From positions 1 through 64,000 of the forward strand of contig NZ_CAJNOB010000012.1 of the NCBI RefSeq assembly GCF_905250085.1: a stretch of 64,000 nucleotides of DNA, read 5' to 3'. A model generated the notes under the pieces. The model saw only the letters and a list, made by a program, of their open reading frames with translations, did no database searches and was not told the origin of the DNA. The stretch comes from Candidatus Methylacidithermus pantelleriae (lineage in GTDB: Bacteria > Verrucomicrobiota > Verrucomicrobiia > Methylacidiphilales > Methylacidiphilaceae). The position numbers and the translations under genes are program-made. This document shows, piece by piece, positions 1 to 64,000 of the stretch; positions within the stretch are counted from its first letter, which is position 1, and each line of letters begins with the position of its first letter.

Positions 1-245
1 TCTCCTCTAAGGTCTGGACCGACTTTGCCAACACTTTGGCCGCTCCCGGATGGGCCATCCTTGGATTTCGCATGGGAGTCCAACGAGCCAAAGGACCCTC
101 CTTTTTCTTCGAAGGTCGTAACCTTACAAACCAGCGTTACGCCGCAACTGTTAACCCCATCGTGACTGCCCAAGGAAAGGACCAACCCGTGTTTCTACCT
201 GGATCAGGCTGGGCCCTCTACGGAGGTGTCCAATGGGCCTTTTAG
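1..245 (+). CDS. TonB-dependent receptor, C-terminal end (partial)
   Basis: Only the last ~80 codons are in the window, reading from base 3 to a TAG stop. The residues EGRNLTNQRYAATV followed by a short loop and a terminal strand ending in Phe are typical of the last beta-strands of TonB-dependent outer-membrane receptors, where the C-terminal aromatic residue is the signal for barrel insertion. Such receptors import ferric siderophores, heme, cobalamin or other metals using energy from TonB/ExbBD; the substrate cannot be told from this fragment. The plug domain, TonB box and most of the barrel lie outside the window. No partner gene follows: the DNA downstream is non-coding and then transposon debris. 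Confidence 0.8.
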   Translation, partial: SSKVWTDFANTLAAPGWAILGFRMGVQRAKGPSFFFEGRNLTNQRYAATVNPIVTAQGKDQPVFLPGSGWALYGGVQWAF

Positions 246-679
246 GAAAGACTTGCTTGCCTGCGTTACTCGCTTTGCTGGGAAGAGGAAAAGCGAAAAC
301 TCCCTTTTTCGACCTCTGGTTTTTGTCTTCCTCCCTTTGTTTTGCTTCCTCTTTGGAGCTGGTTCGGCCCCATTTTGTGCCTCAAACATGGAAACGCGAC
401 GGAGCACAGTCACAGCGGGAGCGTGGTCTTTCCAGAATACAAGATCGAGCTTTTTTAAGGAGTTGCTTAAAGAGAAACGAACCCGCTTAGCTTCCGCGTG
501 AGCCTTCAGCCAGGAACGAAAACGCGAGAGCGCTCTTGCAAAAAGCCGTTATCTCCGGCAAAAACAAGGTGTCGCTAGCTTAACTTCGACCCTGTTGGAA
601 GGTCAATCACTCTTTCCAACGAGTTAGTGGTTTCGCCCTGCCTACGTGATCCACTGGGGCCCGCGAGAAACGAGAAAAA
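246..679. other. Spacer without a supported gene
   Basis: No convincing gene. A short + frame at 226-501 overlaps the receptor stop and contains a hydrophobic stretch resembling an export signal (FVFLPLFCFLF), but the rest has no recognisable fold, so I do not call it. Confidence 0.5.
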
Positions 680-2349
680 GCAGGCCCAGTTTTTGGAGTA
701 GCTCAGTTCCTTTTTTGGGTATTTCGCAAAGCATTCGGCGGTAAAATTTGCCTTCGGACAGGAGTCGGGCTACGGGGATGGCTTAAAGGCCACGGAGGGT
801 TTGGGGGATTTTTTCTGTGGAAGCCTTTCGAGATCCATTCGGCGCGGAGGCGGGCGTGAGCCCGTAAGCCAGGAAAAAGATCCCGATGGGATTCCGGACT
901 CGGGTCGCCCCCCGCCAGGGATACACGGGACAGACTTCCAGGGAGCTTTTGAGCTCGAAAAAAGCCCGATTCTATCTCGGCGAGTCGCTTAGAATGAGTG
1001 ACGAGCTCTCCGGGGGAAGCTTCCGGCGGAGAGAGATGGGTCTCCAGCAGATACCTTCCATCGATCGCTTCCTCTTCTTAGATCCGCTCCTCTGTCGAAG
1101 TTTCGACCAGAAGCAGCCCTCACGGTCGACCCCGTGCCCCAAAGTATTTATGGGCTTGGGGGCAAGGGAGCGCCCAGCCGACCGGGCTCTCTACTGTGAC
1201 CGGATCGGCTTTTTGCGCGATCGTTTTGGAAATCTCGGCCAATACCTCCTTGGCAGAAACTACCCGGCTTTCCCGCCGGGCTCGTTCCCTGGAGGCTCGC
1301 GATTCTCCTCCGGCAATCACATATCGAACCCTATTGCCTGCCACCTCCATCACTTGACTCCGCTCGGTAAGCCAAAGCTGCTGATCTTTCGGAAGATCCC
1401 GAGAATAGCTCTTGGAGCTTGACCCCTCTTGGCTCAAGCGACATACGGAAGCACCCTCTCCTTGGAGCGCCTCCAAGTTCCACCGGCTTTTTCCTTCCTC
1501 CATCAAAAACAAGGGTTTTTTCTTGGATCCCCAACCGTCCTTGGAGTGTCACGAGCAACCCCACAAGCGTCTTCGAATCCGCCCGGTTTCCCCGCAGAAG
1601 CTCCCCATGGATGAGAACTCCTTCAGCATGGGTCGCAATCTAGAACAAGCACTTGGCGCCAGTCCCGTCGGTGATCCCGGCTGTGTCCGTAACGGGCCAG
1701 TCGCTCTCCCCAGCCTCCTGAAAGTACACACGGGAAAGATCATAAAGCACAAGACTCGTTCCCCTTAAGAAAATCCTCGCGATAGAGCTTCTTTTCCATC
1801 CAGCTCCCAGCGCCGTTTTCACCCATCCATCGCCCGGTATAGCTTCTCTTCCTCGAAGTCCCTTTTGTTCCACCCCCCAGAGTTCCCCCAAAACCGTCGC
1901 CCTTGTTTTCTCCTGCAACGCGCACTTCGAAGAGGGAAAAGAGGGAAAAAAGAATCCGCCCAAAAAAGAGATCGCCTTGATCAACCGCCGTTTCCGCTCC
2001 GATCTTACCCCTGCAAGCATTTCCTCTAGACCCCACCTTCGCCGCGCGCCTTCCCGTACGACTACCCTCCGTCATCCAACCGATCCCCCACCTGTAAGCC
2101 CTCCAGGCGTAGAAACTTCTGCCCTTTCAAGCTTGTACGAACAACCTCGTGCGTTTTGACTGACGGCCGGCTCCCATTGGCCCAATCGCTTGTCTCCACC
2201 TTTTCCCCCACCCGGTAGGACGGCCGAACCCCCACCTGCCGGTACACCTTCCCGTTGCGATAGGTACCGACCCCCGCTAGACGTACATGCCTACAACCTA
2301 GAACACATTCCGTTCTGATAACACAAACAGTTATTGACACGCTACTCAT
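680..2349 (-). pseudogene. IS1634/IS4-like DDE transposase relic
   Basis: The minus strand carries the pieces of one transposase spread over several frames with stops. In order: an N-terminal part (GTYRNGKVYRQVGV, near 2230-2280); a segment LYDLSRVYFQ near 1745-1775, which corresponds to the region around the first catalytic aspartate (LYDVT.VYFE in relatives); AIDGRYLLETHL near 1030-1070; and FFELKSSLEVCPVYPW followed by IGIFFLAYGL near 880-985. The last two match the conserved E-region of IS1634-type transposases (DG.YLLRTNL; FR.LKS.LE.RPVYH). The C-terminal piece ends around 680-740 with EGKFYRRM and a leucine-rich tail. The frames are not joined and stops intervene, so the gene is dead. 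Terminal inverted repeats were not located. Confidence 0.7.
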
Positions 2350-2818
2350 AGATCGACCCTACACGCTTTCCCATAAGTCCTTGACTTGCAACTACAAAGG
2401 TGAGAAACGTGGGAAAGTTAGGTTAACGCCCGGAAATTCGTACGTCCTTCGTTACCTTGAGGATCACGACCCACAGGTTACTCCCTGGCTCAAAACTTCT
2501 CACGCAATCCTCTAGCACGCTAGCGTTCCGGCTTTCCAGCGCGCCGATGCAATGACCAGCCGAATATTTTTTTCCTCGCAGACCCTGACCGCCCGGTTTG
2601 TTTACTCTTCGCTATGAGGCAAAGGGCCGGGCCATCCAGTTTCGGTTCGCTTGCCTAAGGGTCAGGCTTTTGGCGTTGGTAGACTTTCTACCTTGAATAT
2701 TGGCTAGCTTTCCAACCACATTGGAGGCCCGCATCTGGGGAGTCAGCCCCAAACGCCTGGATCCAGTGTACACAGTTCGGATGGAGCTTGCGAAGGTAGC
2801 CAAGGAAGAAAAGATAGC
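2350..2818. other. Spacer, nothing recognised
   Basis: No gene, tRNA or strong hairpin seen. Short frames on both strands have no recognisable motif. Confidence 0.5.
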
Positions 2819-3397
2819 CTAGACACTGGTGCCGGGATAGGTTAGCTGGCCGTTTTGATAGACAGCAAAGGGAGGCAACCGGTGAGGCTGGCATGGTGAG
2901 CCCTTTTGGAGAATGTGCCGAACCGTCCATCCTCGCACTAAGAGCGCGTCTGAAAGAAGTCTACGGTGACATCTCCAATAATGGGCTTCCGCGCAGATAA
3001 GGCACACCCGTCCACACCAAGCCAGAAGTTCAAGTTCTCCCAGCGAGCGTTTGAAAGTTTTTTCAAGCATAAAGTCCGCATATCCCCGAAAACCTGGAGT
3101 CTGCCACGCTCGGTTAGGGGAATCTGCTCGTGGCTGGCGGAACCCACCTAGATCCGCTTTCCACAGGTAGCGGAACCCCTTTTCCGAGAGGGCTAGCTCA
3201 AGCGTGGTCCGACAGAAATGCGGATAACGAGTCGAGTGGGGCCATCTTCGCACGTCCACCACCCACTCAATCGCGTGCTCCTCCAAAAGGGAAAGAAACT
3301 CCGGAAAGCTTCTCGTGGAATGCCCGAGAGTGTGGATCACCCTGGTCGACGGACAAGGGGCTGGATCGGCTGGAAGAGAAAGGAGCGGGGATCTCAT
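2819..3397 (-). CDS. DUF488 family protein
   Basis: Intact 192-residue gene. The N-terminal part has the DUF488 signature: IHTLGHSTRSFPEFLSLL (residues ~21-38) followed by VVDVRRWPHSTRYPHF (~46-61). Later come GFRGYADFML, the segment LAWCGRVCLICAE with two cysteines, and CHRRLLSD near residue 144. These are the conserved blocks of the family. DUF488 proteins are small cytosolic proteins of unknown biochemical function, often found singly; the Cys-x-x-Cys and Cys-His-Arg-Arg motifs have prompted suggestions of nucleic-acid or metal binding, not proven. The gene stands alone between two dead insertion elements and could be cargo or a survivor of the rearranged interval. Confidence 0.85.
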   Translation of the reverse strand: MRSPLLSLPADPAPCPSTRVIHTLGHSTRSFPEFLSLLEEHAIEWVVDVRRWPHSTRYPHFCRTTLELALSEKGFRYLWKADLGGFRQPRADSPNRAWQTPGFRGYADFMLEKTFKRSLGELELLAWCGRVCLICAEAHYWRCHRRLLSDALLVRGWTVRHILQKGSPCQPHRLPPFAVYQNGQLTYPGTSV

Positions 3398-3563
3398 AGC
3401 ATCCGTTTAGGAAGAATTTTCCCTGCATCACGCCATAAAAAACCGAATGCACCCATTTCTTTGTGAATCTGAGCGGGTCGCTTTTAGAAAAGCTACTCGC
3501 CCCAAAAAGAACGTCCCTAATCGATAGATTCCCCAGAGCTAACCCCGCCATCATGCTTTTCCC

Positions 3564-3593
3564 AACCGTTCCTAAAAACCATCGACAACCATT
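3564..3593. repeat. 30-bp repeat copy A at IS607 relic end
   Basis: Begins AACCGTTCCT and ends CATCGACAACCATT. It matches 9890-9918 with a single indel/substitution difference. It lies at the tnpB-distal end of the IS607 relic and is probably the conserved right-end sequence of this element family. Confidence 0.75.
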
Positions 3594-5240
3594 GGCCAAC
3601 GAAGGAAGGTCGATTTCGGACGCCAACCGAACCATGCTGCCGACAATTCGCGTGCACGGGTTTCACCAATAAAGCCCAGGTAGCTCCCAATCTCCGCGTT
3701 TTCCCGGACAGAGTCGTGGGAGGCAGCCAATCCCCTCCAAACCGCGCATGAGCTGCTTGCGCCCCTTTGAGTCTCGCCTGAACCCCTGCCCAGAACCACC
3801 ACACATGCTTCGTCGGATTGCTTGCGGGTAGGGCAAAGGTGGCAAGACCATCATCGCGAATAGCCAGGACTGTCTCTCCCACCGATGGGTCTTGAGAGAG
3901 CCCCAACTCTCTCCGGGCGACCCCACGAGGCCAGACCCTGGTAGGAACTTGGTGCCATGACGACCCGCGTAGTTGACCGCACCGATCACAGACGTGTAGG
4001 CCGGGTCGACTTCGATCACCTCGACTCCAGCGCAAAAAAAGCCGCCGTGAGCACCGAGATCGCCCTGGCGTAGCAGAAGGAAAAGAGCGAGCGGGCCCGA
4101 AGAACGGGATCCACTGGCTCAAGCTCAAGCCCCCTCTTGCGAAAATCCACTCGTTCGATCCCAAGCTGCTTGGCCGATTCGACGCAGGCCCGGGCGATCT
4201 CTTTGCACGCATGAGGAAAAATGGCTTTGGCCTCTTGGTCGCTCTTGCCACAGAGATTCAATCGAATCCCGCGAATTCTCACGAGATTGCCCAAGCGATC
4301 CGTTTCGCCCAAGGCGAGATGATCCCCATTCGTGTCGATGCCGACCGCTCCGGCGAGGCAGCGTGTCACCAAGGGAAGAGGTTGCGCCTCGACGCTCGCC
4401 AACACACGTCACTCCTTTCGCTCCCGCACGAAGCGAGAGCAACTCGCGGATGCCTCCCGCTTCTGGACGAGTTTCCCCCTCTTGGTTGTCTCGGTCACGA
4501 TCCGGCTGGCCGCTAGCGCCCGGAAGATCGCCTTCCGGCCCCAGGCCAAGCGCACGTCCTCAAGAACCAGCTATTGGCTCGGGCTCCCCCCATCCGTCCG
4601 GCAGCCGCAACGGCAGCAGATAGGCTGCCGTCCGGAGCAACTACGGTTTGGCACGACTGGTTGCCGGCGGTCTTGTCCTTCGAACTCAAGGTAGAGAACT
4701 GGGTCCTCCGCTCCCCCTGCCAATCCCTCTTCCGGTCCCCATGATTGGAGTATGCGTTCTTTTCCAAGGAAAACTCTTCACGGGAAGAGACGCCGGAAAC
4801 CACAACGGAGACGCACCTCCTCTGGCGCTCCTGATCGGCCAGGAGCGCGTCGCGCCTGGTCCGCAGGATAGCCAACCGCCGCTTTTTTCTCCTGCAAAAC
4901 GTTCGCTCCCGGCTTCCTTTGCTCGAGCTCGCGGATCACGGTTTCCGCTCTTCCTGATTCCCCCTCGCTCCCGCAATCAGCTGGGGCCACCGTTCGGGGA
5001 TCGAAGCGATCTTCCCTTCGAGCTCGGACCCCCAAGGGGATGGAACGCTCCGGCGGCCAAGCCAAACCGCCAGAGGAAAAATCGCTTAAGTTTCTCTCGC
5101 GCCACGCCAGCCGGCATTTGCCGAAAAAACTCCGCTCTCGCCCATAGAACGCCACATCGGTGTTAAGCAACGCCCCCCGAGCTGGCGCGTCACCCGCAAG
5201 CCCGTCTAGTGGGGCAAAACAGAGAGCTTGCTCATGCGAT
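3594..5240 (-). pseudogene. tnpB: TnpB (IS607-associated RNA-guided nuclease) relic
   Basis: Fragments of one TnpB protein lie in order along the minus strand in changing frames. N-terminal part (5230-4780): ELEQRKPGANVLQEKK. Next (4875-4600): AILRTRRDALLAD, FSLEKNAYSNHGD and SSKDKTAGNQSCQT. The RuvC-I region (4405-4016): [18 protein letters not shown], containing the first catalytic-type Asp, then [15 protein letters not shown]. Then [20 protein letters not shown] near 3960-4020, and ATFALPASNPTKHVWWFW near 3785-3840. These blocks are characteristic of TnpB of IS607/IS605 elements. At least three frame changes and internal stops make it non-functional. No omega-RNA feature was identified. 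Confidence 0.75.
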
Positions 5241-5820
5241 CGCTTTATGACCCTTCTCCCGGTGCTTTTGCGCGGATCTCTTCCCGTAAAGCCTGCCACA
5301 CAAGGAAACGATCACCCCACGCAGGTCAGCCACAATATCCTCGGTCCTCTCATTGGAATCCCCTCCCAGGATGGATGGACTCTGCACCGCCAATGCCACC
5401 TCCCGGTACTGGAAACCAAAGCGCATCAGCCGGTCAGGCTCCTCGACCAGGATGACCGCCAAGGTTCGAATCACAGACCTGCCCAATGAGCCCGCTGCGA
5501 CGGCCGTTCCTCCCAGAGTCGAGCTCCTTGACGGCCTTAACGATCCGCAACTCTTTCCTTGAGAGCCAACTCGCAGAACCCAAGCTAATCCCTGTCTCGA
5601 TCCCCTTTTTCATGGGCGCTTGCACACCGGCCCCTAGAGCACCACTCCATATCGCGCGGTGCCGGCGCCGTATACACGACTACCGTCCCGGTCGGGAACG
5701 ATTCTGTGGAACAGGCCAATGCCCCTCCTTCCACATCCATCCGCCAAGCCACCTTCTAGCCAACACCCTACCGCTTGACCCACGCAGTTACCTTCCTTTT
5801 GATATCCCGCCGTCAAGAGC
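5232..5820 (-). pseudogene. tnpA: IS607 serine recombinase TnpA relic
   Basis: Three pieces in different frames. The N-terminal DNA-binding part (about 5816-5640) shows a PTGTVVVYTAP segment as in the MerR-like head of IS607 TnpA. The middle (5625-5434) has KELDSGRNGRRSGL, matching the E.GSGLNGRR segment after the catalytic core strand. The C-terminal part (5486-5232) has EEPDRLMRFGFQY and EDIVADLRGVIVSLCGRLYGKR, the classic DRL.RFGFEY and DLV..I.SFC.RLYG.R blocks. The frame changes between them make it a pseudogene. It sits immediately upstream of the TnpB relic. Confidence 0.75.
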
Positions 5821-6270
5821 GCTATCTCTCCCGATATTTTTCGATGTTGCTACCCCTTTTCTCTTTCCTTTGCCAGGACACCTTGGGAGAGGATCGGCTC
5901 CGATTGACGCTCGAGGCTAGAGAACGCTCCTGAAGAGCCTCTGGAAGACCAGAATCCTTTAAGCCTCCAAGCAAGCTACAGTACAAATGTGGAAATTTTT
6001 TTACGTCGAGCACGCGAAAGTGAGTTCTACCCAGAAGCTAATCGCTCCCAAACGCAGGGAGCTTTCTCAAGGAAAACCGCGGTAAGGCTTTTTTGCTAGC
6101 TTCCCCGATAGGATCTGGCCTAGTCTATTCGGGCAATTCCTTAAAAAAAACGATTTTTGCGAAACCCTGGATAGGCGTGGTGTCTGTTCAAGTGTGTTGC
6201 GAAGTGCATCAGCTTCAAAAACACCGGAGAATAGTCATCTCGTCCCTCCGATGCAGGAATGGAGACAAGG
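5821..6270. other. Spacer upstream of lptB
   Basis: No gene recognised. It should hold the promoter of the lptB-prmA-helicase unit, but no clear -35/-10 pair was found. Confidence 0.45.
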
Positions 6271-7059
6271 ATGGATCCAACAGTTGACCTTCGAGACAAG
6301 CGGGCTTCGGTCCCGGAAAGCAATCGGTTAACACCACCATCGCTTTTGCGTGCGGAAAAGCTGGTTAAAGAGTTTCGTGGACGGCGGGTTGTCCAAGAGG
6401 TCAGCTTAGAAGTTGCGCGAGGCGAGATTGTGGGTCTTCTCGGGCCCAATGGCGCCGGCAAAAGCACTACATTCCGAATGCTTGTGGGACTGGTGCGGCC
6501 CAATTCGGGAAGGGTGTTTCTAGGAGAGGAAGATATTACCCACCTGCCCCTTTACCAGAGGGCGCGCCGGGGCATCGGTTACCTGCCCCAGGAAGAATCC
6601 GTATTCCAAAAGCTTACGGTGGAAGAAAATTTAATGGCGATCCTTGAGTTTCTGGAAATGACGCCGGAGGAACGACGCGCTCATTGTCACGATCTCTTAC
6701 GGGATTTTGGCCTTGAATCCGTTCGCGATACCCTCGCGATCTCGTTAAGCGGTGGAGAAAAAAAGAGACTAGCAATCGCCCGTTGTTTGATTACCTCCCC
6801 CAATCTCTTTCTTCTCGACGAGCCATTTAGTGGTGTGGACCCATTGGCGGTCTATGACCTGCAGCAAATTATTGTAAGTCTACGAGATCGAGGTATTGGC
6901 ATTCTTATCACCGATCACAACGTTCGAGAAACCTTGGCTATTGTGGACCGTGCGTATCTCATCTGCGAGGGTCGGGTGGTCCGTCATGGCACGAGCGAGT
7001 TTCTTATCCATGACCCGGTGAGCCGGGAACTCTATTTGGGTCCACGGTTTAGCATGTAA
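6271..7059 (+). CDS. lptB: LPS export ABC transporter ATPase LptB
   Basis: Cytoplasmic ATPase that drives LptFG to extract lipopolysaccharide from the inner membrane for transport to the cell surface. The sequence has Walker A GPNGAGKST, a Q-loop in LPQEESVFQKLTV, the signature LSGGEKKR, Walker B LFLLDEPFSGVDP and the H-loop TDHNVRETL. The phrases YLPQE.SVF and TDHNVRETL distinguish LptB from other ABC ATPases. The start at 6271 is preferred because GGAG lies six bases upstream; an ATG at 6259 would add four residues. The N terminus carries ~20 residues more than typical. prmA follows with a 1-base TAATG overlap, so the two are co-translated. The partner genes lptF, lptG, lptA and lptC are not in the window. 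Confidence 0.9.
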   Translation: MDPTVDLRDKRASVPESNRLTPPSLLRAEKLVKEFRGRRVVQEVSLEVARGEIVGLLGPNGAGKSTTFRMLVGLVRPNSGRVFLGEEDITHLPLYQRARRGIGYLPQEESVFQKLTVEENLMAILEFLEMTPEERRAHCHDLLRDFGLESVRDTLAISLSGGEKKRLAIARCLITSPNLFLLDEPFSGVDPLAVYDLQQIIVSLRDRGIGILITDHNVRETLAIVDRAYLICEGRVVRHGTSEFLIHDPVSRELYLGPRFSM

Positions 7060-7925
7060 TGCCAACGGTAAAAAAGGTCTGGTGGGTCTGGAGGCGATTG
7101 ATCTCCCCTCGTTGGGAGGATAGCTGGATCGAACGCCTCCGGTGGGCCGGCCAGGACAAGGTTGCCGTCCATCATGTCGCCGGGCGAAAGTTTTCCCGGC
7201 TAGAAGCCTATTTCCCCAGTTCTCAAAAAGCGCGTTCCATCCAAAGAGCCTTTGGAGGGACGGTGAGCCAAGTTTGTCTTCCCAAGAGTTTGGGGGAAAC
7301 CCTCAAGCCCGTGTCCCTGGGCCGACGGCTCACGATTTATCCAGAGAAGCCAAAAACCCAAAGCCCCGGCCACCCCTTTCTTGTCATCCCTCCCGGACCT
7401 GCTTTTGGAAGCGGTCACCATCCGACCACCCAACTTCTTTTGCAGGCTCTCCTCGATTTACCGTCTCTTTCTGGCAAAGCGCTTCTGGACGTGGGAACCG
7501 GGAGTGGGATTGTGGCTCTTGCCGGACGCTTGTTCGGCGCTCAACCGGTGATCGGGCTCGACATAGATCCCCAGGCGATTAGCGAAGCTCCGAAAAACGA
7601 GAAACGCAACTTTCGTGGCGGCCAAATCCATTGGATCTGTGCCAACTTTCTCCAATGGGAAACGGAAGCTCGGTTTGATATCGTCTGTGCGAATCTCTTT
7701 GCTTCATGCTTTATTTCCGGGGCCCAAACGTTTGCCCTCTGGATGCGTCCGGAAGGCCGGTTACTTGCCACAGGGGTTCTTATGAACCAGAAGGACGAGG
7801 TCCGGAAAGCGCTTTCTCAAGCCGGGTTTTTATGGGAAGGAACGCTAACCAAGCGTCAGTGGATCCTGGACCGGTGGCTGTGGCCAGGAAAAAAAACAGA
7901 AACGTTTGCTAGCGCTCACCCCTAG
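7059..7925 (+). CDS. prmA: Ribosomal protein L11 methyltransferase-like (PrmA family)
   Basis: 288 residues. SAM-dependent methyltransferase expected to trimethylate ribosomal protein L11. The central PGPAFGSGHHPTTQ block (substrate/SAM pocket of PrmA) is followed by motif I LLDVGTGSGIVALAG, the acidic strand end VIGLDIDPQAI and the catalytic-type VCANLFAS (N-P/A-x motif; PrmA usually has NI.A). The N-terminal substrate-recognition domain is present but divergent. It overlaps lptB by one base and lies ten bases before the helicase gene. A related small-molecule or other protein methyltransferase cannot be excluded, but the GTGxHxTT-like block favours PrmA. Confidence 0.8.
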   Translation: MPTVKKVWWVWRRLISPRWEDSWIERLRWAGQDKVAVHHVAGRKFSRLEAYFPSSQKARSIQRAFGGTVSQVCLPKSLGETLKPVSLGRRLTIYPEKPKTQSPGHPFLVIPPGPAFGSGHHPTTQLLLQALLDLPSLSGKALLDVGTGSGIVALAGRLFGAQPVIGLDIDPQAISEAPKNEKRNFRGGQIHWICANFLQWETEARFDIVCANLFASCFISGAQTFALWMRPEGRLLATGVLMNQKDEVRKALSQAGFLWEGTLTKRQWILDRWLWPGKKTETFASAHP

Positions 7926-7934
7926 ACAGCTCGA

Positions 7935-9854
7935 ATGGAACCTCCTTATCTGAGCGGGCTCAACCCCCAGCAAAAAGCAGCCGTTACCGCACCTTGCGGT
8001 CCGATCCTTGTGATTGCTGGAGCCGGGAGCGGTAAAACCCGGACCCTTAGCTGCCGGGTTGCTTATCTCTTGGATCAGGGAATCCCACCGGACAGGGTTC
8101 TTTTGGCGACTTTTACGAACAAGGCGGCTCGGGAAATGATTGACCGGGTTACTAAGCTGGTTCCGGTCGACGCAAGCCGAATATGGGGTGGGACCTTTCA
8201 TCATATCGGCCATCGTTTATTGCGTCGTCATAGTGAAAGGCTGAGAATCGATCCTCACTTTACCATTATCGACCGGGAAGACGCAGAACACCTTTTGGCC
8301 GAATGTTGCCAGGAACTTGGCTACAGCCGAAAAGAGGGACGATTCATCCCCAAGGCTGCGGTTCTTTTGGAATTGTTTAGCCTATCGATCGGAACCCGGC
8401 GGACGTTGGAAACGGTGCTCGCAGAACGCCTCCCAGAAGCTCTCCTTGTACAGAAGGAAATTGGCGAAATCTGGGAGGCCTACCGGAACAAAAAGAGGGC
8501 TAGTCGGCTCCTTGACTATGATGATCTTCTGTGGTTCGCCTTCGAGCTTCTTCGCAACGATTCCTTTTTGCGAGAACATTACCAGGAAAAATTCCTGCAC
8601 ATCCTCGTGGACGAATACCAGGACACTAATCGTCTCCAATCTGACCTAGTGGATCTTTTGGCACAGCGCCATCGCAACCTGATGGTCGTGGGAGACGACG
8701 CTCAAAGTATCTACTCATGGCGGGGGGCTGAGGCCCGGAACATCCTTTCCTTTCCTCAGCGCTATCCGGACGCCTTTCGCATCTCTATTGAAGTCAACTA
8801 TCGGAGTGCCCCCGCCATTTTGGAGCTCGCGAATCGTGCGATCGAGCAAAACATAAGACAGTTCCCCAAGCGGCTTCGTCCCGCACCCTTCGCCCCTAAG
8901 GGGATGCAACCTCTTTTGGTTGTCGCTCATGATCCAACCGAGCAGGCAGCTTTTGTAGGGTGGCAGCTGAGCAAACTGGCCGAGCAGGGTATCCCATGGC
9001 ATGAAATGGCCGTGCTCTATCGAGCCCACTTTCATTCCCTGGAAGTTCAAATGGAACTCGTCCGCCTGGGGATCGACTTTGAAGTAACAAGTGGGCTAAG
9101 ATTTTTCGAACAAGCCCACATCAAGGACATCGCTGCCTTTCTTCGCTTGGTCGTTAACCCAAAGGATGAAGTAGCCTTTCGGAGGGTTGCAACCCTCATG
9201 CCGGGAATCGGTCCTAAGACGGCAGCTCGACTCTGGCTAGAAGTTTCTCGAGGGAAAGACTTGGGCCAAATCGTGCCCCCGGCCAGTGCCCTACCCACGT
9301 GGACAACCTGGTATTCCCTTCATCAAGAGCTACTGAATTTGGTCCACCGGCCGGATGCCCAGGTAAAATTGATCGTGGAAAGGTTTTACGATTCCTATGC
9401 CCGGCTGTCCTACCCTGATGCAGAGAGCCGACTGGAGGATGTTAAGGAGCTTGCCAACTTTGCCAAGGGCTTCAAGCACACCGAGGAAATGCTTGCCGAG
9501 CTTTCTCTTCTTACCAATCTCGAAGCCCCTCGAAAGGGCGAAGACAAGAGCTTAGTCCGCCTCTCTACCATCCATCAAGCCAAAGGCTTAGAGTGGAGGA
9601 TTGTCTTTGTTATCATGCTTTGCGAGGGACTATTTCCGGCGGCTCGATCCCTAACAATCCCCCATGGGGAGGAAGAGGAACGACGGCTTTTTTACGTAGC
9701 TATTACACGCGCCAAAGAGGGCCTTTTTCTTGTGTATCCCCGGTTCCGACCCGAGGTGGAACGGGGAAAGCTAAAACCTTCTCGTTTCTTGGAAGAACTC
9801 TCCTCCAAGTTGCTCGAAACGCGCCAAGCCAAAGACTTCTGGACTGGTTCATAA
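7935..9854 (+). CDS. Superfamily I DNA helicase, UvrD/PcrA/Rep type
   Basis: 639 residues. 3'-5' DNA helicase used in repair, replication restart or recombination. Motifs in order: Q-motif LNPQQKAAV (9-17), Walker A AGAGSGKT (28-35), Ia TFTNKAAREM, II LVDEYQDTN near residue 227, III GDDAQSIYSWRGA, IV EVNYRS, V STIHQAKGLEW and VI EEERRLFYVAITRAK. It is shorter than E. coli UvrD (720) and lacks the C-terminal Tudor-like extension, so Rep-like or a compact PcrA are both possible. Third gene of the lptB-prmA unit, ten bases after prmA. Protein identity to the family is clear; the exact orthologue name is not. Confidence 0.9.
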   Translation: MEPPYLSGLNPQQKAAVTAPCGPILVIAGAGSGKTRTLSCRVAYLLDQGIPPDRVLLATFTNKAAREMIDRVTKLVPVDASRIWGGTFHHIGHRLLRRHSERLRIDPHFTIIDREDAEHLLAECCQELGYSRKEGRFIPKAAVLLELFSLSIGTRRTLETVLAERLPEALLVQKEIGEIWEAYRNKKRASRLLDYDDLLWFAFELLRNDSFLREHYQEKFLHILVDEYQDTNRLQSDLVDLLAQRHRNLMVVGDDAQSIYSWRGAEARNILSFPQRYPDAFRISIEVNYRSAPAILELANRAIEQNIRQFPKRLRPAPFAPKGMQPLLVVAHDPTEQAAFVGWQLSKLAEQGIPWHEMAVLYRAHFHSLEVQMELVRLGIDFEVTSGLRFFEQAHIKDIAAFLRLVVNPKDEVAFRRVATLMPGIGPKTAARLWLEVSRGKDLGQIVPPASALPTWTTWYSLHQELLNLVHRPDAQVKLIVERFYDSYARLSYPDAESRLEDVKELANFAKGFKHTEEMLAELSLLTNLEAPRKGEDKSLVRLSTIHQAKGLEWRIVFVIMLCEGLFPAARSLTIPHGEEEERRLFYVAITRAKEGLFLVYPRFRPEVERGKLKPSRFLEELSSKLLETRQAKDFWTGS

Positions 9855-11463
9855 CAGATATTCTTCGTTCTTTTCGCGGGTGCAGGCTAAACCGTTCCTG
9901 AAACCATCGACAACCATTTCCCTATGAGGGAAAGATCGGACCGGGTAACTGAAGAAACCAGAGCGATCGTAGATGACCCATGCGCGCAAGGAAGCTGGCC
10001 GGCGATCTTCAAGGAAATTTAGCCCTATCCTTTTCAGCTCTTCGTCACTATTTCTCTGCCAATCGCCGCAGCCGATGCGGTCATGACGCTCAAAAAAAGG
10101 TGACTCCGGCCGCTTCTTTTTGTCGATCCCAGCGCCTGGGAAGAGGGTGCAGAGAGAGCATATTGGGTCGCCCTCAGGCCACGGCGGTACGGCGGGCAAC
10201 AAACGGCAATGAGCGAAAATGCACACGGCATCGATCCGGCCCGATGTCACGACGGAAGAAGCCGACCGCTTCGCTGCGCTTCGGGCCGAGACTCCATGGC
10301 GGAGCCGGACGGATTGCAACGTTATCATCATGCTTGATAAGACTTACCAAGCACACGAGGCGCTCGGGCGCACCAACAAAGACCGCACCGACCCCGGTCA
10401 CCTGCTTCGACCATGCCAGCGTGTTTTTTCGCAAGCGCTTCTTAAGCATCCAAAGCCCAACCGCTTCGCTTAACACGGATTTCGGGCGCCCCTGGCCCCT
10501 GCCCATATGCCTGCGCGAACACTAAAAACGCGTCCTTCAACAGTGGTTAGCCCACAAAGGCTGCACTTCTTTTTTGTAACGGCCGCTTGTGTTTGAACCC
10601 TGTGGTCGAATCTGGCGACAACCGACCTAGTGCAGCCAGCCCAGTTTTGAGTGTCGATGCGCACGAAAATAGATTCGGTGCGGTGAGTAGAGACAAGGTT
10701 TTGGCTGGTAAGCGTCGGCCTCGGTCGCTTCCCCTTCCTGCGGCACCGCGTTTGTTTCAACAACGCCCGGGGCGCGGAACCGCGCCTCCCGCAAGCTTCG
10801 GGCAAAGAGACACTGCAGGTGCAGCATATCCATGAGCAAAAAAGCAAGGCCATGAGTGGCGAGGTCATCTGGATCGGCGTCCAGAATGAAAGAAAAGCTC
10901 ACGCGCATCCGCGACGGGGTTTAAGCTAAGCGGCAAAACGCCTGCGCGCCCGGCTCGATCGCCGGGCATAGCGAAAGCTTTTCACTTTCTCTTCCGTATA
11001 AGACAAAAGCGGCTGGCATGCGGTCGAAAAGGTCATCCGGCTTTACACGAGCCAGCGGCACTCGGCGTGGGGGTCTGTAGCTCAAGAAATCCAAGTGTTT
11101 GGTGTGTGAACTCTGCGGTCTTTGGGCACGGCGCCGACTGGGATGCCAGCCGGAACCTCGCTGGGATGGGCAAGACCGGGCTTTATCCAAGGGCTTCTGC
11201 AAACCGGTCTGATGCCGCAGTGGGCACAACCTCTGCCCACGACGAACCCAGCGACGTGGCTTGCGGGTTGCTGATAGCTTAGGCATCGGAGAAATCCTTT
11301 GGCATCTATTCGGGGAGGTAGCGGGTCTCCTCCAGATCTCTATGGCCGGAGAATTCCCGATAAGGCTTGTAACGTAAGCAAGACCATCTTGAGCTTCAAC
11401 GAAGGAAGGGCATCGAGAACCTGAACTTCTTAGAAAAAGCCGCCCGCTCCCTGTGCCTGGCTT
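9855..11463. other. 1.6-kb gene-free interval with scattered protein-like remnants
   Basis: No intact gene is supported. The 29-bp repeat at 9890-9918 suggests the end of a second IS607-type copy. On the minus strand a piece reading PDDLATHGLAFLLMDMLHLQ (about 10800-10870) and REARFRAPGVVETNA looks protein-like but I do not recognise it; it is cut by stops and frame changes. Confidence 0.5.
9890..9918. repeat. 29-bp repeat copy B (IS607-end sequence)
   Basis: Near-identical to 3564-3593 in the same orientation. It is followed by TTCCCTATGAGGGAA (9917-9931), a small hairpin. It lies 36 bases after the helicase stop. Confidence 0.7.
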
Positions 11464-14226
11464 TCAGCCGGTATTTTTTAGGCCTGCGCTTATGCCGCTA
11501 ATCGTCAGTTCGACCACAGCTTGCAGGGCTTGAGCTTCAGGAGTAGAGCGGTCGGCAAGGGAACGCAAACGCCGGAGACACTCCACTTGAATGTAGTTGA
11601 GGGGATCTACATAGGGGTTGCGAAGGCGTATGGAACGTAAAAGCACAGGCTCTTTCTCAAGTAAGGTTGTTTGCTCGGTGATTCGCAGGATCGCTTCTAC
11701 TGTTCGATCGTACTCCTCTCTCATTTGAGAAAAAATTCGATGGCGCACACTTTCCCGACGCACCAGCTGCGCGTAGAGAGCGGCGATCCCCATATCTGCT
11801 TTGCGGAGTGTCAACTGTGCATTGTCCAGAATACTTGAAAAGAAAGCCCATTGCTGGTACATCTCGCGCAAAAGTTCCTCTCCCTCTTTCCCACGTTCGA
11901 GCACTCGCTGGAGAGCACTTCCAAGCCCGTACCACTCCGGAAAACCAAACCGGCTCTGCATCCAGGAAAACACCCAAGGAATTGCGCGGAGATCGTCAAG
12001 AGATCTTGCCTCCCCGCGAAACGAAGGACGAGAACCGATTCGTAGTTTTCGAATCTCTTCGATCGGGGTCGCCTGTGACCAAAATTCTAGGAAATCCGGG
12101 TCGTGCCGTACAAGTTTGTGATACGCACGCTTCCCTTCTTCAGCCATCTCTTCCATCGCGTCGGCCCATTGGGAAGGAACGGTGCTATAGCTATGGCGAG
12201 CCCAGTCGCACGCTAAAAGTACCCCGTAGACGACCTGCTCCAAAATCCGGTAGGCAAGCTCTGGATCGTGATAGCGTGTGGAGAGAACCTCTCCTTGTTC
12301 CGTCATCCGGATCGCACCGTCGAACACCCCATGGGGCTGAGCCAAGATGGCGCGAGCGGCTGGCCCCCCTCCTCGAGCAATGGTTCCCCCTCGACCGTGA
12401 AATAGGATAAGGCGGAGTCCAGCACGATGACAGACCGATACGATTCTCTCTTGAGCTTTATAGAGGGCCCAAGCAGCGGCAACATAACCGCAATCTTTGT
12501 TACTGTCTGAATAACCAAGCATGACCATCTGGCGATCCCCTCTTTGCCCCACATGTTCTCGATAGAGGGGATGTTGGAAAATGGTCGAAAGGACTTCTGG
12601 AGCCGAGCGAAGATCGTCCAACGATTCAAAGAGAGGGACGATATCCAAGATGGTTCCGGAAAGTTTTTGCAGGTACAAAACTTCCAGAAGGTCGGAAGGG
12701 CCATGAGCGCGGCTGATCACGTAAACCCCCAGCCCTTCTTCCCCGTAGAGGTCAGCAGCACGGCGGTAGATCTCAAGTGGCCGCAATACTTGCTCGATCA
12801 CGGAGTTGTCGGACGCAATTCTGACCGAAGGCTCCGATGGCATCTTTGCCAGAGCCAGGTTAAGAATCCGTACTTTCTCCTCCTCCCTTAGCTCATGGTA
12901 GCCTCGGACCCCTTCGCGAGCCTCCAAGAGACACCCCACAGCTCGCCCGATCTGCTCTGAATCTTCACGAATATCGAGCCGCGCAGTATGAAATCCAAAC
13001 ACGTCAAGTGCAACCTTAAGATCCCACAGAGGCCCCTCGGCCACTGCACAAGCGGGACTTTGCCGAATGCTTTGAAAGATCCGGTCCACCACTTCCCGAA
13101 AAGCACTTGGCTCAGCCTTGGGAAGTACACGACCCAATGGTTCCAAAAGGTGACTGGTCGAAACTTCCTGAAGAGCTTCATCAAAGCGGGCTACCAAAGC
13201 AGCTAACGCAATTCGGTAGGGTTCCCATCCGTAGCGGCGCGAAAAACAATCAATGTAGGAAGACAAAAGAGGGCAATGCCGCATCCATTCCATGAATCCT
13301 CTTGCATAAGGGTCGCGGCGAGCAGAAATGCTTACCGAGGCTGCCGCCTGCTCGGCGGACTCCCTCAACTTGGTCAGTGCCAATCGGCGGTGCATGGCAA
13401 GCGCTTCGGCCGTAACTCCGGGAGTCACATTAGGGTTTCCGTCCCGATCCCCGCCGATCCAAGAGCCAAAGAAAAGCCAGCGGGAAGGAGCGCGCACTTC
13501 CGGGTAATGCTCTTGGAGCACACGATGAAGCTCGCGATACAGTTGGGGCACAACCCCCCAGAGCGTTGCATCGAAATACCAGAGACCCGTCCGGATTTCA
13601 TCCTCAACCTCAACTTGCTGAGTTCGCGCTCGCTCGGTCAGCCACAAAACCGTTATTTCCCGTTCCAGCTCGCGCTCTAACTCTTCTTTGGGTTGCTGCG
13701 GCCTTGCCTCGGAAAACTCGCGTAAAATCCTAGCAATTCTCCGAAGAGTTTGGAGAACGGTTCGTCTCTTTGCCTCTGTGGGATGGGCAGTGAAGACGGG
13801 TTCAATCCAAAGTGAGTCCAAAATAGCCTGAACCTCCCCGGCAGTCCTGCCCCGGCGCCGGAGCTCAACAATCGCTGCTTCCAAAGACTCCTTCGGGGGA
13901 AAGGAAGAAAGCTTCTCAAGCTGTTGTGCTCGCCGCAGCCGGAGAATGGACTTCCGGTACTCCTCCTCGGCCAGGTTAACCAGCTCAAAGTACGTCGTAA
14001 ACGCCATGGCCATTTCGAAAGCCATGGACGCATCCAATTTTGCCACCTCCTGTTCCAGCTGAGCAGCCGCAGCCAGATTGCCGTTCCGGGATTCTTTCGC
14101 CAAATGCCGCAATCTCTCTTCCGTTTCCAAAACTTCCGGCCCGGCGATCCGAACAATGACGCGGCCTAGGGTATCCCCTAGCCAGCGGATGAGCCGCGAA
14201 AGTCGTTGAAGCTCATGTTCAGCCAT
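11464..14226 (-). CDS. ppc: Phosphoenolpyruvate carboxylase
   Basis: 920 residues, normal for bacterial PEPC. The cytosolic enzyme adds bicarbonate to PEP to form oxaloacetate, an anaplerotic step. Catalytic blocks are present: VFTAHPTEAKRR with His148, the SWIGGDRDGNPNVT loop, MLGYSDSNKDCGY, FHGRGGTIARGGGP (the Gly-rich loop with catalytic Arg) and TEQGEVLS. The C terminus ends KNTG where most PEPCs end QNTG; these residues form part of the allosteric/active-site region. The start at 14226 (MAEHELQ) is preferred; an upstream ATG at 14247 would add seven residues. The gene stands alone, flanked by relic DNA on both sides. Confidence 0.95.
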   Translation of the reverse strand: MAEHELQRLSRLIRWLGDTLGRVIVRIAGPEVLETEERLRHLAKESRNGNLAAAAQLEQEVAKLDASMAFEMAMAFTTYFELVNLAEEEYRKSILRLRRAQQLEKLSSFPPKESLEAAIVELRRRGRTAGEVQAILDSLWIEPVFTAHPTEAKRRTVLQTLRRIARILREFSEARPQQPKEELERELEREITVLWLTERARTQQVEVEDEIRTGLWYFDATLWGVVPQLYRELHRVLQEHYPEVRAPSRWLFFGSWIGGDRDGNPNVTPGVTAEALAMHRRLALTKLRESAEQAAASVSISARRDPYARGFMEWMRHCPLLSSYIDCFSRRYGWEPYRIALAALVARFDEALQEVSTSHLLEPLGRVLPKAEPSAFREVVDRIFQSIRQSPACAVAEGPLWDLKVALDVFGFHTARLDIREDSEQIGRAVGCLLEAREGVRGYHELREEEKVRILNLALAKMPSEPSVRIASDNSVIEQVLRPLEIYRRAADLYGEEGLGVYVISRAHGPSDLLEVLYLQKLSGTILDIVPLFESLDDLRSAPEVLSTIFQHPLYREHVGQRGDRQMVMLGYSDSNKDCGYVAAAWALYKAQERIVSVCHRAGLRLILFHGRGGTIARGGGPAARAILAQPHGVFDGAIRMTEQGEVLSTRYHDPELAYRILEQVVYGVLLACDWARHSYSTVPSQWADAMEEMAEEGKRAYHKLVRHDPDFLEFWSQATPIEEIRKLRIGSRPSFRGEARSLDDLRAIPWVFSWMQSRFGFPEWYGLGSALQRVLERGKEGEELLREMYQQWAFFSSILDNAQLTLRKADMGIAALYAQLVRRESVRHRIFSQMREEYDRTVEAILRITEQTTLLEKEPVLLRSIRLRNPYVDPLNYIQVECLRRLRSLADRSTPEAQALQAVVELTISGISAGLKNTG

Positions 14227-14649
14227 GGTGGGGCAAAAACTTTCCAAAAAGGTAGCTAGAGTCTTGCCATGCGAAAGCGATCTTGCGTTGTGACACAGCG
14301 CTCCGCGCAGCCAAGGCCCCGTATTTTTGCTGCCATTGGCTTCCGATGGAATGGCTCCAAGGTGAGCCCTGCGGGGAGTTTGGAAGGAGCTAAATCCCTA
14401 TTGGGAAGCCCGACTTGGCTGCGGAACGAGCCAGGGCCGATTGTAGAGGCGAGGAGTGGCGCGGTCGGATTTAGGATAGCCTTAGCTCTTGCTGCCCTTT
14501 TTGGTGGGACAGTGTCCCTGATATCTCTCCCTCTTATCCGTTTCAACTCCCCGCTCGATCCCCTACTGAATGCGCAGATTTCCCGTATTGGGGCTTTCGG
14601 ACAATTTTTTCACTGGCTTACGCCCACGGCAGGCCCCGCCTTAAGCTTC
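14227..14649. other. ppc upstream region
   Basis: Should contain the ppc promoter. Open frames exist on both strands (14269-14661 +, 14256-14546 -) but neither has recognisable content, and they overlap each other, so I do not call a gene. Confidence 0.4.
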
Positions 14650-15960
14650 GGAGACGGATAAGACCGAGCGTGTTCCGGAGACACCCATCTCCAAACTCGC
14701 TCGTTCCTTGGCCAAGGACTTTGTGCTCGCGCCAGAGCGATCGACCGAGCGGGTACCCAACGTGATTTCCCCTGATAGGCTCGGGGCCACCCGATCCAAG
14801 ACAGAAAAAAGTTCGTCCGTTCGCGCCGCTGGTAATTCAAAAGCAATACCAAGTCCGTGGTGTCCCTTTCCAGAGTGTTCCGGCGAAGCCATTAGCTCAC
14901 ATTCTGCAAGAGCTGCCCCACCCGATGTTTCGAAGGTTTTGTTCCCAGGTGGCTTCGGCCCTTAGTGGGCTTGTAACAAAGACCCAAGGTCTAGCCGACA
15001 ACCTCGAAGCTCTCCTTTGGTACTCGCGCCTACCCGACTCTTTTCCCATCTTCATACCAGGCCCAATTCGCTCCATAATCTTCTTGCTTTGCTTCCTGGC
15101 CTTCTAGGCTTGATGGCGCGGCAAAGGATCCCATCGTCGTCGGCGTATGACACAATGTGGACCGCCCACTTAGCCGCTTATCCTTCGCTTTTCCACGGCA
15201 AGAGAAACCACCTAGATAGAGAGGTTAGCCAAAAGAGGAGTGATAGGAGCTCCTTGCGGCGTCCCCGCCTCCCGTCCTTAGCCTCGGTCGTTCGCCGCCT
15301 TCCTCGCTGCTCGTCTTCTTCAAGCTGCATTTCCGGCCAGGCTTTTCAAAAGCGCGAGCATGGCCCCGTCGCATATCCGCCGGGCCAGGCTCTCCGTCAA
15401 AGAGGCCCGAGAGCAATCCTCCCGAACTACTGAACGAGCTCAGCGTCAACGATTTCAGTATGGCCCGCTTTCAAAAGAGCCTGCACCTGGTTAACCACCT
15501 CCCAGGGACATCGCCCTTCTCGATAGGGATACTCTTCTTCCGCTACATTCGCCTCAAACATCGGGCTAGACTACCCGAACCGCCACGATGTAGACCGCCC
15601 GATGTCATAGGGTGGATGTAACTTGCGGCCTTCGTTTCCCACTAGCTTTAGCTATCCACACCCGTCGTACCGCTTTCGGCGGCCACCTTTCGGTTCGATC
15701 GCTCTTCCACCCATCGATCTAACCACCCCTCTACTCCTCTCTCTTCGATCCGCTGAAACGCCTGGCCATCCACCCCTGCCACTCTACCCTTCCCTCCGGC
15801 AGAGCTTCCAAGCATAGGCCAATACGTCCTTGCGTAGAGTGCGTCGTACAAGGAGGAGAACCGAGAGGTCAGACTTGCGTTGGCTTTCGCCTGCAAGGCC
15901 ATCGGGAGCTTCCGAAAACGCGATTGAAAGGTTCTCGGCCTTATTCGCGCATTTCCATCA
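14650..15960 (-). pseudogene. ltrA: Group II intron reverse transcriptase/maturase (LtrA-like) relic
   Basis: Ordered fragments of an intron-encoded reverse transcriptase occur on the minus strand. The N-terminal RT-0 region (15902-15650) reads RFSSLYDALYARTYW, then AGVDGQAFQRIEERGVEGWL, the GVDG..F..I...G...WL block of LtrA proteins. HTEIVDAELVQ lies near 15440-15475. GTPQGAPITPLLANLSI at about 15215-15265 is the RT-4 block, and YADD (15136-15147) within IVSYADDDGILC is the catalytic metal site. Later fragments include ESFEVVG.TLG and a thumb/maturase-type segment LNYQRRERTNFFL. Several stops (one right after LSI) and frame changes inactivate it. The intron RNA boundaries were not identified. 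Confidence 0.75.
14666..14702 (-). other. 37-nt hairpin next to the reverse transcriptase relic
   Basis: On the minus strand GAGCG...CGCTC closes an outer stem, followed by GTTT/GAAC and GGAGA/TCTCC pairs around a six-base loop. Length and shape recall group II domain V, but the AGC triad context and GAAA loop are not conserved, so that reading is tentative. It also overlaps the degenerate maturase C-terminal frame. Confidence 0.3.
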
Positions 15961-16703
15961 CCTCGCTCCTTGCGCTGTTTCTCTCTGGCACTCTCGGGCC
16001 CCTTTCCTCCCTAGAGCCTTTCTCCGAGTTCCACAGTATTTTATGGACCTATCCGACTCCCATGTGCTCCTACTCTGGCCCGTCACGGAGCAGCGGTCGG
16101 CCCGCTCGGTACTATTGGGCACCACCCCAAACCGACAGCTAGATGAGCTTCCCGTGCTGGAATAGCGTCCTTTGCACCCATGCCGTCGCCCAGAACCCCG
16201 GCGGCTTTTCCCAGTGCACAGATGGCTCTCCTCTCCAGGGAGACTTCGGTCTTTGCTTTTTTAGGGAACAAGCTTGGGCACCCACGTTGCGGATTTCCGA
16301 GGCTTTGTTACAGCGTTAACTTGCATTAGCGCCTGCTTGCCGACTCGCCCGTTTTTGGGGCCTTTCCGTTAAGAGACTTCAACCGCCAGCAGCCACTCCG
16401 GACGTTTCCGGCTCAAGCAATCGTTACCAAGTGGGGAGACCTGCCTCCCCACTTGGGGATTCACTCTTTTCCAGACGCACATGGAATCATCCGTCGCAGA
16501 AAAAGGAAGGAACTCTCTGCAGTCTCTCATCCGAACAGACGAAAAAGGGCCCCCCGAAGTTAGCAAAGGCGCCAGAGATGAAAAGCTCTTGGACAGGCTA
16601 ACCCCTCTTCCCCCACCCCCAGAGACGAACCAGCGGCCGTTTAGAGACGGAAAGATCAACGTTGCAGGAGCATGACAGTAGCTCTAGAAAAGGAAACAAA
16701 CCT
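15961..16703. other. Spacer upstream of the Xer recombinase
   Basis: No supported gene. It contains the perfect inverted repeat at 16427-16456 and a short + frame (16481-16675) without recognisable features. Confidence 0.45.
16427..16456. repeat. Perfect 12-bp inverted repeat with 6-nt loop
   Basis: CCAAGTGGGGAG and CTCCCCACTTGG flank ACCTGC. No T-tract follows on either side, so a simple Rho-independent terminator is unlikely. A repeat-element hairpin, a protein-binding palindrome or an RNA stem are alternatives. It lies 250 bp before the recombinase gene. Confidence 0.7.
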
Positions 16704-17678
16704 ATGGAGGGGGATACCACCCTAAGTCCAGCGCTGGGTCCCAGACCAGTGGAACCGTGGAGAGAACCTACGGAAGCGTTTCTGCGTTTCCTTCAGTATC
16801 AGAAACTTTCCTCTGCGTACACGGTCCGCAATTATCGCTTCGTTCTGGCGGAATTTGCCCGTTGGATAAGACAGCCATTCCGATGGGAGGAGCTAAAAAG
16901 AGAGACCTTTCGAGATTATCTTTACTGGCTGGGAAGGCGCCGACTCTCAGCAGGTTCCGTTCGCCTGCGCATAGCAGCCCTTCGAAGTTTTTACCAGTAC
17001 TTGCTGCAACAGGAAAAAGTCGCCGCCAATCCCCTGAGGGGGCTTCCGGCTCCCAAGCGACCTAGGCGGTTGCCCGTCTTTTTGACTTTGGAACAGATGG
17101 CTCGCCTTCTGCAAGCGCCCTCGGAAAAGTGGAAGCAAAGGCAGAATAATCGATCACGCGGGCAAAGGTGGGAGCGGTGGCAGTATCTCCGCGACCGAGC
17201 CTGGCTAGAGACTCTTTACGGAGGAGGCCTTCGGATTGGGGAGTTAGTGCGACTGACGGTCTTCGATTTTGATCCAAGCTCAGGAATTTTACGGGTACGA
17301 GGCAAGGGTCGAAAAGAAAGGCTCTGTCCTATTGGGGAGGCAGCCAAGGAAGCTATCCAAGCCTACCTTCAGGTGCGTCCTCTTTCAAGTGAAGCCCTTT
17401 TCGTAGGTCCCTCTGGCAAGCCCTTAACGGTGCGGAACCTTCAAAAGCTTCTCAAAGAATATCTTAAGCTTGCGGGACTCGACTTTCGCATCACGCCACA
17501 CAAACTTCGGCACAGTTTTGCCACCCACCTTCTGGATCGTGGAGCAGATCTTCGGAGTGTTCAGGAGCTCCTTGGACACGCTCACTTGGTGACGACCCAA
17601 ATTTATACGGCGGTCACTACCGAACGACTCCTTAAGGAATACGCTCGCACGCATCCCCGAGCGCATGCCGAGCCATGA
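16704..17678 (+). CDS. xerD: Tyrosine recombinase XerC/XerD family
   Basis: 324 residues. Site-specific recombinase of the type that resolves chromosome dimers at dif. The N-terminal SAM-like DNA-binding domain covers about residues 25-110. The catalytic residues are all present: Arg in GGGLRIGEL, Lys in GKGRKERL, His-x-x-Arg in PHKLRHSFATHLLDRG, His in LLGHAH and the nucleophilic Tyr in TTQIYTAV. The insert KQRQNNRSRGQRWERW between strands of the catalytic domain is basic and not typical. The ATG at 16704 has AAAGGA upstream; a TTG at 16662 would add 14 residues. waaA overlaps its stop by four bases. XerC and XerD cannot be separated here; an integrase of an element is less likely given the length and neighbours. 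Confidence 0.85.
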   Translation: MEGDTTLSPALGPRPVEPWREPTEAFLRFLQYQKLSSAYTVRNYRFVLAEFARWIRQPFRWEELKRETFRDYLYWLGRRRLSAGSVRLRIAALRSFYQYLLQQEKVAANPLRGLPAPKRPRRLPVFLTLEQMARLLQAPSEKWKQRQNNRSRGQRWERWQYLRDRAWLETLYGGGLRIGELVRLTVFDFDPSSGILRVRGKGRKERLCPIGEAAKEAIQAYLQVRPLSSEALFVGPSGKPLTVRNLQKLLKEYLKLAGLDFRITPHKLRHSFATHLLDRGADLRSVQELLGHAHLVTTQIYTAVTTERLLKEYARTHPRAHAEP

Positions 17679-19000
17679 CAGAACTTCTTCTACTGGTCGG
17701 CTATAACGTCCTTTTGAGTGTCGCTTTGCTTTTGGCACTCCCCTACCTTTTGTACCGATTACGCAAACGCGGCCAGCCTTGGGACGGAATTGGCGAGCGG
17801 TTCGGTTGTTACTCGCGATCCCTAGTGGAAAGACTCCGAGAGGGCGCTGATCTATGGATCCATGCGGTAAGCGTCGGCGAGGTGATGGTGGCATCGGTGC
17901 TTTTGTATCACTTACGGCAACGAGATCCTCGGATTCGTGTAGTTCTGACAACAACAACGGTCACCGGCAGGCGAGTGGCAAGCGCGCTGGAAGACTCCAA
18001 CACGATCGTCCTCTACAATCCCATCGATCTTTACTGGTGCGTTTCGCGAGCGTTGCGAACGATTCGACCCAAGCTTCTGGTTCTTGTCGAAGCAGAAATT
18101 TGGCCCAATTACCTGTGGCTCGCAAAACATCGAGGTGTTGCCACCTGCCTGTTGAACGCCCGGCTCTCTCCCCGGAGCTACCGGCGTTACCGGCGGTTTC
18201 GTTGGATCCTGGAACGGGTTCTCCTATGGCTCGACCTTGTGCTTGTCCAGCATTTTTCCGATGTGGAACGTTTCGTCCAGGCAGGCTTTCCTTCGGAAGC
18301 CATTTTTACAGCCGGTAGCCTCAAATACGACGTGGCTGATCTTCCGAATGTGAACGGAAAGCTTGTAGACCGATGGTGGCGCCTCTGCGGATGGGAGGCT
18401 GAAAAGGATCGCGTGTTTTTAGCCGGGAGCACCCATCCGGGCGAAGAAGATATTCTCTTGCGAACCTATACTCAGGTCTTGGAAAAATATCCCGAGTGGA
18501 AACTTGTCCTGGCTCCTCGACACGTGGAACGAGCCAGAGAGCTTTTGGTGCTTTGTGCTCGGTTGGGTCTCCCTGCAAAGCTGCGATCCCAACTCGGTCA
18601 AACCCCGGATGGGAAACCCCTTCGTGTTCTCATCTTGGACACCACCGGCGAGCTTCGTTGCGTCTATGAGAAAGCGGATCTTGTTTTTGTCGGAAAAAGT
18701 CTCAAGGCCCGGGGAGGACAAAACTTTATTGAAGCCGCCCGGGTAGGAAAGCCGATCATTGTAGGGCCGTACATGGAAAATTTTGCACATCTCGTAGTCG
18801 AGTTCCTGTCCAAGGAGGGGATTCGCCAGGTTCGAGACGAGTTTGAGCTTGCGCGAGCAATGGAAAGATTGGCGGGACATCCAGAAGAACGCGAAGAACT
18901 GGGGAAGAGAGCACGGCTCGTCTTTGAAACGAATCTAGGCGCTGGCCGGGTAGCCGCCGAGGTTCTCTGGGAATTTCTACAACACCTCGGTCATAGATAG
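17675..19000 (+). CDS. waaA: 3-deoxy-D-manno-octulosonic acid (Kdo) transferase
   Basis: 441 residues. Inner-membrane-associated glycosyltransferase that attaches Kdo to lipid A precursor, an essential step in LPS inner-core assembly. The N-terminal hydrophobic anchor (about 4-24, LLVGYNVLLSVALLLALPYLLYRL) is followed by the GT-B N-domain with WIHAVSVGEV, TTTTVTGRRVA and EAEIWPNYLW including the catalytic Glu. The C-domain carries LAGSTHPGEEDIL, LAPRHVER and KPIIVGPYMENF. Start overlaps the recombinase stop (ATGA). The family assignment is strong; whether one, two or more Kdo units are added is not visible. Confidence 0.93.
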   Translation: MTELLLLVGYNVLLSVALLLALPYLLYRLRKRGQPWDGIGERFGCYSRSLVERLREGADLWIHAVSVGEVMVASVLLYHLRQRDPRIRVVLTTTTVTGRRVASALEDSNTIVLYNPIDLYWCVSRALRTIRPKLLVLVEAEIWPNYLWLAKHRGVATCLLNARLSPRSYRRYRRFRWILERVLLWLDLVLVQHFSDVERFVQAGFPSEAIFTAGSLKYDVADLPNVNGKLVDRWWRLCGWEAEKDRVFLAGSTHPGEEDILLRTYTQVLEKYPEWKLVLAPRHVERARELLVLCARLGLPAKLRSQLGQTPDGKPLRVLILDTTGELRCVYEKADLVFVGKSLKARGGQNFIEAARVGKPIIVGPYMENFAHLVVEFLSKEGIRQVRDEFELARAMERLAGHPEEREELGKRARLVFETNLGAGRVAAEVLWEFLQHLGHR

Positions 19001-19008
19001 TAGTACCT

Positions 19009-19046
19009 CAAGCTTTTCTGGGTTTTGCTCGATCAAAAAGAGCTTG
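19009..19046 (+). terminator. Possible terminator hairpin after waaA
   Basis: CAAGCTTTT and AAAAAGAGCTTG can pair imperfectly around a loop just after the waaA stop. No strong T-run follows, so this is weak. Confidence 0.3.
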
Positions 19047-20777
19047 TCTCAACTCACCCACCTTCCAGGGAGATTACGCTCCAAGAAAGCCGCGTTGCTT
19101 TCTTCCATGGAAAACCATGGCCCTAGAATCTTATTTTTGAAAAAAGCAACCCAGTTTCCCCGTGTCCTCCAAAGCTTTGTGACGGTTTGGTAAAACCCAA
19201 AGGGATCTCGATCTATCCACCTTGAACGGAGAGGTTTTGGCTAGGAAAATCTCGGTCGGAAAGGCAACCAAAGAACCTCGTTTTTTCCGTCGCAATCCTG
19301 TGCTGCTGTGAGTGAGCAGGCAGGAGTCGGTCCGAATAGATGCCGGACGAGCATGGCCACGAGCGTCCGGCAATGCCACAAAAGCTCGTTGTGCAGTATC
19401 CGCGGCTGAAGGCAGGTTCCCCATCACCTACTGCCCGGGTTTCCAGCCATGTGGGATGGCCGACTGAGCTGGCAAGCTAGCTCTGCGGAGCCTTCCTGCG
19501 CCCGTCAAGAACTAGTGGGGCAAACTCCTCCGGGACATCGGCCCCGGCCGCCAACTCGCAGAAGCGCGGCGTGCGCGGAGTAGCCTATGGGAGTTGCCCA
19601 AGCCCGTTAGACCACCCGGTGAGTTTTTAGCCAGGCTGCTTCTTTCGTTTCGAACCGGAGTTTCTCTTTGCTTTCTGTGAGTCTTTGGGCTGGGAGACCG
19701 GAATCCAAAAGACATTCGAAAGAGACTTCGTTTGATGAGGACCTGGTCCTAGATAGCGAGCGATTCTTTTGCGCCTCAAGGAACCGCTGGATGCCTTTGG
19801 GTTTGAAGATGCATCTAGAAAGTGGATGAAAGCGTACTTGGAACCCCCGTACACGGGCGATCCCCGGATCGCAAGCGCGCTCTCCAACTGGCCGCTCGAA
19901 AAGGTCGACAAACCTCCTGACAGTGGTATCGCGCGACCCAAGACCGGGATGCGTCCAGGGTTTTGCCGACACCAAGGTAGGCGCGGGGAAACGGTGCTGC
20001 CGGAAGCTTGTGCGAATGGTCCGCCCCAGCGTCGGACGAAAGTCGTGCTAGACGAACTAGGGCGTGTCCACCAAGAAGAAAGCGTGGTGCATCTGGGGAG
20101 GGCGGTGGTCGGCGGCCCACACTAGGAGTACGGCGTGCTATGGGTTGGGAAGCACATTTCATAGGAGAGCCAAATGAGGTACTGAGGCCGTTAGGGCCAG
20201 AAAGAACCCGCCCCAGATCGGGCGCTTCGAGGATCGCCTTTAGGTAGGTGGCACGACGGCGCGGGCAAGGTCTTGCGGAGATCCGGAGAAAATGCGGCAC
20301 AACCTTCGACACACAGTGCCCAGGGGGATATCGACACACGGAATTTTTTTAAGGACTAGAAGCCATCGTTGCCCGGGCTCGCGAAGACGCCCGATTTAGG
20401 ACAAAAAAAACGCCACCTAAAACGGTGGGACATGGCTCTGGAAAAAGATTAAGGTAGGTACCCGGCTCGGATCACCTAAGAGGCCATATCGCCGCCCGGA
20501 CCCGGCGGGCTTGGTCGTTCAAAAGTCTAGGCATCCCAAGATGCCAGGCAGCGCCGGAAAGCGGGTAGACAATCGAGAAGCTAACCGGCAGGAAATCCAA
20601 TGGGCAGTTTGAGAGCACCAGACGCACGCCGATGCATAGGGAAGTGTAAAGGTTCGGGAGAGGAGGAAAAAGGGAAGTTTACCCATGAAAAGCGCCGGGA
20701 GGGTTTTTTAGAAAAAAGCTTGGCCCCGGGCGGACGCATCTCGATGGGGGTAACCCCCCTCAAAGGCCACGGGAGGA
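19047..20777. other. 1.7-kb interval without a recognised gene
   Basis: Long but disrupted frames occur on the minus strand (19607-19975, 19815-20339) and none matches a family I recognise. The texture (mutually overlapping broken frames) resembles the transposase relics elsewhere in the window, but I found no diagnostic motif. Confidence 0.5.
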
Positions 20778-20999
20778 TTGACCGATCAACCTTTCAGGAA
20801 GAGGGAAAAACTGGGCAGGGAGAGCCCAAGAAAGGTCGCTCCCTTTTGGGTCGGCTTTTTGTGCCCGGGCGGCCGCCGGCTCTTCTATTGGGAGCCGCGT
20901 CAAAGCTGGCCTACTCCAGAAAAGTGCCTCGAGATCTATCGCAACCGACCAGTTGACTTCTCTCGAAGTCTGATCGAGTATGAGCCTGGGGAGCGATAG
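20778..20999 (+). CDS. Small hypothetical protein preceding the ABC exporter
   Basis: 73 residues, not recognised. The C-terminal half (LFYWEPRQSWPTPEKC and RNRPVDFSRSLIEYEPGER) reads like real protein with balanced composition, and the stop lies three bases before the GTG of the ABC ATPase gene, suggesting translational coupling. No membrane segment or metal motif. It may equally be the surviving tail of a longer lost gene. Low confidence. Confidence 0.4.
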   Translation: MTDQPFRKREKLGRESPRKVAPFWVGFLCPGGRRLFYWEPRQSWPTPEKCLEIYRNRPVDFSRSLIEYEPGER

Positions 21000-21002
21000 A
21001 GG

Positions 21003-21974
21003 GTGACACCAGAACCGCCAGCGATTGAGGTTAGCGGGCTTTCCTATCGTTACGGGGACCGGGTAGCGCTGCGAGAACTGGATTTTTCCATCCTTCCGGG
21101 TGAGATTGTGGGGATTCTTGGGCCCAATGGCAGCGGGAAAACGACCCTTTTTCGGATTCTAGCAACCCTTTACCCACCCCAAGAAGGGAGGGTGTGCGTG
21201 TGTGGCCACCCGTATCCGGAAAGGGTTGCGGTGGTGCGAGAAAAACTAGGGGTTGTCTTCCAGGCCCCCAGCCTCGACAAGAAACTGACCGTTTATGAAA
21301 ACCTTCTCCACCAGGGTCACTTGTATGGCTTGTGCGGCAAGGAGCTAGCCTTGCGCATCGGGTACCTCTTGGAAGTGTTTCGGATCCACGATCGGGCCCG
21401 GGATTTAGTAGAAAACCTCTCCGGGGGACTCCAGCGTCGAGTGGAACTGGCCAAAGGAATCCTTCACGCACCTGAGCTTCTTCTCATGGACGAGCCAACA
21501 ACGGGCCTTGATCCACTGGCCCGGCGAGAGTTCTGGAGCTTTCTTCAAGAGCTCCAGGCCGAAGAAGATCTTACCATTATCGTGACTACCCACCTTATGG
21601 ATGAAGCCGACCGGTGTGATCGCCTCCTTGTCCTAGACCAAGGACAACTCGTTGCCATGGACACCCCGGCACACCTGCGAAGTTTGGTTTCCGGAACGAT
21701 TCTTCTTATCCGTAGCCCGGCTCCCAACGAACTTGCTTCTCGTTTGAAGGAGACACTTGGCCGAGAGGTTTTGTGTGAAGATGGGACGCTTCGCTTGGAA
21801 ACCGAGGCAGAAAGCTCCCAAGAGGAAGTGACCCAGCTCGTGGGGGAGCTTCTTTCCCGCTTCCGGGATAAGATCGAGTCGTTAACCGTGGCCCAACCCA
21901 CCCTGGAAGATGCCTTCATCCGGTTGACAGGACATCGTTTTGAGCGCAATGAGCAAAGGGAAAACCATGGCTAG
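21003..21974 (+). CDS. ABC-2 type exporter, ATP-binding protein
   Basis: 323 residues with GTG start. DrrA/CcmA-like ATPase. Walker A GPNGSGKTT, Q-loop VFQAPSLDKKLTV, signature LSGGLQRRVELAKG, Walker B LLLMDEPTTGLDP and H-loop TTHLMDEADRCD are all present. A ~90-residue C-terminal domain after the nucleotide-binding domain (LVSGTILLIRSP onward) is typical of DrrA-type exporters. The permease gene starts inside its last codons (ATGGCTAG overlap). The next genes are Sco and DUF420, so the transporter may serve respiratory-oxidase assembly rather than drug export; that is inference from context. Confidence 0.88.
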   Translation: MTPEPPAIEVSGLSYRYGDRVALRELDFSILPGEIVGILGPNGSGKTTLFRILATLYPPQEGRVCVCGHPYPERVAVVREKLGVVFQAPSLDKKLTVYENLLHQGHLYGLCGKELALRIGYLLEVFRIHDRARDLVENLSGGLQRRVELAKGILHAPELLLMDEPTTGLDPLARREFWSFLQELQAEEDLTIIVTTHLMDEADRCDRLLVLDQGQLVAMDTPAHLRSLVSGTILLIRSPAPNELASRLKETLGREVLCEDGTLRLETEAESSQEEVTQLVGELLSRFRDKIESLTVAQPTLEDAFIRLTGHRFERNEQRENHG

Positions 21975-22866
21975 AACGGTAGAATCCAAACAGGCAGAAT
22001 GGGTTCCTCCTGTCACCACCCGGCCGGGGGGATCGAAGGTTGCAAAGAGAGAAGCGCAGGTTTCTGTAAAGAATCTTCGCTTCCGTTGGTCGAGATGGGT
22101 CCTAGCCGTTTGGACTCTGTGGCGAAGGGAAGTCGTCCGGTTCTTGCGCCAAAAGAATCGGATTGTGGGAGCTCTCGGCACCCCTGTGGTTTTCTGGCTT
22201 TTGATTGGGTCCGGTGTCGGGCGGTCCTTTCAAGCTCCGGTCCCAGGGGGCCGGTCCGATTATCTCTGGTACTTTTTTCCGGGTATCCTTCTTCTGATCA
22301 TTCTTTTCACGGCCATTTTTTCAACTATTTCCGTCATTGAAGACCGAAAGGAAGGATTTTTGCAGGGAGTTCTTGTTTCCCCAACTCCCCGCAGCGCAGT
22401 GGTCACATCTAAGCTTTTAGGAGGTAGTAGCTTGGGCCTTCTCCAGTGCTGGGTGGTTTACGCGCTAGCTCTGGTCGCGGGGTTACCCTTTTCCTTTTAC
22501 GCCTTTTTCGGTCTTAGCGCCGCGCTATGGATCCTGGGGCTTGGACTTACTGCTCTTGGTTTTCTTATGGCCTGGCCGCTCGATTCCGTTCAAGGGTATC
22601 ACGCGCTCATGAACCTTTTTCTTATGCCTCTTTGGCTTCTTTCCGGTGCTCTCTTTCCACCACAAGGTTCTGCTCGTTGGATCGGATGGATCATTGAAGC
22701 GAATCCCTTGTACTATGGACTTGAACTGGTTCGATCCTTCCTTTGGAACGCTCCTCTTGATCCGCTCCGGGGGAGTCTCTTTTGGGCTGTGCTCCTTGGT
22801 TTTACTGCCGTCCTCTCAATGGGTTGTACCATCATGATGGACAAGATTTGCGTTCGGCATCCTTAG
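21967..22866 (+). CDS. ABC-2 type exporter, permease protein
   Basis: 299 residues. Integral membrane partner of the preceding ATPase. A basic cytoplasmic N terminus of ~45 residues is followed by about six hydrophobic segments: around RIVGALGTPVVFWLLIGSGVG, LWYFFPGILLLIILFTAIF, LGGSSLGLLQCWVVYALALV, LSAALWILGLGLTALGFLMAW, YHALMNLFLMPLWLLSGALF and a C-terminal one. The segment VIEDRKEGFLQGVLVSP is the conserved cytoplasmic ERE.GT-like loop of ABC-2 permeases. The ATG at 21967 is preceded by AAAGGGA and overlaps the ATPase stop by eight bases; alternative upstream TTG/ATG starts at 21940/21949 are possible. Confidence 0.88.
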   Translation: MARTVESKQAEWVPPVTTRPGGSKVAKREAQVSVKNLRFRWSRWVLAVWTLWRREVVRFLRQKNRIVGALGTPVVFWLLIGSGVGRSFQAPVPGGRSDYLWYFFPGILLLIILFTAIFSTISVIEDRKEGFLQGVLVSPTPRSAVVTSKLLGGSSLGLLQCWVVYALALVAGLPFSFYAFFGLSAALWILGLGLTALGFLMAWPLDSVQGYHALMNLFLMPLWLLSGALFPPQGSARWIGWIIEANPLYYGLELVRSFLWNAPLDPLRGSLFWAVLLGFTAVLSMGCTIMMDKICVRHP

Positions 22867-22875
22867 TCACCCTTT

Positions 22876-23574
22876 ATGAAAGTCGCTTCCAAAACGGACA
22901 CGAAATTCCTCATCCGGTTGGTCCTGGTGCTTTTTTTTGCTCTCGTGCTCATCGGGATGGGGATTAATTCCCTGTACTTTTACTTCGCCATGCGGGTCAA
23001 GCGGCAGTTTGAGACGGAACCCCTGCCGCGATACCGAGAGGTTCCGGCCTTTAGCTTGGTGGATCTCTCCCACCAACCGGTCACACGGGACAGTTTGCGA
23101 GGGAAAATTTGGGTTGCGGAATTTTTTTACGCCACTTGCCCCGGCCCGTGTGGAATTCAAAGCCAACGGATGCAGGAGCTCCAAACGATCCTGCAGCAAG
23201 CTAAGATTCATGATGTCCGTCTGGTCTCATTCTCCCTAGATCCCCAGCATGACACACCCGAAGTGCTGGCCGAATACGCAAGGCGCTATAAAGCCGATCC
23301 TAGCCTGTGGTTTTTTCTCACAGGGGATCCCGAACAGATCCGCACCCTACTTCTTGGAGGTTTCCGGCTTGCCTATGCCGAAAATCCCCCTGAGGCCCGG
23401 CCTCTGCGGGGAAAATACACCCACGCTACGCAACTTGTCCTCGTGGATGGTCAAGGGGTCATTCGGGGGTATTATGACGGCCTTAAACCAGACACCCCTA
23501 CCCGGGTGATTCAGGACATTTTTACCTTGCTCAACGCGGAGATACTGGCAACGGAAAAGGGTGGAAGGTCGTGA
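22876..23574 (+). CDS. sco: Sco1/SenC-family copper chaperone
   Basis: 232 residues. Membrane-anchored, periplasm-facing thioredoxin-fold protein that delivers copper to the CuA site of cytochrome c oxidase. One N-terminal membrane anchor (about 11-37) precedes the fold. The copper ligands are visible: CPGPC within FFYATCPGPCGIQ (Cys-x3-Cys) and the distal His in KYTHATQLVLVD. VSFSLDPQHDTPEVL is the conserved Sco strand-helix. The gene lies ten bases after the exporter permease and overlaps the DUF420 gene by four bases, forming one unit. The oxidase structural genes are not in the window. Confidence 0.92.
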   Translation: MKVASKTDTKFLIRLVLVLFFALVLIGMGINSLYFYFAMRVKRQFETEPLPRYREVPAFSLVDLSHQPVTRDSLRGKIWVAEFFYATCPGPCGIQSQRMQELQTILQQAKIHDVRLVSFSLDPQHDTPEVLAEYARRYKADPSLWFFLTGDPEQIRTLLLGGFRLAYAENPPEARPLRGKYTHATQLVLVDGQGVIRGYYDGLKPDTPTRVIQDIFTLLNAEILATEKGGRS

Positions 23575-23996
23575 TTCCGCTGTCAGAATTTCCTCGGATC
23601 AACGCAACATTAAACGCGCTTACGGCCATTCTCCTAGGAGCAGGCTACGTTGCCATTAAAAATCGAAGGGTCCTTCTTCACCGCAACTTGATGCTGTCCG
23701 CGCTTACAACCTCATCCCTGTTCCTTGCGTGCTACCTCTTCTATCACTTCTATCATGGGGCCACTCGATTCCCCCGGCACGATTGGTCGAGGCCTCTGTA
23801 TTTTACCATTCTTTGGACCCATACGGTCCTTGCCATCGTAAATCTTCCAGCCATTGGATGGGTGCTTTTCTTTGCTGCCAAAGGTCGATTTGCGGCCCAT
23901 CGGAAGGTGGCCCGGTGGCTCTTTCCCAGCTGGATGTACGTCTCCATTACCGGTGTACTCGTATACTTTATGCTCTACCATTGGTTTCGAGTCTGA
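23571..23996 (+). CDS. DUF420 membrane protein (CtaM-like)
   Basis: 141 residues, GTG start overlapping the sco stop. About four transmembrane helices, with the family blocks FPRINATLNALTAILL, HRNLMLSAL, SSLFLACYLFYHFYHG, WTHTVLAIVNLP and HRKVARWLFPSWMYVSITGVLVYFMLYH. Several conserved His residues lie at helix ends and could bind metal or heme. DUF420 proteins are frequently encoded with Sco and cytochrome oxidase genes and relatives (CtaM) are needed for oxidase assembly in Gram-positives. Together with sco and the exporter this suggests an oxidase/copper maturation operon. Confidence 0.9.
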   Translation: MIPLSEFPRINATLNALTAILLGAGYVAIKNRRVLLHRNLMLSALTTSSLFLACYLFYHFYHGATRFPRHDWSRPLYFTILWTHTVLAIVNLPAIGWVLFFAAKGRFAAHRKVARWLFPSWMYVSITGVLVYFMLYHWFRV

Positions 23997-24093
23997 CTGG
24001 GTTACAACTTCCTCGGGGGAGAGGACTTTTGTTTGGGCAGGTACTCTGGCAAGATCAGTAGAGAAAAATGTCCGGATGCGGTCGGGAGATCCT

Positions 24094-25086
24094 ATGCCCA
24101 TTCTGGCTTTGGCGGGAGACGTCATGCTGGGCAGGCTTGTGAACCGGTGGCTGCAGCATGTCCCAGCGAGCTATCCCTGGGGAGATACTTTGCCCTTGTG
24201 GAAAGCTGCAGCTTGGCGTAGCTGCAATCTAGAGTGTGTCCTCTCCGACCAGGGAGAGCCTTGGCCTTCGAAGGCCTTTTGTTTCCGATCCGATCCACGA
24301 AATGTCGACGTTCTCAAAACGTGTGGTATCTCTGCGGTCTCCCTGGCCAATAACCACGTGCTCGACTACGGGCCGGAGGCCTTGCTCCAAATGGTGGACA
24401 TTTTGGATCGGGCGGGCATCGGCCATAGTGGAGCAGGTGCTAACTCTTGCAAGGCCAAGGAACCGAGCCTGAGCCGAGCAGGCGGTTTACCGGTCGCACT
24501 GGTATCGGTAACGGACAACGAGCCCGAGTGGGCGGCCAGCCCAGACCGGCCGGGGATCCGGTATGTCCCCATGGAATGTGCGGATCCTCGAGCCCAAGAG
24601 CTCTTTGAGCAAGTGGCAGACCTCCACCAAAAAGGGTACTTTGTCGTGACCAGCGTTCATTGGGGACCCAACTGGGGCTACCAGCCTCTGCCCGAACACG
24701 GGCGCTTCGGTCGGGCCTTGATTGAGGCTGGAGCCGACCTGGTGGCGGGACATTCCCCTCATGTCCCTCGAGGCATTGAAATCTACCAAGGGAAACCGAT
24801 CGTCTATTCCCTTGGGGATTTTATCGATGACTATGCCGTGGATCCCTACGAGCGGAACGACGAGTCGTTCCTCTTGTGGGTCGAACTTGACCAAAATCAT
24901 GCGACAAGGCTTGTACTGCATCCCATTGTGATTGAAGATTTTCAAGCTCGAAGAGCTCCAGGAGAGCGTGCGCTAGCCATCTTGGATCTTCTCGTCGAGT
25001 TAAGCAGGCCCTTCGGAACGCGGCTTCGCGTTGTTGAAGACGATGGTACTTGCGGAGTAGTGCCCCTCGAGGCAAAAATCTTGTGA
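24094..25086 (+). CDS. CapA-family (PgsA-like) metallophosphatase-fold protein
   Basis: 330 residues. Conserved blocks of the CapA/poly-gamma-glutamate biosynthesis family are present: LALAGDVMLGR at the N terminus, NLECVLSD, VSLANNHVLDYG, SVHWGPNWGYQP and AGHSPHVPRGIEIYQGKPIVYSLGDF. The Asp, Asn-Asn-His and the later His residues match the dinuclear-metal ligands of the calcineurin-like fold. The ATG at 24094 has GGGAG six bases upstream; no signal peptide follows this start, so it may be cytosolic or start further upstream (ATG 24076 or earlier in an open frame that overlaps the DUF420 gene). No capsule or polyglutamate genes are nearby, so the biological role is open. Confidence 0.88.
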   Translation: MPILALAGDVMLGRLVNRWLQHVPASYPWGDTLPLWKAAAWRSCNLECVLSDQGEPWPSKAFCFRSDPRNVDVLKTCGISAVSLANNHVLDYGPEALLQMVDILDRAGIGHSGAGANSCKAKEPSLSRAGGLPVALVSVTDNEPEWAASPDRPGIRYVPMECADPRAQELFEQVADLHQKGYFVVTSVHWGPNWGYQPLPEHGRFGRALIEAGADLVAGHSPHVPRGIEIYQGKPIVYSLGDFIDDYAVDPYERNDESFLLWVELDQNHATRLVLHPIVIEDFQARRAPGERALAILDLLVELSRPFGTRLRVVEDDGTCGVVPLEAKIL

Positions 25087-25153
25087 GGGACGACCGATTC
25101 TGTATAGGGTGAGTCTACAACGCCATAGAAGCAGCAGGTTCTCGCCCGGTTTT

Positions 25154-25227
25154 GGAGCCATAGCTCAATTGGTCAGAGCGCTGCCCTGTCACGGCAGAGG
25201 TTGCGGGTTCGAGACCCGTTGGCTCCG
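25154..25227 (+). tRNA. tRNA-Asp (anticodon GTC)
   Basis: Cloverleaf visible: acceptor GGAGCCA/TGGCTCC, D-arm GCTC...GAGC with loop AATTGGTCA, anticodon stem CTGCC/GGCAG with loop CTGTCAC, T-arm GCGGG TTCGAGA CCCGT and discriminator G as expected for tRNA-Asp. The 3' CCA is not encoded. Confidence 0.96.
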
Positions 25228-25267
25228 CTTTTCTTGAGGTTGGCCAAGATTGGCCTCGATTGTGGTT

Positions 25268-26038
25268 ATGAACCCATATGGGCACGCCTGCAGGAGCTTT
25301 TGTCACCCAAGGAAAATCTGGCTTTCGATCGTCGCAGCCAGCGTGTCTTTCTGGACAGTTTCCTGCTATGCGGCGGTGGTGGTTCGCTGGTACGGTCACA
25401 ATTTTGTCTATCTCATCTCCGCAAGTGGTCTTCGGGTAGCTTTTGATCCTTTCGGCCAAGAGGTAGTTCATTATCCATTTCCTGCGAAACTTCAGGCCGA
25501 CGTTGTCCTTATTTCCAACGAGTCGGATAGCTGTTCGGCAGCCGAGAAGCTCTATGGGTCACCACAGGTGTTTCGCAGTGTTACAGCCATCGGTATCAAC
25601 AACGCTCGGGGCCTTCTTTTCCGAGGGGTTGAAACGTATCGGGACGATCATCGAGGCGCGTTTTTAGGGCGCAACGTGTGTTTTGTCCTTGACTTGGATG
25701 GAATTCGATTCATCCACCTCGGAGACTTAGGTCACCCTTTAGAACCTTCCCAAAAGGAGGCGCTAGGAAGAGCGGATGTCCTTTTTTTACCGGTCGGTAA
25801 CCCCAGACTTTCCATGGAAACTTTGGATCAAATTGTGGACGACCTCCAGCCCAGGATCGTGGTGCCTATCGGGTATAAAACCGAAGCGTCCGGCTCACTG
25901 AATCTCCGGGATTTGGAGAGCTACTTGGACAAGCGAGCGAACGTTAAACGGATCGGTGGTTCGGAGTTTAGCCTCACTCCCGACTCGCTTCCTTCCAAGA
26001 CGACGATTTACGTCCTGTCCCGTCCTTCTCTTCCATGA
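25268..26038 (+). CDS. Exported metallo-beta-lactamase-fold protein lacking the metal-binding motif
   Basis: 256 residues. Basic N terminus and hydrophobic stretch KIWLSIVAASVSFWTVSCYAA (16-36) indicate export. The following VRWYGHNFVYLISASGLRVAFDPFG is the UlaG/YtnP-like opening of the fold, and FIHLGDLGHPL carries the later conserved Asp-Leu-Gly-His block. Where relatives have HxHxDH, this protein has ISNESDSCS (residues 82-90): only the Asp remains. PVGYKTEASGS near the C terminus stands where relatives place another His-containing loop. Catalysis by the usual dinuclear site therefore looks impossible; a binding or structural role is inferred. The stop overlaps purD by four bases. A TTG at 25250 is an alternative start. 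Confidence 0.8.
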   Translation: MNPYGHACRSFCHPRKIWLSIVAASVSFWTVSCYAAVVVRWYGHNFVYLISASGLRVAFDPFGQEVVHYPFPAKLQADVVLISNESDSCSAAEKLYGSPQVFRSVTAIGINNARGLLFRGVETYRDDHRGAFLGRNVCFVLDLDGIRFIHLGDLGHPLEPSQKEALGRADVLFLPVGNPRLSMETLDQIVDDLQPRIVVPIGYKTEASGSLNLRDLESYLDKRANVKRIGGSEFSLTPDSLPSKTTIYVLSRPSLP

Positions 26039-27300
26039 AAGTACTCCTCGTTGGCTCCGGAGCTCGGGAACATGCCCTTGCCTGGCATCTACGACGAAGC
26101 GGCTGTGTCCAAAGCCTTTACACCGCACCGGGAAATGCGGGAACCGAAAGACTGGGCACGAACCTTCCCATCCCATCCAGCGACCTTGAAGGGCTGGTGC
26201 AATGGGCAAAGGCCCACCGGCCTGACTGGGTAGTCGTTGGGCCAGAAGCTCCCTTGTGTTTAGGGCTTGCCGACCGGATGACAGAAGAGGTTGGGGTGCC
26301 GGTACTGGGTCCCTCAAAGAAAGCTGCCCTCTTGGAAGGAAGCAAAGCGGCAACCAAGGAACTTCTGCTCCAAGAGGGAATTCCGACCGCGCGGGGTGGT
26401 TTTGCGGAGAGCTTGCCGGAAGCGATGCGACTGTCTCGAAAGATCGGCTGGCCGCAGGTAATCAAAGCCGATGGGTTGGCTGCAGGCAAAGGGGTTTTTG
26501 TTGTCGAAAACCAGGAGCAGGCGGAACAGGTTCTAGAGTCTCTTTTGGTAGAACGAAAACTGGGGGAAGCTGGACAGCGGGTCGTGATTGAAGAGTTTCT
26601 CGTGGGGGAAGAGCTTTCGGCTTTTGTCTTTCTTTACGAGCACCAGATGGTCTTTTTGGGAACGGCTCGAGACTACAAGCGGGTCGGGGAAGGTAACCGA
26701 GGGCCCAATACGGGAGGTATGGGGGCGTATAGCCCGGTTGGTTGGGCTACTGGAGAGGTGATTGAGATTCTTCGGGAAAAAATCTTTGACCCCGTGCACC
26801 GCGCTTTACGTAAACAAGGAATCTCGTACAAGGGGATTCTTTACGGTGGGCTCCTGTGGAATGAGAAAGGCCCACATGTCTTAGAGTTTAACGTACGGCT
26901 CGGCGATCCAGAGGCTCAAGTACTCGTACCGCTTTTACCGCTTTCCCTGCTGGATCTCTGGCGACAGGCCCAGGACTATGAGCTTTCTTCGTGGAGCACG
27001 TTACCTTCGAGCAACCGGGTCGCCGTGGGGGTGGTCGTTGCTGCTCGGGGGTATCCGGAGGCTCCTATCCTCGGGGAACCGATTGAGGGTCTTTGTCCCG
27101 ATGTCGAGGTAGGAGAAGGAAAACTCCTTTTTCTGGGCGGAGTCCGGAGAGAGGCGGACAGAGGTTTTCTCACATGCGCAGGGAGGGTGGTCACGGCGGT
27201 AGGGGTCGCTCAAGATCAAGCGCGGGCTCGGGCGCAGGCGTATGAGCTTGCGGCGCAGGTCCGATTTCCTTCCGCTTTTTTCCGCCGGGATATTGGGTAG
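26035..27300 (+). CDS. purD: Phosphoribosylamine--glycine ligase
   Basis: 421 residues, family-normal length. Cytosolic ATP-grasp enzyme forming glycinamide ribonucleotide in purine synthesis. MKVLLVGSGAREHALAW opens the N-domain, followed by APGNAGTERLG, VVGPEAPL.LGL and the ATP-grasp core IKADGLAAGKGVFV. GPNTGGMGAYSP, the KGILYGGLLW block and LEFNVRLGDPEAQV are the catalytic/metal-binding signature. Complete. It overlaps the preceding gene by four bases, and no other purine gene is in the window. Confidence 0.96.
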   Translation: MKVLLVGSGAREHALAWHLRRSGCVQSLYTAPGNAGTERLGTNLPIPSSDLEGLVQWAKAHRPDWVVVGPEAPLCLGLADRMTEEVGVPVLGPSKKAALLEGSKAATKELLLQEGIPTARGGFAESLPEAMRLSRKIGWPQVIKADGLAAGKGVFVVENQEQAEQVLESLLVERKLGEAGQRVVIEEFLVGEELSAFVFLYEHQMVFLGTARDYKRVGEGNRGPNTGGMGAYSPVGWATGEVIEILREKIFDPVHRALRKQGISYKGILYGGLLWNEKGPHVLEFNVRLGDPEAQVLVPLLPLSLLDLWRQAQDYELSSWSTLPSSNRVAVGVVVAARGYPEAPILGEPIEGLCPDVEVGEGKLLFLGGVRREADRGFLTCAGRVVTAVGVAQDQARARAQAYELAAQVRFPSAFFRRDIG

Positions 27301-27377
27301 AGGGCCCCACGGTCCCGGTTCAAGGTTTTCGGGATTAACGGGTAGGAGCCGGAAAATATGCGAGATTTTTCTTGCAC

Positions 27378-27394
27378 ATGAGTCTCAGTCTCAT
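27378..27394 (+). promoter_or_regulatory. Fur-box-like palindrome upstream of the flavin redox cluster
   Basis: ATGAGTCTCAGTCTCAT is a 17-bp imperfect palindrome with perfect ATGAG/CTCAT arms. The inner 15 bases agree at 11 positions with TGAGAATGATTCTCA, a common proteobacterial Fur-box form. It starts 31 bases before the ATG of the outer-membrane protein gene, overlapping the likely promoter (TTGCAC at 27372-27377). The assignment to Fur is inference; another dimeric regulator could bind it. Confidence 0.45.
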
Positions 27395-27408
27395 TTAGCG
27401 TGCCCACC

Positions 27409-28326
27409 ATGAAACTCACCCAACGATGCTCTTCTCTCTTTTTGACGGCCGTTCTTTTCGTCGGGACAACCGTGGCAACCTATCCCCACGAAACACCCTT
27501 TGTCTTTACCTACCTAACCGAGCTCCAACCCAAAGGAAGCTGGGAATTCGAACAATGGGTTCTTCCCTTCGTAGGCCAACAAAGCGGCGATTACGCCAAC
27601 ATCTTCTTTCGAGACGAAATCGAGTACGGCATAAGCGACCAGTTCCAGCTCGCCCTCTACGTTAATAGCCGCTACGTAGAAGCCTTTCGTAATCTTCCCA
27701 ACGGGTTCACGGGAGGCCCGGACGTTCCTGCTACCGCTAGCCCGCTGGGCCGCTTCCGGAATTTTGACTTCGATAGCGTAAGCCTCGAAATGATCTACCA
27801 GCTCTTAAATCCCTACAAAGACCCCATAGGTCTGGCTTTGTATTTCGAGCCCCTTTTCGGAACAGATAAAGCCGAAGCCGAACCCAAGCTTCTTCTCCAG
27901 AAAAACTTCTTCAATGACCGGCTCGTCGTCGCATACAACTTCGTCTGGGAGTGGGAATGGGAGAAAGAACTCGAAGGGCCCCCGGGCATTGGGCCTTTTG
28001 AGGAGCACATGGCCAAAGAGATGGCGATGATCCATTTTGTCGGCGTGTCGTATCAATTAGGAAACGGCTGGTGGTTAGGGGTTGAAGGGGAAGAACACAG
28101 CGAATTTGAAGGATTCACTCTCAAGGGCATCGAGCATGCCGCCTTTTTCCTTGGACCTGCGGTCCACTATGGTGCCGAACGCTGGTGGGCGTCCCTCTCG
28201 GTTTTGCCCCAGGTCTTTGCGGTTCCTTTGAACGAGGAACAACGGGAAGTAATGAGTGGAGGCCGGATTTTTGGGAACGAACATGTGGCCGTCCAAGTAG
28301 GACTGCGTGTGGGGATTAGCTGGTAA
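27409..28326 (+). CDS. Predicted outer-membrane beta-barrel protein, possibly DUF6662-like
   Basis: 305 residues. Signal peptide at 1-22 (LTQRCSSLFLTAVLFVGTTVA) followed by ATYPHETPFVFTY. The body alternates polar and aromatic residues in beta-strand fashion (WEFEQWVLPF, FQLALYVNSRYVEA, LVVAYNFVWEWEWEKEL) and ends VGLRVGISW, with a C-terminal aromatic residue as in barrel proteins. Function unknown; the family name is from memory and needs a profile search. First gene of the unit with the FMN-binding protein 90 bases downstream. The position suggests it helps the system reach an extracellular or outer-membrane electron acceptor. GTG at 27400 is a possible alternative start. Confidence 0.75.
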   Translation: MKLTQRCSSLFLTAVLFVGTTVATYPHETPFVFTYLTELQPKGSWEFEQWVLPFVGQQSGDYANIFFRDEIEYGISDQFQLALYVNSRYVEAFRNLPNGFTGGPDVPATASPLGRFRNFDFDSVSLEMIYQLLNPYKDPIGLALYFEPLFGTDKAEAEPKLLLQKNFFNDRLVVAYNFVWEWEWEKELEGPPGIGPFEEHMAKEMAMIHFVGVSYQLGNGWWLGVEGEEHSEFEGFTLKGIEHAAFFLGPAVHYGAERWWASLSVLPQVFAVPLNEEQREVMSGGRIFGNEHVAVQVGLRVGISW

Positions 28327-28416
28327 CCCAACCGTTGTCCCTGGGCCTAAAGAAGCGCCCTTGAACAAAAAGGGAAAGCTTTCCGCTAGGCACAGAGAGT
28401 TACTGTCACTAGGACC

Positions 28417-28941
28417 ATGAAATCGTGGATCACTCCCACAGTCACCATCGTTACTTCTGTCATTCCCACGGTAGCCCACTCCACGATCTACCTTTCCGTC
28501 GAGGAAGCCCAGAGAATCCTCTTTCCCCACGCTCAATTCCAACCCCTATCCCTTCATCTGACAGAGGAACAAAAGAAAGCCATTGAGGAGTTTAGCGGGG
28601 CTCCCTTCTCTCCAGGTACGGTCCAGGTCTGGAAGGCTATCCCGGGTGGCTACTTCTTTGTCGATCGTGTGCTCGGCAAGCACCAGTACTTCACGTATGC
28701 TTTGGCTCTGGGACCGAAGGGAGAAATTTTGGGGCTAGAAATTTTAACCTATAGCGAGAGCCACGGAGGCGAAGTTCGCAGACCCGCTTGGAAAACCCAG
28801 TTCCTTGGAAAACGTTTTGCCACACCACCCCAGTGGCAGTTCAACATCACCAATATCACCGGGGCTACTCTCTCCTGCAAACACCTAACCAGCGGAGTTC
28901 GAAGACTCCTTGCCATCTACCACTATGCTCTTGCCCACTGA
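28417..28941 (+). CDS. Exported FMN-binding protein with covalent flavinylation motif
   Basis: 174 residues. N terminus has a signal-like segment (about 4-21) and periplasmic location is inferred. IYLSVEEAQRILFP is the usual start of FMN-binding domains. The domain includes VDRVLGKHQYFTYALALGPKGEILGLEILTYSES and ends NITGATLSC: Thr-Gly-Ala-Thr (148-151) with a Ser two residues later is the [S/T]GATx[S/T] motif where ApbE links FMN to Thr151 by a phosphodiester. The ApbE gene starts inside its last codons. Related domains occur in RnfG, NqrC and stand-alone periplasmic electron carriers; there are no Rnf/Nqr genes here, so this is a stand-alone carrier. Confidence 0.85.
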   Translation: MKSWITPTVTIVTSVIPTVAHSTIYLSVEEAQRILFPHAQFQPLSLHLTEEQKKAIEEFSGAPFSPGTVQVWKAIPGGYFFVDRVLGKHQYFTYALALGPKGEILGLEILTYSESHGGEVRRPAWKTQFLGKRFATPPQWQFNITNITGATLSCKHLTSGVRRLLAIYHYALAH

Positions 28942-29872
28942 AATCTTGCGGCGCTGTCGTCCCGGCTTTGAAACCCTGGTGGAAATCACAGTAACCGGTT
29001 CCTCGCGGGACACCCTCGCCTCGGCCTTGACGGACGCCTTCCGACGAATCCAGCACGTCTACCGGTCAGTTAATTTTTTTGATCCCCAAAGCGAGCTTTC
29101 CCTCCTCCACCGCACAGCCTGGCACAAGCCTGTGCCGGTAAGCCGGCTCTGTTACGCAATTATAGGCCGTGCCCTGCAGCTGGCTCGAACCTTTCCCGGA
29201 TCTTTTGATCCCACGGTGGCTACCAAGGTGACCCCAAGGTCCAGGCTTTTGGCTCTCGGTTTGGAGCGGCCACCAGATCCCGCTGCTAGCTGGAAAGACA
29301 TCCTGCTTCTCCCTCGAAGAAGAATCGTTTTCCTGCGGCCTTTGCTTTTGGATCTCGGGGGTATTGCCAAAGGTTACGCAGTCGACGCAGCGATCCGCTG
29401 CCTGCGCCTTCGCGTCTCCGGAGCCTTGGTAAACGCCGGCGGGGACCTCCGTTGCTTTGGTTCCTGTTGCTGGCCCGTCTTAGTGAGAGATCCTCGCCGC
29501 CCGATACGGCTGGGCTTGGTCCTCCAAGTGTCAAACACCGCTCTTGCAACCTCGGCGTATCCCGCGCGTTGTCGTTATCCGGATCATCACTTATCCAGGG
29601 GTCTCTGGCACCCTGAGACCGAAAAAGCTTACCGTGGAAACGAAAGCGTCACGGTATTGGCTCCCCGATGCTGGATCGCTGATGGATTGACAAAAGTTTT
29701 CCTTCTGGGAAATGCACAAGCACGCGCGCTGGCTTGCCAGTGGCAGGCAAAGGCTCTCTGGATCCAGTCGGGCTCCTTTGGACAACTGCACTGGCGATGG
29801 GAAACTGCTCCCCCTCCCTCCCCACGGCAAAAAGAGCATGCTGCCCCTCTGTGGAGAAGATTTTTTCACTAA
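28925..29872 (+). CDS. apbE: FAD:protein FMN transferase
   Basis: 315 residues. Transfers FMN from FAD to a Thr/Ser of target proteins, here most likely the adjacent FMN-binding protein. Conserved blocks: DPTVATKVTP, LLLDLGGIAKGYAVDAAIR (141-159), LVNAGGDLRCFG and the Mg-binding C-terminal block CWIADGLTKVFLLG. The N terminus reads straight into the fold (CRPGFETLVEI) with no export signal, whereas most bacterial ApbE are lipoproteins or exported. The start at 28925 overlaps the upstream gene by 17 bases; a TTG at 28910 adds five residues but no signal. Either the target is modified before export or the start lies elsewhere. Confidence 0.9.
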   Translation: MLLPTEILRRCRPGFETLVEITVTGSSRDTLASALTDAFRRIQHVYRSVNFFDPQSELSLLHRTAWHKPVPVSRLCYAIIGRALQLARTFPGSFDPTVATKVTPRSRLLALGLERPPDPAASWKDILLLPRRRIVFLRPLLLDLGGIAKGYAVDAAIRCLRLRVSGALVNAGGDLRCFGSCCWPVLVRDPRRPIRLGLVLQVSNTALATSAYPARCRYPDHHLSRGLWHPETEKAYRGNESVTVLAPRCWIADGLTKVFLLGNAQARALACQWQAKALWIQSGSFGQLHWRWETAPPPSPRQKEHAAPLWRRFFH

Positions 29873-29896
29873 AAACCTTGGTTAGCTCCCTCTCCC

Positions 29897-30430
29897 ATGC
29901 GCCCACAGCCCTTAGCTCCTCTGCGTGACCGTAAGAAAAACCGCCAACCCGCCACTCCCGGGCAGGTTGCCCGTCCTTTTGCGCTCCCCCTTGGGTACAA
30001 ACTCATTCTTTTCCTTACCTTGGCCCTTCTATGGATGTCCGGAATGCTCTGGGTTCTTTTCCAAGACCCCAGGGTCTTTGGCGCCGTGGGCAGACCAGAA
30101 TCAGTCGACGCGGCGCGAAGCATGCTTCTAGCCCTTCACGGTTTAGGAGCTTTCCTTTTTCTGGCGCTTTTGGGGAGTCTCTTTCCACTTCATATCGCCA
30201 AGGCCTGGCGGGCCAAAGAAAACCTTCCCTCCGGAGTCATTCTTTTGGGAAGCGTCCTTCTTCTTGTGTTGACGGGTTACGCCTTGTACTACGCGGGATC
30301 AGAAACCGGGCGAAGGCTTGCAAGCCGTTCCCATATATGGCTAGGGGGGGTTATGCCCCTTCTTTTAGCCTGGCACGCATGGGGCTACCGGCGACGGAAA
30401 AAGCCAAATCCGCAAGCTCCCGAGTCCTAG
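29897..30430 (+). CDS. Four-helix membrane protein with putative bis-His heme sites (DUF4405/cytochrome b-like)
   Basis: 177 residues. Basic N terminus (DRKKNR) and basic C terminus (YRRRKK) place both ends in the cytoplasm; hydrophobic helices lie at about 34-55, 76-102, 113-132 and 145-163. Four histidines fall in helices 2 and 4: H81 and H146 near the periplasmic side, H99 and H160 near the cytoplasmic side. That is the geometry expected for two stacked b-type hemes carrying electrons across the membrane. The short loop YYAGSETGRR follows helix 3. The family name is tentative. It lies 24 bases after apbE and would supply electrons to the flavoprotein or take them from it. Confidence 0.7.
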   Translation: MRPQPLAPLRDRKKNRQPATPGQVARPFALPLGYKLILFLTLALLWMSGMLWVLFQDPRVFGAVGRPESVDAARSMLLALHGLGAFLFLALLGSLFPLHIAKAWRAKENLPSGVILLGSVLLLVLTGYALYYAGSETGRRLASRSHIWLGGVMPLLLAWHAWGYRRRKKPNPQAPES

Positions 30431-30611
30431 AGAAAAAGAGATTCCCTGGGCTCACGGGCTAACCGGTTTTGGGCCGGGCAATAGCATCCCTCTCCACAAG
30501 TTTCCCAGACGCTTTGAGAGTACCGGTTTGGGTTCTTGACCCACCTGGCCGTCCAGAAGTAAGAAAGGAGCTAAGCCGACCGGTGCGTTTTCCCCTCCTG
30601 ACCATAGCTCC

Positions 30612-32138
30612 ATGAAATCCCGAGGAACTCTCCGAAATTCCCTTTGCAGCGTGGGGATCGGAACCACGCTCCTTGTGTTTTCCCTAACCTCGTGGGGTGA
30701 AGTGTCCCCCCCCTCCCAAGAGCCACTGGAACACAGTCTTACCCGACCACCCCAGGGATCCCAAGACGCCCCCGTTCCTCCGGTTCCTTCCGCAGCGTCT
30801 CCTGAACGTGTTCCCCCGGCCCGGCCGGCTCCCAAGAATCTTCCTGAGGTCGAGGAAATTTTGGCCCAGATGGGACCGATTCTGGGAAAACCCAAGGAAC
30901 CTCACGCGCTGGATCTGGAGCGGTGCTTCGAACTCGCCGCGATTCGAAGTGATCAGCTGAAAATTGATGCGCAAACAGTCGCAGCCCAGCAAGCGATCGT
31001 TGCCCAGACTATTGCTACCCTCTTTCCTTCGGTCCAATTTGTGAACCAGCAGAACTTCCGGGACTTTGCTGGATTCGGTTCCTTTATTGGGGGAACGTTC
31101 GTAGGTGGCGGCCGACGATACACTTCCTTTAATGCTTTAACTGGATCACAACTTCTCTTTAACGGTTTGGCAACCCAAAATCAAATTGCGGCCGCTCGAG
31201 CACAGGCTGCGGCCTCCCAGTTTTCCCTCAAACGGGATTACCAGCTTCTTTACGGCAACGTGGCCGCCGCTTTTTATAATGCCCTTTCCTTTGAAGGAGG
31301 TCTTTTCATTTTGGAGGACGAAGCCAAGGCACTCGAAGCGCTCATTGGAGAGCTCGAATATCGCGTCTCCATTGGGCGCTCCCGGCCGGCCGATCTTCTG
31401 CTTTCCAAAACGAATCTAGCAAACGTGCGCGCGCAACAGGAACAAACCCGCGGAGCCCTCTCGCAGCAGCTTCAAGCACTTGCCTTTTATACGGGGATCC
31501 CAAAAGAAAAGCTTCGGCTCAAAGAAACCCACCCCTTTCCCTCCCCAGACGTCCTCGAACGATACCTAGCCCAGGTCGGCGCCCGGCCCGACATTTTAGC
31601 CAGTGTGGAAAACTTGCGGGCGGCCGAACGCACCCTTTCGGCTACGAAAGGTTCCCTTTGGCCCACCGTAACCGCCCAGGGCAATTTCTTTCTGACCCAA
31701 GACCCCCCCTCTCCCGGCCAATGGTTTGTTTCCCTCTCCGCTTCCCTTCCCATCTTTGATGGGGGTCTTATTTCCGCGAGGATCCAGCAGCAACGCGCAG
31801 TGGTCCAGCAGGCGCAACTCCAAATTGAACAACTCCGCCGGACCGCCGACCAACAGGTTCGCACGGCCTTCGATCTACTCAATTCGCAGATCGCCCAGGT
31901 CCTTCGTTTCCAAGAAATGGCAAGAGTAGCTGGGCTTAGCTACGGAGCCCAGCTGGAGGATTACCGGCGAGGGGTGGTGGATCTCCTGACCGTGCTCACG
32001 GCGCTCCAACAGTTTCACGCCGCGCGTTTGCAGCTCCACCAGGCCGAAATGTCGGCTCGCTTTCAACTCATCAACCTTTTTGTCACCGCCGGCTTGACTC
32101 CGGATTCAACCCCGCGCTTCCTTTCGCTTCCGCGCTAA
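30612..32138 (+). CDS. TolC-family outer-membrane channel/efflux protein
   Basis: 508 residues. Signal peptide about 1-29 (ending SWGEV), then a Pro-rich linker (roughly 30-85; PPVPSAASPERVPPARPAP) not usual in TolC. The two repeated OMF modules follow: LDLERCFELAAIRSDQLKIDAQTV..., a long helical hairpin (LKRDYQLLYGNVAAAFYNAL...), then the second half with FVSLSASLPIFDGG and a coiled-coil helix (IQQQRAVVQQAQLQIEQLRRTADQQV). GVVDLLTVLTALQQFHAARLQLHQAE closes it. Forms a trimeric channel with an inner-membrane pump; no pump or adaptor gene is adjacent. Same strand as the flavin cluster but 181 bases downstream, so functional linkage is uncertain. Confidence 0.88.
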   Translation: MKSRGTLRNSLCSVGIGTTLLVFSLTSWGEVSPPSQEPLEHSLTRPPQGSQDAPVPPVPSAASPERVPPARPAPKNLPEVEEILAQMGPILGKPKEPHALDLERCFELAAIRSDQLKIDAQTVAAQQAIVAQTIATLFPSVQFVNQQNFRDFAGFGSFIGGTFVGGGRRYTSFNALTGSQLLFNGLATQNQIAAARAQAAASQFSLKRDYQLLYGNVAAAFYNALSFEGGLFILEDEAKALEALIGELEYRVSIGRSRPADLLLSKTNLANVRAQQEQTRGALSQQLQALAFYTGIPKEKLRLKETHPFPSPDVLERYLAQVGARPDILASVENLRAAERTLSATKGSLWPTVTAQGNFFLTQDPPSPGQWFVSLSASLPIFDGGLISARIQQQRAVVQQAQLQIEQLRRTADQQVRTAFDLLNSQIAQVLRFQEMARVAGLSYGAQLEDYRRGVVDLLTVLTALQQFHAARLQLHQAEMSARFQLINLFVTAGLTPDSTPRFLSLPR

Positions 32139-32594
32139 GGATCGATTCTCCGAACTGGGCCGATACCAGAGCACAACCCCGTGCGGTGCCATGCGTGCCT
32201 CTTCCAAATGGTAGCAGACCCGCAAGGCCCTGGCGGGGCCGGGGGGTACAAAAGGCACCGACCAGCTCTTGGTATCCCTGGGCCCAACAAGAGCCATCCA
32301 GTAAACCCCGATTCGTTCTACCAGCCCTTTTTGCCAAAGCTTTGTCGCAAGCCCGGGGCCAGCGGCTACCCACAATGGACGACCGTTAGATTCTTTGTGC
32401 AAAACCTCATCCTGCCAGCCACGGATCACCCAATGCCCTTTGCGACCTTCCGGCCAGAGATCCGTCCAGATTTTTTCCCGAAAAACCCGCTTTCCCCAAA
32501 AAAGCTCGCCCAGTAGCTCCTCAGGCTGCCACCAGGAGGTTAGGAGTTTGCCATCCAAACTCAAAGCACCCAGTAGCCTAACACCCCTCATCAT
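32106..32594 (-). CDS. RibD C-terminal-type reductase domain protein
   Basis: 162 residues. N terminus RLLGALSLDGKLLT matches the NADPH-reductase opening (SLDGK) of the RibD C-terminal/dihydrofolate-reductase-like family, and LWVAAGPGLATKLWQKGLVERI corresponds to the (E/A)GG..L...LL..GLVDE block, with AG replacing GG. Relatives reduce a ribosylamino-uracil in riboflavin synthesis or other pterin-like compounds; substrate here unknown. It is shorter than the canonical ~210-residue domain. ATG overlaps the fmt stop by four bases, so it is co-translated with fmt; its 3' end overlaps the convergent TolC-type gene by 33 bases. Confidence 0.65.
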   Translation of the reverse strand: MMRGVRLLGALSLDGKLLTSWWQPEELLGELFWGKRVFREKIWTDLWPEGRKGHWVIRGWQDEVLHKESNGRPLWVAAGPGLATKLWQKGLVERIGVYWMALVGPRDTKSWSVPFVPPGPARALRVCYHLEEARMAPHGVVLWYRPSSENRSLARKRKEARG

Positions 32595-33532
32595 CCCAGA
32601 ATCATGCCGGGAGCAATGGGAAAACCGTGGGCAAAATCTTTTGCAGCCATCCGTTTCTTTCCTTCCAGCTGGACTTCCCGCAAAAGAAGCCCCCCCTTTT
32701 CACCGGCCGCTACCAAAATCCCATGTTCATCCACACGGCAGACCTCTCCGGGCTTTCCTCTGGCTCGCAGGGAAATGATGACCCGAAAGATCTTGAGCAT
32801 CTTCTTTCCTTCCCGATCGGGAACAAAGGTGTAGGCACCCGGCCAGGGGATCATCGCACGAATCTGGGCCTCTGTTTCCTCCTTCGGCCGGCTCCAGTCA
32901 ATGCGACCATCCTCTTTGGTTAATCGAGGGGCATAGGTTGCAAGTTTGGGATCCTGAGGAATACGAGGCGCTTTGCCCTCCTCTAAGAGTTCCAGCGCTT
33001 TGAGCAAGACCCTAGGCGCCATTCGGGACAACCGTTCCCCTAAGGTCTGTGCGGTATCCGTAGATCGAACCATTGCCTTTTCAGCCAAAAGAATGTCCCC
33101 AGTATCAATGCCTTCATCCATCCAAATCACAGTGACCCCCGTTTCACGGTCACGATGCAAAATGGCAGCTTGAACCGGGGAAGCCCCCCGGTGTCGAGGA
33201 AGTAAGGATCCATGCACGTTCAAAGCCGCTACCTTGGGCACCTCAAGCACATCCTTGCTTACAATCTGACCGTACGAACACACCAGCAGGACATCCGGTT
33301 GGAGATAGCGAAGCTGCGCGACAGAATGCTCCGCATTAATCCGCTCCGGCTGGTAGATCCGAAGATGAAACTTGAGTGCCGCTTCTTTGACAGGGGAAGG
33401 GGTCAACTCTTGCCCACGACCAGCCGGCCGGTCTGGTTGCGTCACCACTGCCAGAATCGAGTGACGGCTTTGTGCCAAAGCCTCCAGGGTTGGAACCGCA
33501 AATGCACCAGTCCCCACAAAAACGATCTTCAT
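32591..33532 (-). CDS. fmt: Methionyl-tRNA formyltransferase
   Basis: 313 residues, normal length. Formylates initiator Met-tRNA using 10-formyl-tetrahydrofolate. MKIVFVGTGAFAVPTLEAL opens the Rossmann fold; the catalytic core NVHGSLLPRHRGASPVQAAIL (Asn-His-...-Arg) and VTVIWMDEGIDTGDIL with the catalytic Asp are intact. The C-terminal OB-like tRNA-binding domain starts near residue 205. Four-base overlaps on both sides link it to the zinc-ribbon gene upstream and the RibD-like gene downstream in one minus-strand unit. Peptide deformylase is not adjacent in this window. Confidence 0.96.
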   Translation of the reverse strand: MKIVFVGTGAFAVPTLEALAQSRHSILAVVTQPDRPAGRGQELTPSPVKEAALKFHLRIYQPERINAEHSVAQLRYLQPDVLLVCSYGQIVSKDVLEVPKVAALNVHGSLLPRHRGASPVQAAILHRDRETGVTVIWMDEGIDTGDILLAEKAMVRSTDTAQTLGERLSRMAPRVLLKALELLEEGKAPRIPQDPKLATYAPRLTKEDGRIDWSRPKEETEAQIRAMIPWPGAYTFVPDREGKKMLKIFRVIISLRARGKPGEVCRVDEHGILVAAGEKGGLLLREVQLEGKKRMAAKDFAHGFPIAPGMILG

Positions 33533-33786
33533 AGGCTCACGTACAGCCGGGGGCCCTCGTCACCCGCCCCCGGGCCGACTTCCCTTTTTCCAATACCTTC
33601 TCCACACTCAGAGCAAAGGTATTCGTAAATCTCACGATCCGGAAGCACCAGAAGGAGTCGCTCCCGAACAGGACGAGCACCCTGGCATCGGGGGCAGTAA
33701 AGGAAGGAAGCACGCAACGTGTCAAACTGCCCAGGATTTGCCTGTCTGCGTTGAGAAATCCCTTGCGCAGCAATACCGACTCGCAT
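33529..33786 (-). CDS. Small zinc-ribbon protein
   Basis: 85 residues, not recognised by family. CPRCQ and CSECG, separated by 25 residues (VRERLLLVLPDREIYEYL between), form a four-cysteine zinc ribbon in the middle. The N-terminal 30 residues are basic and the C terminus is Gly-rich. Overlap of four bases with fmt implies co-translation. The DNA upstream is the divergent control region shared with the Sua5 gene. Function unknown; RNA or protein binding is the usual role of such ribbons. Confidence 0.65.
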   Translation of the reverse strand: MRVGIAAQGISQRRQANPGQFDTLRASFLYCPRCQGARPVRERLLLVLPDREIYEYLCSECGEGIGKREVGPGAGDEGPRLYVSL

Positions 33787-33866
33787 GGTTAATCCTGTAC
33801 TCCCTCAATAAACGCGGAGTGGGAGACAGTCCGCAAGAGCTTTCAAAGAAAGAAGCCAAAAAGTCG

Positions 33867-34826
33867 ATGCTTCGCGAACGTTGCACAATCCACCAGGCCG
33901 TTGGGCTACTTGTCCGGGGAGAGCCCGTCATTTTGCCTACCGAAACGGTCTACGGGCTTACCTGTGATGCCACCTCCCCCCAGGCTGTCGAGCGCCTTTT
34001 CGCTTTGAAAGGACGCGACAGCCGCTTTCCTTTCGCGCTTCTGGTTGCCAATCTTGCCGAGGCCGAAAGATTAACATCCCATTTCCCTTCCAAAGCCAAA
34101 ACACTGGCCAAGCGATTCTGGCCGGGACCCCTTACTCTTGTTTTACCACGTGGGCCCGCTTTCCCGGCCACGGTCGTTCACCCAGGCGAACCCTTGGGGG
34201 GACTGCGAGTTCCGGACCACCCCATCGCACAAGCCGTTCTGCGGCGATTCGGAAGGCCTTTGGCCGCACCCAGTGCCAACCGCTCAGGCGACATCAGCCC
34301 AACAACATGGGAAGAGGCACGAAAACCCTTCGAGGGGCTGGTGACATGCGCGCTGGACGGGGGAGAATGCCGCTTGGGATTTGATTCTACCGTAGTGTCG
34401 TTTGAAGGAGAAAAAGCCAGCGTCCTGCGGTTGGGGGCTTTACCTTTGGAAGAGCTAGAAAAGGTCATTGGTAAAGTGGACCTCCCGTACGAGTCCCAGC
34501 GAAAAGGCCCCCGGACCCGAGCCTTTCCCAAACCGCTTTGGATTGTGCAGGATCTTGAAGAACTTTCCGGCAAAAACCTTGCCCGGGCAGGCCTTCTAGC
34601 TTGGGGAGTGGTCCCTGCAAGCTACCGAAGGAACCTTGCCGTCACGTGCAATCTTTCTGCCCGAGGAGACCCCTCGGAAGCCATGCCCAAGTTTTACCGC
34701 GCTCTGCGAATCCTTTTGGAAAACCCTCATGTGCATTGCATCTTTGCCCTGCTCTGGCCTGAATCGGGATTGGGTCGCTCGCTCAATGCCAAACTCCAAG
34801 AGCTCGGGCAAACTCCCAACGCCTAG
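33867..34826 (+). CDS. sua5: L-threonylcarbamoyladenylate synthase (Sua5/TsaC family)
   Basis: 319 residues from the chosen ATG. Makes threonylcarbamoyl-AMP from Thr, bicarbonate and ATP for the t6A37 modification of ANN-decoding tRNAs. The YrdC domain (about 5-200) has ILPTETVYGLTCDA, LKGRDSRFPFALLV, FWPGPLTLVLPRG, GLRVPDHP and AAPSANRSGDISPT. The C-terminal Sua5 domain (from ~225) is present, but the linker lacks the usual SPGM.YRHYAP motif that closes over the active site and reads AFPKPLWIV instead. The open frame extends upstream into the oppositely oriented zinc-ribbon gene, so the start is inferred from alignment with the YrdC domain. Confidence 0.88.
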   Translation: MLRERCTIHQAVGLLVRGEPVILPTETVYGLTCDATSPQAVERLFALKGRDSRFPFALLVANLAEAERLTSHFPSKAKTLAKRFWPGPLTLVLPRGPAFPATVVHPGEPLGGLRVPDHPIAQAVLRRFGRPLAAPSANRSGDISPTTWEEARKPFEGLVTCALDGGECRLGFDSTVVSFEGEKASVLRLGALPLEELEKVIGKVDLPYESQRKGPRTRAFPKPLWIVQDLEELSGKNLARAGLLAWGVVPASYRRNLAVTCNLSARGDPSEAMPKFYRALRILLENPHVHCIFALLWPESGLGRSLNAKLQELGQTPNA

Positions 34827-34922
34827 CCAAGACTGGAGACACTGGAAGGCTTTTCTCCCACCGCTATTCCTTGCTTGGCCCCTGCCGTTGGCAAAACCAA
34901 GCATCTGCCTTCCCCAAGAGCT

Positions 34923-37520
34923 TCAGGCAGGCAGCTCCGGTTCCCTATCGTCTTCGGGATACACGCGAGCCAGTGCAACCAGCCGGTCACCCTCCGCAAG
35001 CCGAATCAGCCGGACCCCCTGCGTGTTGCGCCCGACTACCGGGATTTCCTGGACCCGGATGCGAACCAGGAGCCCGTTTTGCGTGATGAGCATGATCTCA
35101 TCCTCCTCGCAAACCGAAAGCGCTCCGACGACTTCTCCCGTGTTCTCCGTCCGGCGCATCGTAATGATTCCCTTCCCACCTCTTGCCTGGCACCGGTATT
35201 CATCAAAACGGGTCCGCTTGCCTAGGCCGTTCTCCCCCGCAACCAGAAGGGTTGCTCCGGAGCTGGCCACTACCACACTCACAACTTCATCCCCCTCTTC
35301 CAACTCAATACCTCGCACTCCGCGTGCCTGCCGGCCCATGGGACGGACCTCTTTTTCGGAAAACCGGATGCTCATCCCCTGCCGGGTCACCAGCACCACT
35401 TCATCCGACCCCTGGGTGAGCTTCACATCAATGAGCCGATCTCCCGGCTCAATCCCTAAAGCCATAATCCCACCCCTCCGGATATTCCGAAACTCCTCCA
35501 AAGCCGTCTTTTTGACTAACCCCGACGCCGTAGAGAAAAAGAGATACCCCCCACTCCGCCAGCTGGCATCCTCTCCCCCATCATCCCGCCGGAAGGGGAT
35601 TCTCACCATCGCCGCCACTTTTTCTTGGGGCTGCAGCTCCAAAAGATTGGCAATACTCCTTCCGCGGGTCGCACGCCCCATATCCGGAACCTCGTACACC
35701 CGAACAGCATGCGCTCGGCCTTCAGTCGTAAAGAATACAAGGTAATCATGCGTAGCAGCCGTAAATAGGTGCTCTACAAAGTCCCTTGAATCCGTTCCTT
35801 CCATTCCCTGCGGTACCATACCCGTGACCCCTCTCCCTCCCCTTCGCTGTGACCGGTAATTCGTCAGACTCGTTCTTTTAATCAACCCCTCATGGCTCAT
35901 GGTGATAATCACACATTCATTGGTAATATAATCCTCTAGGGAAACTTCTTCTTCTTCCTCCATAATCTCACTGCGTCGCGCATCCCCGTGCTTTTCTCGG
36001 ATCGCTTGCAGCTCTTCTTTCACAACTTGCATGATTTTCTGCTCACTCCCCAAAAGCTCCGAAAGCTCGCGAATCTTCTCTCTCCACTGGTTATACTCCT
36101 CCCCAATACTCCTGCGCTCCAGCCCAGTCAATTGGTAAAGCCGTAGATCCAAAATGGCATCAACTTGAGCATCGCTTAAACGATACCGGCCGTTGTGCAG
36201 TCGAGCAGGATTGCGAATCACAATCCCAAAATGTTCCACCTGTTCTTTGGTAAATTCGTAACCCCGGAGCCGGATTTTTGCCTCCGCCCGGTTCTCAGAA
36301 TTACGAATCACTTCCAAAAAATCGTCCAAGTTGGCAAGTGCAATGAGATAGGCTTCCAGAATTTCCGCTCGCTCTTCAGCTTTTTTCAGGTCGAACCGTG
36401 TCCTGCGCACCACCACTTCGCGGCGGTGCCGAAGATAACATTCTATAAGCTCTTTCAGGTTAAGCGTTCTCGGCCTACCGCCGTCAATGGCGAGCATGTT
36501 AACCGCAAACACACTCTCGAGTGCGCTTAACCGGTAAAGGTTATTGACGACCACACGGGGATCTGCCTCCTTCTTTAGCTCTAAAACGATCCTCGTATTT
36601 TCATCCGACTCATCACGCACGTCGGTCACATCCGTAAGAACCTTATTGGTAATGAGTTCCCCAATCCGAGACACCAGCATCGCCCGGTTGACATTGAAGG
36701 GGATATCATCCACGATCACAAGCGGTCGTCCCGTCTTGGATTCCTCAATATGGAGCCTGCCTCGAATCCGGATCGATCCTTTACCCGTTGCGAAATATTC
36801 CCGGATCCCCGAAGTCCCAACAATGACACCACCGGTGGGAAAATCCGGACCCGGTATATACGACAAAAGCTCCTCAATCGAAAGATCCGGCCGTTCGATC
36901 AACGCGCACACCGCATCAATGGCCTCCTTGAGATTATGGGGAGGGATATTGGTGGCCATTCCCACAGCGATACCGGTACTGCCGTTGACCAGAAGATTGG
37001 GAAAAGCAGCAGGAAAAACGACGGGCTCTTTTCGCGTCTCGTCGTAGTTAGGAACAAAATCGACAGTGTCCTTCTCCATATCCTGCATCAGAAGCGCTCC
37101 CAGCGGAGAAAGCCGGGCTTCCGTGTATCGCATCGCCGCGGGAGGATCTCCCTCTATGGATCCAAAGTTGCCCTGCCCGTCCACCAGGGGCTCCCTCATG
37201 GCCCAAGCTTGCGCCATATGAACGAGAGTGGGATAAATCGCTTGATCCCCATGAGGGTGATAATTCCCCATGGTTTCACCGACGATTTTGGCACACTTAA
37301 GATGCTTCCGGTTAGGCGCAAGCCCGAGCTCATGCATGGAATAAAGGATCCGGCGCTGGGAGGGCTTAAGCCCATCCCGGACATCGGGAAGCGCGCGGGA
37401 AATAATCACGGACATCGAGTAGTCGAGGAAACAGTTCTTCATTTCCTCGGCTACGTTGACCCGTTCGATGCGCCCTCCTTGAAGGGGAGCATCGGGTGAG
37501 GACGGAGAAGATTCAGGCAT
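34923..37520 (-). CDS. gyrA: DNA gyrase subunit A
   Basis: 865 residues. Cleaves and religates the G-segment as part of A2B2 gyrase that introduces negative supercoils. N-terminal breakage domain: PDVRDGLKPSQRRIL, VGETMGNYHPHGD (quinolone-resistance region), GQGNFGSIEGDPPAAMRYTEARL with the catalytic Tyr in MRYTE. The C-terminal beta-pinwheel contains six repeats, and the GyrA box appears as QARGGKG in YRCQARGGKGI, marking it as gyrase rather than topoisomerase IV. An acidic insertion MEEEEEVSLEDYI lies near the end of the coiled-coil tower/pinwheel join. Starts nine bases after gyrB. Confidence 0.97.
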   Translation of the reverse strand: MPESSPSSPDAPLQGGRIERVNVAEEMKNCFLDYSMSVIISRALPDVRDGLKPSQRRILYSMHELGLAPNRKHLKCAKIVGETMGNYHPHGDQAIYPTLVHMAQAWAMREPLVDGQGNFGSIEGDPPAAMRYTEARLSPLGALLMQDMEKDTVDFVPNYDETRKEPVVFPAAFPNLLVNGSTGIAVGMATNIPPHNLKEAIDAVCALIERPDLSIEELLSYIPGPDFPTGGVIVGTSGIREYFATGKGSIRIRGRLHIEESKTGRPLVIVDDIPFNVNRAMLVSRIGELITNKVLTDVTDVRDESDENTRIVLELKKEADPRVVVNNLYRLSALESVFAVNMLAIDGGRPRTLNLKELIECYLRHRREVVVRRTRFDLKKAEERAEILEAYLIALANLDDFLEVIRNSENRAEAKIRLRGYEFTKEQVEHFGIVIRNPARLHNGRYRLSDAQVDAILDLRLYQLTGLERRSIGEEYNQWREKIRELSELLGSEQKIMQVVKEELQAIREKHGDARRSEIMEEEEEVSLEDYITNECVIITMSHEGLIKRTSLTNYRSQRRGGRGVTGMVPQGMEGTDSRDFVEHLFTAATHDYLVFFTTEGRAHAVRVYEVPDMGRATRGRSIANLLELQPQEKVAAMVRIPFRRDDGGEDASWRSGGYLFFSTASGLVKKTALEEFRNIRRGGIMALGIEPGDRLIDVKLTQGSDEVVLVTRQGMSIRFSEKEVRPMGRQARGVRGIELEEGDEVVSVVVASSGATLLVAGENGLGKRTRFDEYRCQARGGKGIITMRRTENTGEVVGALSVCEEDEIMLITQNGLLVRIRVQEIPVVGRNTQGVRLIRLAEGDRLVALARVYPEDDREPELPA

Positions 37521-37528
37521 AACAGAAA

Positions 37529-40084
<2,556 letters not shown>

Positions 40085-40385
40085 TTAAGGAAAATAGCTT
40101 AAAAAGTCGGCTCGAGCAAGCCAGCATCTCATGCCACAGAAGCGATAAGTCCTTCCGCACAAAGACGCTACACCCAACCCCGTGGCCGCACCATCACTTT
40201 TTTGAACGATTCAGCACTCCGAAACGTCTAACTTTTTGAACAGAGACAGTGGAGCGGATGTTCGCACCCCGCCAATAAGTATCCTCTCCTCCTCCTACCG
40301 CGAACATCCGCTCCTTTTTTGTCGCACCCCTTTTCACTTGTCAACGTGCCGGTTGACCCGCTACTTAGACCAGGGGATAGAGTCC

Positions 40386-41126
40386 ATGATCAAGCGCAAA
40401 ATCCTCGTAGTGGAGGATGAGCCAGACGTTCTTGCGCTGATTCGGATGACTCTGGAAGCACAATCCTTTCGCGTGGCAGAAGCGCGCTCCGGAAGCGCTG
40501 CCTTGGAGCAGATCCGGCGGCACCCCCCCGATCTTGTCGTTTTGGATCTGATGCTTCCCGAAATGTCGGGCTTGGAAGTCTGCCGGTCAGTACGGGCGGA
40601 TCCCCTGCGTAACCGACTCCCCATCCTCGTCCTTACGGCCAAGGGGGAAGAAGTCGACCGGGTCGTCGGGTTTGAAGTGGGTGCCGACGACTACGTAACC
40701 AAACCATTTAGTCCTCGCGAGCTGGTGTTGCGGGTGCGTTCTCTTTTGCGACGCGCCTATCCTACCGAAGAGTTCCCCCAGCTGGTCGAGTGCGGTCCCT
40801 TGCGGATCCAGCCCGAGGAACACCGGGCCTGGATCGAAGGCAGACCCCTGGATTTAACCGCGACGGAGTTTCGCTTGTTGCTCACGCTGGTTTTGCGACG
40901 CAACCGTGTCCAGCGCCGGCAAACTCTGCTCAACGAGGTCTGGGGCTACGATAGCTTAATCGATACCCGGACCGTCGATACCCATATTCGAAGGTTGCGA
41001 GAAAAGCTAGGATCTGTGGGGTGGTGGATCCAGACGGTCCGCGGGGTCGGGTACCGTTTTGTCGAACCCCAAGGAGAAAAGCCGGAAGGGGGGAACGTGG
41101 AACAGGGACAATCTTCGGGAAAATAA
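40386..41126 (+). CDS. phoB: OmpR/PhoB-family response regulator
   Basis: 246 residues. Receiver domain: ILVVEDEPDVLALI (acidic pair), LVVLDLMLPEMSGLE with the phospho-acceptor Asp, VLTAKGEEVDRV and ADDYVTKPFSPRELVLRV with the conserved Lys. Winged-helix DNA-binding domain: LDLTATEFRLLLTL, RRQTLLNEVWGYDSLIDTRTVDTHIRRLREKLG and TVRGVGYRF. The sequence ADDY.TKPFSPREL and partner kinase arrangement fit PhoB, the phosphate-starvation regulator, but no pst or phoU gene is in the window to confirm. The ATG at 40386 follows GGGGA. The kinase gene starts 50 bases downstream. Confidence 0.88.
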   Translation: MIKRKILVVEDEPDVLALIRMTLEAQSFRVAEARSGSAALEQIRRHPPDLVVLDLMLPEMSGLEVCRSVRADPLRNRLPILVLTAKGEEVDRVVGFEVGADDYVTKPFSPRELVLRVRSLLRRAYPTEEFPQLVECGPLRIQPEEHRAWIEGRPLDLTATEFRLLLTLVLRRNRVQRRQTLLNEVWGYDSLIDTRTVDTHIRRLREKLGSVGWWIQTVRGVGYRFVEPQGEKPEGGNVEQGQSSGK

Positions 41127-41176
41127 GCTAGCTGTGTTACTAGGGGAGGCAATCCCGGCACGTCCCGACGCGGACT

Positions 41177-42562
41177 ATGACTTGCTGCTGGATCGGTCTT
41201 GGCTTCGGCTTTTGTCTGGGTGCTTTTTGTAGCTGGGTTGTTGCCCAAAAGAAGTGGAGGCGCGAGCTTGCGCGTCTCCTAGAACTTGCTAGTTCCATCG
41301 CACGCGGGCAGCCCGCCGGACCCTTTGCCCTGCTGGGGGATCCTGCCCTTCAGAAAGTTGCCCTTCAGCTAGAAACCATCTTCCGCTTCCAGCAGGAACT
41401 GGCTCGTAGCGAAGCGCGCAAGCAAGAGGGCCTTCGAACGATTCTCGAGACCATGACCGAAGGGGTTCTCGTCGTCAATAGCCATGGCACCGTCGAGCTA
41501 GCCAATCGTGCTTTTGTCCAGCACTTCCGCCTTTCCCAAAACCCAACGGGCCGGACTCTTCTTGAAATTTTGCCCGTTCCCGAAATCGCTACTTTGCTTA
41601 GGGAAACGCTCCAAACAGGCCATCCGTTATCTCGGGAAGTGCAACTGGAACGGGCTTTCGACCCGAGGATCTCGGCCTTTTTTGTCGTCAATGCGGCACC
41701 GCTGGTCCGCAAGGAAGCCTGCGCTGAGGAGGCGGTCCTTGTCTTCCATGATGTTACGCGACAAAAGGAATGGGAAACTGCCCGGCGAGAACTTTTAGCT
41801 AACATTTCTCATGAACTTCGAACTCCTCTCTCGGTGCTGACCGGCTACCTTGAAACCCTAATGGAACGACCCGGGCTTCCTTCCTCCCAGCGGAAAAAGG
41901 TTCTCCAAATCATGCAGCGCCACTGCCAAAGATTGACCGTACTGGTCAATGATCTCCTTACGCTTTGGAGCGCGGAGTCCAGAAAATTGCGCCTTGAGCT
42001 AGAGGAAATCGAGCTGGCTTCCTTTCTTTCCCAGAGTGTTTCCGATTGCGGGCAAAAGATCGAAGCGAAAGAGTTGGGGATCCGCTGGGAATTGGAACCC
42101 CAACTCCCTACCCTGTGGGCCGACCGGTTCCGACTCGAGCAAGTTCTCTACAACCTCTTGGACAACGCCATTAAATATTCTCCTCCCAAAGGAGAGGTTG
42201 TGATCGGGGCCCGTCGCTGCCCCGAAGGGGTCGAAATCTTTGTGGCGGATCAGGGACCGGGAATCCCGCCGGAACATCTCCCACGGATCTTCGAGCGTTT
42301 CTACCGGGTGGAGCCTTCCCGCAACCGGGAGCTCGGCGGGACAGGTCTGGGACTAGCCATTGTGAAACACCTAGTTGCCCTTCACGGAGGCCGGGTCTGG
42401 GCAGAAAGCCAGGTGGGGCAGGGTACAACGATCCGGATGCTCCTCCCCCTTTGCCCGACTTGCAAACACGAACCCTCACCCGAGCCTCCAGACTCTCAAC
42501 CCCCCGCCGAACCACCGACAGAGAAGGCCTCCTTCCTTTCGGCCGAGGCTTCCAACCCATAG
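41177..42562 (+). CDS. phoR: PhoR-like sensor histidine kinase
   Basis: 461 residues. One N-terminal membrane helix (about 4-23, IGLGFGFCLGAFCSWVVA), no large periplasmic domain. A PAS domain follows (TMTEGVLVVNSHGTVELANRAF..., about 92-195). H-box ANISHELRTPLSVLTGYLETL carries the phospho-His; N-box LYNLLDNAIKYSP, G1 VADQGPGIPPEHLPRIFERFYR and G2 GGTGLGLAIVKHLV form the ATPase. The same organisation as E. coli PhoR. A Pro-rich tail (SPEPPDSQPPAEPP) ends the protein. It is paired with the response regulator immediately upstream and convergent with glmS, 44 bases away. Confidence 0.88.
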   Translation: MTCCWIGLGFGFCLGAFCSWVVAQKKWRRELARLLELASSIARGQPAGPFALLGDPALQKVALQLETIFRFQQELARSEARKQEGLRTILETMTEGVLVVNSHGTVELANRAFVQHFRLSQNPTGRTLLEILPVPEIATLLRETLQTGHPLSREVQLERAFDPRISAFFVVNAAPLVRKEACAEEAVLVFHDVTRQKEWETARRELLANISHELRTPLSVLTGYLETLMERPGLPSSQRKKVLQIMQRHCQRLTVLVNDLLTLWSAESRKLRLELEEIELASFLSQSVSDCGQKIEAKELGIRWELEPQLPTLWADRFRLEQVLYNLLDNAIKYSPPKGEVVIGARRCPEGVEIFVADQGPGIPPEHLPRIFERFYRVEPSRNRELGGTGLGLAIVKHLVALHGGRVWAESQVGQGTTIRMLLPLCPTCKHEPSPEPPDSQPPAEPPTEKASFLSAEASNP

Positions 42563-42606
42563 CGGGAAACCCCGTGGGCGAAACCATGAGGCACCGGCCT
42601 AACTTT

Positions 42607-44457
42607 CTACTCCACCGTCACGCTTTTGGCCAGATTCCGGGGCTTGTCCACATCCCTTCCCAAAGCAACCGCAATGTAGTAGGCCAAAAGTTGCAGCGGG
42701 ACCACCGTCAAGATCGGCAAAAGGAATTCCGGGGCTTCAGGAACGTAAATCACGTCATCAGCCAGCTTGGCGATCTGCGTGTCCCCCTCGGTAGCAATCG
42801 CGATGACGGAACCCCGACGAGCTTTGATTTCTTGAAGATTGCTCAGGTTTTTCTCATACACTCCGTCCCGGGGGCAGAGGAAGACTGTGGGCGTATTCTC
42901 ATCAACCAGGGCCAGGATCCCATGCTTGAGTTCGGCCGCCGGGTGTCCCTCCGCTTGAATGTAGGTAATTTCCTTCATTTTTAGGGCACCCTCCAGCGCT
43001 ACCCCGAGCTGGTACTGCCGACCCAAGAAGAGAAACCCTCGGACTTCTTTGTAACGCTGAGCCATCTCCTGAATAAGCCCTGCCTTTTGCAAGATCTCAT
43101 CAACCTGATCGGGAAGCCGTTCGATAGCCTCCAGGATCGCCCTTCCCTGGCCCACCGACAAATAGCGAAGTCTGCCCAAAAGGAGCGCCAAGAGCACAAA
43201 GATCAAGATCTGCGAAACAAACGACTTTGTGGCGGCAACGCCGATTTCGGGCCCGGCATGCATGTAGACTCCCCCATCGGTTTCACGGGCCACGCTGGAA
43301 CCTACCCGGTTGCAAATTCCTAAAACGCGCAGTCCCCTCCGCTTGGCCTCCCGGATCGCCGCTAGCGTGTCAGCGGTCTCTCCCGACTGACTGACGGCAA
43401 TGAGTATGGCCTTTTCGTCGATCGGCGCGTTGCGATACCGGAACTCGCTGGCATAATCCACCTCGACCGGAATATGTGCGAGCGATTCCAAGAGGTATTC
43501 CCCGACAATTCCGGCGTGCCGGGCGGTCCCACAGCCGACAATGAGGATTCTCCGGATGGCCAAAAGCTCATGAGGGCTCATATGCAACCCGCCAAGCTTC
43601 GCTGTTCCCTCCTCCGGATCGAGTCGGCCTCGAAAGGCATTTCGAATGGCTTGGGGCTGCTCAAAAATTTCCTTAAGCATATAGTGGGGATAATCTCCCA
43701 GCTCAGCGCTGGCCTCGGAAAGTTCCAGTTCGCTAAGCTCAAATCCCACGCTGTCCCGCAAGAGCGAACTAATGTGAAAACTGTGGCGGCCGATGGTCAC
43801 GATATCCCCATCGTTCAAGTAGACGACTTTTTGCGCTCCCACGCAGACGGCGGTGACATCGCTACTAAGGAAATATTCCCCCAGACCAATGCCGAGAATG
43901 AGCGGGCTGCCGCGGCGGGCGCCAATCAATAGATCGGGATGGTCGGCGTGGATCACCGCAATACCGTAGGTACCGATCACCTCCTTAAGAGCGGCGCGGA
44001 CCGCATTTTCCAACCGGTCCGGGTCTCCCTCGGGAAGCTGGTCATAGTAGTGACCGATGAGATGGGCGAGGATTTCTGTATCCGTCTCGCTCTGAAAGCT
44101 ATGGCCTAAATCCAGTAGTTTTTGGCGCAAATTCTGGTAATTTTCGATGACCCCGTTATGCACCAAGGCCAATCGACCCGACTGGTCGCAATGGGGATGA
44201 GCGTTGGCGTCACTGGGAATCCCATGGGTTGCCCACCGCGTGTGGCTGATGCCCAAGGTCCCTGTCAGCGGGCAAGAGCCCAAGACCCGCTCCAGCTCGC
44301 TAATGCGACCCTTGCGTTTGACCACGTGGAGTCTTCCCCGCCGGTCGACCACGGCAATGCCGCTGGAGTCATAACCCCGGTATTCCAGGCGTCGCAGTCC
44401 ATGGAGCAGAAGCGGTTGAGCCTCCTTTTCCCCGAGATAGGCAACAATTCCGCACAT
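42607..44457 (-). CDS. glmS: Glutamine--fructose-6-phosphate aminotransferase
   Basis: 616 residues. Produces glucosamine-6-phosphate for peptidoglycan and LPS. MCGIVAYLG supplies the Cys2 nucleophile of the glutaminase domain, followed by YRGYDSSGIAV, HTRWATHG and HNGVIENYQ. Two SIS domains follow: GCGTARHAGIVGEYLLE and SQSGETADTLAAIREAK, then the second with FLGRQYQLGVALEGALKMKEI and HPAAELKHGILAL. The C terminus ends KPRNLAKSVTVE, the conserved tail. Divergent from glgC across 44 bases. No glmS ribozyme can fit in that gap. Confidence 0.97.
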   Translation of the reverse strand: MCGIVAYLGEKEAQPLLLHGLRRLEYRGYDSSGIAVVDRRGRLHVVKRKGRISELERVLGSCPLTGTLGISHTRWATHGIPSDANAHPHCDQSGRLALVHNGVIENYQNLRQKLLDLGHSFQSETDTEILAHLIGHYYDQLPEGDPDRLENAVRAALKEVIGTYGIAVIHADHPDLLIGARRGSPLILGIGLGEYFLSSDVTAVCVGAQKVVYLNDGDIVTIGRHSFHISSLLRDSVGFELSELELSEASAELGDYPHYMLKEIFEQPQAIRNAFRGRLDPEEGTAKLGGLHMSPHELLAIRRILIVGCGTARHAGIVGEYLLESLAHIPVEVDYASEFRYRNAPIDEKAILIAVSQSGETADTLAAIREAKRRGLRVLGICNRVGSSVARETDGGVYMHAGPEIGVAATKSFVSQILIFVLLALLLGRLRYLSVGQGRAILEAIERLPDQVDEILQKAGLIQEMAQRYKEVRGFLFLGRQYQLGVALEGALKMKEITYIQAEGHPAAELKHGILALVDENTPTVFLCPRDGVYEKNLSNLQEIKARRGSVIAIATEGDTQIAKLADDVIYVPEAPEFLLPILTVVPLQLLAYYIAVALGRDVDKPRNLAKSVTVE

Positions 44458-44477
44458 CTCCCAAGCTTATAAGCGTT

Positions 44478-44483
44478 ATTATA
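44478..44483 (-). promoter_or_regulatory. Possible -10 box for glmS
   Basis: On the minus strand the sequence is TATAAT, 21 bases before the glmS start codon. A -35 at the proper distance is not obvious (TTGACG at 44495-44490 is too close). The 44-bp gap must also hold the glgC promoter elements or these lie within glmS. Confidence 0.35.
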
Positions 44484-44501
44484 ACTGAACGTCAACGAGC
44501 G

Positions 44502-45806
44502 ATGAAACGCCCAGGATGGTCCTTCTTTCCCGAAGAGGTGATTGCCGTCATCCTTGGGGGCGGAGCCGGTACCCGGCTCTTTCCTTTAACAAGGGACCGG
44601 GCGAAACCGGCGGTTCCCCTGGCGAGCAAGTACCGCTTGGTGGACATCCCGATTAGTCTTTGTATCCATGCAGGACTAAGGCGGATTTTTGTCCTTACGC
44701 AATTCAATAGTTCCTCTCTCCATCGCCATATCCAGCAGACGTACCGTTTCGACGATTATAGCCGGGGGTTCGTCCAAATCATGGCGGCCCAGCAGACGCC
44801 GCGCGGCGCTTCCTGGTACCAGGGAACCGCCGATGCAGTGCGACAAAACCTCATCCATTTTGACAATCATCCTCATCAGTGGGTCTTAATCCTAGCAGGA
44901 GATCAGCTCTATCGGATGGACTTTCGAGTGCTGCTTGAAGAGCACGTGACCAAGGGCGCCGACGTGACTGTGGCCGTCAACCCAGTAGGACCAGAGCGCG
45001 CCAATAGCCTAGGAATTATGGAGATCAACGAGGAACTACGGATCACCCGTTTTGTCGAAAAGCCGAAGGACCCCAAGGAACTTCTGCAGCTCGAGCTTTC
45101 GCCTTACTTGCGCTCTGTGCTCCAGCTACCGGGAGAGGAGCCCTGCTACCTTGCTTCCATGGGAATCTATGTTTTTAACCGGAAAGTCCTGGGCCAGGCC
45201 CTCCAGGGAATTGAATCGGACTTTGGGAGCCACATTATCCCCTCCCTCATTCGGACCCACCGGGTATTTGCCTTCCTGCACCGCGGTTACTGGGAGGATA
45301 TTGGAACCATCGGCGCATTCTACAAAGCCCACATGGAGCTCTGCCAATCCCAGCCCCCCTTTGACTTTTTTGATGCCACCTACCCCATCTATACGCACTG
45401 CCGACATTTGCCTTCCTCCACCATCACGTGCGCACGCATGGAACACACTCTGGTGGCGGAAGGATGCCGGATTGGGGACGCTTCCCTCGAGCGGAGTGTC
45501 ATCGGAATCCGTTCCGTCATTGGATCTGGCGCCCGCATTACCAGTTCCATTCTTATGGGCAACGATTTTTTTGAATCGGATGCGGAAGCCCTGGCAGCCG
45601 AAGGACGAGGAATCCCACGACTTGGGATCGGGCGGAACAGTCGGATTGAACGAGCGATTATCGATAAAAATGCCCGGATTGGGGACAATGTCGTGATTTC
45701 CCCCGAGGGCAAGCATCCTCATATGGATGGAGACGGCTTCTACGTTCGAGATGGGATTGTGGTCATCCCAAGAAACGCTGTGATCCACCACAACCGGGTC
45801 ATTTGA
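44502..45806 (+). CDS. glgC: Glucose-1-phosphate adenylyltransferase
   Basis: 434 residues. Forms ADP-glucose for glycogen synthesis. The N-terminal nucleotidyltransferase has AVILGGGAGTRLFPLTRDRAKPAVPLA, RLVDIPISLCIHAG, QGTADAVRQNL, LILAGDQLYRMD and FVEKPKDP. The C-terminal left-handed beta-helix covers about residue 310 onward (TCARMEHTLVAEGCRIGDASLERSVIG, RIERAIIDKNARIGDNVVI). The wording of GASWYQGTADAVRQN and the C-terminal PEGK segment resemble cyanobacterial/plant-type enzymes, which are regulated by 3-phosphoglycerate; the regulation is inferred. No glycogen synthase gene is adjacent. Confidence 0.95.
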   Translation: MKRPGWSFFPEEVIAVILGGGAGTRLFPLTRDRAKPAVPLASKYRLVDIPISLCIHAGLRRIFVLTQFNSSSLHRHIQQTYRFDDYSRGFVQIMAAQQTPRGASWYQGTADAVRQNLIHFDNHPHQWVLILAGDQLYRMDFRVLLEEHVTKGADVTVAVNPVGPERANSLGIMEINEELRITRFVEKPKDPKELLQLELSPYLRSVLQLPGEEPCYLASMGIYVFNRKVLGQALQGIESDFGSHIIPSLIRTHRVFAFLHRGYWEDIGTIGAFYKAHMELCQSQPPFDFFDATYPIYTHCRHLPSSTITCARMEHTLVAEGCRIGDASLERSVIGIRSVIGSGARITSSILMGNDFFESDAEALAAEGRGIPRLGIGRNSRIERAIIDKNARIGDNVVISPEGKHPHMDGDGFYVRDGIVVIPRNAVIHHNRVI

Positions 45807-45932
45807 TCAACTTTTTGGGCAAGAGGCCTCTAACGAAGGGATTTCCCAAAGAAAAGGCGTTTATCGCTGGCTTGGCCAACCAGGGTGTGTCTGCCTCCAC
45901 GGAATACCCGCACCTTTCCCAAATACGCAGTC

Positions 45933-45959
45933 AACCCTCCTTGCCCAAGAGGGAGGGTT
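45933..45959 (+). terminator. Hairpin downstream of glgC
   Basis: AACCCTCC and GGAGGGTT pair (8 bp) around TTGCCCAAGAG. Only TTT follows, so termination strength is doubtful. It sits in the 237-bp gap between glgC and the MEMO-family gene. Confidence 0.4.
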
Positions 45960-46043
45960 TGCGGGAGCGGGTTTGACGAAAGGGCGGGTCTTGTGTTTTG
46001 TAACTTTTCCGAGTCCCTACGGGATTTTTCGGACCGAAGAGCG

Positions 46044-46997
46044 ATGCAAAGAGATTGCTCCCACCGGCAGCTCGATGTCGTTGTAGCCCGTTCCTGCGGC
46101 ATTTGTTATCCCAACGACCCCTCTGCCTGCCTCGACTATCTCCGAAACTACCTTGGCGAGGAGCCATGGCCCAGAACCAGTGGAAACCATGGAACGCGAA
46201 AGGTCCTTGGGATTCTCGCTCCCCACATTGACCTTCGAGTCAGTCAAAGGGCCTATCGGGAGGCGTACCGGTGGCTGTGGCAATCGGACCCTGCCGATCT
46301 TTACATCATCCTGGGCGTCGGCCATCGAGCACGCCTGGAATGGAGCCTGGACCTGCGAGATTACCTGACTCCTCTGGGCAGGGTCCAGGCAGATCGGGAA
46401 ATGGCCCGAAAACTTCTTTCCGTACTCGACGTTCCCCTGTTGGAACCCAAGGCCCACGAGGAAGAACACTCCATTGAATTTCCCCTGGTTCTTCTACAAG
46501 CAGCTCGATTCTGGAGAGGCGTAGGAAAGCCTTTCCGATTTCTACCCATTCTGTGTAGCGGGCTTTTTAGTGCCGTTGCCCAAGGCAGCCCACCGGAGGA
46601 ACGAAACCCCATGTACCGCCTTGCTGCGCAGCTCCAAAAACTTCTGCAGGAGGTACCGTTTTCCGTCCAACTCGTCGTCTCTATCGACGGGTGTCACGTC
46701 GGGCCTCGCTTCGGTCACCCCTTTGTCGTAACCCCCTCCGTGCGGGCAGAGATCCAACGCTGGGAAGAAACTCTTTGGGAAACAGTGCGACGCGTGGATG
46801 CACCTGAATTTTTTGCCCATCTTGGACGCAACGGAAACGCTTGCTACTTTGATGGGGTGGGGGCTTTAGCCCTGGTGATGGAAATTTTCGGCAAGGAAGC
46901 AGAGTTTATCCGGACGTATTACGAACAATGGTTTGAGCCACGGGATCAATCCCTGGTAACTTTTTCAAGCGGGGTGTGGCTGGATCCCAAAAACTAG
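46044..46997 (+). CDS. amrB: AmmeMemoRadiSam system protein B (MEMO1 family)
   Basis: 317 residues from the preferred ATG at 46044. Conserved MEMO blocks are visible: LGILAPHIDLRVSQRAYREAY with the first His, YIILGVGHRARLEWSLDLRDYLTPLG, EEEHSIEFPLVLLQ with the His-Ser-x-Glu site, FLPILCSG, LVVSIDGCHVGPRFG and the C-terminal NACYFDGVGALALVME. The fold resembles extradiol dioxygenases; human MEMO1 binds copper. In many bacteria the gene sits beside AMMECR1 and radical-SAM genes, neither of which is here. The frame stays open upstream to 45885 but that extension crosses the hairpin and is not conserved-looking. Confidence 0.85.
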   Translation: MQRDCSHRQLDVVVARSCGICYPNDPSACLDYLRNYLGEEPWPRTSGNHGTRKVLGILAPHIDLRVSQRAYREAYRWLWQSDPADLYIILGVGHRARLEWSLDLRDYLTPLGRVQADREMARKLLSVLDVPLLEPKAHEEEHSIEFPLVLLQAARFWRGVGKPFRFLPILCSGLFSAVAQGSPPEERNPMYRLAAQLQKLLQEVPFSVQLVVSIDGCHVGPRFGHPFVVTPSVRAEIQRWEETLWETVRRVDAPEFFAHLGRNGNACYFDGVGALALVMEIFGKEAEFIRTYYEQWFEPRDQSLVTFSSGVWLDPKN

Positions 46998-47077
46998 CTA
47001 ACCGTAACGCCTGGAAATAGAACGCGTTTTCTGGGGAATCCAGAACGAAAAAAAGCACGTTCGCTCCGGGAAAAAAT

Positions 47078-48421
47078 ATGGCAACTTCATCAAAGGTACG
47101 CGTTCGGTTCGCTCCTTCGCCGACGGGCTTTCTTCACATTGGCGGCGCTCGAACGGCTCTCTTTAACTGGCTTTACGCGCGCCATACAGGGGGGTCTTTC
47201 GTTTTGCGCATCGAGGATACCGACCCATCCCGTAACACCCCGCAGGCCCTTGAAAAGCTCCTGGAGGGTTTGGAATGGCTCGGGCTTGACTGGGATGAGG
47301 GTCCTCGACGGGACGGAAGCTCGGTGGGGGATTACGGGCCATATTTTCAGAGTCAACGGTATCAGCTCTACCAGGAGTGTCTGGAGCGACTCCTTTCCGG
47401 CGGCCACGCCTATGAAGAAAACGGGGCGATCAAGTTTCGGATGCCTCGTCAACCCATGATTGTGGAGGACCGGGTGTGTGGGAGGATTTTTTTTGAACCA
47501 CAGCCTGACCCCGACTTCGTCATCCGACGACAGGATGGATCCTTTGTTTTCCATCTGGTCAACGTCGTCGATGACCTCCTCATGGACATCTCCCATGTAA
47601 TCCGAGGGGAGGATCACCTATCCAATACTCCCAAGCATCTGGCCCTTTTTGCAGCCCTCGGGGCCACCCCTCCCGTCTACGCTCATCTCCCCCTAATTCT
47701 TAACGAGGACGGGTCCAAAATGAGTAAGCGAGACGTGGGAGCTTCACTCGAGTATTACATCGAAGAGGGATACCTTCCGGAAGCTCTCCGCAATTATCTT
47801 TGCCTTCTTGGGTGGTCCCTAGGGGAAAATCGGGAGATTTTTCCGATCGAAGAGGCCATTGCGCGATTCGATCTTACCCGGATCCACCGAGCGAACGCAC
47901 GACTGGACCGCAAAAAGCTCTACTGGATGAATGGCGAATACATGCGCGCAAGCTCAGTCGAAAAGCTTTTACCTCACGCCAGCCAGTGGCTGGAAAAAAG
48001 GAAGCTTATTGGGCCGCAGACCGATCGTCATTACCTCGCCAGCGTTGTCAGTCTTATCAAGGACAAGGTTAAAACTGGCAACGAACTCTGCGATTGGGCC
48101 ATTCCCTTTTTCGTCGAAGATTTTCCCTTCGACGAGACCGCCGTAAAGACCATCCTTACACCAACCGGGCTGGAGATGCTCCGGCGGCTTCTTCCGGAAC
48201 TACAGCGGGTAGGCGATTTTTCTAGCCAAGCGCTGGAAGCGCATTTTCGGAGTCTGGCCACACAATGGGGGACAAAACTTGCCGCTCTGGTCCATCCGGT
48301 GCGTGTCGCCGTTACGGGTCGCTCCGTCGGACCCAGTCTTTTCCCCATGCTCGAGGTGTTGGGACGCGATCGAGTGACCCAGCGTATCCGGCGCGCACTT
48401 GAACAATTGAGCCCCGCATGA
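47078..48421 (+). CDS. gltX: Glutamyl-tRNA synthetase
   Basis: 447 residues. Class I synthetase charging tRNA-Glu. FAPSPTGFLHIGGARTAL supplies the HIGH motif, FVLRIEDTDPSRNTPQALEKL the Glu site, VNVVDDLLMDISHVIRGEDHLSNTPKH the conserved core and KMSKRDVG the KMSKS loop. The anticodon-binding domain follows from ~300 and ends HPVRVAVTGRSVGPSLFPMLEVLG. Slightly shorter than the ~470-residue norm. Whether it is discriminating (Glu only) or also charges tRNA-Gln is not visible; no gatCAB in the window. pgsA overlaps its stop by four bases. Confidence 0.96.
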   Translation: MATSSKVRVRFAPSPTGFLHIGGARTALFNWLYARHTGGSFVLRIEDTDPSRNTPQALEKLLEGLEWLGLDWDEGPRRDGSSVGDYGPYFQSQRYQLYQECLERLLSGGHAYEENGAIKFRMPRQPMIVEDRVCGRIFFEPQPDPDFVIRRQDGSFVFHLVNVVDDLLMDISHVIRGEDHLSNTPKHLALFAALGATPPVYAHLPLILNEDGSKMSKRDVGASLEYYIEEGYLPEALRNYLCLLGWSLGENREIFPIEEAIARFDLTRIHRANARLDRKKLYWMNGEYMRASSVEKLLPHASQWLEKRKLIGPQTDRHYLASVVSLIKDKVKTGNELCDWAIPFFVEDFPFDETAVKTILTPTGLEMLRRLLPELQRVGDFSSQALEAHFRSLATQWGTKLAALVHPVRVAVTGRSVGPSLFPMLEVLGRDRVTQRIRRALEQLSPA

Positions 48422-49050
48422 CCCTTGCCAGCTGGTTTACCGTGGGCCGGCTCATCCTGGTCCCGGTCATTGTTTCCCTTTTGTGGCTTTATGGCCAGAG
48501 TTTGGCCGAGGGCAAACCCGAGGAACACTTTCGATGGAGCTCCTTTGCCTTGTTTCTTTTCGCCGCCGTCACCGACGCTCTCGACGGGTTATTGGCCCGG
48601 CGCCTGCGCCAGGAAAGTCCTCTGGGCAAGATACTGGATCCGGTAGCTGATAAACTCCTCATTCAAGCTACGTTGCTAGCGCTTGCCCTTGTGGGACGGC
48701 CCAACGCTCGTTTAGTACCCGATTGGTTCGCCTACCTCATGGTGGCGCGGGATCTTTGTCTTCTTTGGGGTGGTTTTCTCCTCTGGAAAGTTCTCCCTAC
48801 GTTTGAAATCCGGCCCCATTGGACCGGCAAAATCGCTACCTTTTTGACTTTGCTGGTCATCGGAGCAGCTTTCTTGGGCATTAGGGGATTGGATTTGCTT
48901 TGTGGTTTGGCTTCCCTTTTCGCCGTAAGCTCCTTAGGAGTGTACAGCCGCTATGGGATCCGTTCCTGGATCCGAGCATCTTATCTAGACCCATGCCAGC
49001 TACCCTCCCAAGATCGCCGCAAAAAGACACCCCAAAAGTCCCCACCGTAG
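48418..49050 (+). CDS. pgsA: CDP-diacylglycerol--glycerol-3-phosphate 3-phosphatidyltransferase
   Basis: 210 residues. Membrane enzyme making phosphatidylglycerol phosphate. The CDP-alcohol phosphotransferase signature DALDGLLARRLRQESPLGKILDPVADK (D-x2-D-G-x2-A-R-x8-G-x3-D-x3-D) is complete near residues 60-80. Hydrophobic helices lie at about 5-25, 38-55, 82-100, 112-130, 138-160 and 165-180. ATG overlaps the gltX stop; the next gene, der, starts 58 bases before its stop. Head-group specificity among close CDP-alcohol transferases is inferred from the N-terminal ASWFTVGRLILVPVIV block. Confidence 0.88.
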   Translation: MTLASWFTVGRLILVPVIVSLLWLYGQSLAEGKPEEHFRWSSFALFLFAAVTDALDGLLARRLRQESPLGKILDPVADKLLIQATLLALALVGRPNARLVPDWFAYLMVARDLCLLWGGFLLWKVLPTFEIRPHWTGKIATFLTLLVIGAAFLGIRGLDLLCGLASLFAVSSLGVYSRYGIRSWIRASYLDPCQLPSQDRRKKTPQKSPP

Positions 49051-50384
49051 TAATTGTGGGAAGGCCCAACGTGGGGAAATCACTCCTTTTTAACCGGCTG
49101 GTCGGGAAGGGAATCTCACTGGTACACCCGGAACCCGGGGTCACACGCGACAGGTTAGTCGCTTTTTGCCGGTGGCAAGCCTCTGCCTGGCTCAAGCTGG
49201 TGGATACCGGTGGCTGGGAACCGGGTCCCCAAGCAGGTATTCTTTCGCTCGTACGAGCCCAGGTGGAAGAAGAAATTGCCCAAGCCGATCTGCTCCTCCT
49301 GGTCGTGGATGCCCGCACGGGCGTCACTCCTCTCGATCAGGAACTCGCTCAATGGCTGCGAAAAACTAACCGTCCCATCCTTTTGACGGTCAACAAGGTC
49401 GATGCTCCCAGTCTCGAACTGGAAACCGTCGAGTTTTCTCTCCTCGGCCTTGGCGAGCCGGTGGCCGTCTCGGCAGCCCATGGGCTAGGAATCCAGGAGC
49501 TTAAGGAGCGCATTTTGCAAAAGCTCCCTCAACACCCCGTCGAGGCCGGACCTGTGGGCAAGAGTGGGCTTCGACTTGCGTTTGTAGGAAAACCCAACGT
49601 GGGCAAATCCTCCCTGGTCAACGCGATTTTAGGAGAAAATCGCTTGATCGTTACCGAGCTGCCGGGGACCACCCGCGACGCCGTGGACATCCCCTTCCAA
49701 TGGAAAGGAGTAGAGTATCTTTTGATCGACACGGCGGGATTAAAACCTCGCCGCAAGCTGGCTTCCGAATTGGAAGCAAAAGTAAGTGGACGATCCGTTC
49801 ATGCCATCAACCGGAGCCAGATCGTCATCCTCGTTCTCGACGCCCTTACGGGGGTTACCGAACAGGACAAAAAGATTGGCGGGCTTATCCGAAAGGCTCT
49901 CCGTCCCTGCTTAATTGCCGTAAACAAATGGGATCTCGCCCGGGAAGCTGGCCAAGCTTCCCCCAAGGAAGAAGAGGCCTACCGGGAGGCAGTCTACCGG
50001 GAACTTTTCTTTTTGCGATTCTGCCCAGTCGTTTTCGTTAGCGCTCGGACCGGAGAAGGTATCCAGGCAATGTTTTCCCTTCTCGAACAAATCCAGATGT
50101 ATCGAACCCAACACCTCCCGGAGGAAGAGCTTAAACAAAGGCTTGGGGAGGCAATCGAGCGCTACCCTCCTCCAGGCAGAGGGAAAAAAGGAAAACCTAG
50201 GATCCTTTCGCTACGGTACCGGAGCGGGACACCTAGCGATCAGGAAGTCCCTACGATTGTTTGTACAGTCTCCGAGCCGCAATGTTTTACCCAATCTTAC
50301 GTCCAGTTTCTCGAGCATCATTTGCGCTCGGTTTTTCCCCTAACCGGGTGTCCCATCCGTTGGCGGTGGGAAAAAAAGCCGTAA
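48993..50384 (+). CDS. der: Ribosome biogenesis GTPase Der (EngA)
   Basis: 463 residues. Two tandem GTPase domains acting in 50S subunit maturation. Domain 1: GRPNVGKSLLFN, DTGGW, NKVDA. Domain 2: GKPNVGKSSLVN, DTAGL, NKWDL. Both carry the switch element PGVTRD / PGTTRD typical of the TrmE-Era-EngA branch. A C-terminal KH-like domain follows (from ~360, LPEEELKQRLGEAIERYPPPGRGKK). An open frame continues upstream to 48900 inside pgsA; the ATG at 48993 fits the family start and still overlaps pgsA by 58 bases. Confidence 0.95.
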   Translation: MPATLPRSPQKDTPKVPTVVIVGRPNVGKSLLFNRLVGKGISLVHPEPGVTRDRLVAFCRWQASAWLKLVDTGGWEPGPQAGILSLVRAQVEEEIAQADLLLLVVDARTGVTPLDQELAQWLRKTNRPILLTVNKVDAPSLELETVEFSLLGLGEPVAVSAAHGLGIQELKERILQKLPQHPVEAGPVGKSGLRLAFVGKPNVGKSSLVNAILGENRLIVTELPGTTRDAVDIPFQWKGVEYLLIDTAGLKPRRKLASELEAKVSGRSVHAINRSQIVILVLDALTGVTEQDKKIGGLIRKALRPCLIAVNKWDLAREAGQASPKEEEAYREAVYRELFFLRFCPVVFVSARTGEGIQAMFSLLEQIQMYRTQHLPEEELKQRLGEAIERYPPPGRGKKGKPRILSLRYRSGTPSDQEVPTIVCTVSEPQCFTQSYVQFLEHHLRSVFPLTGCPIRWRWEKKP

Positions 50385-50533
50385 ACGCAAACTTTTCCCG
50401 CAAGCGGTACTGTTTCCATGGGAGGCTTTCCCTTGCGCCCCTAGTGTGCCAGCACAGCCCTGCCTGAGCTTCCCTTTTTGGTTGTTTCTCACCTTTGAGA
50501 TAGAACTCTAGTATTCGTAAGATAGATACATTC

Positions 50534-53446
50534 ATGGTGATTTCCTTTGAAACACAAACAAAGAGCCAAAAGGAGAAGCCAACTCACCGATCCAACCGGC
50601 TTGGCCGGAAAGAATGCCTTACGCTTCTTTTTTCCTGCCTTTGTTGGCCTATGTTTGGGGGCTATCCGGCGATCAAACTGCTTGCTCATAGCCCCAAGGA
50701 CCGCAAGTTTCTCCCAACCGGGGTCTGGGTTAGCCCCTTGGCCACACCGGGCTCCATTTGCTTGCCCTTGGTTGAGGAGCCCGGTGGCCAAGTGAGCTCG
50801 TTCCAAGTCGGCCAACCAGCCATCGCAACGGTAAGTCCAAACGGGCAGCTTCTGCTGGTGGTAACTAGTGGCTACAATCTATTCAACTTGGGGGAAGTAA
50901 AAGCGTCCCACCTGAAGAAAGATGAGTACGTTTTTCTGTTTCAACTGAGTGATCCCAATCATCCTACAAAACTTGGTGTCTGGACAATCCCCAATAGTTT
51001 TTACGGAGCCTGCTGGCATCCAAGGGGTAACGAGTTCTACGTCTCTGGCGGAAAGGATGACTGCATCTGGGTCTTTCGAAAGGAGGATGGAGGCTGGAAC
51101 CGCAAGAGGTCCATTTCCCTCGGTCACAAGCACGGAAATGGTCCCGGGATTACGCCAGTGGTGGCGGGTGTGGGAATAAGTCCGAAGGGTGACCTTCTTT
51201 TGGCGGCTAATCTAGCGAATGATTCGGTCACCGTGATCGATTTGCAGCAATACAAACCGGTAGCCGAACTCGATCTTCGGCCGGGGGCGGGGGTTGCCGG
51301 AGGTGAGTATCCTTTCTGGGTAACGTTTATCGGTCCAGAAAAAGCCTATGTATCGAGTCTCCGCGATCGCGAGGTCATAGCCATTGGGTTTTTGAAAGGA
51401 AAACCTATCGTTTCTTCGCGGATCCCGGTAGCCGGCCAGCCGAATCGCCTCCTGGCCTCCCACACTGGCAAAAGGCTCTACGTGATCGAGGACAATTCCG
51501 ATCGTATTTCGGTCTTGGACACGGCAAACGAACGGTGGATTGAATCGATTCCGATCCCAGGAGACTGGAATCGATTCTCTGGGCTGCCCCGGAGAACCCG
51601 CCGGGCCGCAAACTTCCTGCCAGGCTCAAACCCGAACGCTGCCGCCCTTTCCCCGGACGGAGGGTGCCTGTACGTCAGCTGCGGTGCCATAAACGCTGTG
51701 GCCATGGTGCAGCTAGGCGCAGCCTCCCAGGACCCAGACAAATCGACTGCGGCGCAAGAGCGGTCACGCAGCACTCGAGAGGGTTCTTGCTCCCAGCCGA
51801 GCAAGGTCGTAGCACTGCTCCCCACAGGCTGGTATCCAAGCTCCGTCGACATTGCGGCGGACGGTCGCACCTTGTTTGTCACCGACATGAAGACAGACCC
51901 AGGACCCAATCCGAACGCTTGCCAGCCTTCCACCCGTCCTGAAGGAAAATTGGCCCCATGTCGCCTGGCCAACGAGTATGTTTGGCAATTAACCAAAGGG
52001 GATCTTTTGATTCTACCAATCCCTCGCGAAAAGGAGCTGCATCGGCTTACTTCAGTGGTATTGCAGAATAATCGAGTCAAGCCGACCGGTTCTTTTTCCC
52101 TGAAGCTTGCGAAATTTCTTCGCGACCATATCCACCACATCGTTTACGTAATAAAGGAAAATCGCACCTACGACCAAGTGCTCGGAGACCTGGAAAAAGG
52201 GGATGGGGACCCTCGGCTCACCCTCTTTCCCGAGCCGTTGACACCCAATCATCACGAGTTGGCACGAACGTTTGTTACTTTGGATCGCTTTTTTTGTAGT
52301 GGAGAGGTGAGCGGGAACGGATGGAACTGGAGCACCGCTGGTCGGGCGACCGATTTTACGGAAAAAACGGTACCCGTTGCCTATGCTGGAAGGGGCCTTT
52401 CAAGCGACTGGGAAGGAGAAAACCGCAACGTTAACGTTGGTTGGGCCTCAGTGGAGGAAAGAAAGAAGGCCTTCCCAGGCTATCCAGACGATCCAGACCT
52501 CCTTCCAGGAACGCGAGATGTAGCAGCCCCGGATGGTCCTGGAGGCCAAGAGGGAGCCGGTTACCTATGGGACGCAGCGCTCAGGGCAAAAAAGACGGTG
52601 CGAAACTATGGGTTTTTTGTCGATCTCTCCCGCTACTGGCTTCCGCCTTCTCATCCTGGCTTTATTCCTATCACTCCGGAACCCTTCCGACAAAAAATCG
52701 TCCAGGCTTACCCTACCAAACGGGCTCTCATCCCCCACACGGATCCCTACTTTCGGGGCTTCGATATGCGAAATGCCGATTTTTGGCTCTACCAAGAATG
52801 GGAGAGAGAATTTGACGCGTACGTGCACAACGGCCATTTTCCCCATCTTTCCCTGGTCCGATTCCCTCATGATCACTTCGGCGCTTTCAAAGACGCGCGG
52901 TTCGGAGTTAACACGGTCGAGACTCAAATGGCCGATAATGATTACGCGCTGGGCCTTCTTGTGGAAAAAATCGCCCACAGCCCCCACGCCAAGGACACCC
53001 TCGTTTTTGTGATCGAGGACGATGCACAGGACGGACCGGACCACGTGCACAGTCACCGAAGCCTAGCCCTTGTCGCCGGTCCCTATGTCCGCCAAGGAGC
53101 GGTGATCTCGACCCCATACACGACCGTCGATCTTTTGCGAACCCTTTTTGACATTCTGGGGCTTGAGCCCAGTTGCCAAGAGCTGGCCTTCGCCCGCTTT
53201 ATGGGAGACATTTTCGATCCCAACCAGAAGGAATGGACCTACACAGCCCGGATACCCGACGTTTTACGTTCGACCGAGCTTCCTCTTCCATTAAGCCAGA
53301 AGGCCTCTCAAAAAGTAGCGGCATCCCGACAACACAACGCCGACTACTGGGAAAAGCTTATGCAGGGAGAAAATTTCACCCAGGAAGACCGGCTTGATCC
53401 CCTGCGGTTTAATGAGGCTCTGTGGAGAGGAATGAGAGGAGAGTAA
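50534..53446 (+). CDS. YncE-like beta-propeller fused to an alkaline-phosphatase-superfamily phosphoesterase
   Basis: 970 residues. After a basic N terminus and hydrophobic segment (about 30-50) that suggests export or anchoring, residues ~80-500 contain propeller repeats (ATVSPNGQLLLVVTSG, GVGISPKGDLLLAANLANDSVTVIDL, LASHTGKRLYVIEDNSDRISVLDTA, AALSPDGGCLYVSCG, VDIAADGRTLFVTDM). From ~530 the phosphoesterase domain begins with HIVYVIKENRTYDQVLGDL and continues FFCSGEVSGNGWNWSTAGRATDFTEK and VFVIEDDAQDGPDHVHSHRSLALVAGPYV with metal-binding Asp/His. This two-domain family is known in environmental bacteria, but the substrate is unknown. It stands alone: 150 bases after der and followed by 700 bases of spacer. 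Confidence 0.85.
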   Translation: MVISFETQTKSQKEKPTHRSNRLGRKECLTLLFSCLCWPMFGGYPAIKLLAHSPKDRKFLPTGVWVSPLATPGSICLPLVEEPGGQVSSFQVGQPAIATVSPNGQLLLVVTSGYNLFNLGEVKASHLKKDEYVFLFQLSDPNHPTKLGVWTIPNSFYGACWHPRGNEFYVSGGKDDCIWVFRKEDGGWNRKRSISLGHKHGNGPGITPVVAGVGISPKGDLLLAANLANDSVTVIDLQQYKPVAELDLRPGAGVAGGEYPFWVTFIGPEKAYVSSLRDREVIAIGFLKGKPIVSSRIPVAGQPNRLLASHTGKRLYVIEDNSDRISVLDTANERWIESIPIPGDWNRFSGLPRRTRRAANFLPGSNPNAAALSPDGGCLYVSCGAINAVAMVQLGAASQDPDKSTAAQERSRSTREGSCSQPSKVVALLPTGWYPSSVDIAADGRTLFVTDMKTDPGPNPNACQPSTRPEGKLAPCRLANEYVWQLTKGDLLILPIPREKELHRLTSVVLQNNRVKPTGSFSLKLAKFLRDHIHHIVYVIKENRTYDQVLGDLEKGDGDPRLTLFPEPLTPNHHELARTFVTLDRFFCSGEVSGNGWNWSTAGRATDFTEKTVPVAYAGRGLSSDWEGENRNVNVGWASVEERKKAFPGYPDDPDLLPGTRDVAAPDGPGGQEGAGYLWDAALRAKKTVRNYGFFVDLSRYWLPPSHPGFIPITPEPFRQKIVQAYPTKRALIPHTDPYFRGFDMRNADFWLYQEWEREFDAYVHNGHFPHLSLVRFPHDHFGAFKDARFGVNTVETQMADNDYALGLLVEKIAHSPHAKDTLVFVIEDDAQDGPDHVHSHRSLALVAGPYVRQGAVISTPYTTVDLLRTLFDILGLEPSCQELAFARFMGDIFDPNQKEWTYTARIPDVLRSTELPLPLSQKASQKVAASRQHNADYWEKLMQGENFTQEDRLDPLRFNEALWRGMRGE

Positions 53447-54163
53447 GCCCCCTGGCTTGACTGGGCCGTCCGGAGCACTCGCAACAAGCGCTGCGCAACT
53501 CTTTTTCCAAAGAGGGTCGCGAAAGTCTACTTGGCCCCAATAGCGCCAGGACCCAGTTTCAAGCAAGCTTCTTCGAAGGGCATACCTCATAAAGTAGCTT
53601 TTTTGGAGAGCTTCGACATATCGAGGCTTCCAAACCCAGCCGGACATGCAAATAGAGACCCCGTGTGGGTGTTTAAGGAGCAGCTTTTTTGTTGTATCTC
53701 ACGAGAAGCATTTTTTCTTTCTTCAAAGAGGCTTCTTCCCAAATCCAGTGCGAAAGCTCTTTTTCTCTTTTCCGTTCCGTCCTCTTTCCGCCAAAAAGCT
53801 CCCAACAAGCAACTTTTTCGACTCTGACCCACTGACCGGTGGAAAGACCTCTAAGCGGTATACGACATACGTTATAAGAAAGACAATGGGTTATCGCTCA
53901 ACGCGCATTCCTAGCAAAGAATCGCTGTGTGGCCTCCGCTTCCTCCACGGCCACGAATGGACAACACTCAGTGGCGAAGCCAGAAGAAATCGAGCTGGAG
54001 GCTCCCGGTCGAGCCAGCTCCGACCATAACCCCTCACGTTCTCTCTTTAGTGCGAAACCGCTTCCCTTGAGCGTAAAAAAGAGGCGCCTCCATCGTTCTC
54101 CCTCTCAAGGGAAAAATCGCAGCCGGCTGGCAAGCTCAAAGGGCGCACGCTGCCTTGTCTTTT
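53447..54163. other. Spacer, no gene recognised
   Basis: Lies between the propeller-phosphoesterase gene and the convergent end of the LysR gene. Short frames on both strands have no recognisable motif and no clear terminator was found. Confidence 0.5.
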
Positions 54164-55126
54164 TTAACCCTGGACAAGCCCTTGGCCGACCGAGCGGCAA
54201 AGACCCAGGAAAGTCTCTTCCGCCAATGAGAGGGAGCGATTGCGGCGGTGGAGAATACCCCATTGTCGCTCCAACACCTCACCCGGAAACGGGAGTTGAA
54301 TCAAGGTTCCTTTAACAAATTCTTGCCGGACAAGCCAATCGGGCAACACCCCGATTCCCAACCCCACCTTCACCATTTCTTTGATGGCTTCCATGTTGCC
54401 CAGCTCAATAAACGAGCGCAGTCGAACCCGGTGACGCTCAAAGTAAGCCTGGATGATCCTAAAGGTAACACTGGATTTGTTATACAAAAGGTAACGCAAC
54501 CCGGAAAGTTCCTCGGGGGCAAGGGTCGCGCGATGAGCCAGAGGGTGATGGGAACTTGCAACGAACACGAGCCGATCTTGATAGAGCGGGTGGAACACAA
54601 GGTCGACCTCCCGAAACGGGCAGACCCCCAAAACCAGATCCACCCGCTTCTCTTCCAGTAGTTCGATCCCCTTGGGCGTGTCTGCGGACTCTACGGAGAT
54701 CATGCATTCCGGGAAACTTTCTTTAAACTCCCGAAAGACAGCGGGGAGAATGTACTGGCAAGCAGTGGTGCTGGCCGCAATCCGCAGCCGCTTGCCCCCC
54801 CAACCTTCCTCGTCGGAAACCTCGGCGCGCGCTTGCCCCATCTCGTTCAAAATGGAGCGGGCCCGAACAAGGAGCCGCTCGCCGGCAGCAGTTAATACGA
54901 CTTTCCTTCCGCTGCGCTCCAAGAGTCGGCAACCCAGTTCACTCTCCAAGGCCTGAATCGCCCGCGTGACCGAGGATTGACTTAACCGGAGTCGTTTTCC
55001 GGCACCCGTAAAGCTCCCCACCGACTGGACTGCCACAAAGATCTGCAAGTGGCGGCTGTCCAGAACCGGTTCGTTTTCCCAGTCGATCTTTTTGCGCGGG
55101 TCCTGTCTGAACCGGTTGGTTATCAC
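54164..55126 (-). CDS. LysR-family transcriptional regulator (CmpR/CbbR-like)
   Basis: 320 residues from a GTG start. LysR helix-turn-helix: RHLQIFVAVQSVGSFTGAGKRLRLSQSSVTRAIQALESELGCRLLER, then the linker helix. The C-terminal effector domain (from ~110) has LRIAASTTACQYILPAVFREFKESFPE and MVKVGLGIGVLPDWLV. The C-terminal wording (AIKEMVKVGLGIGVLP.W) is close to CysB/CmpR/CbbR-type regulators of carbon or nitrogen uptake. It is divergent from the NrtA-like gene across a 150-bp gap, the typical LysR target arrangement. The frame is open up to an ATG at 55252; that extension is unlike the family and would remove most of the gap. Confidence 0.88.
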   Translation of the reverse strand: MITNRFRQDPRKKIDWENEPVLDSRHLQIFVAVQSVGSFTGAGKRLRLSQSSVTRAIQALESELGCRLLERSGRKVVLTAAGERLLVRARSILNEMGQARAEVSDEEGWGGKRLRIAASTTACQYILPAVFREFKESFPECMISVESADTPKGIELLEEKRVDLVLGVCPFREVDLVFHPLYQDRLVFVASSHHPLAHRATLAPEELSGLRYLLYNKSSVTFRIIQAYFERHRVRLRSFIELGNMEAIKEMVKVGLGIGVLPDWLVRQEFVKGTLIQLPFPGEVLERQWGILHRRNRSLSLAEETFLGLCRSVGQGLVQG

Positions 55127-55276
55127 CTTGCCTACGCCTTCGAAGAGGGAAGTCCCGTAAGCAATTTCAAGACCAACGTGCCCTATGCTCTGGAAGCATT
55201 TGTCCGATTCTTTCCATTCTCCGCTTGGAGAGATCGTTCCGAGCGATGGCACAGCCGTTGCTTGAAAAGCAAAGAG

Positions 55277-56353
55277 ATGTCAGCGACTCGTCCCCTTCGG
55301 AAAAGACGCTCTTCGGGAACCATTCGACTGGGTTACGTGCCATTATGCGATTGCGCTCCGCTGGTGGCTGCCGAACAGCTGGGTCTTTTTTCTCACTGTG
55401 GACTAGAGGTCGTTCTGGTCCGAGAAGCCGGCTGGGCCACCGTTTTGGATAAAATTGTCTTTGGCGAGCTGGAAGCAGCACACGCTGTCGTGGGACTCCC
55501 TTTTGCCAGCGCTCTCGGGCTAAGAACAATCCCCAAACCGTGCTTGGTCCCCCTTATACTTAGCCTTCACGGCAATGCCATTACTCTAGCCCGTCACTGG
55601 TGGGACAGGGGAATTTGCGATGGTTTTAGCCTGCGGCAGGCAGTCGTCTCAGAAAATCGCAGGCTTACCTTTGGCGTGGTTTCTCTTTTTTCGTCACACC
55701 ACTTTCTTTTGCGCCAATGGATCTGGAGCGTGGGGATCCCGCTCCAGCTGGTGCGTATTTGCGTCGTCCCACCCCCTCAGATGCCCGACCATTTGGCTGC
55801 TGGACACCTGGATGGATTTTGCGCGGGCGAGCCATGGAACTCGGTGGCCGTTCAAAGGGGTGCCGGATGGTGTCCGATCACTTCGGGCGAACTGGCGCCC
55901 CTGCATCCTGAGAAACTTCTGGTCGTGTCGCAACCATGGGCCGAGCATAACCGCGAAGAATGTCTCCGGCTGGTCGCAGCTCTTATCTCAGCCTGCCAGT
56001 GGTGTGACGAGCCGGAAAATCGGGAAAAGCTGGTCAGCTGGCTAAGTTCGCCTCGTTACCTCCACCTTCCGGAGGAGATGGTCCGACCCAGCCTCGTGGG
56101 GCCCTTTTCTCCTGCGCCCGGCAAGACGCGGGCCTTGCCGGATTTTCTCGTCTTTCATCGCTTTGACACGAACCGGCCTACCCGGACCAAAGCTCTTTGG
56201 GTCTGGGAGAAACTGCAATCCTGTCTTCATTTCGAATTGCCGGTTTCGGAACCTCCATGGCAACCGATCGAGCTGTTTTCGGAGGAAATGTACCTCGAAG
56301 CATTGGAGCTCGGCTTCTCGATGCTGAGTTGTTCAGAAACGATCCCACGATGA
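55277..56353 (+). CDS. Soluble NrtA/CmpA-like substrate-binding domain protein, no export signal
   Basis: 358 residues from the ATG at 55277, preceded by AAAGAG. The N terminus is basic and polar (MSATRPLRKRRSSGT) with no signal peptide or lipobox, then enters the NrtA-like fold: IRLGYVPLCDCAPLVAAEQLGLF, EREAGWATVLDKIVFGELEAAHA-type block (here VREAGWATVLDKIVFGELEAAHAVV), VPPPQMPDHLAAGHLDGFCAGEPWNSVAVQRG. In cyanobacterial NrtC/CmpC such a domain is fused to the cytoplasmic ATPase and acts as a regulatory sensor; here it is free-standing. The next gene starts at its stop (ATGA). A sensor or regulator role is inferred; a degenerate duplicate of the binding protein is the alternative. Confidence 0.8.
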   Translation: MSATRPLRKRRSSGTIRLGYVPLCDCAPLVAAEQLGLFSHCGLEVVLVREAGWATVLDKIVFGELEAAHAVVGLPFASALGLRTIPKPCLVPLILSLHGNAITLARHWWDRGICDGFSLRQAVVSENRRLTFGVVSLFSSHHFLLRQWIWSVGIPLQLVRICVVPPPQMPDHLAAGHLDGFCAGEPWNSVAVQRGAGWCPITSGELAPLHPEKLLVVSQPWAEHNREECLRLVAALISACQWCDEPENREKLVSWLSSPRYLHLPEEMVRPSLVGPFSPAPGKTRALPDFLVFHRFDTNRPTRTKALWVWEKLQSCLHFELPVSEPPWQPIELFSEEMYLEALELGFSMLSCSETIPR

Positions 56354-57660
56354 ATACCTCCGGAAATCCCCCATCGAACCCTCCTCCTACCAATGGCCCT
56401 GCGTTTACCCGGAGGGAATTTGTCATTCGGGCAGCAAGACTTTGTGGCATCTCGGCTCTTGTGGCTTCCCTGGGGGAAAAGTGGGCAGGAGGCGCTTATG
56501 CCCAAGAGGCGCCTGAGCTGTCGAAGGTGCGAGTGGGCTTTATTGCGCTCACTGACTGTGCTCCCCTGGTTGTAGCCCATGAGAAAGGTTGGTTTCGCAA
56601 GCATGGGATCGAGGTGACCTTGTGCAAAGGAGCCAGCTGGGCAGCCATTCGCGACAGTCTCTCCAACGGGGACCTCCACGCAACCCACATGCTTTTTGGC
56701 ATGCCCATAGCCTCGACGATCGGCCTTTTAGGATCCCCCCAAAAACCCATGATCATTCCCTGGGTGTTAAATCGCAACGGCCAGTCGATCAGCCTGGCCG
56801 TCTCCTTTAAAGGAAAGGTCCGGGCTGACCCAAACGAGCTTCGCCCATTTATCCTAGAGGCCCGAAATAAGGGCAAACCCCTTACCTTTGCCATGACCTT
56901 CCCCTCAGGCACCCACGCTATGTGGCTGAGATATTGGCTTGGGGCAGGAGGAATTCATCCCGACCGGGATATTGGCCTTATCACCATTCCCCCGCCTCAG
57001 ATGGTGGCCAATATGAAAGTAGGCAAAATGGAGGGGTTTTGTGTAGGAGAACCTTGGAATGCCCGTGCCATTGCCGAGGGGATAGGCTTTACGGCGATCA
57101 ATAGCCAGGATATCTGGAGGGATCACCCGGAAAAGGTCCTGGCCTGCACGGAAGAGTTTGCCGAGCGGTATCCGCGAACACTCATAGCACTCCTGCGCGC
57201 AATCTGCGAAGCAAGCCTCTGGCTTGACGAGCGGCCAGAAAACCGCCGGCAAGCTGTTGGCTGGCTAACCCAAGCCGCCTACGTAAACTGTAGTCCAGAA
57301 CTCATCCTTTCTCGATTCCTAGGTCATTATGATTTCGGCGATGGGCGTTACCAAGAGGATCCTTACTACATGATCTTTTTCAAGCGCGGATGTAATTATC
57401 CGCAACGCAAATACGCCGTCTGGTTTCTTTCGCAATACCGCCGCTGGGGCATGCTCCCTGACCCACCCGATTACCAGGCAATCGCGTCGAAAGTTGTTCG
57501 TCCCGAGTTCTACGGGGCGGCCCTCAAGTCCCTCGGCCTACCCATTGCCCAAGAGAACAAAGATCCGGAGAGATTGTTTGATGGTCACGTCTTTGACCCC
57601 AGAGACCCAGAGGCCTACGCATTGAGTTTTCCCATTCGAACCCTTAGAGGAGCCACGTGA
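56350..57660 (+). CDS. Tat-exported NrtA/CmpA-family ABC substrate-binding protein
   Basis: 436 residues. The Pro-rich N terminus leads to a twin-arginine signal TRREFVIRAARLCGISALVASLG (20-42) with likely cleavage after AYA near residue 50. The mature protein has VRVGFIALTDCAPLVVAHEKGWF, CKGASWAAIRDSLSNGDLHATHMLFGMPIAS, ITIPPPQMVANMKVGKMEGFCVGEPWNARAIAEGIGF, the hallmark blocks of nitrate (NrtA) and bicarbonate (CmpA) binding proteins. Which ion it binds cannot be told by eye. Start overlaps the stop of the cytosolic paralogue; the permease GTG overlaps its own stop. In a methanotroph, nitrate uptake or CO2 supply would both make sense. Confidence 0.9.
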   Translation: MNTSGNPPSNPPPTNGPAFTRREFVIRAARLCGISALVASLGEKWAGGAYAQEAPELSKVRVGFIALTDCAPLVVAHEKGWFRKHGIEVTLCKGASWAAIRDSLSNGDLHATHMLFGMPIASTIGLLGSPQKPMIIPWVLNRNGQSISLAVSFKGKVRADPNELRPFILEARNKGKPLTFAMTFPSGTHAMWLRYWLGAGGIHPDRDIGLITIPPPQMVANMKVGKMEGFCVGEPWNARAIAEGIGFTAINSQDIWRDHPEKVLACTEEFAERYPRTLIALLRAICEASLWLDERPENRRQAVGWLTQAAYVNCSPELILSRFLGHYDFGDGRYQEDPYYMIFFKRGCNYPQRKYAVWFLSQYRRWGMLPDPPDYQAIASKVVRPEFYGAALKSLGLPIAQENKDPERLFDGHVFDPRDPEAYALSFPIRTLRGAT

Positions 57661-58427
57661 AAATGAACCACAAGCGAGCCAACCTGATCTTCCCGCTTCT
57701 TGGAATTGCACTCTTACTCCTCATCTGGGCCGGGTTTAGCCTTCTTCCAGGCTCCGGGTTACCCTCCCCTTGGAAAACCTGGGAAGCAAGCCGACTCTAT
57801 CTTCTCCGGCCATGGGAGAAAAGGGGAGAGATGGACCAAGGTATCCTTCGGTTTCTTTCCTACTCCCTCCTTCTGGTGGCAAAAGGTTATACGATTGCCA
57901 TCCTAGCCGGTGTTCCTTTGGGCCTTGCATTAGGACTGTGGCGACCTTTCTCTCTTTGCTTTGATCCGCTCGTTCAAATCTTGCGTCCCGTTTCCCCGCT
58001 GGCCTGGCTTCCCCTAGGTTTAATCCTTTTCCGTCGCTCAGAACCGGCAGCGATTTTTACGATTGCGATCTGCGCCATGTGGCCGACCGTGCTGAATACA
58101 GCTACAGGCGTAAAAAACATCCCCCAGGAGTATTGGAATGTCGCCCGCTCTCTGAACCTTTCCTCTTGGAAAACCCTCTGGAAAATCGTCATCCCTGCTT
58201 CCCTTCCCTACATGTTCACGGGATTCCGCTTAAGCTTGGGAATTGCCTGGTTAGTCATCGTAGCTGCGGAAATGCTAACGGGCTCCCCTGGAATCGGCGG
58301 TTTTCTCTGGCAGGAGTACAATAGCCTGGTCTACGAACATATCCTTTTATGCATTTTGACTATTGGACTTGTTGGGTTTGCCCTTGATCGGATGATGGCC
58401 TTGCTTGAGGAGCGCTTGCGCTATTAG
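57657..58427 (+). CDS. NrtB/CmpB-type ABC transporter permease
   Basis: 256 residues. Six membrane segments starting NLIFPLLGIALLLLIWAGFSLL (9-30). The binding-protein-dependent permease domain has GVPLGLALGLW, DPLVQILRPVSPLAWLPLGLILF, and the cytoplasmic EAA-type loop EYWNVARSLNLSSWKTLWKIVIPASLPYMFTGFRLSLG, with Asn where the family usually has Gly. GIGGFLWQEYNS is the conserved segment of NrtB/SsuC-type permeases. GTG at 57657 lies eight bases after GAGGAG; an ATG at 57663 is the alternative. No ATPase (NrtC/D, CmpC/D) follows; the next 600 bases have no gene, so the ATPase must be encoded elsewhere or be lost. Confidence 0.9.
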   Translation: MKMNHKRANLIFPLLGIALLLLIWAGFSLLPGSGLPSPWKTWEASRLYLLRPWEKRGEMDQGILRFLSYSLLLVAKGYTIAILAGVPLGLALGLWRPFSLCFDPLVQILRPVSPLAWLPLGLILFRRSEPAAIFTIAICAMWPTVLNTATGVKNIPQEYWNVARSLNLSSWKTLWKIVIPASLPYMFTGFRLSLGIAWLVIVAAEMLTGSPGIGGFLWQEYNSLVYEHILLCILTIGLVGFALDRMMALLEERLRY

Positions 58428-59024
58428 AGTACTGGGCCGAAAGAGCAGTAACCCAACCCTTAGACTGGATGGGATTGTCCCTGAAGGAGAAGACCTACCG
58501 GAGCTCTCTCCCCACAGCTTCCGTGCTCTTCGGGAGTCTTGACGGAAAGAGCAAACCCGTGCCCGGGAAAACCGCCACTATTTCCACAAGTTCGGCACGA
58601 ACCAGAGGAAAAGTTTTTGATTCTGGTACGGCCCGACTGGATTTCTTTTACCCCGGGAAATCCTTTTCCAGCGAGCAAGGAAGAAACTCCTCTAGGTACC
58701 CCTTTTGGTCCCACCCAGACCCAAGAGTTGCTTGTAAGCGAGCGGTTCTTTTTCCCGGCTGGCAAGACGGGGAGGGCTCATCAACGTAGCCTCTTTCAAT
58801 GCCAGAATACCCCGGCAGCTCCGACGCACGGCGTTCCCCTTAGGCAGCCAAAAGGACTAAAGATTCAAGCGTGACCTATGGAGACCCATGGAGGTAACGA
58901 CTGCAAGTTTTTGGTTTTCACTTTTCGCAAAATCCCACCACGCCTAAAGTTCCAAAGAAACCGTTGTGTTTCAGCGCACGGGAAAAAACACTGCGCCACT
59001 TTTTTCTTATAATGCACCCCCTCT
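58428..59024. other. Spacer where an ATPase gene would be expected
   Basis: No Walker motif in any frame. A + frame at 58539-58874 (111 codons) contains KFLILVRPDWISFTPG but I recognise no family. The promoter of mtnK should lie at the right end. Confidence 0.45.
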
Positions 59025-60284
59025 ATGGAGCCACGGAAACGACCTCAGGCGGGAAAGAGTCCTATCCGCAGCTTTGCGGAGAGTTTAACGGAACAAAGTG
59101 CCGTTCTCTACGTGCTAGACCGTCCCTCCCTTCGAGATGGTCCTCTTAGGGGCGCCCGCACGCTCCGAGCGGAATCACTGGCGGAAGGGAATGTTAACCT
59201 GATCTTCCGGGTGGGAGACCCGGAAACGGGGTCTTCTGTGATCCTCAAACAGGCCTTGCCCTTTGCCTGGCGATATCCTGCGTTTCGCATGCCAAGATCC
59301 CGAGCTCGTATCGAATATGAATGGCTGCAGCGCCAGAAAATCCACTCCCCCCAGTGGGTTCCTCGGGTCTTTGATTTCGATCGAAAGAACTATGTACTGG
59401 CGATGGAGGACCTAAAAGATTTTACCGTCCTTCGAAAAGCCCTCATTACGGGCCAAAAACCTCACCATCTTGGATTCCAGGTTGGCCAATTTCTTGCGCG
59501 TTCTCTCTTCTACACAACGGACTTTTTCCTTCCTTCGCAGGTAAAAAAAAGGCTTGTTTGTCGTTTCCTCAATCCCGTTCTCCGGAAAGTCCAAGAGGAG
59601 CTTGTCTTCCTCAACCCCTGGACGGAACACCCGACCAACCGGTGGACTTCCGCGCTGGCTTCGGAAGTGCAAAGCCTTCAGAAGGATGGCACACTCCGAG
59701 CAAAAGTCCTGCATTGCCTCCAAAAGTATAGCTCTTGTGCCGAGGCCCTCATCCACAACGACTTCCATACGGGTTCGCTCCTTGTCTCCCCTACCGGCTT
59801 GCTTAAGGTGGTGGACGCCGAATTTGCTTTTTTTGGTCCTATCGCCCATGACCTCGGTACGTTTTTTGCCCACTTGGCTTTGAGTTACGCAGCGCAAGTT
59901 TGGTGGAAAAAGCGGACAGAAGAACAAATTGCCTACCGGAAGTGGATCGAAGAACAGCTGACCTTCACCTGGTCCGCCTTCGAGGAAGATTTTCTTTCCC
60001 TGTGGGAAGCCGATGGGCAACCCGGTCGGGACTTGCCCCGATACCGAACACTCTTTTTGCGGACAATTCTCCGCGAATTACCGATCTTTGCGGCGGCGGA
60101 AATCGTTCGGCGCATCATTGGCCTGGCCCACGTAGAGGACCTCGAATCGATTCCCGAGCTAGAGTCCAAGGTCTCCGCAGAACGGATGGCCCTTGCCATT
60201 GCACGTGCTTGGATCAGAGAATCGGATGGAATTCGAGACGCCAAAGATCTCACCGAACTTATGCGCCAGGCAGCCTCCCCCTAG
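59025..60284 (+). CDS. mtnK: S-methyl-5-thioribose kinase (MtnK)
   Basis: 419 residues. Phosphorylates 5-methylthioribose in the methionine salvage pathway; cytosolic, choline-kinase-like fold. AESLAEGNVNLIFRV is the nucleotide-binding start, VILKQALPFAW carries the Lys, and EYEWLQRQ a conserved helix. The catalytic loop ALIHNDFHTGSLLVS corresponds to LIHGDLHTGSI in known MtnK (Asp retained, G to N and L to F changes), followed by VVDAEFAFFGPIAHDLGTFFAHL where DxEFA binds Mg. Length fits the family (~400). mtnA lies 1.3 kb downstream on the same strand; other pathway genes are absent. Confidence 0.9.
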   Translation: MEPRKRPQAGKSPIRSFAESLTEQSAVLYVLDRPSLRDGPLRGARTLRAESLAEGNVNLIFRVGDPETGSSVILKQALPFAWRYPAFRMPRSRARIEYEWLQRQKIHSPQWVPRVFDFDRKNYVLAMEDLKDFTVLRKALITGQKPHHLGFQVGQFLARSLFYTTDFFLPSQVKKRLVCRFLNPVLRKVQEELVFLNPWTEHPTNRWTSALASEVQSLQKDGTLRAKVLHCLQKYSSCAEALIHNDFHTGSLLVSPTGLLKVVDAEFAFFGPIAHDLGTFFAHLALSYAAQVWWKKRTEEQIAYRKWIEEQLTFTWSAFEEDFLSLWEADGQPGRDLPRYRTLFLRTILRELPIFAAAEIVRRIIGLAHVEDLESIPELESKVSAERMALAIARAWIRESDGIRDAKDLTELMRQAASP

Positions 60285-61570
60285 CCTGTGTCTTGGAGAC
60301 GGACTGGCAGGTTGCTATCGATACGCAACAACCCAAGCGGCCATTGAGCACCACCTGGCCCAGTTTCGGCCGTCTGGGTCGACCGAAATCCCGGCCCTTT
60401 TTCCGATTGGTCGTATGCGTTTTGCTCGCCAATCCCCTACGGATTTTTTTCTCGAACGACCACGCCAAATGAGGCCCCTCGCCAGCGAAAGAGGCCGCTA
60501 GTGCGACAAGAACCAGGCCCTGCTTGTGCCAAGGAACCCTCCCCCTCGTCCCCGCTTTTCCTTCAAAACTTCTTCTCCACCCAGTTCTTGCCCCGGACAG
60601 CTACCCAGCCCGGAGCAGCCAGCGAGAAAATCTGTGGGTCTCAGTGTGGTCATGGCCGGTTGCTTGCCTCTTCCCCTTGGTGTGTAGCTTTCACCAAGCG
60701 AACCTATTCTACTTTCTCCCATTTTTTTTTCGGATAGCCAGAGAACGCCAAAAGGAGAGAAACGAGCCTTACTTTTTGCCTTCGTGGGTGCAAGGGACAA
60801 TCGCATGTCCTTCCCAACAAAAGTTGCCCAAACCGAGCCAGTTGCGCTTTATTCTCCGACACCGTCCGAAGCTTCCGAATGCCCAAGGAAGGTTCTGAGA
60901 CTCATCGCCCATCTCTCTAGGCTCTCCTCTTTCGAGTTTTTCCTCCGGAACTCCCGCTGCCTTCCTTCTTTCAATCGGACTTTCTTCTAGCTCTTTCGGC
61001 ACTATGGACCTATCGGGTCCAAAGCTGATCTTGCTCCGACCTCTCAGAGCGCAGCGAGCAATCCGCTCAGGAGTACCCCGAATTGCCAGCTCGACGCGCC
61101 ACCTATGCTCTTTCATCCCCCCTTCGCACACATCCCTTCGCCCAGTGTCCCGGCGGCTTTCCGCAGTGTGCATATCACTTTTGCTCGCCCGGGGGAAAGT
61201 TCGGCCTAGCCGTCTTTCGGACGAGCTCGAAGTCAATCCTGCGCGGTTTCAGCGTTTCTTGGACGTTTCCTTGCCTTAAGGCCTGCTTGCTCGGGCCGGT
61301 TTTCTGGCACTTTCCGGGTCCTTTTGTAGGTGGCTTCCAGCACGAACGTGACCCCCCGATAGCCCTTCCAGGTGCTTCCGGTTGGACCCGTCATTTCCGA
61401 CTGAGGTTACCTCCCTCGCTACTGGACGACGCATCCTTGGGAGTGCGCACACCCAAATGCCGCAGTGAAACCTTCCAGGGGTTGCATCGTTGCCGGTTCC
61501 AAAATTCCTGCAAAGCCAGAGAGAACTCAACGCTGTCCCAAAACGTGACTTTGTTTTATCCTTTTTCAAT
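60285..61570. other. 1.3-kb interval between mtnK and mtnA without a gene
   Basis: Broken frames on both strands (longest 60769-61236 minus). A minus-strand piece near 61300-61420 reading VGNDGSNRKHLEGLSGG is faintly like IS256-type transposase but not enough to call. Its insertion may have split a former mtnK-mtnA operon. Confidence 0.4.
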
Positions 61571-62632
61571 ATGGAGGTCCATGCTCTTACCAAGCCTTTG
61601 CAATGGGACCAGGAAGAGGGGGCTATCCTCCTTTTAGACCAGCGTAAATTGCCCCGTGAATTGGATTACTGGCGCTGCCGAACTATAGGAGAATTGGCCC
61701 TAGCTATTCGCCAAATGGCGATCCGGGGTGCCCCTTCGCTCGCCCTAGCAGGTGCTTTTGGGATGGCGCTGGCCGCCTGGGAAAATCGTTCTCAGCCCAT
61801 CACTGCAGCCAAAAAAGCCATTGAAGATGCAAAAAGCGTTCTCCAGTGCAGCCGTCCTACCGCTGTCAATCTTAGGTGGGCCATAGACCGTGTCTGGAGA
61901 AAGATTACGAATGCCTCCACCCCGGACGAACTCATACAAAAAGCTTTGGAAGAAGCCAGAGCGATTGAAGAAGAGATCCAACTTGTTCACCGCCAACTGG
62001 CTGGTTACGGGGTGTCTCTAGTCCCCGATGGTGCCCAGATCTATCACCACTGTCACACTGGTGCGCTAGCAGGAGGCGGTTTTGGAACGGCATTGGGAAT
62101 CATTCTGCAGGCTTTTCAATCGGGGAAGAAATTGCATGTGTTTGTCGGCGAAACACGTCCTCTCTTGCAAGGAGCTCGTCTGACAGCATGGGAACTTGCC
62201 CGTGCCGGTATTCCCCATACCGTGGTAGTTGACAGCGCAAGTGGTTCTCTCATGAGATCTGGGCACATCCATCTATGTTTCGTGGGCGCTGACCGGATCG
62301 CCGCAAACGGGGACACGGCGAATAAAATCGGAACGTACACGCTGGCAGTTCTTGCTCGATATCATGACATCCCTTTTTACGTGGCAGCTCCAACTTCAAC
62401 CATCGACCTGGCTTCTCCTGGAGGGGAGGCTATACCCGTGGAGGAGCGTCCGGCAGAAGAAGTTACCTCTCTTGTCTCCTACCGATGGGTCCCGGAAGAA
62501 AGCCGGGTTGCCAACCCGGCTTTTGACGTAACACCGGCTGATCTCATTACCGCGATCATCACCGAATGCGGGGTCCTGCGACCTCCCTACACAAGTTCGA
62601 TAAGGCAAGCATTGGCCAAACGGGAGAACTAG
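61571..62632 (+). CDS. mtnA: S-methyl-5-thioribose-1-phosphate isomerase
   Basis: 353 residues. Converts methylthioribose-1-phosphate to methylthioribulose-1-phosphate, the step after MtnK. Blocks: LLDQRKLPRELDYW, MAIRGAPSLALAGAFGMALAA, SRPTAVNLRWAIDRV, HHCHTGALAGGGFGTALGII with the catalytic Cys, VGETRPLLQGARLTAWEL, VGADRIAANGDTANKIGTYTLAVLA with the catalytic Asp, and NPAFDVTPADLITAIITE. All are as in the eIF2B-like isomerase family. ATG at 61571 chosen because the preceding frame does not resemble family N termini. Confidence 0.95.
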   Translation: MEVHALTKPLQWDQEEGAILLLDQRKLPRELDYWRCRTIGELALAIRQMAIRGAPSLALAGAFGMALAAWENRSQPITAAKKAIEDAKSVLQCSRPTAVNLRWAIDRVWRKITNASTPDELIQKALEEARAIEEEIQLVHRQLAGYGVSLVPDGAQIYHHCHTGALAGGGFGTALGIILQAFQSGKKLHVFVGETRPLLQGARLTAWELARAGIPHTVVVDSASGSLMRSGHIHLCFVGADRIAANGDTANKIGTYTLAVLARYHDIPFYVAAPTSTIDLASPGGEAIPVEERPAEEVTSLVSYRWVPEESRVANPAFDVTPADLITAIITECGVLRPPYTSSIRQALAKREN

Positions 62633-62638
62633 GAGCAA

Positions 62639-62930
62639 GTTGTGTCTACCTTGGAAGAGTGGTCGCTTCCTTGGAAGGGAAACTGAAGGAGTATTCCCAT
62701 GCCTGTGCACAGTTACGAGAAGATACCCAAGAGCTGCGTTTGGCTGTCACCCACCTAGTCCAGAAAATCGACCGTTTCCGGGAGGAGCTTTCGGGCCAAA
62801 TCCATGCCCTCGATCAGCAACTCCCGCGGCCGCATGGAGGCCCTGGATCAATGCCTGAGCAACCATATCGACACGCTGGAACACAAGTTGAGCGGTCCTT
62901 TATCTAGCTTACAGGGATCCTTATCACCAC
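62639..62930 (+). pseudogene. Frameshifted coiled-coil protein remnant
   Basis: A heptad-rich segment (LEGKLKEYSHACAQLREDTQELRLAV, then DRFREELSGQIHALDQQ) runs in one frame to about 62820. The pattern continues in another frame as MEALDQCLSNHIDTLEHKLSGPLSSLQGSL to about 62930. The repeated Q/M-x-ALDQ-x-L unit on both sides of the shift shows they were one protein. No good start codon with a ribosome site is seen. Function unknown. Confidence 0.5.
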
Positions 62931-64000
62931 CGTGCTTGCCCAGCTCTGACTTACTGGGCACTGTCCTGGTCCGGCATTAGGCTGGTGGCACGGTGCTGCA
63001 ACGGTTAAAGCTTCCAACTCTTCGGACGGTTTACCGCTTTGCTAAGCACCTCAGTTGTACCTCATTGCCTGTACCAATTTTTTGGGCCCTATCCATTTCA
63101 TGGGCCATCGTCCAAACTTACACAGTCTTTTGAAGCCATTTTTGACACGCCGAGGGAGCGGTAGGCTCAAGACCGTGCTCCCGCTGCACCTCGACGCTCA
63201 GGTAGGTCGTCATGTCCGGGATCTCACGTACGTGTACCAGCTAACTGGTTTCTTTTCGCATTTGTGCTTGCATGACATCGAAAAGAAGTTTTGTCCGTCC
63301 GGTCAGGCCCCGGCTGGAAGTGGTACGGCATAGCATGCCTAAGTCTCATAAGCAGTAACCGTTCCCCACAATTACTTGCAAGCATTCCTTTGCGAGGAGG
63401 GATCACTCAAAACCCTTAACTCCTCTTTTTTGTGGTCGAAGCTTTTAAAAGGAGGCAAGGGCAACGATGCAGGCGCGGTTAACAGGGTGTACCGGCGTAC
63501 TACTTTTTCCCGGACTACCCCGAATGGATAACCCAAAATGATTGGGTGCGTTCTTCGAAGCGAGCGATGGATGTAACGAACGAGTCGCACATGGCAAACG
63601 CTGGAAAGCCACAGCAGAGGCTGCCGCTTTCCCCTGGGCACCGCCTGAAAATCCCTCCCTCTGGTTCGTTTCCCCTACCCGCTCGTCAAAGCGAATCGGA
63701 AGATCGCCCGTGTCTCGACTTAAGATGAGGCTTGACCCCGGATGATACCGACGGTGGGTCCCTATGGAGGTTTAGTAGCAGAAGTACCTTCCTCCTCGAA
63801 GACCTTATGCACCCGGGTGATGGAAACGGGATTGGGAACGATGTTCGCGCTGCCGTGCGCGCAAATGCTGCGTACATACTCCAAGACCGTGATCGCTCCC
63901 GTCCGTCCTTGCGTGACTCCCAACCATGACACCGGTTTGGCCCCCCAGCCTGTCCGGACAGTCTACATTCTCGCTCACCAGTTTGACCGCACTGTTGAAG
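62931..64000. other. Right-end spacer, no gene recognised
   Basis: Only short overlapping frames without motifs. The final ~75 bases could begin a gene (ATG at 63926) that continues past the window, but nothing identifies it. Confidence 0.4.

Follow-up and report, generated by a model that had tools for sequence, protein, structure and literature searches.

A predicted four-helix, two-heme cytochrome b encoded with an FMN-binding protein, an ApbE-family flavin transferase and an outer-membrane barrel in Candidatus Methylacidithermus pantelleriae

Introduction

It is already known that transmembrane cytochromes can feed flavinylated carriers. Cytochromes of the DUF4405 family bind heme b, as determined by spectroscopy, and the ferrosome cytochrome FezC is a relative of DUF4405 (according to the available sections of PMC10979944). 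For PepSY systems, a link to iron and control by Fur are described in the available sections of PMC8238504. The motif for FMN attachment reads [S/T]-G-A-[S/T], and cytosolic ApbE proteins are known for cytosolic substrates (available sections of PMC12052999).

Here, we describe a unit of four genes in Candidatus Methylacidithermus pantelleriae, a member of the Verrucomicrobiota. All coordinates refer to the window, which is the whole stretch of DNA analysed (64,000 nucleotides, positions 1 to 64,000 of contig NZ_CAJNOB010000012.1). What is new is a four-helix variant of the membrane cytochrome, which is encoded together with an FMN_bind protein, an ApbE-family protein and an outer-membrane barrel; a literature search, in which the sources were accessible in part, found no published description of this four-gene unit. 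Sequence comparisons and a structural model indicate that the product of the last gene is very probably a two-heme cytochrome b in electron exchange with the FMN protein, an estimate that leaves the acceptor aside.

Results

Four invariant histidines in a small membrane protein

The gene at positions 29897–30430 of the forward strand is predicted to encode a diheme cytochrome b, a four-helix membrane protein, based on the invariance of its histidines, a structural model and the charge pattern. Its translation comprises 177 amino acids with exactly four histidines: His81 (30137–30139) and His146 (30332–30334), the predicted ligands of an outer heme, and His99 (30191–30193) and His160 (30374–30376), the predicted ligands of an inner heme, all encoded on the forward strand. 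The antisense frame of the same interval is interrupted by stops. The true start may be located downstream of 29897, since relatives start around 25 residues later and residues 1–30 are of low confidence in the model.

In an alignment of 60 unique rows, His81 and His99 are found in 60/60, His146 in 59/60 with one gap and His160 in 58/60 with two gaps; the gaps derive from the truncated ORFs of loci L070 and L090. Besides the histidines, Gly49, Gly93, Gly113, Gly127, Trp104, Asn109 and Arg139 are nearly invariant. Tyr131 and Tyr132 are also fixed in these rows, but they belong to the search seed: the seed of the six-sequence alignment used to scan species genomes was the Tyr stretch that closes helix 3, [TS]GY[GA]LYY[AFL]G, and the histidines played no part in it. 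Six distant relatives obtained by a profile search of the phylum all keep the four histidines and the four glycines and have lost the Tyr pair, and the three plasmid proteins reached via ApbE, from Methylocystis, Bradyrhizobium and Sphingomonas, all possess the four histidines with identical spacing. The preliminary description of this gene had proposed that exactly these four histidines form two stacked heme sites, and their conservation showed no exception wherever they could be aligned (60 unique rows, 6/6 distant relatives). Judged from these sequences, the four-histidine pattern is not due to chance.

The spacing of the histidines is unequal, with 18 residues between H81 and H99 and 14 between H146 and H160, which counts against two hemes and would suit a protein with a single heme, whose second histidine pair would have a structural role or belong to a quinone site. 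The two pairs do not differ in invariance, however, and we consider a single heme quite improbable.

NCBIfam gave no match for the cytochrome of the window. In each of the three annotated plasmid units examined, it goes under 'hypothetical protein', although one of them names the adjoining DUF6662, FMN-binding protein and FMN transferase.

Predicted topology and fold

An AlphaFold model computed from 49 sequences (mean pLDDT 87.5, pTM 0.76) contains helices at residues 32–56, 68–105, 110–132 and 136–167, and these limits place H81 and H99 on helix 2 and H146 and H160 on helix 4. The mean net charge of the 49 family sequences is +2.4 at the N-terminus, −1.0 in loop 1–2, +3.5 in loop 2–3, −0.5 in loop 3–4 and +4.1 at the C-terminus. 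From this positive-inside pattern, both termini are predicted to be located inside, H81 and H146 on the outer side and H99 and H160 on the inner side. The same arrangement, with cytoplasmic termini, H81 and H146 at the periplasmic side and H99 and H160 at the cytoplasmic side, had been claimed before, and the charge pattern of the family matches it as a prediction. On a helical wheel, the two histidines of helix 2, which are 18 residues apart, fall on one face (0 degrees), and 40 degrees separate the two of helix 4; the offset from the conserved face amounts to 83 degrees for the histidines of helix 2 and to 26 and 66 degrees for those of helix 4, which is no proof of an inward orientation.

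Rows 1–8 of a VIA-align comparison contain cytochrome b6, cytochrome b (8q1b chain C, taken as such from its title and length), HyaC and designed two-heme 4D2 bundles, with a Z of 11.3 for 4h0l (3.5 Å over 134) and of 10.8 for 7ah0 (3.0 Å over 104). In these rows, the predicted fold appears similar to the two-heme four-helix type. The Z-scores of the top rows range from 10.7 to 11.5, with unrelated non-heme bundles close behind (8tn1, Z 10.7), and a Z below ~13 may mean merely a common arrangement in the case of bundles; the resemblance to two-heme cytochromes in the model is support, short of proof. DUF4405, FoxB and MsrQ structures were absent from the rows listed, and an unlisted family may still be similar. 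A Foldseek search against the PDB gave no match at E ≤ 0.001 (first row: formate dehydrogenase N chain C, E 0.32), and phmmer and profile searches of PDB sequences returned nothing up to E 10.

When the family profile was split in two, its halves could be aligned, pairing H81 with H146, H99 with H160 and G49 with G127 (hhalign probability 53, E 1.4e-4, one comparison), and helices 3–4 match DUF4405 proteins at both histidines (probability 61, E 7.9e-5). The DUF4405 profile was built without L117 and L124, whose ORF was out of the DUF4405 frame or clearly another protein, and without L123, which was used alone. These profile alignments suggest that the cytochrome is a duplicated hairpin. When the family was compared with two PF01292 sets, hhalign gave nothing useful (probabilities 5 and 2), and it found no match to the one-sequence profile of L123. 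This whole-genome locus of the same class encodes a DUF4405-matching protein of 163 amino acids with two H-x13-H hairpins, a candidate small diheme cytochrome.

The protein had initially been presented as a minimal diheme cytochrome b in 177 residues. Histidine conservation, the fold and the FMN_bind and ApbE neighbours support the diheme part of this claim; 'minimal' has precedents in L123 (163 amino acids) and in FezC, modelled as a homodimer with DUF4405-like heme sites. Among single-chain candidates for a diheme membrane cytochrome, the protein is one of the smallest.

A unit of four genes

The cytochrome gene is the last of four genes with the same direction: DUF6662 (27400–28326), FMN_bind (28417–28941), ApbE (28910–29872) and the cytochrome itself. 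The scan of species genomes yielded 52 loci in Verrucomicrobiota, alpha-, beta- and gammaproteobacteria and one Omnitrophota. The cytochrome was the only query for these loci, of which 50 contain FMN_bind, 49 contain ApbE and 35 contain DUF6662 (in L058 as a fragment only). All four genes occur in 34/52 loci and their order is identical in 34/34, with the barrel gene first and the cytochrome gene last. FMN_bind was also found within a short stretch around the cytochrome in five of the six distant loci. Two loci count against a link to FMN: in L086 the cytochrome stands by itself, and neither FMN_bind nor ApbE is present in L058. The preliminary description had further suggested that electrons could cross the membrane to the flavoprotein, and the FMN_bind and ApbE genes that adjoin the cytochrome gene across phyla are consistent with such a path.

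Among the 15 FMN-bearing loci without DUF6662 whose upstream ORFs were listed, 12 have an ORF of 308–529 amino acids with an aromatic final residue. In a scan of eight of these ORFs, two passed the Porin_O_P cut-off and two approached it. More than one DUF6662 gene is present in the units of L052, L055 and L083, and L036 carries FMN_bind and two DUF6662 matches near a NicO-family nickel/cobalt transporter, with no ApbE or cytochrome found alongside. Downstream of the unit in the window lies a TolC-like OEP gene (30612–32138), which was left out of the unit because no match to it was found in related loci. In eight verrucomicrobial loci (L060, L066, L068, L071, L075, L081, L083 and L090), the unit is followed by what we take to be ribosomal protein S2 and elongation factor Ts-like genes, so its position is stable there.

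Among the 60 nearest-relative genomes, the cytochrome gene is present in its own genome only; it is therefore patchy, being absent from the other 59, which include 12 genomes of the same family. A search of 288 genomes of the phylum gave nine at E ≤ 0.01 including its own, of which one other was strong. FMN_bind was found in 22/286 genomes of the class, and the cytochrome was present in 11 of 20 loci taken from this search. Plasmids yielded none when searched with the window cytochrome and two records with a Collimonas relative. In a tree of 49 cytochromes, whose alignment omits L070 and L090 as truncated and L057 and L064 as duplicates, the window row sits on a very long branch without a supported place; seven label changes are needed for Verrucomicrobiota, which is no proof of transfer.

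Flavoprotein, flavin transferase and barrel

The FMN_bind protein (28417–28941, forward strand; PF04205, 31.5 bits against a cut-off of 22) has a predicted Sec-type signal peptide, and Sec-like signal peptides were recognised by eye and hydropathy in its relatives, a few of whose ORFs are over-extended at the start. The acceptor site [S/T]-G-A-[S/T] is present as TGAT, with Thr151 (28867–28869, forward strand) as the predicted FMN attachment residue; this Thr is conserved in 51/51 sequences. Three residues ahead of the first S/T of the motif, the window protein has Thr and not the Asp of the published motif, replacement of which had a minor effect (available sections of PMC12052999).

The ApbE-family flavin transferase (28910–29872, forward strand; PF02424, 124 bits) has no signal peptide and carries non-canonical active-site motifs. 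It thus lacks the feature, an N-terminal signal peptide, that defines periplasmic ApbE lipoproteins. Genome-wide, there is one ApbE match and one FMN_bind match. Of 48 related ApbE proteins examined, the domain start was recognisable in 47; fewer than 20 residues precede the domain in 34/47, and a hydrophobic stretch was seen in 0/13 of the others. The segment H-[IL]-[LIV]-[DN]-P-R-T-G is present in nine of 12 ApbE proteins of more distant clusters. Many ApbE proteins of cytochrome units have S/T-P/A-[LI]-[LIV]-D-P or other letters instead, with the His kept in several (L054, L055, L057, L059, L063 and L088), and D-[AG]-L-x-K is read in the ApbE proteins of these units. The variant positions are presumably the catalytic His and the metal-binding Thr of classical ApbE. 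Such leaderless, non-canonical ApbE proteins occur across L052–L103 and in the window, where this is the sole ApbE of the genome; that ApbE lacks a signal peptide and its presumed substrate has one is counted against the proposed electron path. A programmed frameshift joining the overlapping FMN_bind and ApbE genes was considered and rejected: the frame offset is mostly +1, but +2 in L061 and 0 in L096.

The first gene encodes a DUF6662 outer-membrane beta-barrel with 12 predicted strands, a signal peptide and a C-terminal aromatic residue (27409–28326, forward strand; PF20367, 33.7 bits against a cut-off of 27); the ORF spans 27400–28326 and the ATG is located at 27409. AlphaFold predicts a 12-strand barrel (pLDDT 84.8), whose closest Foldseek matches are FapF (1.4e-7) and a COG4313 channel (1.5e-5). 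The alignment of the family comprises 29 rows, for which ORFs of 260–340 amino acids were kept and L061 was omitted. A literature search found no paper on DUF6662.

A Fur-box-like palindrome upstream of the unit

The palindrome TGAGTCTCAGTCTCA at 27379–27393, 16–30 bases before the first ATG, is a Fur-box-like candidate operator of the unit. The pattern TGAGWCNNNGWCTCA occurs in the genome at this position only, and the site has three mismatches to a loosened Fur 15-mer. With this 15-mer, three mismatches being allowed, Fur-like sites were found upstream of 14/45 units and 3/286 other genes of the same loci (Fisher p 5e-11), a comparison in which the pattern was picked post hoc and the loci are related and not independent. 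The 45 units are those of 53 (44 of the 52 loci and the window) that have upstream DNA and a clear first gene. Shuffling gave a mean of 0.85 of 45 units with a Fur-like site. The TGAGAnnnnnTCTCA-type palindrome precedes the window unit, and looser Fur-like sites lie ahead of proteobacterial units; in L052, L064, L080, L087 and L088, such sites are located upstream of DUF6662. More distant related clusters bring together genes for a FUR-like protein, a porin-like protein, FMN_bind and ApbE, joined by a cytochrome in L041 and L043. FUR-like ORFs are present in L042, L043, L049 and L051, confirmed by Pfam (PF01475) in L043 only, and the genome contains two FUR-family genes.

These sites bear on what the unit does. 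It might be a Fur-regulated periplasmic reductase for ferric iron or other metals that serves metal uptake and uses the barrel as a channel through the outer membrane. The excess of Fur-box-like sites ahead of the units, the FUR gene beside the related cluster of L043 and the two Fur-family genes of the genome favour such a role, as do the PepSY flavinylation clusters, which are Fur-repressed and tied to iron (available sections of PMC8238504). However, the pattern was chosen post hoc in loci that are not independent, the window site, being unique, is no general Fur site in the genome, and the unit has no iron transporter. A similar unit on a plasmid of Methylocystis heyeri (L149) is surrounded by copper oxidase, multicopper oxidase and ferritin-like genes, which also argues against it. 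We regard a metal reductase as quite possible, at somewhat less than an even chance.

The Fur-like sites would also suit a metal permease in which the four histidines bind a metal ion for transport instead of heme. Metal transporters, too, have histidines in membrane helices. Against this stand the arrangement of two histidines on each of two helices with heme-like spacing and conserved glycines, the relation to DUF4405 and cytochrome b561 and the constant FMN_bind and ApbE partner; a permease is the least probable of the explanations considered here.

Discussion

From these observations, we infer an electron path in which both heme sites would be occupied. The four-helix cytochrome b would reside in the inner membrane and hold two hemes, one close to the periplasmic side with H81 and H146 as ligands and one close to the cytoplasmic side with H99 and H160. 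Electrons would flow from the quinol pool to the two hemes and on to the FMN that is covalently bound to the exported FMN_bind protein, which is encoded two genes upstream and would receive its FMN from ApbE. The flavoprotein might then reduce a periplasmic acceptor that arrives through the DUF6662 barrel, for which ferric iron or another metal is our best, albeit tentative, guess.

The same path could equally lead to another acceptor, namely a reductase or repair enzyme of the periplasm or outer membrane whose gene lies outside the unit, as in other FMN_bind systems. Flavinylated carriers serve many acceptors (available sections of PMC8238504), and beyond the barrel no acceptor gene is common to the units. 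The barrel gene, however, comes first in all 34 four-gene units and points to an acceptor with a link to the outer membrane. Such a partner is conceivable and stays somewhat short of probable. A further reading of the two-heme electron path, a compact envelope unit with a duplicated FezC/DUF4405-like hairpin, a flavoprotein and a 12-strand channel that is under Fur-type control, reduces metals and has its FMN attached in the cytoplasm before export by the leaderless ApbE, seems unlikely as a whole.

Because the cytochrome has no family name and is 'hypothetical' in the three plasmid units, annotation gives no sign of the membrane-crossing step in a flavin electron pathway found across Verrucomicrobiota and Pseudomonadota. 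The unit further connects the unstudied barrel family DUF6662 to redox. Cytosolic ApbE proteins have cytosolic substrates (available sections of PMC12052999); the ApbE of the unit is leaderless, yet its presumed substrate is apparently exported, which raises the question in which compartment flavinylation takes place.

Similarities to known cytochromes exist at several levels. The N-terminal four helices of cytochrome b/b6 of the bc1/b6f complexes likewise carry two histidines on each of two helices. In cytochrome b/b6, the heme ligand helices are B and D. These proteins provided the best VIA-align rows, but there is no sequence match, and neither a Rieske protein nor a cytochrome c/f is encoded in the unit. 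Cytochrome b561 has its first two ligands on different helices. Helices 3–4 match the prokaryotic cytochrome b561/hydrogenase cytochrome b family (PF01292) below threshold (23.1 bits against a cut-off of 30.1), and 28/49 members of the cytochrome family match it at E ≤ 0.01.

In the PepSY-like/FoxB and MsrQ-like systems, transmembrane hemes likewise feed a flavinylated extracytosolic protein (available sections of PMC8238504 and PMC10979944). The window protein, however, has no Pfam match to these families, and those systems have DUF2271 substrates and TonB receptors. FezC likewise forms DUF4405-like heme sites from two copies of a unit, but was modelled as a homodimer (available sections of PMC10979944), whereas the cytochrome of the window has two hairpins in one chain.

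The closest likeness is to the DUF4405 cytochromes (PF14358; Huang et al. 2024, PMC10979944, available sections), with which the protein shares four invariant histidines, apbE in the cluster and the match of helices 3–4. Clustering with apbE, a trait of a DUF4405 subset, is seen in 49/52 loci, and 20/49 family members match DUF4405 at E ≤ 0.01. The window cytochrome scores 18.3 bits, below the gathering score of 26.7, and has four transmembrane helices instead of the six described for DUF4405; since score and helix count fail, it was not filed as a member. The DUF4405 system of that source is built from a flavodoxin and a flavin transporter and found in Proteobacteria and Firmicutes, whereas the window unit comprises FMN_bind and an outer-membrane barrel and its family occurs in Verrucomicrobiota and Pseudomonadota. 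By analogy, the cytochrome of the window is predicted to work like the flavinylation-associated DUF4405 cytochromes.

Follow-up and report, generated by a model that had tools for sequence, protein, structure and literature searches.

Cytosolic sensing of nitrate by an NrtA-like protein is already known from NasS, which has no NrtA signal sequence, conserves the nitrate-coordinating residues and controls NasT; NasS genes that carry the label NrtA probably encode regulators (PMC3795266). In the NasS-NasT systems of Paracoccus, Azotobacter and the rhizobia, the gene for the signal-less NrtA paralogue stands first or second in an operon for nitrate assimilation, and the genes for an exported NrtA, NrtB, ATPases and reductases follow. 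An NrtA-like domain is also found in cyanobacteria as the cytoplasmic C-terminal regulatory domain of NrtC and CmpC. In some cyanobacteria, induction by nitrate or nitrite requires the LysR regulator NtcB (PMC5424462), for which a free NrtA-like sensor is undescribed in the literature that we found. Our literature search returned no LysR regulator working with a NasS/NrtA-like sensor in Verrucomicrobia and no nitrate regulator for the Verrucomicrobiota, acidophilic methanotrophs included, and nitrate sensing in this phylum appears to be undescribed.

The locus discussed here belongs to 'Candidatus Methylacidithermus pantelleriae'. For the PQ17 metagenome-assembled genome, its authors list an NrtABC nitrate transporter, NasC and NasD (PMC8170126). 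The stretch of DNA that was analyzed, hereafter the window, covers the first 64 kb of the 176-kb contig C12, one of 71 contigs in a genome of 2.46 Mb. It contains a gene, orf1, that resembles NasS in its absent signal sequence, its conserved ligand residues, its place at the head of the operon and the genes found after it. Unlike NasS-NasT, orf1 has no NasT or other ANTAR protein as a partner. It is instead accompanied by a divergent LysR-type gene, has a sigma54-type promoter and a LysR-type palindrome directly upstream and falls in a separate clade. We lean toward the view that orf1 is a NasS-like protein, derived from an NrtA-type one, that senses nitrate or nitrite in the cytosol, but that it signals through the divergent LysR protein and not through NasT. 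The likely novelty is this pairing of a NasS-like sensor with a LysR protein in place of NasT, NasS-type cytosolic sensing itself being known already.

Paired binding proteins and a split operon

The two binding-type proteins are encoded back to back on the forward strand. Orf1 (55277..56353, 358 aa) matches PF13379 (NMT1_2) with 221.5 bits and orf2 (56350..57660, 437 aa) matches the same family with 322.9 bits, the cut-off being 24.7 bits. They are 34% identical and are paralogues, as a preliminary description of this DNA had claimed. Orf2 is the nitrate-binding protein NrtA, with NrtA 2g29 as its best PDB match (E 5e-85) and with a Tat-like signal whose twin-arginine region (TRREFVIRAARLCGISALVASLG...AQEAP) was recognized by eye. 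Orf1 is an NrtA paralogue without a signal: about 16 polar residues stand ahead of its binding domain, and by eye a hydrophobic stretch is absent. The difference in signal sequence that had been described for the two proteins is borne out by their N-termini. A missed signal peptide on orf1 was ruled out, the in-frame upstream extension being not signal-like and falling in the intergenic region. The third gene, orf3 (57657..58427, forward strand), encodes an NrtB-type permease with a score of 217.4 bits against TIGR01183, the NrtB model (cut-off 209.05 bits). The genes overlap by ATGA at the orf1/orf2 junction and by GTGA at the orf2/orf3 junction. Divergent from orf1, on the reverse strand, lies the gene for a LysR-type regulator (54164..55063; PF00126 and PF03466). 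Its mechanical open reading frame extends to 55252, with homology from an MDSRHL start near 55063.

No ATPase gene was found between orf3 and the methylthioribose kinase gene that comes next, at 59025, in agreement with what had been noted earlier. The NrtCD model picked out 24 ATPases across the genome, and the top two adjoin on contig C34 (33369-34250 and 34267-35151); each has about 293 aa and lacks a binding domain. The pair scores 259 and 190 bits, both below the model cut-off of 291.8 bits, and is without a permease partner at its own locus. The ATPase that had been proposed to lie elsewhere was therefore found as a partnerless NrtC/NrtD-like pair. The genes 3′ of the pair encode a flavoprotein and then a sulfite/nitrite reductase, and this order of ATPases followed by FLAV/NirA is that of the complete operons of relatives. 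The gene for nitrate reductase (NasA; C3:15731-17818) is on a third contig. Relatives from the same order have the arrangement LysR(divergent)-orf1-NrtA-NrtB-ATPase-ATPase-(further genes)-FLAV-NirA; L048, L049, L050, L060 and L065 show all or nearly all of it, and L067 has NrtA-NrtB-ATPase-ATPase-FLAV-NirA. Because the complete set lies in a single operon in relatives, the operon of this genome is read from its gene order as split, an ancestral single operon having been divided between NrtB and the first ATPase.

Compared with an NrtABCD importer, this genome has the corresponding NrtA (orf2), NrtB (orf3) and two NrtC/NrtD-like ATPases, but the operon is on two contigs and both ATPases are short, without the regulatory domain. 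An assembly edge is unlikely to be the cause of the absent ATPase, as both loci are well inside their contigs (55-58 kb of 176 kb for C12 and 33-35 kb of 144 kb for C34). Misassembly of this metagenome-derived genome may be the source of the split. A remnant beside a complete second transporter was ruled out: a genome-wide search found orf3 as the sole NrtB, and PF13379 has just one match besides the intact orf1 and orf2, a broken fragment on contig C14.

Fold, ligand residues and phylogeny of orf1

Orthologues of orf1 are present in 19 genomes of the same order at about 38-47% identity, and nearly all are without a signal-like, hydrophobic N-terminus as judged by eye. The predicted structure of orf1 (pLDDT 88.8, pTM 0.89) superposes on NrtA 2g29 with 332 residues at 2.1 A (Z 44.8), and the model gives Z scores of 42.5 against the NrtC domain and 42.3 against the CmpC domain. 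Ligand residues were located by motif among 32 orf1 relatives. The W of ASW is kept in 32/32, the H of GTH in 30/32, the W of GEPW in 31/32 and the K of HPEK in 32/32, positions that we take from structural work on NrtA to be those that coordinate nitrate. The Q of NGQG has become N in orf1, and the same change is found in NasS and in the NrtC/CmpC domains. The K is also retained in CmpC, and therefore these residues alone are no proof of nitrate specificity. Judged by its sequence, orf1 would be a cytosolic, nitrate-binding protein.

A careful maximum-likelihood analysis of 62 proteins, with CmpA left out, places orf1 and its LysR-linked relatives in one clade with support of 100/100. The other clades are the NrtC/CmpC domains (100/100), NrtA1 (100/99) and NasS together with a second NrtA type (99/97). 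In the best tree, orf1 is nested in none of the NrtC/CmpC, NrtA1 or NasS clades and is not among the exported NrtA proteins; orf2 is in the NrtA clade (100/99). The AU test rejected neither orf1 as sister to the NrtC/CmpC domains (p 0.27) nor orf1 with NasS (p 0.14), so that orf1 may share its deep ancestry either with NasS or with the NrtC domain.

The LysR gene and the intergenic promoter elements

The LysR orthologue occurs in 49 of 338 Verrucomicrobiota genomes, namely in 48/48 with orf1 versus 1/290 without it. The Fisher value for this co-occurrence, 8e-58, is inflated by shared ancestry and by cluster-wise loss and therefore does not count independent events. A divergent LysR gene lies within 68-360 bp of 48 of the 50 orf1 genes. 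In genome G197 and at the loci G342 and G272, LysR is beside NrtA and not beside orf1. NrtB over the cut-off is absent from 12 of the 48 orf1 genomes. Orf1 is retained beside NasA/NirB in L056, L058, L059, L062 and L063, where NrtB is absent, and it lies immediately 5′ of nitrate reductase and NirB in Methylacidiphilum-type genomes; in L051, L057 and L064 it is located away from the transporter. The constant LysR neighbor, the NasA/NirB context and the loss of NrtB therefore link orf1 with the regulator and with nitrate reduction rather than with the ABC transporter.

The ANTAR domain (PF03861) was searched for as the mark of NasT. It was found neither in this genome nor in 25 other orf1 genomes, all six positive controls (6/6) matching, and the 62 genomes of the order gave one sub-threshold match only. 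Alphaproteobacteria have a tandem in which the ANTAR protein comes first and is followed by a signal-less protein, an exported NrtA, NrtB and an ATPase (Peteryoungia L073, Sulfitobacter L079 and Leisingera L086). This tandem is NasT-NasS, and the operon layout in Proteobacteria is equal to that described here, with NasT-NasS replacing LysR-orf1.

The region between LysR and orf1 holds a LysR-type palindrome with perfect 5-bp arms, ATGCT-CTGGA-AGCAT (T-N11-A; ATGCTCTGGAAGCAT; 55185..55199, forward strand). It lies 62 bp upstream of a sigma54-type -24/-12 promoter-like site, TGGCACAGCCGTTGC (55247..55261, forward strand), which came from a window scan for TGGC[AG]N8GC. Among 37 LysR-orf1 intergenic regions, TGGC[AG]-N8-GC is present in 32 (shuffled mean 0.76, maximum 3) and a strict ATGA[AG]-N5-[TC]TCAT-like palindrome in 18 (shuffled mean 0.16). 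Relatives have ATGAA-N5-TTCAT at the position that matches the palindrome of the window, and where both elements are present they are 62-65 bp apart. The composite of LysR box and sigma54-type site, scanned for in the window and the extracted loci, occurs within the window only before orf1 (expectation per 64 kb, 0.01), and it recurs upstream of NasA on C3 (ATGCGTTCCAAGCAT...TGGCACAGAGCCGGC); the pattern was defined after the window site had been seen, and the C3 recurrence is the more independent observation. The ATPase operon on C34 has a weak sigma54-like site, TGGTATGCCTCCTGC, and no box. In G004, a genome without orf1, the LysR gene and a palindrome are kept and the sigma54-type site is gone. 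The transcription start predicted for the window is only about 4 bases 5′ of the orf1 start codon.

Proposed mechanism and alternatives

Orf1 is probably coupled to the LysR protein. Upon entry of nitrate, orf1 would close round the ligand and its effect on LysR would be altered, by release or by binding. LysR, seated on the conserved palindrome, would then set the output of the sigma54-type promoter for orf1-nrtA-nrtB. LysR proteins usually sense a ligand of their own and usually act at sigma70 promoters, and a LysR protein by itself is unable to open a sigma54 promoter; the ATPase step that sigma54 needs would be supplied by a general nitrogen activator of the NtrC type. NrtA and NrtB from the C12 locus would be assembled with the two ATPases from C34 into the transporter. 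We infer both that orf1 contacts LysR and in which direction the regulation runs. Control of nitrate genes by a LysR protein, as proposed here, is a likeness to NtcB-type regulation. A number of observations count against a sensor that acts on LysR: the short spacing between the predicted transcription start and orf1, the C34 operon without a box and the position of LysR beside NrtA in G197, G342 and G272. Additionally, the linkage could come from the shared operon alone, because genomes acquire or lose the cluster as a whole. The wider proposal is that a nitrate switch of two proteins operates throughout the phylum, a free cytoplasmic binding protein controlling a LysR protein at a sigma54 promoter in place of NasS-NasT antitermination; it is more tentative, and we would give it somewhat less than an even chance.

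The preliminary description had suggested that orf1 may be an NrtC/CmpC-type domain set free to work as a regulatory subunit. Such a subunit would bind the C34 ATPases or NrtB and would inhibit or gate transport at high internal nitrate. The domains of NrtC (199 bits) and CmpC (173 bits) are in fact the best PDB sequence matches of orf1, at 31-34% identity, and they share with it the NrtA-like fold, the predicted cytoplasmic location and the change from Q to N; the C34 ATPases are without that domain, and the sister relation stood unrejected in the AU test. However, orf1 is apart from these domains in the best tree, is kept in the quarter of its genomes that lack NrtB over the cut-off, lies away from the transporter in others and has LysR, not an ATPase, as its constant neighbor. 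Two short ATPases together with a free protein are already found in the complete operons of relatives, which begin with orf1, and also in proteobacterial NasS operons. We did not class orf1 as an NrtC domain because it is neither fused to an ATPase nor tied to the presence of the transporter, and we consider a free subunit of this kind unlikely. The free paralogue and the partnerless ATPases of the earlier proposal stand; the NrtC/CmpC identity of the subunit is not supported.

Could orf1 instead be NasS in the strict sense, with an unrecognized RNA-binding antiterminator elsewhere in the genome and LysR a separate matter? Its anatomy and operon place are those of NasS, and the grouping of the two went unrejected in the AU test, but the absence of ANTAR from 26 orf1 genomes, this one included, and the separate clade of orf1 make this decidedly improbable. 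NasT, the partner that defines NasS, was looked for and found absent, and for this reason we did not class orf1 as NasS. A cytosolic carrier of nitrate or nitrite to the nitrate or nitrite reductase, or a nitrite buffer, with no regulatory role in either case, would suit the retained ligand residues and the Methylacidiphilum genes beside NasA/NirB. The strict pairing with a divergent regulator gene and the analogy with NasS argue against such a role, as does the fact that substrates as small as nitrate and nitrite rarely require carriers, and we see only a slim chance for it. Slimmest of all is the chance that LysR alone senses nitrate or nitrite, with cyanobacterial NtcB as the precedent, and that orf1 is a nonfunctional or marginal hitchhiker in the operon: the fold of orf1 is intact, its ligand residues are invariant phylum-wide and the protein survives loss of the transporter.

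If orf1 does signal through LysR, one kind of cytosolic nitrate sensor would have two outputs with nothing in common: in Proteobacteria RNA antitermination, here a DNA-binding protein of the LysR type. The LysR protein would also act at a sigma54 promoter, a rare arrangement. The preliminary description did not consider NasS, a known cytosolic NrtA-like nitrate sensor. Annotation calls for caution, as genes of the orf1 type that are labelled NrtA probably encode regulators, which has been said of NasS as well (PMC3795266). The LysR-orf1 pair predicts a regulon from DNA alone.

Orf1-type genes and their LysR neighbor

Two orf1-type genes, related to the signal-less NrtA paralogue orf1, stand in tandem behind a single LysR gene in locus L117 (5749-7924), and no transporter was found in the stretch that holds them; this tandem is a lineage-specific duplication. 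Genome G007 encodes a normal orf1 and, besides it, a stand-alone, fast-evolving orf1-like protein (L066, 6365-7418) that lies apart from LysR and nitrate genes. In rare cases (G197, C7:213644-215906 and C15:31194-32078; G342, C44; G272, C150), the divergent neighbor of the LysR orthologue is NrtA rather than orf1, or the orthologue occurs without orf1; these loci are natural experiments on whether LysR depends on orf1.

NasT loci in betaproteobacteria

In six betaproteobacterial loci (L136, L138, L167, L169, L173 and L175, ~6000-9200), the gene for the ANTAR protein NasT stands immediately before those for NrtA, which looks exported, and NrtB; no gene for a signal-less NasS separates NasT from NrtA.

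Other loci

An ABC transporter locus in decay lies on the minus strand of contig C14 (L015, C14:12000-26000, ~6451-7800), where a fragment of an NMT1_2 gene, interrupted by a stop codon, adjoins a truncated NrtD/SsuB-type ATPase. The minus strand of L191 (C25:1-12000, 4981-7053) encodes another molybdopterin oxidoreductase of the nitrate reductase type, a more distant one that matches Methylacidiphilum nitrate reductase NasA at ~30%. Within the window, a 970 aa protein with beta-propeller and phosphoesterase regions (50534-53446) has weak matches to the hydrazine synthase beta subunit.
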